Positions 1 through 32,485 of a stretch of DNA of 32,485 bases are shown one piece after another (position 1 is the first letter of the stretch; the number at the start of each line of letters is the position of its first letter). The notes beneath the pieces were generated by a model that was given only the letters and a program-made list of their open reading frames with translations, had not been told where the DNA came from and did no database searches. Location of the stretch: NCBI GenBank assembly GCA_944322615.1, contig CALUPH010000019.1, positions 1-32,485 of the forward strand, read 5' to 3'. Position numbers and translations under genes: made by a program. Source of the stretch: Candidatus Gastranaerophilales bacterium. Its GTDB lineage: Bacteria; Cyanobacteriota; Vampirovibrionia; Gastranaerophilales; Gastranaerophilaceae.

Positions 1-59
1 GTAAATATCCTAATCTTATTGATAATTTGGTGTATCTCAATTTGCAAGCAAAAATAAAA

Positions 60-186
60 TTGCACTTTTTTGCACTTTATTGCACTGGACTTATATTTAA
101 ACACCAAGCCGATTTTAGCCTAATGTGGTCTTAAAATTTTGCAAATGGAGTGCAAAAGAGTGCAAGAAATGAGTACTTGAGTGCAA
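60..186. repeat. Clustered TTGCACT / AGTGCAA heptamers
   Basis: TTGCACT occurs at 60-66, 70-76 and 80-86, exactly 10 bp apart. Its reverse complement AGTGCAA occurs at 149-155, 159-165 and 180-186, the first two again 10 bp apart; a degenerate AGTACTT lies at 172-178. The two triplets face each other across about 60 bp. One helical turn of spacing suggests cooperative protein binding on one DNA face, as in operators or integrase arm-type sites. The neighbouring gene on the left lies outside the window, so the function is open. Frame 3 is open from base 3 to a TAA at 132-134 and could be the tail of a gene running in from the left, but the peptide is not recognisable and the 10-bp period argues against coding. 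Confidence 0.75.
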
Positions 187-211
187 GAAAAGACCCATAC
201 ATCTCAATACT

Positions 212-235
212 AAAAAACAGCCTCAATCGTGCTGT
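212..235 (-). terminator. Rho-independent terminator of the GH13 gene
   Basis: Read on the minus strand, ACAGC (235-231) and GCTGT (221-217) form a short stem around a 9-nt loop, followed by a run of T (216-212). It lies about 60 nt past the stop of the glycosidase gene. The stem is only 5 bp, so termination may be partial. Confidence 0.5.
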
Positions 236-296
236 CTGTTTGATTATTTATTAAACTTTCTCCGTCTCAATGTCCCAGAAACCTATTAACTATATT

Positions 297-2705
297 TTAT
301 CTTACTCGTTTAAATATAATGGTTGATTCACCGGCAAGTCTTATTGGAACATTGTTCACATTATCAGAGTGAATAACGCTTGAGTTAGCAAAATTACCTG
401 TTCCACCATATTTTTTATCATCGGTATTTAAAATTTCTACCCATTCGCCTTCCGGGAATTTAATATAATATTCAGCAGCATTGTATCTTGGGTAATCTGA
501 ATCATTAAAATTGGTAACTGCAAATATTTCATTTCCATTATCAAAATCTTTTGAATGAGTAGCAAATACTTGTGAAGCCTGATGTTTTACTGTATTTTCA
601 GCTATTATTACACCATTTGTTAATGCTGAATTTTCAGCATTTATACTATTTAGATCTCTTGTCAGATTTCTAAATTTATTCATCATTGTTCTTCCGTTAG
701 ATGAATATTTTATATTACCGAATGTTGATTCTTGAAGAGCTGGTTTTCCGGGTTTATAACCTTTTTCAACATACAAATAATCTTCATTTTTAACAGAATC
801 AAACTCTCTAAAGAATCTAAACGGAGTCAAATCAGCTCTTTCATCACCTTGGAATATCATTTTAGGTCCAGGGATTGAATATGTTCTGGCTAATGCCATT
901 TTATTCTTATCAAAACTTCTTGTATATGCCATTCTCAAGCTATCAAAAGTAATACCGGAATTTCTTTTAATTCCGTTTGGTTCAAGTACTTCATCTTTAA
1001 ATGCTTGTTCTATAACTTTTACCCACTTTTTATAATTAATACCATCTGTATTATATCTTTCAAGTTTTCCTGTTTGTAAAAGAATAGCAAGCTTTTCTGC
1101 AACAAATTGTGCTTTTTGTAACGTAACTGTTCTTGTTGCATCTTCAATGCTCGTACAATTTTTTTCTTTTAAAGCAAGAGCTCGTTCTTTATCTTCATCA
1201 CTAAGTGTAATATGGTCATTTAAATGAAGCATAGGAACCATCAATTTTGCAAGCAATCTGGATCCTTCAAAATTTCCAATCTCATCATGACTCATAACAT
1301 ATTTGACTCTATCTTGAGAACAATAACAAGCCTTTTCAAATCTATCTAAATTTATAATTCCATATAAGCCATCTTTTAAAGTATGATAATAATTAAAATC
1401 CCATTCGCTATCATAACCAAGACGTCCAATTGTAGTTCTGCCATTTGAAATATTTTCTATAGCATCACAATGAACTTGCTCTGACTGCCCGATTCCACTT
1501 TCAAATGACTTTAATGGATTTACAACCCTTTTATCATGTGGTTCATCATAATTATTCCAAAAGTTACCATTATCATCTACACTAATAGAACTTCTTCCAT
1601 CTTCAGCAATTAAAAATGCATCAGGTTTATGGTAGTTAATTTCAGCAGCAATTTGTTTCATTGTATAATCTGATTCCATAAACTTTGTCATATCTAATCT
1701 CAAACCATCACAATGATAATTATCTATCCAATTCATTGCCGCATTAACAATATAATCTCTAACATATCTTGAATTCTGACCTTCATAATTAAATGCTTCA
1801 CCAAAGCAGTTATTTCCTTTTATATATGGACCTGTCTTTAATAAAGTAGCTCCATCTGGACCTAAATGATTTGGAACCATATCCATAATTACATTTAAAC
1901 CTTGTTCATGTGCAAAATCAATTAAAGATTTCAATGCATCTGGACCACCTAAATGTTCAGATGGAGCCATTTTATCAACACCATCATACCCCCAATTAAA
2001 TGAATAAGTATTTTCTACAGGCATGATTTCTATCGCATTAAATCCAAGCTGAGGCAAAGATTTAATAATAGCTTTTGCACCTTCAAATGTACCTTTTTTT
2101 GTCAAGCTTGCAGTATTGAATTCATATATTCTCGCTTCATCAACACTAGTTAATTGATTTTGTTTATTTGCCAATCTTGATATTCTATTTTTATTATTTC
2201 TATACCAATCACCATCATTCCATTCAAACAAAGAATGGTCATAAACCGTAGAAGCACCTAACAAATTTTCTTGTCTGAAAGAATATGGATCTTTAACTTG
2301 AGCTACTTCTCCATTACCTTTATATAAAGTATAGTAATATTTATCTCCGTGTGAGACTTCTCCAGCAGGAATTTTTTTATCAGTTGCAAAAACTCCATTT
2401 CCCATATTTTTTAATTGATAAGTCTTTATTAGATTTTTATTATTTCTTTTTTCTACAGTTACTTCAACTTTTTTTGTGTCGGGATAAGTTAATATTTTAA
2501 ACGAAGTTTCTTTTGTTTTCGGATCAACAACAGCCCCCCAACTTTTGTGTTCAGCCCAAGTTCTGCCAAAAGAAACGGGTTTATAAAAAACATTAGAAAT
2601 TTCATTATTCTGAGCTTTAGAAAAATGATTTTCACGATTAGTTCTGTTAGCTGAAAAATTATTTTTCTGCAAAATATTTACTGAATTAATACCATTAACT
2701 TTCAC
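297..2705 (-). CDS. GH13 alpha-amylase/branching-enzyme-like glycosidase with VSFG leader
   Basis: This 802-aa protein belongs to the alpha-amylase clan (GH13), closest in style to GlgB branching enzyme or TreZ. Residues about 50-150 look like a CBM48/E-set beta-sandwich. The TIM barrel shows region I DMVPNH (275-280), region II GLRLDMTKF with nucleophile D338, region III LIAED with acid/base E368, and region IV MSHDE with D474; NWGYDG is at 237-242. About 130 residues of extra, mostly helical sequence separate region IV from the next barrel strand (PGPKMIFQGDE), more than usual. The start is GTG, with GGGGTT upstream and no in-frame ATG nearby. There is no signal peptide; instead residues 1-47 form an Asn-rich leader ending PVSFG. 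Likely substrate is storage glycogen or other alpha-glucan; hydrolase versus transferase cannot be decided from the sequence. It is divergent from rubrerythrin. Confidence 0.85.
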   Translation of the reverse strand: MKVNGINSVNILQKNNFSANRTNRENHFSKAQNNEISNVFYKPVSFGRTWAEHKSWGAVVDPKTKETSFKILTYPDTKKVEVTVEKRNNKNLIKTYQLKNMGNGVFATDKKIPAGEVSHGDKYYYTLYKGNGEVAQVKDPYSFRQENLLGASTVYDHSLFEWNDGDWYRNNKNRISRLANKQNQLTSVDEARIYEFNTASLTKKGTFEGAKAIIKSLPQLGFNAIEIMPVENTYSFNWGYDGVDKMAPSEHLGGPDALKSLIDFAHEQGLNVIMDMVPNHLGPDGATLLKTGPYIKGNNCFGEAFNYEGQNSRYVRDYIVNAAMNWIDNYHCDGLRLDMTKFMESDYTMKQIAAEINYHKPDAFLIAEDGRSSISVDDNGNFWNNYDEPHDKRVVNPLKSFESGIGQSEQVHCDAIENISNGRTTIGRLGYDSEWDFNYYHTLKDGLYGIINLDRFEKACYCSQDRVKYVMSHDEIGNFEGSRLLAKLMVPMLHLNDHITLSDEDKERALALKEKNCTSIEDATRTVTLQKAQFVAEKLAILLQTGKLERYNTDGINYKKWVKVIEQAFKDEVLEPNGIKRNSGITFDSLRMAYTRSFDKNKMALARTYSIPGPKMIFQGDERADLTPFRFFREFDSVKNEDYLYVEKGYKPGKPALQESTFGNIKYSSNGRTMMNKFRNLTRDLNSINAENSALTNGVIIAENTVKHQASQVFATHSKDFDNGNEIFAVTNFNDSDYPRYNAAEYYIKFPEGEWVEILNTDDKKYGGTGNFANSSVIHSDNVNNVPIRLAGESTIIFKRVR

Positions 2706-2767
2706 GATTTAACCCCAACAATAAACACATAGCATATAAGTTTATTGAAACATATTTTGTGCTATAT

Positions 2768-2782
2768 TTACAAAATTTGTAA
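2768..2782. promoter_or_regulatory. 7-1-7 palindrome between the GH13 and rubrerythrin genes
   Basis: TTACAAA-A-TTTGTAA is a perfect 7-1-7 inverted repeat in the divergent intergenic region. PerR/Fur-family boxes share this geometry (TTATAATnATTATAA for PerR), and rubrerythrin genes are classic PerR targets. The bases differ from the PerR consensus, so the regulator is a guess. Confidence 0.4.
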
Positions 2783-2803
2783 TAAAAAGTTTACATATTT
2801 CGT

Positions 2804-2832
2804 TTGATTTTTTTTGAAAAATTTATTAATAT
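2804..2832 (+). promoter_or_regulatory. Possible promoter of the rubrerythrin gene
   Basis: TTGATT (2804-2809), a 17-bp spacer and TAATAT (2827-2832) resemble a sigma70 promoter. The predicted transcript would start near 2839, leaving a leader of about 20 nt with the AAAAGGAG ribosome binding site. In such AT-rich DNA this match is only suggestive. Confidence 0.3.
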
Positions 2833-2858
2833 TTTTAAATAATGAAAAGGAGAATTAT

Positions 2859-3401
2859 ATGCCAGAATTAAGAGGAAGTAAAACAGAACAAAATTTAATG
2901 ACAGCTTTTGCAGGTGAATCGCAAGCAAGAAATAAATATACATATTATGCTTCTCAAGCAAAAAAAGAAGGATTTGTTCAAATCAGCAAGATTTTTGAAG
3001 AAACTGCAAATAATGAAAAAGAACACGCAAAAATATGGTTTAAATATTTACACAACGGTTCTATTCCAGAAACTCTCAAAAATTTAGAAGATGCCGCAGA
3101 TGGAGAAAACTATGAATGGACAGACATGTATGCAACATTTGCTAAAGAAGCAAAAGAAGAAGGCTTTGATGATTTAGCTGTTCTTTTTGATATGGTTGCA
3201 AAAATAGAAAAAACTCACGAAGAAAGATATAGAAAACTTTTGGAAAGTGTTAAACAAGACAAAGTTTTCATACGTGATAAAAAAATAGTTTGGGAATGTG
3301 CAAACTGCGGACATCATTTTGAAGGAGAAAAAGCTCCTGAACTTTGCCCGGTATGCAAACATCCAAAAGCTTTTTTCTTTGAAAATGTTGTTAATTACTA
3401 A
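2859..3401 (+). CDS. rbr: Rubrerythrin
   Basis: This 180-aa non-haem iron peroxidase reduces hydrogen peroxide in the cytoplasm of anaerobes, with electrons from rubredoxin or NADH-linked partners. An N-terminal ferritin-like four-helix domain (about 1-135) carries diiron ligands: E20, the EKEH pair E53/H56, E97 and the ExxH pair E117/H120. The C-terminal rubredoxin-like domain has a Cys4 iron site: C147, C150, C163, C166. The ATG at 2859 is chosen because AAAAGGAG stands just before it and family members begin with a similar MxxLxGSKTExNL sequence; a TTG 45 bp upstream in frame is less likely. It is monocistronic, closed by a strong hairpin, and may be stress-controlled through the palindrome at 2768-2782. 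Confidence 0.96.
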
Positions 3402-3405
3402 AAAG

Positions 3406-3430
3406 AAGACCGCGGAATGCGGTCTTTTTT
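3406..3430. terminator. Bidirectional terminator
   Basis: AAGACCGC (3406-3413), loop GGAAT and GCGGTCTT (3419-3426) form an 8-bp GC-rich stem flanked by A and T runs. It ends rubrerythrin on the plus strand and the convergent SHOCT-like gene on the minus strand. Confidence 0.92.
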
Positions 3431-3684
3431 TATGCAGTTGTTGAGAATACAACACCAGGTTTCTTCATTGTTTTATCCAATAACACTGGTGTTTCCAGTA
3501 AAAATTTCTGAGCTTTGTATTCAAAATCAGAAATTTCACCAGCTTGATGTTTTTGTTCCAACTCTTTTAATTTTTCAGCTCTTTTTATTTCTTCCCTTAC
3601 AATTTCTCTTGTACTTTTTTCTCTTGGCATTATACTTAATGGCGTTTGAGGTATATTTACGTTATTTAATGCAGTTGTACTCAT
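3430..3684 (-). CDS. Small SHOCT-like protein
   Basis: An 84-aa protein of unknown function. A disordered N-terminus (about 1-22) is followed by charged helix (about 23-45) and a C-terminal segment with the look of a SHOCT (short C-terminal) domain: KLKELEQKHQAGEISDFEY then AQKFLLE, matching the usual L-x-L-x-x-G-x-I-T/S-x-x-E-F/Y pattern. AAGGAGAAAAT directly before the ATG is a strong ribosome binding site, which supports a real gene despite its size. SHOCT domains often mediate oligomerisation, but here that is inference. It is transcribed alone, converging on rubrerythrin and sharing its terminator. Confidence 0.75.
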   Translation of the reverse strand: MSTTALNNVNIPQTPLSIMPREKSTREIVREEIKRAEKLKELEQKHQAGEISDFEYKAQKFLLETPVLLDKTMKKPGVVFSTTA

Positions 3685-3785
3685 ATTTTCTCCTTTACTA
3701 AAATAAAATATTACTCACTTACTTATAAATATAAAGTAGTAATCTTATATTAAATTGTTAGAAGAATATATTTTTGTAATAAAAC

Positions 3786-5657
3786 TTAAATAATAAAACC
3801 TACTCTGTTACGCCCTGTTTCTTTTGCTTTATATAAACACTTATCAGCATATTCAATAAGTTCTGTCGGAGTTGTGCCATTTTCAGGATAAGTTGAAACC
3901 CCTAAACTTATGGTTATATTTACTTCCAATTCCGGAGTTAACTCATATTTTTTCTCCGCTATTATCTTACAAATATCTTGAGCTGTTTTAATAGCGACTT
4001 CTTTATTTGCATTATTAAGTATAATTGTCATTTCTTCACCGCCATATCTGCATACAAAATCTTCGGTACGAACATTTCTCTTTAGAGTATTAGCAACATG
4101 CTTTAATACTGCATCCCCAGCTTGATGACCATATTTATCATTAAATTTTTTGAAAAAGTCTATATCAATTAATATTAAGGAAAAATTAGCTTTATTTTTT
4201 TCCGCTTGCATAATTTTCTGTCTTATTTTTTCTTGGAAGAAACGGTGATTATACAACTCAGTCAATCCATCTGTTGTAGCTAGTTTATATGTATATTCAA
4301 AATCTCTTGATTTTAAAAGATATTTTATTATGAATGAACAAATAAATATAAAAATTGAACAAGCTATAGGAATTACCAACCAAACCCACACATTGTATTT
4401 ATCCATAACATAAGTTGTAAAATACAAATAAGCTATAGCCAAAAATACAAACAAAATTAATGATACATATACAGATCTTATTCTAAAAACAGTAAAGGCA
4501 ACAGCACAAGAAAGCACCAAAGTAATCAATATATTATATGGTAATGATGCTGTATGTATCAAAGAATCATCCAAAATATTGTTAAACAAAGTCGCATGAA
4601 TCTCGACACCAGGTAAATATTTACTTGTCGGAACAGTTTTAATATCTGAAAGCGCAAATACATTAGTTCCTATATAAACTATCTTATCCTTAAACAAATC
4701 ATTTGGTAGAATAGCTTGTTTACCTTCTTTTTCAGCTTGAATAGACTTAAAAATTTCCCAAAATGAAACATATTTAAATGTTGTATCAACTTCTGTACCG
4801 CTTTTGCCATACCAGTTTAATATCGCTTCACCATTTTTTGTTAATGGAATTTTCTTATTTCCTAGAATAAGATTATTATTGGAATCAATAACTAAGTCAT
4901 CAATATTTTGATTTTCATATTTATTTAGATAATCAATTATCATTTTAACTGTCATATACAAATAATAATCTTCTCTTATTTCAGAATAATCAGTCATATC
5001 ATATCTGGGGTATTTAACCAAAATAGGAACACTTCTTGTATAACCATCATCTGATTTTGGCGTATTGATATGCCCAATATTTTCTGTAGAATTAATAATT
5101 TCAGACATAATTATACGGCAGTTTGTATATTTATAAGGAGCAAAATCATCAGATAATACTTTTATATCAGATTTTATTTTTTCATTAATCAATGGAGGTT
5201 TTCTTAATTCAAAAGAATAATCATCGAAATTAAATGCAGTATATGTATTTTTATACTTTTTAAATCCTTCAATTAATTTATTATCACTATTAGGAATTCT
5301 GTTCAAAGATTTTATAAACAATAAATCAAAAGCAACATATTTAGGATTTTGAGCTTGTATATAGTCTAAAATTTCAGCATAAGCATTTCTTGGAATAGGC
5401 CAATCACCATATGTTTCAATCAAATATTCATAAGAAGGGTCATCAACCGTAACAATTATAATATCTTTATTAACTTGCTTATTTTTAGATATAATATTCT
5501 GCCTTATATCAAAAGACTTATTTTCGAGCGTTCTAATTAAATTTTTTGTTTCATAATTTTGAAGAGAAATAAAACTAAAAATAAAAATCAAAAGCAAAAT
5601 AAAAGAAAAAAAGATATCATAACGATGTCTATATATAAAATTAATAATTTTGTTCAT
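3786..5657 (-). CDS. CHASE2-GGDEF membrane diguanylate cyclase
   Basis: A 623-aa sensor enzyme that would make c-di-GMP from two GTP. Residues 14-32 are a transmembrane helix, about 40-365 an extracytoplasmic CHASE2 sensor domain, and about 373-448 three transmembrane helices. The GGDEF domain (about 455-623) has the signature GGEEM at 539-543, metal-binding Asp around 498-500, and an intact RxxD inhibitory site (RTED, 530-533) at the same spacing as in PleD. It should therefore be catalytically active and subject to product feedback. The ATG at 5657 follows GGAG. That GGAG abuts a long perfect inverted repeat and a 41-codon ORF just upstream, suggesting translational control. No partner gene for c-di-GMP reception is nearby. 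The ligand of the CHASE2 domain is unknown. Confidence 0.93.
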   Translation of the reverse strand: MNKIINFIYRHRYDIFFSFILLLIFIFSFISLQNYETKNLIRTLENKSFDIRQNIISKNKQVNKDIIIVTVDDPSYEYLIETYGDWPIPRNAYAEILDYIQAQNPKYVAFDLLFIKSLNRIPNSDNKLIEGFKKYKNTYTAFNFDDYSFELRKPPLINEKIKSDIKVLSDDFAPYKYTNCRIIMSEIINSTENIGHINTPKSDDGYTRSVPILVKYPRYDMTDYSEIREDYYLYMTVKMIIDYLNKYENQNIDDLVIDSNNNLILGNKKIPLTKNGEAILNWYGKSGTEVDTTFKYVSFWEIFKSIQAEKEGKQAILPNDLFKDKIVYIGTNVFALSDIKTVPTSKYLPGVEIHATLFNNILDDSLIHTASLPYNILITLVLSCAVAFTVFRIRSVYVSLILFVFLAIAYLYFTTYVMDKYNVWVWLVIPIACSIFIFICSFIIKYLLKSRDFEYTYKLATTDGLTELYNHRFFQEKIRQKIMQAEKNKANFSLILIDIDFFKKFNDKYGHQAGDAVLKHVANTLKRNVRTEDFVCRYGGEEMTIILNNANKEVAIKTAQDICKIIAEKKYELTPELEVNITISLGVSTYPENGTTPTELIEYADKCLYKAKETGRNRVGFII

Positions 5658-5662
5658 AAAAT

Positions 5663-5698
5663 CTCCAATAGATAATAATTAATTATTATCTATTTTGG
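5663..5698 (-). promoter_or_regulatory. RBS-proximal hairpin in the diguanylate cyclase leader
   Basis: AATAGATAATAATT (5667-5680) and its exact complement (5681-5694) make a 28-bp perfect palindrome. In the minus-strand mRNA it is flanked by CCAA on the 5' side and by GG of the GGAG ribosome binding site (5666-5663) on the 3' side, so CC-GG pairing would extend the stem over the Shine-Dalgarno bases. It could equally be a DNA operator. Confidence 0.6.
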
Positions 5699-5804
5699 AA
5701 GTTTTTTCAATTTCTTCAATATTCTTCAAAAATATATTATACAAATCGCTAATTTCATCGGGATTAATCAAGAAACCAAGCAGACAACTTTCATTTAAAT
5801 TCAT
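5679..5804 (-). CDS. Candidate 41-aa upstream ORF of the diguanylate cyclase gene
   Basis: An ATG at 5804 opens a 41-codon frame beginning MNLNESCLLGF and ending KIDNN. It is preceded by GGTAGG about 9 nt upstream, a plausible ribosome binding site. Its TAA (5681-5679) sits in the middle of the palindrome before the diguanylate cyclase, 21 nt from that start codon. The peptide is acidic and helical, with no signal or membrane segment, and is not recognised. Ribosomes finishing this frame would melt the hairpin and expose the GGAG of the next gene, the classic layout for translational coupling. Too short to be certain; chance is possible in AT-rich DNA. Confidence 0.45.
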   Translation of the reverse strand: MNLNESCLLGFLINPDEISDLYNIFLKNIEEIEKTSKIDNN

Positions 5805-6107
5805 TAATAATTACCTACCAAACTATATCTATATTTTAACCTTATCAACAGAGTTAACATCAACTTATAGTATGATGATTTATCTCTAAAATATCCGTTA
5901 TTTATATGAATTTTAAATTATTATTTGAATTCAAATTTTAGATTAAAAGTAATTAGCCATAACTATTGTATTAAAAGGTAATGAATAGAGAGTAGCTAAC
6001 ATATCATAATTCAAAGATAGAAATAATATAAATAAAAAACAGCTATAAAAATAACAGATAAAAAGAAATGTTTGCCTGTACATTTCTTTTATGAACAAGG
6101 AGGAAAA
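5805..6107. promoter_or_regulatory. Divergent intergenic region with palindrome and leader hairpin
   Basis: No gene is supported here. A perfect palindrome ATTTGAATTCAAAT lies at 5923-5936 and may be an operator. Just before the SLH gene, AAAAGAAATG (6061-6070) pairs with CATTTCTTTT (6081-6090) around a 10-nt loop, 6 nt before the AAGGAGG ribosome binding site (6097-6103). Such a 5' hairpin could stabilise a highly expressed envelope-protein mRNA or act as an attenuator. I could not pick a clear promoter among the many AT hexamers. Confidence 0.5.
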
Positions 6108-8138
6108 ATGAAATTAAACAAAATGACACTTGCCGCCGTTGTAACAATCGGTGTATTAGCAGGTACAAATGCAGGTTTTACACAAGAAACAGCAACTGAA
6201 ATGTCAAATGAACATTTGGCAGCTTGCCCTTTGTCTGGATGCCCTTCTCCTGTGACACCACAAACAGCAAAATGTCCAAAATGTCTAAATGATATAGATA
6301 GTTGTACTTGTCAACCTAAAAAAGAAGAACCGTGTGACCCCTGTGCAAAGAAAAACGACTGTGATACCTGTAAACCGGTAGCACAAGATTGTAATCCTTG
6401 CCCATCAATAGCACAATGCCCACAGCCATCAACACCAACTTGTGCTGTATGCCCACAACCTGCAGATGGCAAAAAATTCCAACAACAAGTTTATGCTTAC
6501 CCTAATGCCATTTACGGTAATAATCAAGTTGTTGGTGAAAGAAACAATGGTCTATTCTTAGGTGATGACTCAATGGCAACATTTAAAGGTGTACCTGTGG
6601 CAGAAGCACAACCTACGACAGTTGGTTGCGGATGTGATGACGGCAGTATGACAGGAGCCGCAGCACCTTTACCTTGCTTGGACAATCCGCCATGTGCAAC
6701 CGGTATACCTGTAGATAGAAATCCACAAAATATAGATGGAGCTGGCTGTCCAATGCAAATACATACTAACACTAGTATGGAAGCAATAAAAAAATCAATG
6801 GAACCTTTTGAATACTCTGCAATGACAGGTGGAGCTGCTCCAATTGCAAGCGCATTTGAAGATGTTCCTGATGGTTATTGGGCAAGCTGTGATATAAATA
6901 CATTAACAGAAAATAATATTATTGCCGGTTATCCTGATAGAACATATAAACCAAGTTTACCTGTATCCAGAGCAGAAATGGCTACTTTAGTTGTAAAAGG
7001 CTTTAATTTAAATGATGATGTATCTTGTGCTACAAATATGTTTAAAGACGTGCCTGAATCACATTGGGCGAATAAAACAATTGCCAAGGCTGTTGCTAAT
7101 GGTCTAATGACTGGATACCCTAACAATATGTTCAAACCAAATCAGCCAATTTCAAGAGCAGAAGCATTTTCTATAATGGCTAAAGGTATAAATTGTCCTA
7201 TGGATGAATGTAAAGCTGAAACAGTATTAAACCAATATTGTGATGGTAATACAGTACCAAACTGGGCAAAAGTACCTGTTGCAAAAGTTTTAGAATCAGG
7301 CGGTATATCTGAATTTCCAAATCCTAAAGAAATTGCACCAAACAAAGATGCCAGCCGTGCTGAAATTGCGTCAATGTTAGAAAATGTCAGAGTTGCAATG
7401 GGCTATAGCAAGACTGATGATGTAGCATCTGATTGCGGATGTGAACCTAAAAAAGCATATTACGAAAGCGAAGAAGTGGTAACTATACCTACTCTTCAAC
7501 TTACATTTAATGATGAAATCAGTGCAAAATCTGCTAATGTTGGTGATAGATTCGCTGCTACAACAATCGATTCTGTTACTATTGACGGCGTAGAATTCCC
7601 TGCAGGTTCAAGAGTCGACGGTAAAGTTCTTGAAGTAGTAAGACCAACAAAACATTGCCAAGGTGCAATTAAGTTATCTTTCAATACAATTAAATTTGGA
7701 AAATGTAAAGCAGAATTACCAAACCAAATCTTAACAGCACAAGTAAACAAGGTTAAAAAACCAAATGCACTTGCTCGTATAGTTGAATTCCCATTCACTT
7801 GGACAGGTGGTTTACTTGGTACTGTTGGTAGAACTGTTGGTGGTGCTATTGTAAGTGCAAGTAACGCAGTTGAACAAACAGTAAGCGGAATTGGTGTTGG
7901 TACAGGTGAAATATTCCAAGGTGAATTTAAAGCTGCGGGTAGAAGCTACCTTGATGTCGGTAAAGCTATAGTTAAAGCTCCTGTTGATGCAACAAGAACT
8001 GCATTATCCGGAACAATGGGATTATTCCAATATTCAGCTGATGAAATTACTTACTTAGTTGATCCTAACGGAATGAAAGTTTCTTCTGTAAATCCAAGAG
8101 AGAAAGTAACAATTGCTTTTGGATGTAACGAACAATAA
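6108..8138 (+). CDS. Secreted cysteine-rich protein with three SLH domains
   Basis: A 676-aa exported protein. The chosen ATG (6108) follows AAGGAGG and opens onto a signal peptide (1-22, cleavage probably after TNA); an in-frame ATG 36 bp upstream would spoil it. Residues 40-115 hold 15 cysteines, mostly as CxxC pairs such as CDPC, CDTC, CNPC, and more Cys lie at 174-214. Three S-layer-homology repeats follow at about 250-298, 311-362 and 383-430 (FEDVP..YW, GYPD, SRAEM; FKDVP..HW, GYPN, SRAEA; a weaker third). Residues about 455-560 look like a beta-rich domain, and the rest is Gly/Ala-rich and amphipathic. SLH domains bind peptidoglycan-linked polymers in Gram-positives and peptidoglycan in cyanobacterial porins; no porin barrel is obvious here. 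Likely a structural envelope protein. Confidence 0.9.
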   Translation: MKLNKMTLAAVVTIGVLAGTNAGFTQETATEMSNEHLAACPLSGCPSPVTPQTAKCPKCLNDIDSCTCQPKKEEPCDPCAKKNDCDTCKPVAQDCNPCPSIAQCPQPSTPTCAVCPQPADGKKFQQQVYAYPNAIYGNNQVVGERNNGLFLGDDSMATFKGVPVAEAQPTTVGCGCDDGSMTGAAAPLPCLDNPPCATGIPVDRNPQNIDGAGCPMQIHTNTSMEAIKKSMEPFEYSAMTGGAAPIASAFEDVPDGYWASCDINTLTENNIIAGYPDRTYKPSLPVSRAEMATLVVKGFNLNDDVSCATNMFKDVPESHWANKTIAKAVANGLMTGYPNNMFKPNQPISRAEAFSIMAKGINCPMDECKAETVLNQYCDGNTVPNWAKVPVAKVLESGGISEFPNPKEIAPNKDASRAEIASMLENVRVAMGYSKTDDVASDCGCEPKKAYYESEEVVTIPTLQLTFNDEISAKSANVGDRFAATTIDSVTIDGVEFPAGSRVDGKVLEVVRPTKHCQGAIKLSFNTIKFGKCKAELPNQILTAQVNKVKKPNALARIVEFPFTWTGGLLGTVGRTVGGAIVSASNAVEQTVSGIGVGTGEIFQGEFKAAGRSYLDVGKAIVKAPVDATRTALSGTMGLFQYSADEITYLVDPNGMKVSSVNPREKVTIAFGCNEQ

Positions 8139-8154
8139 GTAAAATCATTTTATC

Positions 8155-8187
8155 AAAAAAGGTCTTAGTTAATCTAAGACCTTTTTT
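8155..8187 (+). terminator. Rho-independent terminator of the SLH gene
   Basis: GGTCTTAG (8161-8168), loop TTAAT and CTAAGACC (8174-8181) form an 8-bp stem extended by A6/T6 pairing and followed by a T run. Confidence 0.93.
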
Positions 8188-8209
8188 AAATTAAACTTTT
8201 TTAAAAAAT

Positions 8210-8225
8210 ATGTTAAAATTAACAT
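8210..8225. promoter_or_regulatory. Inverted repeat upstream of the zinc-ribbon gene
   Basis: ATGTTAA-AA-TTAACAT is a 7-2-7 inverted repeat 9 nt before the AAAGAGG ribosome binding site of the next gene, a possible operator overlapping its promoter. Short AT-rich repeats like this can arise by chance. Confidence 0.3.
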
Positions 8226-8244
8226 AATTAGAAAAGAGGTTTAT

Positions 8245-8757
8245 ATGAAAGATAATACGGAATTTGAAATTGACTGTCCTGCTTGCGGAAAGAAGATGAA
8301 AAAAATTTATATGCCTGAACAAGGTATAAATATAGATGTTTGTGTAAATGGTTGTGGCGGAATATTTTTCGATAATAGAGAACTTGAAAAATTTGATGAA
8401 AACAAAGAAGATATTTCTCCTTTAATATCTGTATTCGAAAATAAAAAATTTAAAAAGGTTGATGAAACTGATTTTAGAATTTGTCCGCTTTGTGGTCAAA
8501 AAATGGTTAAAAATTATGCCAGTGCAAAAAAAGAAGTTCAAGTAGACGAATGTTACTCTTGTGGTGGCAAGTTCTTAGACTATGGTGAACTGGAAAAAAT
8601 AAGAGCACAATATGAAACAGAAGAAGAACGAGCATCTGATGTTATTTATGAATTGTATTCACAAGTTGGCATAGAACTTGAAGATTTCAAAAGAAAATGT
8701 GCAAAAAGCAAAATGAATTCAAGCTTTCTATCAAAATTAATTAAAATTAAATATTAA
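8245..8757 (+). CDS. Tandem zf-TFIIB-type zinc-ribbon protein
   Basis: A 170-aa cytoplasmic protein with two copies of the zf-TFIIB zinc ribbon. Copy one uses C11, C14, C33 and C37 and runs into GGIFFDNRELEKF. Copy two uses C80, C83, C103 and C106 and runs into GGKFLDYGELEKI. Each copy has the family's CPxCG...C..CxGxFxDxxELEK layout. The C-terminal 50 residues are charged and helical. Function in this family is generally unassigned. The ATG at 8245 has AGAGG upstream. The gene stands alone between two strong terminators. Confidence 0.85.
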   Translation: MKDNTEFEIDCPACGKKMKKIYMPEQGINIDVCVNGCGGIFFDNRELEKFDENKEDISPLISVFENKKFKKVDETDFRICPLCGQKMVKNYASAKKEVQVDECYSCGGKFLDYGELEKIRAQYETEEERASDVIYELYSQVGIELEDFKRKCAKSKMNSSFLSKLIKIKY

Positions 8758-8785
8758 AAAAAGTCCCTATAATAGGGACTTTTTA
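8756..8785. terminator. Bidirectional terminator between the zinc-ribbon gene and yebC
   Basis: AAGTCCCTA (8761-8769), loop TAA and TAGGGACTT (8773-8781) form a 9-bp stem flanked by A and T runs, placed between convergent genes. Confidence 0.93.
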
Positions 8786-8791
8786 ATTATT

Positions 8792-9544
8792 TTATATATC
8801 AATTTTTTCCATCAACTCATCAGATATATCGAAATTAGAATAAACATTCTGTACATCATCATGTTCTTCCAACTTAGACATTAACCTTAAAATATTTGTT
8901 GCAATTTTTTCATCAGTAACTTCAACAGTATTTTCAGCAATTCTTGTTAATTCGGCAGAAGAACCTTTAAAGCCATTTTTTTCAAGAGTTTCAACGCAAT
9001 TTTGAAAATCTTCTGGAGATGTAATTACTTTATAAACATCATCTTCATCAATAACATCTTGCGCATTTGCTTCAATAGCTGCTTCAAATAGTTTATCAAA
9101 ATCAGTATTTTCTTTAGGAAACTCAATAGCGCCTACTTGTTTAAACATCCAACCAACACAGCCGGTTTCACCCAAATTGCCACCAAACTTAGAGAAAAAG
9201 CTTCTAATGTCTCCGGCAGTTCTATTTCTATTATCAGTCATTGCTTCAATAAATATAGCACTACCACCTGCACCATAACCTTCATAAGTTAATTCTTCTA
9301 CATTATCAGCACCACCGCCACCGGCACCTTTTTCAATAGCTCTTTTAATATTATCATTTGGAAGTCCAGCAGCTTTTGCTCTATCAATAGCAGTTCTTAA
9401 TCTAAAATTACCATTTGGATCAGCTCCGCCCATTTTTGCAGCAACTATTATTTCTCTTGAAAATTTTTGAAAAGTAACTCCTCTTGCTGCATCTACTGCT
9501 GCTTTTTTGTGTTTAATTGTTGACCACTTTGAGTGTCCTGACAT
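8792..9544 (-). CDS. yebC: YebC/PmpR-family protein
   Basis: A 250-aa member of the YebC/TACO1 family, full length. It begins with the hallmark [16 protein letters not shown] and carries the conserved GADPxxNxxLR-type stretch, GRxxxDxxxF-like [16 protein letters not shown], and the acidic C-terminal domain. The family was long called a transcriptional regulator; more recent work ties members to translation, including relief of ribosome stalling on proline-rich stretches. That is worth noting because this window also encodes a protein with a long PTx repeat (the lipoprotein at the right edge), although the link is only conjecture. It is monocistronic and divergent from the TPR gene with 46 bp between start codons. 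Confidence 0.96.
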
Positions 9545-9590
9545 ATATTATATCCTTTCATATTTTTTTATTTTATATTACAATAAAAGT

Positions 9591-10364
9591 ATGGAAAATG
9601 AAATAAATATCAACTTACAACAAGCATTAGATGCGTTTAAGGCAACAGATTATGAAAAAGCTGTTGAATCGTTCCTTAAAGTATTAGAAGAAGACAAAAA
9701 TAACCCCAATATTCTTAATAATATAGGATTGTGTTATGCAAAATTGGCTAAAGATGATTTAGCTATAGAATATTTTTTAAAAGCATTATCTTTTAATCCA
9801 AAATCTGTACAAACATATATAAATCTTGCAGATGTATATTATAGGAATAAAAACATTATTGAGGCTATAAATTTATTAGAAAATGGTGTAACTCTTATGC
9901 CTCAAGAAATTGCATTGAAGCATTATTTGTCTCGTTTTTATGTTGAAGACTGCAGATATGATTTGGCAATGGATCAATTATTTGAAATTTTAGATATAGA
10001 TGAAGATAATGTTGATGCATATTGGGATTTAGGAAACATTCAATTTGAACTTGGTGACTATGATAGTGCTGCGGAAAATTATGAAAATGTATTAGAAAAA
10101 GTTACTGATAATGCTGTTTTATATTATCAAACAGCCATAACTTATGAAGCTAACGATAATACAGATAAAGCTATTTCTAATCACTTGAAAGCAATTTCTT
10201 GCAACGAAAATTTCCATCCTTCTTATAAAAAATTAGGCATTTTATTTTTAGCAAGAAATGATAAAGAAAGTGCTATTGAATATTTTCAAGATTATTTAAA
10301 TTTTGACTTACCTTCAGATGAAAAGAAAAATATTGAAGACATAATTTCCAGAATTAGTAACTAA
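9591..10364 (+). CDS. TPR-repeat protein
   Basis: A 257-aa all-helical protein of about seven tetratricopeptide repeats, probably a protein-interaction scaffold in the cytoplasm; no signal peptide or membrane segment is seen. Typical repeats are LNNIGLCYAKLAKDDLAIEYF, then TYINLADVYYRNKNIIEAI and YWDLGNIQFELGDYDSAAENY, each with the W/L-G-Y-A-F-A-P-like spacing. The ATG at 9591 is chosen because the peptide upstream of it in frame is not TPR-like and would overlap yebC. No Shine-Dalgarno sequence precedes it, and TATATT lies at 9574-9579, so the message may have a very short leader. The binding partner is unknown. Confidence 0.88.
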   Translation: MENEININLQQALDAFKATDYEKAVESFLKVLEEDKNNPNILNNIGLCYAKLAKDDLAIEYFLKALSFNPKSVQTYINLADVYYRNKNIIEAINLLENGVTLMPQEIALKHYLSRFYVEDCRYDLAMDQLFEILDIDEDNVDAYWDLGNIQFELGDYDSAAENYENVLEKVTDNAVLYYQTAITYEANDNTDKAISNHLKAISCNENFHPSYKKLGILFLARNDKESAIEYFQDYLNFDLPSDEKKNIEDIISRISN

Positions 10365-10397
10365 CTATATTCATACGGCTAATAAATTATTTATATA

Positions 10398-10426
10398 TTC
10401 AACTGATAATCTAAATGTGTTATATT
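10398..10426 (+). promoter_or_regulatory. Promoter of the glutaredoxin-Hcp-like operon
   Basis: TATATT at 10421-10426 is preceded by TGT (extended -10), with a weak TTCAAC -35 at 10398-10403 and a 17-bp spacer. Transcription would start near 10433, only about 10 nt before the chosen start codon. Confidence 0.45.
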
Positions 10427-10442
10427 TTATCGGATGTTTTAT

Positions 10443-10709
10443 ATGAAAGATATAGTTATTTATTCTGTAGATTATTGTCCATATTGCAAAAAAGCAGAAA
10501 TGCTTTTAAATGAAAAAGGTCTCTCATATCGAAAAATTGATATTACAGAAAATGAAGAAGAATATCGTAATCAATTAGGCGAATATTACGGTATTAAAGG
10601 TAGAGTCACTGTACCGCAAATCATAATCGGGGAGAAAAGAATTGGCGGTTATGATGACTTAAAAAGACTGAATGATAATGGTGAATTAGATAAATTATTA
10701 GGAATTTAG
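10443..10709 (+). CDS. grxC: Glutaredoxin (Grx3-like, CPYC)
   Basis: An 88-aa dithiol glutaredoxin that reduces disulphides or glutathionylated proteins in the cytoplasm. It has the thioredoxin-fold active site CPYC (C12-C15), the cis-proline segment TVPQI and the GG turn of the GGYDDL motif, all in standard positions; length is normal for the family. The ATG at 10443 is preferred over one 9 nt upstream because GGA lies at a workable distance and family members begin two or three residues before the first strand. Its TAG stop overlaps the TTTAGG that serves as ribosome binding site of the next gene, 7 nt downstream, so the two are co-transcribed and probably translationally coupled. Confidence 0.94.
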   Translation: MKDIVIYSVDYCPYCKKAEMLLNEKGLSYRKIDITENEEEYRNQLGEYYGIKGRVTVPQIIIGEKRIGGYDDLKRLNDNGELDKLLGI

Positions 10710-10716
10710 GTTATAT

Positions 10717-12318
10717 ATGATGAATAAATTTTTTAACTACTACGACTCACTATGTGTTGGAGCAAATACACCAACAGTATTTGCTTTTGACCCATATGTT
10801 ACCGCAATAAAAGAACTTTTTGTTTCAGAACTTCAACAAATCGTATTTTACATTGAAAAACTAAAAAAACTAGAAATAGATATGTCTGTATACACGGATA
10901 AAGTAATTGAATTCATATCAATTCTAATTGTAAATCTTGACTTTAGAAAAGAAAGCTTTTTCGTTATTATGGAAGATTTATACAATAATAAAAAAATGCT
11001 TGAAAAAATGTACATTTCAGCGTGTGAGAAAGCAAACAAGAAACCCGAATTAATTCTTGAACCGGAAGAAAATTATTCATCAAGAGAAATTATTTTAAAA
11101 GCATTAAATGAAAAAGAAAAAAATATTCAAGAAAGATTTTCAAAAATTAAAATCGAAAAAAATAAAAAAAATCTATATGAAATAATGATTAATCTTGTAT
11201 TTAATGCTTGTAATTGTTTGATAGAATTAAAAAACTTAAAAATAGATTTTCCTGAAGCAAAAAATGAAGTCTTAAAATTATTAAATACAACAAATTTTCC
11301 TGACTTAACTGATGAAGATTTAATATCAGTTATAAAAAATTTTTCAAAATGCAATTACAAAATTATGCAATTACTATATTCAACCATAATTGAGAAATAT
11401 GGTCCTGTTAGCGAAATAAATGTACCATTATGTAAGAAAAAAGGCAAAGCAATACTTGTTTCGGGAAACAGTTTCCTTGATTTAAAAAAGATACTTACTG
11501 CCGTTGAAGGATTGAATATAAATGTTTATACACATCATGAAATGATTAGTGCATTTCAATACAAAGAATTCAACAAATTTACAAATTTAGTAGGACACTA
11601 CCAAAAATCAGACAATAATTTTCAATTAGATTTCGCATCATTTCCCGGACCAATATATATATCAGGAAATGCTGTACCCAAAATTGATGTAATAAGAGGA
11701 CAAATTTATACTTCAGAAAAATATCCTGCATTTGGTATTGCAAAAATAGAAAATAATAATTTTGAACCTCTAATCAATTATGCGCTCGATTCTAAAGGAT
11801 TTGACAAAGATAAAGAAATAAATAAAATTAAAATCGGCTACAACGAATCAGAAATTGATGAAAAAATAAATTTAATATCAAATAAATTTCAAAATAAAGA
11901 AATAAAAAAAGTATTAATCATAGGACTAATAGACCAATTCAATCAATCAAATGAATATATAAATGAATTTCTTAAAAATTGTCCTATAGATAACTATATT
12001 ATTTCATTCTCGTATAATTTTAACAGAGAGAATATATGGCACGTTAACTCATATTTCGATTTTTCAGTAGTTTATAAAATAATAGAAAAATTAACTCAAA
12101 ATATACCAACAATAAAAGACGAAATTAGCGTATTTATAACAGATTGCAATACAACAACAATTGCACATATATTTAACTTTATTTATTTAGACATAAAAAA
12201 TATTTTTCTTGGACCTTGCTGCCCTAATATTATTAATCCGGTTTTAATTGATGGACTATGCAGTTTATTTGATGTCAAATCTATAACAAATGCTGTTGAT
12301 GATATTAATTCAATATAA
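10717..12318 (+). CDS. Divergent hybrid-cluster-protein (Hcp) homologue lacking metal ligands
   Basis: A 533-aa protein whose C-terminal half aligns clearly with Hcp/prismane hydroxylamine/NO reductase: AILVSG..DLKKIL, NINVYTHHEM (268-276), then LVGHYQ, FASFPGPIYISGNA and, at the end, LDIKNIFLGP and VKSIT. Length matches the family. However, the ligands of the hybrid [4Fe-2S-2O] cluster are nearly all replaced: His by N251, the SNC Cys by A319, the GGC Cys by I405, the LACGK Cys by S432/Y433, the GQC Cys by about F447, the WFEQK Glu by N478; only E275 remains. The N-terminal Cys cluster is also absent. It cannot bind the classical clusters, so it is probably a pseudoenzyme or a repurposed scaffold. 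The frame is intact and AT-typical, so it is not a decaying gene. Coupled to glutaredoxin. Confidence 0.85.
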   Translation: MMNKFFNYYDSLCVGANTPTVFAFDPYVTAIKELFVSELQQIVFYIEKLKKLEIDMSVYTDKVIEFISILIVNLDFRKESFFVIMEDLYNNKKMLEKMYISACEKANKKPELILEPEENYSSREIILKALNEKEKNIQERFSKIKIEKNKKNLYEIMINLVFNACNCLIELKNLKIDFPEAKNEVLKLLNTTNFPDLTDEDLISVIKNFSKCNYKIMQLLYSTIIEKYGPVSEINVPLCKKKGKAILVSGNSFLDLKKILTAVEGLNINVYTHHEMISAFQYKEFNKFTNLVGHYQKSDNNFQLDFASFPGPIYISGNAVPKIDVIRGQIYTSEKYPAFGIAKIENNNFEPLINYALDSKGFDKDKEINKIKIGYNESEIDEKINLISNKFQNKEIKKVLIIGLIDQFNQSNEYINEFLKNCPIDNYIISFSYNFNRENIWHVNSYFDFSVVYKIIEKLTQNIPTIKDEISVFITDCNTTTIAHIFNFIYLDIKNIFLGPCCPNIINPVLIDGLCSLFDVKSITNAVDDINSI

Positions 12319-12319
12319 C

Positions 12320-12356
12320 AAAGAGCACATACAGTTTATAACTGTATGTGCTCTTT
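12320..12356. terminator. Bidirectional terminator between the Hcp-like gene and fabF
   Basis: A 17-bp stem: AAAGAGCACATACAGTT (12320-12336) pairs with its complement (12340-12356) around a 3-nt loop. It closes the grx operon on the plus strand and the fatty-acid cluster on the minus strand. Confidence 0.95.
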
Positions 12357-12372
12357 TATTATCAATTATTGT

Positions 12373-13632
12373 TTATTTATATTTCTTATATATTAATACA
12401 GCATTATGTCCACCAAAACCAAAAGAATTAGTTAATGCAACATCAACATTCATTTTTTCAGCTTTGTTTGGTACATAGTTCAAATCAGCTACTTCTTCAT
12501 CCAGATTTTCTAAATTGATTGTAGGCGGAACAATATCATTATTAATTGCCTTTATACATATAACTGATTCAGCAGCACCTGATGCACCAAGCATATGACC
12601 TGTTTCAGATTTTGTAGAACTAACTCTTAAATTTGGATTTACGGTTCTATCACCAAAAACATTTGCAATAGCCTTAGTTTCAGCAATATCTCCCAGATGA
12701 GTACTTGTACCATGGGTATTAATATATTGAACATCTTTTGCTTCAATTCCGGCATCTTTTAATGCAAATTCCATAGCTTTCGCAGCACTTAAGCCCTCAG
12801 GATGAGGTGCAACTACATCATATGCATCACCTGTTTGACCATAACCTATAATTTCGGCATAAATCTTAGCACCACGTTTTTTAGCATGTTCTAATTCTTC
12901 CAGTACTAAAACACCTGCACCTTCAGCCATTACAAAACCATCTCTGTCTTTATCATATGGTCTTGAAGCTTTTGTTGGTTCATCGTTACGTTTTGAGAGT
13001 GTTTTTGCAGCTGTAAATGCCCCTAAACCGATTGTACAGATTGCAGCTTCACTTCCGCCTGCAATTACGGCATCAGCTTCACCATATTGGATAGTTCTAA
13101 ATGCATCTCCGATACAATGCGCTGCAGTCGCACAAGCAGTTACTATTGCTTTATTTACACCTTTTGCACCAAACTCAATAGAAATTTTACCTGCACACAT
13201 GTCACAGATTAACATTGGTATTGTAAATGGAGAACATTTTGTAGGACCTTTATTCAACATGGCTTCATAACTCTTTTCGATTGTATGGAAACCACCTGCA
13301 GCACTACCTACTATAACACCAAGTCTATATGGATCAATATCAGAGTCTTTAATACCTGAATCAGCAACAGCCTCTCTAGCTGCAACTATTGAATATTGTA
13401 AAAATTTATCAAGCCTCTTTGCTTCTTTTGGTTCAAAGTAATCAACAGGATTAAAAACAGATTCCTTTATTTCACCACCAATTAATACGGTATGACCTGT
13501 CATGTCTTCCATATTTTCGATTTTAGAAATAGCGCTTTTACCGTTTACAACTCCATCCCATAACTTTTCAGCTCCGACACCAAATGGAGATACAACGCCC
13601 ATACCTGTTATTACTACTCGTCTTTTTGTCAT
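12373..13632 (-). CDS. fabF: 3-oxoacyl-ACP synthase II
   Basis: A 419-aa condensing enzyme that extends acyl-ACP with malonyl-ACP. The Cys-His-His triad is visible: C167 in VTACATAAH, His in NTHGTST and His in SETGHMLGASG. The start ATG at 13632 gives MTKRRVVITGMGVVSP, the usual FabF N-terminus, with AGG upstream; a GTG 9 nt earlier is also in frame. It is the last gene of the lipid cluster, directly after acpP, the common acpP-fabF arrangement. The 92-bp gap to acpP holds an imperfect hairpin that may set their expression ratio. Confidence 0.97.
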   Translation of the reverse strand: MTKRRVVITGMGVVSPFGVGAEKLWDGVVNGKSAISKIENMEDMTGHTVLIGGEIKESVFNPVDYFEPKEAKRLDKFLQYSIVAAREAVADSGIKDSDIDPYRLGVIVGSAAGGFHTIEKSYEAMLNKGPTKCSPFTIPMLICDMCAGKISIEFGAKGVNKAIVTACATAAHCIGDAFRTIQYGEADAVIAGGSEAAICTIGLGAFTAAKTLSKRNDEPTKASRPYDKDRDGFVMAEGAGVLVLEELEHAKKRGAKIYAEIIGYGQTGDAYDVVAPHPEGLSAAKAMEFALKDAGIEAKDVQYINTHGTSTHLGDIAETKAIANVFGDRTVNPNLRVSSTKSETGHMLGASGAAESVICIKAINNDIVPPTINLENLDEEVADLNYVPNKAEKMNVDVALTNSFGFGGHNAVLIYKKYK

Positions 13633-13664
13633 CTCTTGCACCTATAAATATCTTTTTATAATTG

Positions 13665-13699
13665 AATGAGGAGAACTTGCAAACCAAGAACCCCTCATT
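13665..13699 (-). promoter_or_regulatory. Hairpin between acpP and fabF
   Basis: AATGAGG (13665-13671) pairs with CCTCATT (13693-13699), with a possible inner CTTG/CAAG pair (13676-13679, 13685-13688). It is not followed by a good T run on the minus strand, so it looks more like an mRNA processing or stabilising element at the acpP 3' end than a full terminator. Confidence 0.4.
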
Positions 13700-13724
13700 A
13701 AAATTTTAATTAATTATTGAGCGA

Positions 13725-13958
13725 TTAAGAATTTGCTTCAATGTAATTAACTGCATCTTGAACTGTAGCTATTTTTTCTGCATCTTCATCAGGAATTTCG
13801 CAACCGAATTCTTCTTCAAAAGCCATAACTAGTTCAACTGTATCTAAAGAATCAGCACCTAAATCTGCTGTAAAACTAGCTTCAGGAGTAACAGAGCTTT
13901 CATCAACGCTTAATTGTTCAACTACTACTTTTTTTACTCTTTCTAGAACGTCACTCAT
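13725..13958 (-). CDS. acpP: Acyl carrier protein
   Basis: A 77-aa acidic four-helix carrier. The phosphopantetheine attachment site is S37 in [10 protein letters not shown], followed by the acidic recognition helix VMAFEEEFG. Length and sequence are standard. GAGGTAG precedes the ATG. It lies between fabG and fabF but seems to have its own promoter at 14012-14039, in keeping with the very high ACP demand. Confidence 0.98.
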
Positions 13959-14011
13959 TTTTTTTTCTACCTCATTTTTAACTAATACTTAATTTTTATC
14001 ATTCTTAATTT

Positions 14012-14039
14012 ATTATACTATTTACATATATTTTTGCAA
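14012..14039 (-). promoter_or_regulatory. acpP: Promoter of acpP
   Basis: On the minus strand, a perfect TATAAT (14017-14012) is preceded by TTGCAA (14039-14034) with a 16-bp spacer, giving a leader of about 45 nt before acpP. No terminator is visible after fabG, so this would boost acpP-fabF within the cluster. Confidence 0.6.
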
Positions 14040-14048
14040 ATTTGTAAA

Positions 14049-14777
14049 CTATATAACAAGCCCACCATCTACACCGATTACTTGTCCTGTAATATATGTT
14101 GCATCTTCTGCTAAAAATTTAACAGTTTTTGCAATATCTTCAGGTTGTCCAAGTCTCTTTAATGGTATATGTTCTACCATTTTTTCCGTATCTAAGTCTT
14201 TAGTCATATCAGTTTGGATAAATCCGGGAGCAATTGCATTAACTCTTATATTTCTTGAACCAAGTTCTTTTGCTAATGATTTAGTAAAACCTATTAATCC
14301 TGCTTTTGCTGCAGAATAATTAGCTTGACCTGCATTTCCATATTGTCCGACTATACTTGACATGTTTATAATACAACCTGAACGCTGTTTTATCATAGTT
14401 CTTATTATTGGACTTGTCATGTAAAACGCACTACTTAAGTTCGTATTAATCACAGCATCCCAGTTTTCAGCACTCATTCTCATAAATAAACCATCACGAG
14501 TAATTCCTGCATTGTTAACTAAAACATCTATTTTTGAGAAATCTGCAAGTACCTCTTCTACTGCTTTTGCACAAGCATCTTTATCTGCAACATTAAATTT
14601 ATATGCTTTTGCATTAACATTTAATGACTTTAATTCTTCAATTGTGTTATTTGCAGCTTCATCATTTCCTGCATAACTTATAGCTACATCGTAACCTGCC
14701 TTTGCAAGTTCTATTGCACATGCTTTACCAATACCTCTTGATGCACCTGTAACTAATGCAACTTTATTTTCAGACAT
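14049..14777 (-). CDS. fabG: 3-oxoacyl-ACP reductase
   Basis: A 242-aa short-chain dehydrogenase that reduces 3-oxoacyl-ACP with NADPH. It has the TGASRGIG cofactor loop (10-17), NNAG (88-91), the catalytic S141, Y154 and K158, and the C-terminal TGQVIGVDGG signature. Its ATG overlaps the fabD stop as TAATG, so translation is coupled to fabD. Confidence 0.97.
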   Translation of the reverse strand: MSENKVALVTGASRGIGKACAIELAKAGYDVAISYAGNDEAANNTIEELKSLNVNAKAYKFNVADKDACAKAVEEVLADFSKIDVLVNNAGITRDGLFMRMSAENWDAVINTNLSSAFYMTSPIIRTMIKQRSGCIINMSSIVGQYGNAGQANYSAAKAGLIGFTKSLAKELGSRNIRVNAIAPGFIQTDMTKDLDTEKMVEHIPLKRLGQPEDIAKTVKFLAEDATYITGQVIGVDGGLVI

Positions 14778-15718
14778 TATACAAGCTCCTTTTCTTTTAT
14801 TTCAGCTACTACACTATTTAATGATTCAAAATCATAAATATTTAAAGTGTTGAGTTCTGAGCTAATCTTTTTATTTAATCCGGCAAGTACTTTTCCGGGA
14901 CCTATTTCAATAAAATTAGTAGTATATTCTTGTGCTATTTTATTAATTGTTTGAGTCCACAATACAGAAGAACTTATCTGCATTGGTAATTTATTTCTTA
15001 ATTCTTCACCTGAGAATGTTGGTTTTGCATCAACATTTGTAAAGACAGGAATTTCAACATTTCTAAAATCATATTGATTTACAAAATCAGTAAATTCTTT
15101 GCCCGCTTCAACCATAAGTGGAGAATGGAACGCACCTGATACAGCCAAAGGAATCACTCTCTTTGCCCCTGCTTCTTTAAATAAATCAAGACTCTTATTA
15201 ATTTCATCTTTATCGCCGGTAATTACAACCTGACCGGGAGAATTAAAGTTAGCGACATATACATTACTTAAATTCTTCGAAATTTTAATTACTGTTTCAT
15301 CATCCAAGCCAAGTACAGCAGCCATGCCTCCTTGAGTAGACTCAGCCGCTTTATTCATTAAATTAGCTCTTTTTTGTATTAATTTTAAAACTGTTTTTAA
15401 ATCAATTGCGCCTGAAACATATAATGCAGCATATTCACCTAAACTATGACCTGCACAACAAACAGGACTTATATTAATCTGTTCTCTAAGTGCTTCAAGT
15501 GCTGCGAGCGAAACTGTAAGTATACAAGGCTGAGAATTTATTGTTTTCATTAAATCTTCTTCAGAACCATTAAAACATAACTCAGCAATATCGTAACCTA
15601 GAATTTCATTTGCTGTGTCAAAAACTTTTTTTGCTGCAGGTGAATTTTGATATAAATCCAACCCCATGCCTACTTTTTGGGCACCTTGACCAGGAAATAT
15701 AAACGCAAATCTTTTCAT
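14777..15718 (-). CDS. fabD: Malonyl-CoA:ACP transacylase
   Basis: A 313-aa acyltransferase that loads malonate onto ACP. It shows GQGAQ near the start (10-14), the nucleophile S92 in GHSLGEYAAL and the catalytic H198 in GAFHSPLM. Both ends overlap neighbours by one base in TAATG form (fabH upstream, fabG downstream). Confidence 0.97.
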   Translation of the reverse strand: MKRFAFIFPGQGAQKVGMGLDLYQNSPAAKKVFDTANEILGYDIAELCFNGSEEDLMKTINSQPCILTVSLAALEALREQINISPVCCAGHSLGEYAALYVSGAIDLKTVLKLIQKRANLMNKAAESTQGGMAAVLGLDDETVIKISKNLSNVYVANFNSPGQVVITGDKDEINKSLDLFKEAGAKRVIPLAVSGAFHSPLMVEAGKEFTDFVNQYDFRNVEIPVFTNVDAKPTFSGEELRNKLPMQISSSVLWTQTINKIAQEYTTNFIEIGPGKVLAGLNKKISSELNTLNIYDFESLNSVVAEIKEKELV

Positions 15719-16716
15719 TATGCAATTCCTTCTCTTAATCTTACTACAGTTGTACCAACAGTCATACCGGCACCAAATCCTGTCAAGATTGCACTACAAG
15801 GAAGCTTCATTTTTCCGCTTTCAATAGCTTCAACTAATGCAATTGGAATAGATGCTGCAGAAGTATTTGCATAATCTTTTATATTTGAAATAACATTTTC
15901 AGGATTAAATTCTAAACGTTTTTCTAAAGCTTCTATGATTCTCATATTTGCTTGATGAGGTACAAGATAATCAATCTCGTTCATTTTTAAACCTGATTTT
16001 GCAACACACTCTTCGATGTAAACAGGAAGTTTTGTAACAACATACTTATAAACTTCTTTACCATCCATTTTTACATACATTTTAGGTTCTTCGTTTGGTT
16101 CAACCAAAGGACAATTTTTCCCTGGTGTTGGCATCTTTATAAAATCGCCCAAATGACCTTCAGCTTTTAAATCAATGGAAAGTATGTCATCTTGGTCATC
16201 ATCAGAAACTGTTAATACCATAGCGCCTGCACCATCACCAAAAAGAACACAAGAAGCTCTATCTGTCCAATCTAAACATCTTGAAACCGCATCAGTGGCA
16301 ACAACTAATACATTTTTAGCCATGCCTGATTTTATTAAACTTCTAGAGATTCCCATTCCATATATAAGACCTGAACAAGCTGCTGTAATATCAAAACAAG
16401 CTGCATTTACAGCGCCTATAGCTGCTTGTATTTCACATGCAGAAGATGGATATATATGAGTACCTAAACTAGCCGCAGCAATAATATAGTCAATATCTTC
16501 AACATTAATTTTTGCTTTTTCCAATGCTTTTTTTGCTGCGCCAATTCCCATTTCAACTGCTGATTCATTACCAGACAATACATGTCTTCGTTCAATACCG
16601 GTTCTTGTTCTTATCCATTCATCCGAAGTATCAATTATTTTTGTCAAATCATCATTTGTAATTACAGTTTTTGGCACTTGAAACCCTAATCCTGCAATTT
16701 TTATTGGAATATTCAT
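15718..16716 (-). CDS. fabH: 3-oxoacyl-ACP synthase III
   Basis: A 332-aa initiating condensing enzyme (acyl-CoA plus malonyl-ACP). The triad is C114 in TAACSGLIYG, H254 in PHQANMRI and N284 in NTSAAS. The start lies 1 nt after the plsX stop, and the stop overlaps fabD. Confidence 0.97.
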   Translation of the reverse strand: MNIPIKIAGLGFQVPKTVITNDDLTKIIDTSDEWIRTRTGIERRHVLSGNESAVEMGIGAAKKALEKAKINVEDIDYIIAAASLGTHIYPSSACEIQAAIGAVNAACFDITAACSGLIYGMGISRSLIKSGMAKNVLVVATDAVSRCLDWTDRASCVLFGDGAGAMVLTVSDDDQDDILSIDLKAEGHLGDFIKMPTPGKNCPLVEPNEEPKMYVKMDGKEVYKYVVTKLPVYIEECVAKSGLKMNEIDYLVPHQANMRIIEALEKRLEFNPENVISNIKDYANTSAASIPIALVEAIESGKMKLPCSAILTGFGAGMTVGTTVVRLREGIA

Positions 16717-16717
16717 T

Positions 16718-17776
16718 TTATTCTATCTCCCCATAATAAGATGCAATACTTTTATTTACACCGGCTTCTACTGCATTATATGCAACCTTAACTGCATTTT
16801 TAATAGCATAAGCAGAAGAACGTCCGTGGCAAATAACTGTTATTCCTTTCACACCAAGTAATAATGCACCGCCAAATTCTTCGTAATTAACTTTTGCATA
16901 CATTTTCTTCAATATAGGTCTAACCAAGAATCCTATCATTTTGGTAATAGGATCATGGTAAAATTCCTGTTTAACCATATAGAAGAACATTCTTGCAACA
17001 CCTTCAATTGTTTTCAATGTTACGTTTCCGACAAAACCGTCACAAACAATTACATCACAATTGCCTAAGAAAATTTCTTTTCCTTCTGCATTTCCAATGA
17101 AGTTCAATTTATCTTTATTTTCTTCAAATATCTTATATGTATCCTTAGCAAGTTCGTCACCTTTACCTGCTTCTTCACCTATATTTAATAAAGCCACTCT
17201 AGGATTTTCTATTCCTAAAACAGACTTTGCATATGTAGAACCCATTATACCAAATTGATATAACATCTCAGGAGTACAATCTGTATTTGCACCTGAGTCC
17301 ATTAAAACCAAAGGTCCTTTCATTGTGGGTAATACTGTCGCAATTGCAGGTCTTTCTATACCATGAAGCCTTCCAAGTCCAAAAAGACTTGCACCCATAG
17401 CTGCACCTGTTGAACCCGCTGCAACAACGGCATCTGAACTTCCTGTCACTACTGCATTAACGGATAGTACTATAGAGGAATTTTTCTTTTTTCTAATTGC
17501 TTGTCCTGGCGCTTCACCCATTTCTATTACTTCAGAAGCATGAGTCTTTTTTATATCAAGCTTTTTTGTATTGACCTTTATTTTTTTAGCTGCAAACATT
17601 CCTCCGCCTACAACTATTCCTTCCTGATCAATACGGTCAAGCTCTCTTTCAATGTCATACAACTTACCCACTAACTCAATGGGAATATTATATTCCATTG
17701 CCGCCCATACAGCACCCTCTACTACCGCTTTAGGAGCATAATCTCCTCCCATCGCATCTATAGCTATCCTAGTCAT
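16718..17776 (-). CDS. plsX: Phosphate acyltransferase PlsX
   Basis: A 352-aa enzyme that converts acyl-ACP to acyl-phosphate for phosphatidic acid synthesis with PlsY. It begins TRIAIDAMGGDYAPKAVVEG and holds the conserved GSTGAAMGAS and CDGFVGNV segments. AGGAAAGT precedes the ATG. It follows rpmF and leads the fab genes, the widespread rpmF-plsX-fabH order. Confidence 0.97.
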   Translation of the reverse strand: MTRIAIDAMGGDYAPKAVVEGAVWAAMEYNIPIELVGKLYDIERELDRIDQEGIVVGGGMFAAKKIKVNTKKLDIKKTHASEVIEMGEAPGQAIRKKKNSSIVLSVNAVVTGSSDAVVAAGSTGAAMGASLFGLGRLHGIERPAIATVLPTMKGPLVLMDSGANTDCTPEMLYQFGIMGSTYAKSVLGIENPRVALLNIGEEAGKGDELAKDTYKIFEENKDKLNFIGNAEGKEIFLGNCDVIVCDGFVGNVTLKTIEGVARMFFYMVKQEFYHDPITKMIGFLVRPILKKMYAKVNYEEFGGALLLGVKGITVICHGRSSAYAIKNAVKVAYNAVEAGVNKSIASYYGEIE

Positions 17777-17807
17777 ACTTTCCTATATCCCCATTTTCTA
17801 TTTGTTA

Positions 17808-18011
17808 TTATTCAGCGTCTTTTACTTCTGCTTTTTCAGCTTTTTTGCTTACTTTTACGCCTTTATATGTTCCACATTCTGTACATACTGTATGTGTTAA
17901 TACTGTTGCACCGCAATTTGTACAAATTGTTGTTTCAGGAACTGATCCTTTCCAATTTGCTCTTCTCTTTGCTTGTGCTGATTTACCTGTTCTTTTCTTT
18001 GGTACTGCCAT
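17808..18011 (-). CDS. rpmF: 50S ribosomal protein L32
   Basis: A 67-aa ribosomal protein with the MAVPKKRTGKSAQAKRRANW start and a zinc-ribbon CTNCG...CTECG. The C-terminus adds a Lys/Ala/Glu tail, slightly longer than usual. It begins 4 nt after yceD, with AAGGA as ribosome binding site. Confidence 0.97.
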   Translation of the reverse strand: MAVPKKRTGKSAQAKRRANWKGSVPETTICTNCGATVLTHTVCTECGTYKGVKVSKKAEKAEVKDAE

Positions 18012-18015
18012 GATT

Positions 18016-18507
18016 TTATTCCTTTTCTAGTTTTATATTCTTAAATACTTCTAATCTTGGATCTGTGAAATCTGTTTTTATATATTTATTAACAATTTCA
18101 CTTCCATTACAATTTATATCACAAACAAGCTTATTTGGTATATGTAATATTACACTTTGGTAAACAAAATCTGCCAAATCTATCTCATCTTTTCCATTTA
18201 GCTCTTCTATAAAACTATTCTGTTTTATCTCAAACTCATCTGAATTATTGGGATTTAAGCCATACTTCGTATAATACTCTTCTACTTTAAAATCAAATTC
18301 TTTTGTAAACTCTTTTAAACATAAATCACATACTAAATTTAATTTCGCTTTTATTCTTCCGCTTATTTTTATAAGCGTCCCAATTACTTCTATTTGCAAT
18401 TTTGCTTCTACCGGCACATCTTTATTAAATTCTTCAAAAATTTTTGAAAAATTTATATCTTTTACCTTTTTCTCTGTATTTTCTATCTCTGATATCTTTA
18501 TATTCAT
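18016..18507 (-). CDS. yceD: YceD/DUF177-family protein
   Basis: A 163-aa member of the DUF177 family, whose members affect 23S rRNA accumulation and are nearly always encoded just before rpmF. The CDLCLKEF motif and a later CDINCNG pair fit the family's conserved Cys residues. It is the first gene of the lipid cluster. No Shine-Dalgarno sequence precedes the ATG; the promoter predicted at 18516-18543 would place the transcript start almost on the start codon. Confidence 0.88.
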   Translation of the reverse strand: MNIKISEIENTEKKVKDINFSKIFEEFNKDVPVEAKLQIEVIGTLIKISGRIKAKLNLVCDLCLKEFTKEFDFKVEEYYTKYGLNPNNSDEFEIKQNSFIEELNGKDEIDLADFVYQSVILHIPNKLVCDINCNGSEIVNKYIKTDFTDPRLEVFKNIKLEKE

Positions 18508-18515
18508 ATTTTTTT

Positions 18516-18543
18516 ATTTTAAATAGAAGATGTTATTTGTCAA
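18516..18543 (-). promoter_or_regulatory. Promoter of the yceD-rpmF-plsX-fab cluster
   Basis: On the minus strand a perfect TTGACA (18543-18538), a 16-bp spacer and TAAAAT (18521-18516) form a near-consensus sigma70 promoter. The -35 box shares bases with the T run of the preceding terminator. Only 8 nt separate the -10 box from the yceD ATG, so the transcript would be leaderless or nearly so. Confidence 0.65.
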
Positions 18544-18579
18544 ATAAAAAGGGAACAGATACCTGTTCCCTTTTTATTT
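18542..18579 (-). terminator. Terminator of the two small genes upstream of the fab cluster
   Basis: GGGAACAG (18551-18558), loop ATAC and CTGTTCCC (18563-18570) form the core, extended by AAATAAAAA/TTTTTATTT pairing. It ends the small-gene operon (18600-19232) and insulates the fatty-acid cluster. Confidence 0.92.
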
Positions 18580-18599
18580 TATTATATTTTATTAATTTT

Positions 18600-18941
18600 C
18601 TAACCACCACCGGCATTATATGAGAATGAACGTTGCAGATTTTGTTGCAACATTTGATCAGCAGATTGTAATTCTGTATTTGCGGCTTGCAATTGAGTTT
18701 GTACCTTTTGCATTCTCATTTCAAGATGTTTATCTAAATTTTCCAATTCTACTTTCCTTGCTTCCAGCTGTTTTACGGCAGGCGAATCTGTATTCCCGAT
18801 ATCACTTATTTGGCTTGTTAATTGAGATATTGTATCGGTAAGATTAAGCTTCTGAGTCGTAATATCATTCAACTTACTTTCCAGCTTATTTATATATGAT
18901 GTAAGATACATTTTTCTGCTGAATGCGATTAAAAATCCCAT
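18600..18941 (-). CDS. Small coiled-coil protein of unknown function
   Basis: A 113-aa, cysteine-free protein that I do not recognise. The N-terminus MGFLIAFSRKMYLTSYI is mildly hydrophobic. Residues 18-100 are strongly heptad-like (KLESKLNDITTQKLNLTDTI and on through KVELENLDKHLEMRMQKVQT), broken once by a DIGNTDSP turn. The end is SFSYNAGGG. This suggests an antiparallel helical hairpin, as in small secreted or filament-forming helical proteins, but there is no Trp-Xaa-Gly motif or known signal. AAGG precedes the ATG. It lies 6 nt after the 94-aa gene, in the same operon and before a strong terminator. Confidence 0.7.
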   Translation of the reverse strand: MGFLIAFSRKMYLTSYINKLESKLNDITTQKLNLTDTISQLTSQISDIGNTDSPAVKQLEARKVELENLDKHLEMRMQKVQTQLQAANTELQSADQMLQQNLQRSFSYNAGGG

Positions 18942-18947
18942 AGTTTT

Positions 18948-19232
18948 TTACCTTGTTTGATTAAGTGATCTGCCTTTTAAAAACACGTGTTCTGAATTCT
19001 GCGCAAGAATCAGTTCTGTCTTCTTTAGCTTGTATTTTTCATAATTAATACGGTATTCGATTTTTTTTAGTTTTCGTTTCACTGTCGCAATTTCTTTTAT
19101 ATAAGCCAATGTGCTTGCTATAAAGATTTTTATTGGGTTGTTCTTTTTTAAAAATGCTCTGGTGAAATTCAAAAAATTCCTTACCCTATTTATATGAAGC
19201 TGTAGTGTTGCCTTTGCTGTAGGTTTCGCCAC
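18948..19232 (-). CDS. Small basic protein of unknown function
   Basis: A 94-aa, very basic, helical protein that I do not recognise (Lys/Arg-rich throughout, e.g. KRKLKKIEYRINYEKYKLKK). A mildly hydrophobic stretch NPIKIFIASTLAYIKEI is too short and charged to be a sure membrane helix. The start is GTG, with a strong AAGGAG ribosome binding site, which supports a real gene. First of a two-gene operon with the coiled-coil protein, so the two products may act together; the opposite helical charge pattern would permit direct binding, but this is inference. Confidence 0.65.
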   Translation of the reverse strand: MAKPTAKATLQLHINRVRNFLNFTRAFLKKNNPIKIFIASTLAYIKEIATVKRKLKKIEYRINYEKYKLKKTELILAQNSEHVFLKGRSLNQTR

Positions 19233-19414
19233 AAAAGTTCTCCTTGCTTTGACAAGACTACATTAATACTAAAACATTTAAATAATATTTATTGCCTGTT
19301 ACTTTAATATTAGTAATAGCCTCGTCTTTACCTTGCTTATTTATAAAACATTGATATTACTGAATATTCTATCGGATTCTTAATTTCTTTCTTTAATTTT
19401 TTTTTATTAAACAT

Positions 19415-19458
19415 AAAAAAAGATTTACATTTTTTTACAAAAATGCAAATCTTTTTTA
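19415..19458 (-). terminator. Terminator of the uridine-kinase-like gene
   Basis: A long AT-rich stem: 19415-19426 pairs with 19447-19458 and CATTTTT (19428-19434) with AAAAATG (19439-19445), with one A-C mismatch, ending in a T run on the minus strand. The rest of 19233-19473 shows nothing convincing; a 25-codon ATG frame inside it lacks a ribosome binding site. Confidence 0.75.
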
Positions 19459-19473
19459 ACATTTTTTAATTTT

Positions 19474-20325
19474 TTATTTATAAAAATTCACTACGTCATT
19501 TATCAGATTAATAACTTTTGTCGTTATTTCCTCAATATATTCAGCACTTGTTAAACCATTGATGACAATATCTGCATTTTGCATTGTCGGTCTTATATAT
19601 ACCTGTGCTGTTGTATTTACATCATTAAATTGATGTTCTGCTGCACTACCTGTTTTACCTCTTAATATTGCTCTCGTGAACCAACGTTCTTTTATCTTTT
19701 CAAATGGGGTAAATACATATACTTTTATATCAAACAAATCAACTAACTCTTCACCTAAAACATATAAACCTTCAGCCAATATTGCTCTTGTAGGATTTTT
19801 ATATGCTCGGTTGGGTATACTTTCACAAGTTACGAAATCGTATTCCGGAGCATTTACACCACATCCATTTTTTAAACTTATTAAATGAGCACGCATCAAC
19901 TCTAAATTTATTGCATCAGGCTTGTCAAAACTAAATCCTGTTTTGTATAATTCCTCATAACTTCCTGCTAATTTCAATTCTTCTGAAGTATCTTTATAAT
20001 AATCATCACAACACAATGTTGTATATGTTTCATTATATAATTTCTTTCTTAAAGCTTTTGAAACATAATTTACTAATGTAGTCTTACCTGATGCAGATTC
20101 ACCTGTTATACCTATCAAACATTGTTTCTGTTTGTTATTTATAAATTCTTTTACTGTTTTAATAATTAATTTTTCATTTATTGACAGAATAAGAGGTTGT
20201 TTTTGTTGTCTATCCTCTTCTAATATATCTTTTATTCCATCAACTATTTTAAATACAGCAACACTTATATCTTCTCTTTGTGAATTTCTAATTTTCTCTA
20301 TTTCCAGTATGCTCTCGCCAGACAT
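19474..20325 (-). CDS. Uridine-kinase/phosphoribulokinase-family P-loop kinase
   Basis: A 283-aa kinase of the Udk/PRK family. The P-loop is GESASGKTT (75-83), followed by a CCDDYYKD segment like the substrate Asp loop of uridine kinase, FSFDKPDAINLELM (the DxPxxxD-type motif), AILAEGLYVL (Walker B) and an Arg-rich lid FTRAILRGKTG. An extra helical N-terminus of about 68 residues precedes the kinase core, unlike standard Udk of about 210 aa. It could act in pyrimidine salvage or on another small hydroxyl substrate. CGGAG precedes the ATG. It is monocistronic with its own terminator. Confidence 0.85.
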   Translation of the reverse strand: MSGESILEIEKIRNSQREDISVAVFKIVDGIKDILEEDRQQKQPLILSINEKLIIKTVKEFINNKQKQCLIGITGESASGKTTLVNYVSKALRKKLYNETYTTLCCDDYYKDTSEELKLAGSYEELYKTGFSFDKPDAINLELMRAHLISLKNGCGVNAPEYDFVTCESIPNRAYKNPTRAILAEGLYVLGEELVDLFDIKVYVFTPFEKIKERWFTRAILRGKTGSAAEHQFNDVNTTAQVYIRPTMQNADIVINGLTSAEYIEEITTKVINLINDVVNFYK

Positions 20326-20403
20326 TTAATTCTCCGCTCTTAAAAAATTATCACTAATATAAAATGCAATTATAAAATAATTTGTTAGATTATGCACTCA
20401 ATC

Positions 20404-21606
20404 TTAACATTTATTACAATAATATTTTATATATTTCTCTAATTCTAAAATTCTTTCTTCCACCAACATATATATAAATTCACAGCGTTCCTTTATTTGC
20501 TTTTCATTATCCATTCTGGTTGAAAATATAAATTGCTTTTTTGTATTTGTAATAATACTTTCTTTTAAGTCTTTTATTTTTATACATATTGAAGAATCAA
20601 TATATTTTAAATCTTCAAACATAGATGATAATATTTCGTTTATTGTAAACACAGCATCTAATGGTTTATTTTTATTAATTGCATTTTTTAAATAAGTTAG
20701 ATTTTTTAATATTTTTTTATAAACCTTTAGAATATTTTTTTTCTTTTCAATTATTACCTTTGTAAAATAATTTTTGGTTATTTGATATCCTTTTTCTGCC
20801 AATTTTTCTTTTTGATTTCTATCTATATTAAAGTCAAAGAAAACAACATCTTTTGTATCCAAAATTATATAGTCATATCTGTCATTTTCGTGATTTAGAT
20901 TATAAACATTTTCTGTACATAAATACCAAATGGTACTAATAACTGAATTTATATAATCAACAGGATTTTTAAAATCCGTACTATCTTTTTTACCTTCAAG
21001 ACGAAATTCTAAAATTCTATTATTAGATTTATCTAAATCGTTATATATTTTACATCCTGCCCAGCTTTTTATTAAATCTCCATCTACAAGTATTGATTCA
21101 CCAAGACTTATTGGCTTCATTAATCCCGGCATACAAGCTGATGTTCTAATTGCAAAGGCTACTTCCTCATCCGGAGTATTTTCTTTTGAAAAAATATATG
21201 GAGTATTAGTATTTATATCTAAAGTTAAAATATGTAAATTCTTATCTAAATCTTTAAATTTTACTTTTGAATTTTCTCTGTACTTATCTCCAAGAACTTT
21301 TTTGCCTATTTTTTCTCTTAACCAATCAAGAAATATTTCACCTTTGCTTAAGGATATATCAGTATTAAATATATTTATATTAATATCTCGAAACATATTA
21401 AAATTGAAATTGAAAAACATTTCTTGTATTTCTTTTTCATCGTATCCTGCAGCTAATAATCCTGCAAATACTGCGCCAACGGAAGAACCTGCAATATTAT
21501 CAATTTCTATATTGAGTTCCTTTAATGCTCTCAATACGCCAACGTAACACATACCGCGAACACCACCGCCGCCAAATATACAATTATATTTTATTAAACT
21601 ATCCAA
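20404..21606 (-). CDS. Patatin-like phospholipase with C-terminal helical extension
   Basis: A 400-aa lipid acyl hydrolase. It has the oxyanion loop GGGGVRG (12-18), nucleophile S42 in GSSVG and the catalytic Asp D175 in the DGD motif, so a full Ser-Asp dyad. Residues about 285-400 add a Lys/Glu-rich helical domain of unknown role, ending in CNKC. The start is TTG (21606) with AGAGGTAAGG before it; the next Met falls inside the oxyanion motif, so this start is required. No signal peptide; such enzymes may act on membranes from the cytoplasm or be exported by type V or VI-like routes, none of which is seen here. It is monocistronic. Confidence 0.92.
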   Translation of the reverse strand: MDSLIKYNCIFGGGGVRGMCYVGVLRALKELNIEIDNIAGSSVGAVFAGLLAAGYDEKEIQEMFFNFNFNMFRDININIFNTDISLSKGEIFLDWLREKIGKKVLGDKYRENSKVKFKDLDKNLHILTLDINTNTPYIFSKENTPDEEVAFAIRTSACMPGLMKPISLGESILVDGDLIKSWAGCKIYNDLDKSNNRILEFRLEGKKDSTDFKNPVDYINSVISTIWYLCTENVYNLNHENDRYDYIILDTKDVVFFDFNIDRNQKEKLAEKGYQITKNYFTKVIIEKKKNILKVYKKILKNLTYLKNAINKNKPLDAVFTINEILSSMFEDLKYIDSSICIKIKDLKESIITNTKKQFIFSTRMDNEKQIKERCEFIYMLVEERILELEKYIKYYCNKC

Positions 21607-21630
21607 AACCTTACCTCTTTTATAAATAAT

Positions 21631-21669
21631 AATAGCCTAAAAATTCAATAATTGAAAATTTAGGCTATT
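21631..21669 (-). terminator. Terminator of pnp
   Basis: AATAGCCTAAA (21631-21641) pairs with TTTAGGCTATT (21659-21669), with an inner TTCAAT/ATTGAA stem. It lies just past the pnp stop on the minus strand. Confidence 0.85.
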
Positions 21670-21692
21670 TATTTATTATACTTTTTCAGAAA

Positions 21693-23828
21693 TTATTGGC
21701 AGTTAGCTGCTTCTTCTTCTGTAACACCTTTTATGGTTAAGCTTACTTTTCCTCTATCGTCAATCTTAATTACTTTAACAGTAACTATATCTCCGACATT
21801 TAGTTTGCCTTCTATTGTATCAATTCTTTCTTTGCATACTTGTGATATATGAACCATTCCGTCTTTGCCCGGAGCAAGTTCTATAAATGCACCGAATTGT
21901 ACAATTTTAACGACTTTACCTTTACATACTAAACCTTCAACAGGTTTAAATGTCATTTGGCTAATCATATGTCTTGCAATATCTGCACCTTCTTTGTCGT
22001 TTGAAGTTATTGTAACTCTGCCATCATCTTGAATATCTATTTCTGCACCTGAAGCTTCTATTATACCTCTTATATTCTTTCCGCCAGGTCCAATTACAGT
22101 TCCGATATCTTCAGTAGGAATTGTCATTGTAAATATTCTTGGTGCGTATGGTGAAAGTTCTTTAGCAGGCTCTGTAATAACTTCTCTCATTTTTGACAAA
22201 ATATGAAGTCTTCCTTCTTTTGCTTGTGCTAAAGCTTTTCTCAATGTATCGTTAGCAATACCTTTTGCTTTCATATCCATTTGAAGAGCTGTAATACCAT
22301 CATCATTTCCTGTAACTTTAAAATCCATATCTCCAAGGAAATCTTCTATTCCTTGAATATCTGTTAATACAACAGGTTCACGTCCGGGCTCTGTAATCAT
22401 ACCCATTGCAACACCGCCAATCATACATTTTACAGGAACACCTGCATTCATTAAAGCCATTGATGAGCCGCAAGTTGAACCCATTGATGTTGAACCGTTT
22501 GATTCTAATACATCAGAAGTAACTCTTATTGTATATCCAAATTCTTCTTGAGATGGAAGTGCAGGTACATTTGCTCTTTCAGCTAAATTTCCATGACCAA
22601 CTTCTCTTCTTCCAGGACCTCTTAATGGTTTTACTTCGCCTACTGAATATCCCGGGAATATATATTTATGCATATAATATTTTTCTGTTTCAGGATCAAC
22701 TCCGTCAAGTTCTTGTTTCATACCTGGACCAGCCAATGTTGCAACAGATAATATTTGAGTTTGTCCTCTTGTAAATACGGCACTACCGTGAGCTCTTGGA
22801 ATAACACCAACTTCACACCAAATAGGACGTACTTCATTAGGTTTTCTTCCGTCTGCACGAACTCCTTCATCTAAAATCATAGCACGCATTATTTTCTTTT
22901 CTGCAGCTTTAAATTCTTCTGCAACAAAGTCAATACCGGTTTCTTCTATAATTTTGTGGATATAATGATCTTCAGGAAGTGCTTCAACTTTTTCTTTTAC
23001 AAGTTTTTTCGCTTCATCTAACTTATCTTGTCTATATTTTCTGTCAAAATTATGATATGCGTCGAAAATCATATCATGAGCAACTTCGTTAATTAAATTT
23101 TTAAGTTCTGTTGTATCATACGGATTTACAAACTCTTCTCTGACAACACCGCAATCTTGAGCAAATTGAAGTTGCGCTTCACATTGTTTTTTAATTTCAA
23201 CTTGAGCAAATTCAACAGCTTCCATAATTTCATCTTCAGTAACGAATTTACATCCGGCTTCAACCATAATAACGCTGTCATGTGTACCTGCAACAACAAT
23301 ATCCAAGTTAGATTTATCAGCTTCTTGGTGAGTTGGATTTGCTATTAACTGACCATCAATTTTTGAAACTCTAACAGCACCAATAGGACCTTCAAATGGT
23401 GCACCTGATAACATTAGAGCTGCAGAAGCACCTAACATAGCTAAAGTATCAGGTTGATTTTGTTGATCGTAGCTAAACAATTGAGCTACTATTTGAATAT
23501 CATTTCTATATCCTTTTGGGAATAGAGGTCTAATAGGTCTATCAATCAATCTTGATACTAATATAGCCTTATCACTTGCTTTACCTTCGCTTCTGTTATA
23601 TCCTCCTGGAATTCTGCCTATCGAAGACATTCTTTCTTCATAATCAATCAATAATGGGAAAAAGTCTATACCAACTCTTGGTTCTGGGCTTACACAACAA
23701 TGTATAAATAACATTGTATCTCCACATCTTACCGTAACTGAGCTGGTAGCTGATTTTGCATACTTACCTGTTTCAATCGTAACAATTTTGCCACCTACAG
23801 GTATTTCAATTTTCTTTGTTTCTACCAT
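21693..23828 (-). CDS. pnp: Polyribonucleotide nucleotidyltransferase (PNPase)
   Basis: A 711-aa 3'-to-5' phosphorolytic exoribonuclease of normal length. Two RNase PH-like domains flank an all-helical domain; the second holds GRGRREVGHG-type RGPGRREVGHG and the conserved STCGSSMALMNAG and GMITEP segments. A KH domain follows (VIGPGGKNI loop near 568-576) and then an S1 domain beginning GLVCKGKVVKI. The ATG at 23828 has a purine-rich but weak ribosome binding site. Unlike in many bacteria, rpsO is not adjacent. It is divergent from rsgA with its own promoter. Confidence 0.98.
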   Translation of the reverse strand: MVETKKIEIPVGGKIVTIETGKYAKSATSSVTVRCGDTMLFIHCCVSPEPRVGIDFFPLLIDYEERMSSIGRIPGGYNRSEGKASDKAILVSRLIDRPIRPLFPKGYRNDIQIVAQLFSYDQQNQPDTLAMLGASAALMLSGAPFEGPIGAVRVSKIDGQLIANPTHQEADKSNLDIVVAGTHDSVIMVEAGCKFVTEDEIMEAVEFAQVEIKKQCEAQLQFAQDCGVVREEFVNPYDTTELKNLINEVAHDMIFDAYHNFDRKYRQDKLDEAKKLVKEKVEALPEDHYIHKIIEETGIDFVAEEFKAAEKKIMRAMILDEGVRADGRKPNEVRPIWCEVGVIPRAHGSAVFTRGQTQILSVATLAGPGMKQELDGVDPETEKYYMHKYIFPGYSVGEVKPLRGPGRREVGHGNLAERANVPALPSQEEFGYTIRVTSDVLESNGSTSMGSTCGSSMALMNAGVPVKCMIGGVAMGMITEPGREPVVLTDIQGIEDFLGDMDFKVTGNDDGITALQMDMKAKGIANDTLRKALAQAKEGRLHILSKMREVITEPAKELSPYAPRIFTMTIPTEDIGTVIGPGGKNIRGIIEASGAEIDIQDDGRVTITSNDKEGADIARHMISQMTFKPVEGLVCKGKVVKIVQFGAFIELAPGKDGMVHISQVCKERIDTIEGKLNVGDIVTVKVIKIDDRGKVSLTIKGVTEEEAANCQ

Positions 23829-23870
23829 GTTTTTCTCTTTTCTTTTTATACACTTCTATTTTCGCTTAAT

Positions 23871-23899
23871 ATTATAACTTAAATATTTATTTATGTATA
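23871..23899 (-). promoter_or_regulatory. pnp: Promoter of pnp
   Basis: Minus-strand TATAAT (23876-23871) is preceded by TATACA (23899-23894) with a 17-bp spacer, giving a leader of about 36 nt. Confidence 0.6.
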
Positions 23900-23939
23900 T
23901 TTATTCCATTTTATTTATTATTGTTGTAATATCTAGACT

Positions 23940-24947
23940 ATGATAGGGCGTGTAATTAAGATATTCTCAGATTTTTATTATGTTGAAACTTCAATCGGAA
24001 TTATTGAAGCTAAACTAAGAACTGTTTTAAAAAAACAAAAAGCCCAAGTTTATACGGGAGACTATGTTAAACTTGAACAACTTGACAAAAATTCAATGCA
24101 AGCCTTTATTGCTGAAATTCAGGAAAGAAAAACATTAATTTCAAGACCTAAAGTTGCAAATGTATCACAAGTAATTATTGTATCAGCATTAAAAGAACCT
24201 GATTTGAATTTTGAACAACTAAACAGATATATTGCGCACTGTGAATATCATAAACTAAAACCGATTTTATGTTTTAACAAAGAAGACATAGAAGAATTTG
24301 ATGATTTAAAAGCAAGAATTATTGATATTTATATACCATTAAATTATCAAGTTATTTTTACATCTGCACTAACAAAAACAGGACTTGATCAAATTAAACC
24401 TATATTAGAGAATAATACGTCAATTCTTTGCGGAGCTTCAGGTGTTGGTAAATCTTCAATAATAAATGCTATTTTAAATACATCAAAGCAAAGAACTCTT
24501 CCTGTTAGTGATAAAACAAAGAAAGGTGTTCATACAACAAGACATTGTGAATTAATTGAAGTTCAAAAAAACACATTTATTGTAGATACTCCTGGTTTTT
24601 CGCACTTAAAATTTGATTTTATATTACCAAGTGAAATAAAAAATCTATTTGTAGAAATGAAAGACTACGATTATGTTTGCAAATATAAAGATTGTTTGCA
24701 CATAAATGAATACGGATGTTCATATAAAGAAATCACAACAAACATGGATGAAACACGATTCGAAAGTTATAAAAAATTTGTAACTGAAGCGAAAGAATAC
24801 GAAGAAAGAATTTCAAAAGAATCAATAAAAGATGAAAAAAATACAAAATTCAATCAAAATAAGATAATGGCAAAGATTTCACATAAAAAAAGAGCCGTTT
24901 CCAGAAAAACATTAAAACAAAATATGTATAAGGATGAGATAGAATAA
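23940..24947 (+). CDS. rsgA: Ribosome small-subunit-dependent GTPase A
   Basis: A 335-aa circularly permuted GTPase of 30S subunit maturation. An OB-fold (about 1-68) precedes the GTPase: G4 NKED (113-116), then G1 GASGVGKS (165-172) and G3 DTPG (216-219), the permuted order typical of RsgA. The zinc site is C247, C252, H254, C260. The C-terminus carries about 40 extra Lys-rich residues (296-335), possibly for rRNA contact. No Shine-Dalgarno sequence is visible before the ATG; TAATAT 8 nt upstream (23927-23932) hints at a very short leader. First of a four-gene run. Confidence 0.96.
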   Translation: MIGRVIKIFSDFYYVETSIGIIEAKLRTVLKKQKAQVYTGDYVKLEQLDKNSMQAFIAEIQERKTLISRPKVANVSQVIIVSALKEPDLNFEQLNRYIAHCEYHKLKPILCFNKEDIEEFDDLKARIIDIYIPLNYQVIFTSALTKTGLDQIKPILENNTSILCGASGVGKSSIINAILNTSKQRTLPVSDKTKKGVHTTRHCELIEVQKNTFIVDTPGFSHLKFDFILPSEIKNLFVEMKDYDYVCKYKDCLHINEYGCSYKEITTNMDETRFESYKKFVTEAKEYEERISKESIKDEKNTKFNQNKIMAKISHKKRAVSRKTLKQNMYKDEIE

Positions 24948-24951
24948 ATTT

Positions 24952-25848
24952 ATGAACGATTTTGCAAAAGAAAAATATAATAAATTAAAAAACATTGTAG
25001 ATGAACATATAGATAAATATATTGAAATTGTATACCCTGAAAGTGTATATAAATCTATGAAATATTCGCTTCTTGCAGGAGGTAAAAGACTAAGACCGGT
25101 AATGGCTATAGAAACAGCAACTATTTTAGGCGCATCTATAGAACAAATTATTCCCACTGCTGCAGCTATAGAGATGCTACATTGCCAAAGTTTAATTCAC
25201 GATGATTTACCTTGCATGGACAATGATGATTTCAGAAGAGGTAAGCCTACAAATCATAAGGTTTTTGGTGAATCTACGGCAGTTTTGGCCGGTGATGCGC
25301 TACTAAGTTTCGCCCCCAAAATTATTATAGATAAAACGCAATCATCGGTTAAACCTGAAACAATACTTAAGGTCCTAAACGAATTTTTTATGGCAGCAGG
25401 TGTTGATGGAATTATTTCTGGTCAAATTGTTGATATAGATTCAGAAAAAAAGAAAATATCTAAAGAAACTCTTGATTTTATATATGAATACAAAACAGCA
25501 AGACTTTTTAAATTAGCAGTTCGTTCAGGTGCTATAATTGCAGGTGCTAATGAAAAACAGCTTGAAGATTTAACAAAATTTGCACAATATTACGGTCATG
25601 CTTTTCAAATATATGATGATATACTTGATGTAACTGCAACTCTGGAAGAAATTGGTAAAACTCCGGGAAAAGATATAAACGCAGAAAAATCAACATACGT
25701 TTCTATGTATGGATTAGATGAAGCAAAAAAACAAGCACTATTCCTTTGTGATAAAGCTTGTGATATACTAAACTCAAATAATATTAAATCTGAAATTTTA
25801 ATAGGAATAGTAGAAAAGATTTCCGAAGGGATAAATAAATGTTCTTAA
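24952..25848 (+). CDS. ispA: Polyprenyl (farnesyl/geranylgeranyl) diphosphate synthase
   Basis: A 298-aa trans-prenyltransferase that condenses IPP with allylic diphosphates. It has GGKRLRP, the first Asp-rich motif DDLPCMDNDD and the second YDDILD, plus GKTPGKD and KSTYV typical of IspA/GGPPS. Length and the DDxxxxD spacing of the first motif fit the bacterial FPP/GGPP group; exact product length is undetermined. It starts 4 nt after rsgA and overlaps the DUF212 gene by 10 nt, so it is co-translated with both. Confidence 0.94.
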   Translation: MNDFAKEKYNKLKNIVDEHIDKYIEIVYPESVYKSMKYSLLAGGKRLRPVMAIETATILGASIEQIIPTAAAIEMLHCQSLIHDDLPCMDNDDFRRGKPTNHKVFGESTAVLAGDALLSFAPKIIIDKTQSSVKPETILKVLNEFFMAAGVDGIISGQIVDIDSEKKKISKETLDFIYEYKTARLFKLAVRSGAIIAGANEKQLEDLTKFAQYYGHAFQIYDDILDVTATLEEIGKTPGKDINAEKSTYVSMYGLDEAKKQALFLCDKACDILNSNNIKSEILIGIVEKISEGINKCS

Positions 25849-26288
25849 ATACAAGTTATGAAATAATCATTAATGGTATAGAAGCTGCAATTGTTGCACA
25901 ACTTTTAAAGTTTATAGGACATTATATAAAAACAAAAGATATAGATTTTCAGGTACTAGCAACAACAGGTGGAATGCCTAGTTCACATACTGCTGGTGTT
26001 ATAGCTTTATCAACAACCGTTGGACTTATATGCGGTTTTGATTCTGTTGAATTTGCAATTGCAATAGGTTATTCGCTTGTTGTTATGTATGATGCGGCAG
26101 GTTTAAGACGTTCAACCGGAAAAATTGCTGCTTGTTTGAATAAAATTCGTGAAGACTTTTATGCAAACAGACCCATGCCCGCAGAAAGATTAAAAGAACT
26201 TCTTGGACACACACCATTTGAGGTTTTTGTCGGAGCACTTCTTGGTATATATATAGCTTGTATAAATCATTTTTATCTTTTTCAATAG
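25839..26288 (+). CDS. Divergent PAP2 (DUF212, YuiD-like) membrane protein
   Basis: A 149-aa integral membrane protein of the DUF212 family, distantly related to PAP2 phosphatases and vanadium haloperoxidases. It shows TGGMPSSHTAGV with the conserved Ser-His, a YDAAGLRR segment carrying the later Asp/Arg residues and a C-terminal LGHTPFEVFVGALLGI with the second His, all family hallmarks. About four membrane helices are likely. Its ATG lies inside the prenyl diphosphate synthase gene (10-nt overlap), so a role as a prenyl or lipid phosphate phosphatase acting on that product is a reasonable inference, not proven. Confidence 0.9.
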   Translation: MFLNTSYEIIINGIEAAIVAQLLKFIGHYIKTKDIDFQVLATTGGMPSSHTAGVIALSTTVGLICGFDSVEFAIAIGYSLVVMYDAAGLRRSTGKIAACLNKIREDFYANRPMPAERLKELLGHTPFEVFVGALLGIYIACINHFYLFQ

Positions 26289-26294
26289 GCAATA

Positions 26295-27971
26295 ATGGAA
26301 AATTTAGAGTTTTTTAATAATTATTCAGATGCTGTTTGTGTATTGGCAAATGATAATAGTATTGTTTTTAAAAACAGACTTTTTATTTCAACATTCTCTG
26401 ATTTCGAGAATATTGATAAATTCAAGAAGCATTTTAATTTCAATTTATGTTTCCTATCATTAGAAAATATCAATAACAAAACACCTATTGATTTTGTTCT
26501 TAAATCAAAAGAAAATTTCCATACTAACTGTACATATCAAAAACACGATGATGAATACCAATATTATTATATTTATACGTTTAAATATGAAAACTATAAA
26601 ATTGTTGTATTTAAAGATATTACATCTATTGATAAAATAGAATCTATAAAAAAGAAATATGAAAAATTAGAAGATTTATACAAAGAAGAAAAAGAATCTA
26701 CAGATAAATTTGCAAAACTACAAGAACATGCCCAAGCTCAAGTATTAAAAATGGGAATAATAAACAGAATTTCTCTTGTAATTAGAGAAACTAATGATAT
26801 TGAATCAATTTTATCTTCAACATTAGAAGAAATACACAATTTGCTCGGAGCTTTCAAAACATATTTTTCTATGAAAGAAAAAAATGGCTTTAGAATTAAA
26901 TATTCTGTTTTACAAAATGATGTTGAAATTAATTCATTAACCGAATATGAAGATGAAATTCTTACTCAGATTAAAAACAAAAATATTGTAGTTTCAAATT
27001 GTTTAAAAGAATTTTTAAACTCTGAAAAGTTTCTGACAAAAGGTATAAAAAGAATTATCATACCTGTATACAATAAAAATAAACTGCTTGGAATTATAGT
27101 AACCCTCACCAGACAAAAGTTTAATTTGGATGATAATAAAGAAATATTACAATCAATTTCTGTTCAATTAGCAAGTTCAATTATACAAGCAGGCTTAATA
27201 CAACAACTAAATAAAAAAAATAAAAAGCTCCAAAAAACACTTAGCGAACTTAAAGACACCCAGATGCAATTAATAAATACTGAAAAAATGGCATCTATTG
27301 GGCAATTGGTATCAGGCGTGGCCCATGAAATTAACACACCGCTTGCTTCTATAAATTCAAACAATACATTAATAAAAAAAATATTATCTTCGTCTGAAAC
27401 AATATCTAATAATCAGCTTGAAATTTTAAGAGATTTAAATTCCATTGATATTGAAGCAGCAAATAGAATTTCTAACATTGTAAAATCATTAAAAAGATTT
27501 GTTCGATTAGACGAAGCTGAATTTCAAGAAGCAGATATAAATAAAGAATTAGATTTAACATTAAAACTAATAGCCCATGAAATGAAAAACAATATTACGA
27601 TTGAAAAACGATATTCGGAATTACCACCTGTATTATGCAGTGTTAATATGTTAAACCAAGTTTTTATGAATATCTTAGTGAATGCTTGCCACAGTATTAT
27701 TGATAATAAAGCAGGTAAAATCGTTATTACAACTTCTTTTGATGAAAAATTCCTGTATGTAAAAATTAAGGACAATGGTGTTGGTATTCCATTAGAACAA
27801 CAAAATAAAATTTTCAATGTAGGGTTTACTACAAAGAAAATTGGGATAGGTACCGGTTTGGGACTGTCTATTTCAAAAAAAATCATAGAACTGCATAAAG
27901 GGAATATTACTTTTACATCAAAAGAAAATACAGGTACAGAGTTTACAATAAGTATTCCGTTCAATCATTAG
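26295..27971 (+). CDS. Soluble sensor histidine kinase (PAS-like, GAF, HisKA, HATPase)
   Basis: A 558-aa cytoplasmic kinase with no membrane segment. Residues 1-110 look PAS-like, 112-150 coiled coil, about 155-300 GAF-like and 302-330 a second coiled coil. The H-box is GVAHEINTPL with H344, the N-box has N463 in ILVNACHS, G1 is DNGVGIP and G2 GTGLGLS. All catalytic motifs are intact. No response regulator is in the window, so it is an orphan. The DUF212 stop TAG sits in its ribosome binding site (TAGGC), 6 nt upstream. Being co-transcribed with isoprenoid genes is unusual; a link to membrane or lipid state is only a guess. Confidence 0.93.
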   Translation: MENLEFFNNYSDAVCVLANDNSIVFKNRLFISTFSDFENIDKFKKHFNFNLCFLSLENINNKTPIDFVLKSKENFHTNCTYQKHDDEYQYYYIYTFKYENYKIVVFKDITSIDKIESIKKKYEKLEDLYKEEKESTDKFAKLQEHAQAQVLKMGIINRISLVIRETNDIESILSSTLEEIHNLLGAFKTYFSMKEKNGFRIKYSVLQNDVEINSLTEYEDEILTQIKNKNIVVSNCLKEFLNSEKFLTKGIKRIIIPVYNKNKLLGIIVTLTRQKFNLDDNKEILQSISVQLASSIIQAGLIQQLNKKNKKLQKTLSELKDTQMQLINTEKMASIGQLVSGVAHEINTPLASINSNNTLIKKILSSSETISNNQLEILRDLNSIDIEAANRISNIVKSLKRFVRLDEAEFQEADINKELDLTLKLIAHEMKNNITIEKRYSELPPVLCSVNMLNQVFMNILVNACHSIIDNKAGKIVITTSFDEKFLYVKIKDNGVGIPLEQQNKIFNVGFTTKKIGIGTGLGLSISKKIIELHKGNITFTSKENTGTEFTISIPFNH

Positions 27972-28878
27972 TCATATATTTTTCAACGATAGTTGGAAGA
28001 ATCAAATCCCAAGCTTGTTCTGTCGGATGTATATTATCAGGGAGCCAGTATTTTTGGTCATATATATCAACATTTCCAATTATATCTTTGACTTTTACAA
28101 CCTTTATACCATATGACTCAAGTTCTTTGACTTCATAATCAGGCAACTCTTTTTTTGACAATTCAGGAAATTCAATAAAAATAAATTTTGAATTAGGATA
28201 CCTTTTTTGAGAAATGTTATAAGTTTCTTTCATAATTTTATTAAACAATTTGAAATTATAACTTTCTTCTTTTGCTTGTTCATAAACAATTTTATTAAGA
28301 ACTCTTTTAACAAAAAATGAAGAATATAATGGATTAAATTCAGGTGTTATATCAACTAAATGTCCATCTATGATTTTATAACGCAAATTAAACATATCTA
28401 TAAGAGGATTAACCTGATAGTTATATAATCTTTGAATATGATTCCAAATAAAAGTATAAATAACATAGTCAGCAGTCTTTGCATCATTCATAATATTATC
28501 ATTATTAATTTGATAATACATAAATTGGGTACCGGTAGCACCTTTAGCTTTATTTATACAGTTTTTTCCTGTCAACTCAGATATTTTATAACACGGTGTT
28601 TGATTATCATTTAAACCTGCACCTTCTGCAAAAGAACAACCAAACCAAACAATGTTATTTGCATTACCTTTTATAAAAGAATTTCTAAATAGCGTTGTAT
28701 CAAATGGTTTTAATAATCTGTATTGCGTCTTATATTGTCTTGTACTATTTGCTTCAAGCCTGTCAGCCTGTGTTTTAAATTTTTCATTTTCTATCTTAGT
28801 TCTATTAAAAGAATAAGCCTCAACAAAAGCCAGAGCCATAATAATTAATAATAAATTTATAAGAATTCTTTTAAGCAT
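27961..28878 (-). CDS. Membrane-anchored SGNH-hydrolase-like protein
   Basis: A 305-aa protein with an N-terminal membrane anchor or uncleaved signal (5-22) and an extracytoplasmic domain. GCSFAEG carries a candidate nucleophile S82 (with Cys at 81) and LPDNIHP near the end a DxxH pair (D281, H284), as in the SGNH/AlgJ-AlgX/DltD-like group that O-acetylates or esterifies envelope polymers. The ATG at 28878 is chosen because GAGA stands before it; a TTG 12 nt upstream is also in frame. It converges on and overlaps the histidine kinase gene by 11 bp. It is probably a polysaccharide-modifying enzyme; the substrate is unknown. Confidence 0.8.
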   Translation of the reverse strand: MLKRILINLLLIIMALAFVEAYSFNRTKIENEKFKTQADRLEANSTRQYKTQYRLLKPFDTTLFRNSFIKGNANNIVWFGCSFAEGAGLNDNQTPCYKISELTGKNCINKAKGATGTQFMYYQINNDNIMNDAKTADYVIYTFIWNHIQRLYNYQVNPLIDMFNLRYKIIDGHLVDITPEFNPLYSSFFVKRVLNKIVYEQAKEESYNFKLFNKIMKETYNISQKRYPNSKFIFIEFPELSKKELPDYEVKELESYGIKVVKVKDIIGNVDIYDQKYWLPDNIHPTEQAWDLILPTIVEKYMTND

Positions 28879-28945
28879 GCATAATCTCAATCTTTTATAG
28901 TTATTTTAACATATATAAACATAGCAAGTTAATTTATGTTTATTA

Positions 28946-28951
28946 TATAAT
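28946..28951 (+). promoter_or_regulatory. hisS: -10 element of the hisS promoter
   Basis: A perfect TATAAT at 28946-28951, with only a weak -35 (TAGCAA, 28922-28927), gives a leader of about 14 nt holding the AGAGG ribosome binding site. Confidence 0.5.
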
Positions 28952-28971
28952 TTGTTCAAAAGAGGTTAATT

Positions 28972-30192
28972 ATGAGTATAAAAGCACAAAAAGGAACAAA
29001 AGATATTTTGCCGGAAGAGATATCAAATTGGCAAAACATAGAAAAAGTAGCGAATGAAGTATTTTCAAAAGCAAATTTTAAAGAAATAAGAACACCTATA
29101 TTTGAAGATACAGCATTGTTCGAACGTGGTGTTGGAGATACAACAGACATTGTTAATAAAGAAATGTACACTTTTACAAAAAGTGACAGAAGTATAACAT
29201 TACGCCCTGAAAATACAGCAGGTGTTGTAAGAGCATATTTGGAACATAACTTTTACAGAGAAAGTCCTCCTATAAAATTTTGGTATAAAGGTCCAATGTT
29301 CAGATACGAAAGACCACAAGCCGGAAGACAAAGACAATTCCATCAAATTGGGGTGGAAATGTTTGGTGTGGAAGATGCTTCAGCAGATGTTGAGTGTATC
29401 GTTTTAGCCACAGAGTTTTTAAAAGGATTAGGATTAAATGACTTAGTAGTTGAAATAAACTCATTAGGTTGCAGCGTTTGCAGGAAAGAATATAAAGAAC
29501 AACTAAAGAAAGCAATTGCACCATTTTTAAGCGGTTTATGTGAAGATTGCAGAAATCGTTATGAAAAAAATCCTCTAAGAATCTTGGATTGCAAAAATGA
29601 AACTTGCAATAAATTATTTGAAGAAAATCATTTGAAAGAATCAGTATCAGGAATAAAATTATGTAATGATTGTTCTAATCACTATGAAAAATTAAAATCA
29701 TATTTGAACGCACTAAATATAAAATATGTTGAAAATACTTTTTTAGTAAGAGGATTAGATTATTATACAAGAACAGTATTTGAAATAAAGTCAAATAATT
29801 TAGGATCACAAAATGCTGTATGTGGTGGCGGAAGATATGACGGATTAGTAGAAACTCTTGGCGGTCCACATACACCGGCAGTTGGTTGGGCAATGGGTGT
29901 TGAACGATTAAATGCATTAATACCAAAATTAGAATCACCAAAGATTGATTATTTTGTTGTATCTGATAATCAAATTGAAGCCATAAAACTTGTTGACAAA
30001 TTAAGGAAAAAAGGCTTATCAGCAGAATTTGATTATACATCGAGAAAATTTGCAAAACAGCTTGAAAAAGCAGCTAAAATAGCAAATTTTGCAATTATTC
30101 TTGGAGAAGATGAAATAAAGAATAACTATATGACAGTAAAAAATCTTTCAGATTCAACACAAACAAAAAAAACAATAGAAGAATTAATATAA
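28972..30192 (+). CDS. hisS: Histidyl-tRNA synthetase
   Basis: A 406-aa class II synthetase that charges tRNA-His. Motif 2 is FRYERPQAGRQRQFHQ, the histidine signature is LVRGLDYYTRTVFE, and GGRYDGLVETLGG and the motif 3 region GWAMGVERL follow. A four-cysteine insert-like stretch (CSVC, CEDC, then CKNETC and CNDC) gives eight Cys between residues 165 and 240, a pattern seen in many bacterial HisRS. AGAGG precedes the ATG. It runs convergently to the 74-aa gene with only 5 nt between stops. Confidence 0.98.
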   Translation: MSIKAQKGTKDILPEEISNWQNIEKVANEVFSKANFKEIRTPIFEDTALFERGVGDTTDIVNKEMYTFTKSDRSITLRPENTAGVVRAYLEHNFYRESPPIKFWYKGPMFRYERPQAGRQRQFHQIGVEMFGVEDASADVECIVLATEFLKGLGLNDLVVEINSLGCSVCRKEYKEQLKKAIAPFLSGLCEDCRNRYEKNPLRILDCKNETCNKLFEENHLKESVSGIKLCNDCSNHYEKLKSYLNALNIKYVENTFLVRGLDYYTRTVFEIKSNNLGSQNAVCGGGRYDGLVETLGGPHTPAVGWAMGVERLNALIPKLESPKIDYFVVSDNQIEAIKLVDKLRKKGLSAEFDYTSRKFAKQLEKAAKIANFAIILGEDEIKNNYMTVKNLSDSTQTKKTIEELI

Positions 30193-30197
30193 AATAA

Positions 30198-30422
30198 TTA
30201 ATATATTAAATGTTTAACAGCGGACAACTCTTCGTAAGCAGCACCGGCTTCGGAGAGTTCTTCTATTGTTATACCAAAGAGTCCAATAAAATTTTTTGTT
30301 TTATCATTTAAACTATTAGACCTTATATCAGAAAGAACCTGAGAGATAATATCCTCTCTTTTTAAAGTACTACCTTTTAAATCTGTATTTTTATTAAAAA
30401 TTCTCTTTTTTGACTTGCCCAT
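30198..30422 (-). CDS. Small protein of unknown function
   Basis: A 74-aa protein that I do not recognise. A very basic N-terminus (MGKSKKRIFNKN) is followed by two helical segments, the second ending LFGITIEELSEAGAAYEEL. There is no cysteine, signal or membrane segment. GAGGA lies upstream of the ATG at reasonable distance, so it is probably real. It is divergent from the LysM-like lipoprotein gene and convergent with hisS, with no terminator between the two stops. Confidence 0.6.
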   Translation of the reverse strand: MGKSKKRIFNKNTDLKGSTLKREDIISQVLSDIRSNSLNDKTKNFIGLFGITIEELSEAGAAYEELSAVKHLIY

Positions 30423-30456
30423 TATATTTGTTCCTCATATCATTGTATATATATTT

Positions 30457-30565
30457 TCTTGTCTTTACAAGATAATTGACAAAGATTTAATGTTAATAAA
30501 TGTAAAAAAAAAGTAAAATACAGTTTAGATTTCGCAATTTTTACTTTTTTGAGCATTTATCTTGT
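30457..30565 (+). promoter_or_regulatory. Nested inverted repeats in the lipoprotein leader
   Basis: A small hairpin TCTTGT-CTTT-ACAAGA (30457-30472) precedes a larger one in which AAAAAAGTAAAA (30507-30518) pairs with TTTTACTTTTTT (30539-30550). ACAAGATAA (30467-30475) is also complementary to TTATCTTGT (30557-30565), so alternative folds exist. TTGACA at 30477-30482 is a possible -35, but I see no good -10 partner. The ribosome binding site AAAGGAG follows at 30579-30585. Confidence 0.45.
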
Positions 30566-30593
30566 TAAGTGATTTACCAAAGGAGTAGTTAGC

Positions 30594-32485
30594 ATGAAAA
30601 TTAGTCATATTTCAGCAAATACACAATACAACTTTAATAAAAAAGTAAATAATAAAAATAATATAGAGAAAAACTTACCTCAAGTTAGTGCTGTTTCTTT
30701 TGGAAATACTTCAGATAACTTAAAAAGGGTAGGTTTAGCAGGAACTGCAGCATTAATGGGATTAGGTCTGGCTGGATGTAATCCACAGCAAGCAAATTTA
30801 CCACCTTCCGGTTCAGAAAATATAGAAGAATCAATACAAGAAAAAACTGCAGATGATGTTGCTAATGCAATTGATGCAGCAAAAGAAGCCGGTCTTTCAG
30901 GCAAAACTGATTTGGCTGACATTTCTTTAGTTTCTCTTCCTGTTACTGAATTTTATTTTACAAACTCTGATGGTGTTATTTTATTAAAACCGGATAAAGA
31001 TGTTCCAACAAATGAATCAGGAGCAGTTATTGCAACTATTACAGAAAAAAAATCAGATGTAATTGATGAAGGTGCTACTTTAGGTGAAATCATTGAAAAA
31101 GTATATACTGATGCGCTAAATTCATATGAAGGTGAACAAAAAACTGCTATTTACAATAAATTGATTGATGAAACTATTCAATCAAATCCGGGATTAGCAG
31201 AATTCATACAGGCAGAATTAGGTGAAAATGCTACAAGCTATGAGAAAATAAGTAATTTAAATTTATACAAAGGTAAATCAAGTTCTGATCAAGTTTTAGA
31301 TACAAGATTAATTACTCTTCCTTCATCTGTAGTATATCAAGTTCAAGCAGAACAACCTGAAAACGCTGATTTCTGTTATTCTATGGATTCATATTCTCCG
31401 AAAGACACAATAGCAAGCGTTGTTGAAGATTCTGACAAGCTATTAGAAGGAGAATATTCTTCTTTATCTGATTTGATATATGGACAATATGGAGATGATA
31501 TTTCAGATGAAGCGTACAGAGACATAGTATATGCCATAGTAAATTCTCCTGAAAATGCCGAAAATTTCGAAAATGTACTTGACGATATGAATTTTTACGA
31601 CATTCTTACTACAGGAAGCATTACTGACTTAAACAGAACTTTAGATGAAAATACAGATAAAGAAATGATTGGTTTGGTTCTTCCTTCTGTTACTACATTA
31701 AGAACTCAAGCACATAATGCAGATACAACAAAAACCGATAAAGACGGTATAGTTTATCAAATTTCTCCTGCTGCTGTTAAAGAAGGACAAAATGACAGAG
31801 TTGTTGTAATTAAAGACAATACAAATAAAGATGGCAAAATGGAAGCCGGAGATATATACACGCTTCAAGACGTATTGCAATACTACTCATCACCTAATGG
31901 AGAAGGCAGATTTGCCGTTGTTAAAGATGGTAATTTAGTTCTAAATTCAAGCATTGATTATAGTGATGAATTTTCAAAGAATATTATGCAACAAGTTGTT
32001 TATGCTAATTTAGACATTTTTGCAACAGAATATGAAGATAAAAATGGAATACATAAATATGGTGTATTTGATGTAGAGCCGGGATTTGATACTGAAGGCA
32101 AAACTTTAGAAGAAATCATACAACATTCATCAATCAACATTGATAGAATGATGGATTACAGTTTTGTTGATGAAAATGGCATTTCAAGATTTGAGGATGG
32201 TGTTGAACTAAGATTACCACAATTCAATTACAGAATAAATCATTGTGCAACACTAAAACCATGTGGCGATATTACAAAACCGGAACCAACAAAGACTCCG
32301 GAGCCAACTCAACCAACTGAGCCAACAAAACCGACTGAGCCAACAAAACCGACTAAGCCAACTCAACCAACAGAGCCAACAAAGCCGACTGAGCCAACTC
32401 AACCGACTGAGCCAACAAAGCCGACTGAGCCAACTCAACCGACTGAGCCAACAAAGCCGACTGAGCCAACTCAACCGACTGAGCC
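30594..32485 (+). CDS. Lipoprotein with VSFG leader, LysM-like segments and PTx-repeat tail (partial)
   Basis: An ATG with AAAGGAG upstream opens a frame that stays open to the window edge (630 codons, C-terminus missing). Residues 1-43 are a polar Asn/Lys-rich leader with VSFG at 34-37. KR at 44-45, a hydrophobic stretch and the lipobox LAGC with C62 then give a lipoprotein signal, oddly far from the start. Three segments begin with a TLxEI-like helix and end in an LxLP strand: about 158-243, 284-364 and 500-542. The last has normal LysM length and pattern (GKTLEEII, INIDRM, GVELRLP); the first two look like LysM modules with helical inserts. From about 562 the tail is PTE, PTK, PTE, PTQ triplets. 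It is probably a cell-envelope anchor protein; no catalytic domain is seen so far. Confidence 0.8.
   Translation, partial: MKISHISANTQYNFNKKVNNKNNIEKNLPQVSAVSFGNTSDNLKRVGLAGTAALMGLGLAGCNPQQANLPPSGSENIEESIQEKTADDVANAIDAAKEAGLSGKTDLADISLVSLPVTEFYFTNSDGVILLKPDKDVPTNESGAVIATITEKKSDVIDEGATLGEIIEKVYTDALNSYEGEQKTAIYNKLIDETIQSNPGLAEFIQAELGENATSYEKISNLNLYKGKSSSDQVLDTRLITLPSSVVYQVQAEQPENADFCYSMDSYSPKDTIASVVEDSDKLLEGEYSSLSDLIYGQYGDDISDEAYRDIVYAIVNSPENAENFENVLDDMNFYDILTTGSITDLNRTLDENTDKEMIGLVLPSVTTLRTQAHNADTTKTDKDGIVYQISPAAVKEGQNDRVVVIKDNTNKDGKMEAGDIYTLQDVLQYYSSPNGEGRFAVVKDGNLVLNSSIDYSDEFSKNIMQQVVYANLDIFATEYEDKNGIHKYGVFDVEPGFDTEGKTLEEIIQHSSINIDRMMDYSFVDENGISRFEDGVELRLPQFNYRINHCATLKPCGDITKPEPTKTPEPTQPTEPTKPTEPTKPTKPTQPTEPTKPTEPTQPTEPTKPTEPTQPTEPTKPTEPTQPTE
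32276..32485 (+). repeat. PTx-coding tandem repeat running off the window
   Basis: A 9-nt unit coding P-T-x is organised into a 36-nt superunit coding PTEPTKPTEPTQ. Copies are less regular at the start and near identical toward the edge. The minus-strand frame across it (W/L/S-rich) is a by-product. The repeat continues beyond base 32485, and assembly here may be unreliable. Confidence 0.9.

Follow-up and report, generated by a model that had tools for sequence, protein, structure and literature searches.

The window analysed here, a stretch of 32,485 nucleotides, corresponds to contig C19 in an assembly of 1.96 Mb from a member of the Gastranaerophilales, non-photosynthetic gut relatives of cyanobacteria. 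The genes leading to the locus of interest are a CHASE2-GGDEF gene on the reverse strand, genes for an SLH protein and a zinc-ribbon protein on the forward strand, yebC on the reverse strand and then, all on the forward strand, genes for a TPR-repeat protein, a glutaredoxin and an Hcp-like protein. Beyond the Hcp-like gene lies a fatty-acid synthesis block on the opposite strand (ketoacyl synthase, acyl carrier protein, fabG and the following genes). Both yebC and the fatty-acid genes were named from their translations and from gene order rather than by a family search. The features are listed in Table 1.

Inspection of the list of open reading frames revealed that the Hcp-like frame is open without interruption over 533 codons, as an earlier, sequence-only reading of this DNA had stated. 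Its second methionine (MNKFF, position 10720) serves as the start in most same-genus relatives and is probably the conserved start. The translation of the upstream gene contains a CPYC active site, and both its family assignment and the narrow gap agree with the CPYC glutaredoxin proposed in that reading; the translational coupling of the two genes, which it also claimed, is suggested by their spacing.

Table 1. Features of the glutaredoxin/Hcp-like locus, in positions of the window.
Feature	Position	Strand	Evidence or remark
TPR-repeat protein, upstream of glutaredoxin	9507..10364	+	Syntenic in the genus
CPYC glutaredoxin	10434..10709	+	TIGR02181, 90.1 bits (cut-off 90); 7 nt upstream of the Hcp-like gene
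Hcp-fold protein without cluster ligands	10717..12318	+	533 aa; ORF call, Prismane/TIGR01703, predicted model and fold match, 132-member ligandless family
C13	10753..10755	+	Alignment; invariant in the genus and nearest sister genera
C103, close to where the third outer helix ends	11023..11025	+	Cys in 30/30 same-genus and 93/101 other sequences
C165	11209..11211	+	Alignment; no variation within the genus; C, S or A in other genera
N251, in the column of cluster ligand His244	11467..11469	+	Alignment
E275, in the column of cluster ligand Glu268	11539..11541	+	Alignment; variable within the genus
A319, in the column of cluster ligand Cys312	11671..11673	+	Alignment
I405, at the position of persulfide Cys406	11929..11931	+	Alignment
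Y433 (or S432), at the position of cluster ligand Cys434	12013..12015 (Y433)	+	Alignment
C477, at the Tyr preceding canonical ligand Glu494	12145..12147	+	Cys in 126/131; lost only with C501
N478, in the column of cluster ligand Glu494	12148..12150	+	Alignment
C501, LGP-C-CP loop; aligns with the Thr of LGPTLP in canonical Hcp	12217..12219	+	Cys in 126/131; lost only with C477
C502	12220..12222	+	Alignment; fully conserved in the genus; usually another residue in other genera

The Hcp-like protein matched the Pfam family Prismane (PF03063) with an E-value of 8e-21 and 74.6 bits, above the gathering cut-off of 27; other members of the ligandless family described below score 90-126 bits. It also matched TIGR01703 over residues 19-533 (5e-55), and a phmmer search against solved Hcps gave E. 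coli Hcp (7de4) as the best hit, at 1.7e-32. An AlphaFold model built from ten input sequences reached moderate confidence (pLDDT of 70, pTM of 0.72). Comparison of this model with the PDB ranked Hcps of D. vulgaris, E. coli and a methanogen first and CODHs next, with a top Foldseek match to Hcp at an E-value of 3e-20. Superposition by VIA yielded Z scores of 20-22 over 356-469 aligned residues against Hcps, the best being D. vulgaris Hcp at 22, and of about 14 against CODHs. By its predicted fold and its Pfam match, the protein is thus a true member of the Hcp/CODH superfamily. The likeness to Hcp that the sequence-only reading had placed in the C-terminal half is real, but homology and fold span the whole protein, and the structure prediction it had proposed as a check recovered the Hcp fold and so did not refute it.

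Differences from Hcp were found at the metal sites. The ligand columns were read by alignment to canonical Hcps of the same order, in which the hybrid cluster is held by H244, E268, C312, C406, C434, C459 and E494. Only one of these seven is kept in the window protein, in line with the earlier claim of an Hcp homologue without cluster ligands. The position of C459 falls in a poorly alignable stretch near residues 443-447, and no Cys is present there. The surviving ligand, E275, had been singled out before as the only one left, which holds for the window protein itself; the column is not conserved, being E in 17 of the 31 same-genus sequences and N, D or G in the rest. The N-terminal [4Fe-4S] cluster, also reported missing in that reading, retains none of its four Cys in the window protein or across its genus, all four aligned positions being occupied by other residues, and the sole Cys of the N-terminal region, C13, stands at no ligand position. 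From this loss of ligands in the sequence, we infer that the old site holds no metal.

Judged by its ligands, its N-terminal motif and its equivalog score, the window protein is very unlikely to be a functional Hcp. A normal Hcp, acting as NO or hydroxylamine reductase and with its ligands merely misaligned, would fit the full-length TIGR01703 match; however, the score of 187 bits is about half of the equivalog cut-off of 360.8 bits, and most ligand positions are flanked on both sides by conserved motifs and occupied by non-ligand residues across 132 members, which makes that explanation so improbable as to be negligible.

The ligand columns were read in 132 ligandless sequences, 31 from the same genus and 101 from about 35 other genera of the Gastranaerophilaceae. 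None of the seven ligands is kept in 87 members, one in 36, two in 6 and three in 3, whereas all 19 canonical relatives, taken as a control, keep 7/7. Outside the genus, mostly the third and fourth Cys alone of the N-terminal four-Cys motif are retained. In the tree, the ligandless proteins form one clade (117 rows, SH-aLRT of 99) and the canonical Hcps another. The gene was found in about 30 of 35 genomes of the genus, at identities of roughly 53-99%, and in nearly all sampled genomes of the Gastranaerophilaceae; profile matches in the order as a whole, a count that takes in canonical Hcps, occurred in 361 of 383 genomes. In a phylum-wide sample, matches within the family scored 470-705 bits where listed, hundreds of bits above those outside it. 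Twelve outside sequences were fetched, of which ten carry the full canonical ligand set, one is a fragment with canonical ligands only, and one (L218) has its C-terminal part split into two frames. Within what was sampled of the phylum, the ligandless clade appears restricted to the Gastranaerophilaceae.

The Nei-Gojobori omega of the window gene against close relatives is 0.05-0.09, and the window's copy is under strong purifying selection and not decaying. These results bear on two checks set out in the sequence-only reading: the relatives in sister genomes also lack the ligands, which argues against a sequencing error, and the gene is neither unique nor free of purifying selection. A decaying paralogue or an assembly artefact, in which the ligands were lost through relaxed selection or miscalled bases, is accordingly a very improbable account, even though the sequences come from metagenome-assembled genomes and one genome of the genus (G002) holds remnants only. 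Against it stand, in addition to the omega values, full-length frames in dozens of independent genomes, loss of the same ligands throughout a single clade, and the appearance of new invariant residues. The remnants in G002 (L095; contig C13, about 32500-33200) comprise the first two dozen codons and a scrambled C-terminal piece, next to an intact glutaredoxin gene; therefore, the Hcp-like gene is not essential, unless the assembly is in error there.

The family shows some further variation. In three loci (L133, L136 and L137, in genomes G260, G308 and G382), two or three diverged ligandless genes stand in direct tandem, and the copies belong to different subclades; they are therefore old paralogues in the family. 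A deep subclade of proteins of about 490 aa (L189, L192, L195, L197, L198, L200 and relatives) has lost the loop carrying the C434 ligand and retains C477/C501 and the N-terminal Cys pair. Two other families of the order also contain partly degenerate Hcps (L036, L040, L042 and L043). In L036, all four N-terminal Cys persist, as do C312 and C406, and the residue at the C501 position is likewise a Cys; fewer are retained in L040 and L042. These four may be intermediates toward cluster loss, or separate decays.

Within the genus, six Cys never vary: C13, C103, C165, C477, C501 and C502. Among 651 pairs of conserved columns, C477/C501 is the tightest, the sets of deviating sequences being identical. 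The five rows that lack both (L124/L125, L190, L194 and L201) occupy four separate positions in the tree. C103 is Cys in 123 of 131 rows and in some members is lost independently of C477/C501. The positions of Hcp C15 and C21 retain Cys in about 91 of the 101 rows outside the genus; Cys has been lost from them in the genus itself and in the sister genera closest to it, and C13 is invariant throughout these. The N-terminal Cys pair is present in L190, L194 and L201 despite their loss of C477/C501, and, in the reverse case, the genus keeps C477/C501 without the N-terminal pair. Because each pair is kept without the other, these patterns suggest that C477/C501 is a self-contained pair rather than half of one shared four-Cys metal site, although a smaller metal site is possible.

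In the predicted models, strands 470-474 and 495-498 are consecutive in a strand-helix-strand unit, and the predicted secondary structure puts C477 and C501 each three residues past the end of its strand. A close approach of the two residues is therefore plausible, and we infer that they lie near each other in the former cluster pocket. Isolated beta-bridge marks at 477 and 501 in the full-length model were absent from a model of residues 230-533, and were dropped as direct evidence of contact as the second model did not reproduce them.

The main rival to a thiol-based function is a metal site rebuilt at the new cysteines. The protein would then still be a metalloprotein, with C477, C501 and C103, joined by C13, C165 and C502 in the genus or by the two N-terminal Cys elsewhere, binding a [2Fe-2S] or [4Fe-4S] cluster or a single Fe or Zn, and the glutaredoxin would serve as electron or cluster partner. 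Six Cys invariant in the genus, with C103, C477 and C501 nearly so in the whole family, would suit such a site, as would the ancestral state, which is that of Fe-S proteins, the joint loss of C103, C477 and C501 in L124/L125, and an anaerobic cytosol, where metal-thiolate is favoured over disulfide. However, several members have lost C103 or the N-terminal Cys independently of C477/C501, which leaves no constant four-Cys set and weakens the case for one family-wide four-Cys metal site. Moreover, most CPYC glutaredoxins act in thiol-redox reactions and not as carriers of clusters. We regard a rebuilt metal site as possible but doubtful.

In the genus, 34 of 35 glutaredoxin loci lie directly upstream of the Hcp-like gene, the exception being G002. 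In two loci (L074 and L075), the glutaredoxin/Hcp-like pair is intact in two unrelated surroundings, and these are the cleanest evidence that the two genes are linked. The TPR gene is not part of the core, being missing where the pair sits elsewhere. In the other genera, a gene with a glutaredoxin fold was found upstream in 45 of 101 members, usually 1-12 nt away, and no glutaredoxin was detected upstream in 56. The active sites of these neighbours read CPYC in 30, CPYS in 11, CPFC in 3 and CQYC in 1. Some are of the window's subfamily and many of a second, GST_N_3-like one. The latter comprises proteins of about 76-85 aa with the pattern CPYC/CPYS...QVPFL...YESD and a GST_N_3 match, standing at the place of the classical glutaredoxin as if the partner had been swapped (L126, L127, L129, L131, L132, L134, L135, L140, L144 and L145). 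L194 has kept a CPYC glutaredoxin though its C477 and C501 are gone. Because of this locus and the 56 members without a detected glutaredoxin, the glutaredoxin is not strictly tied to the Cys pair, and the partnership is common but not strict. The window's genome also contains a gene for a GshB-type glutathione synthetase; a bifunctional GshF was not found in it.

Two further signs of linkage were set aside. The glutaredoxin and the Hcp-like gene are both absent from four genomes (G022, G023, G024 and G031), but yebC is gone as well, so that a missing contig is likelier; one of them, G023, is rated 96% complete and yet lacks all three. Both genes are duplicated in G010, where each copy carries the whole locus including yebC (L082 and L083), so that a mixed bin is likely.

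Canonical Hcp was seen in about 6 of 35 genomes of the genus, compared with about 30 for the ligandless protein. The window's own genome is among those with a canonical Hcp, which is split over two contig ends (the end of C12 and the start of C15 in G000; L002 and L001) and is apparently one gene cut by a contig break. The sequence-only reading had offered a pseudoenzyme partner or a regulator of nitrosylation or glutathionylation as one explanation. With canonical Hcp missing from most genomes of the genus, the ligandless protein is not simply a partner of that enzyme, and this role was rejected as a general one; a part in nitrosylation or glutathionylation is conceivable. A broader version, in which a dead Hcp serves as a non-redox scaffold or regulator that binds proteins or a small ligand, acting for example on nitrosylation or on canonical Hcp, would account for the lost catalytic ligands, the strong conservation of the protein and the co-occurrence of canonical Hcp in some genomes. 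It is nevertheless unlikely, as most genomes with the ligandless protein have no canonical Hcp, and both the covariation of the Cys pair and the repeated presence of a glutaredoxin gene next door point to thiol chemistry.

The reading that we prefer, tentatively and at somewhat short of an even chance, is that the protein uses a cluster-free Hcp scaffold for thiol-redox chemistry and, in part of the family, is serviced by a glutaredoxin. An Hcp branch specific to the Gastranaerophilaceae would have retained the fold and given up the hybrid [Fe-S-O] cluster, and the window's lineage would have given up the N-terminal [4Fe-4S] cluster as well. In place of the hybrid cluster, the Cys pair C477/C501 would have evolved, with C477 directly beside the position of the former ligand Glu494. 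As a dithiol/disulfide, the pair could carry out thiol/disulfide redox chemistry in the former active-site cavity, and the co-encoded glutaredoxin, where present, might re-reduce or deglutathionylate the dithiol. On these sequence features, the likely role of the ligandless protein is that of a thiol-based redox or nitrosative-stress sensor or oxidoreductase, and not of an NO or hydroxylamine reductase. The new set of conserved Cys lends support to an earlier suggestion that the fold now serves another ligand. The wider proposal, that in a whole bacterial family the Hcp/CODH metalloenzyme fold has become that of a thiol-redox protein free of clusters, with a Cys pair replacing the Fe-S-O cluster in its old place and glutaredoxins of two kinds recruited as partners, is put forward with considerable reserve, as a possibility well short of an even chance.

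Similar to Class I Hcps (D. vulgaris 1e1d and M. thermolithotrophicus 8cnr), the window protein shows the full-length fold in its predicted model, the same domain order, and the glycines and the YTH, FPG and LGP/CP blocks. However, it lacks both their hybrid-cluster ligand set and their four-Cys N-terminal cluster, and its family has C477/C501 and often a glutaredoxin upstream. With Class II, represented by E. coli Hcp and its reductase Hcr, it shares the fold, and E. coli Hcp is the best single sequence match in the PDB; it differs in the absent ligands and in adjoining a glutaredoxin gene rather than one for an Hcr-type reductase. CODHs are further away than Hcps in fold score. They do provide a precedent within the superfamily for altered active-site clusters: one survey covers Ni,Fe-CODH groups whose active-site motifs are altered (PMC6344411), and another paper describes CODH-V as lacking the C-cluster (PMC10502027). 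In the rows compared from the former survey, most cluster ligands are still there, whereas the Hcp-like site is essentially emptied. The neighbouring gene belongs with glutaredoxin 3 (TIGR02181) and the small GST_N_3/glutaredoxin-like proteins, and differs from these in its recurrent linkage to a cluster-free Hcp-fold gene. Searches of open-licence papers turned up no description of such a linkage, nothing on a cluster-free Hcp, and nothing on Hcp or hydroxylamine reductase in Gastranaerophilales/Melainabacteria.

Hcp has been studied almost wholly via its cluster, and a large, conserved branch that appears cluster-free indicates that the fold is useful without it. Such a branch offers a natural control for the protein shell, including its tunnels, partner binding and thiol chemistry. 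In addition, many genes of these common gut bacteria to which similarity would give the label 'hydroxylamine reductase' probably do not encode hydroxylamine or NO reductases, which bears on metabolic predictions from metagenomes. Should C477/C501 prove redox active, the family would be a documented case of a single pocket changing, in the course of evolution, from the chemistry of a metal cluster to that of cysteines.
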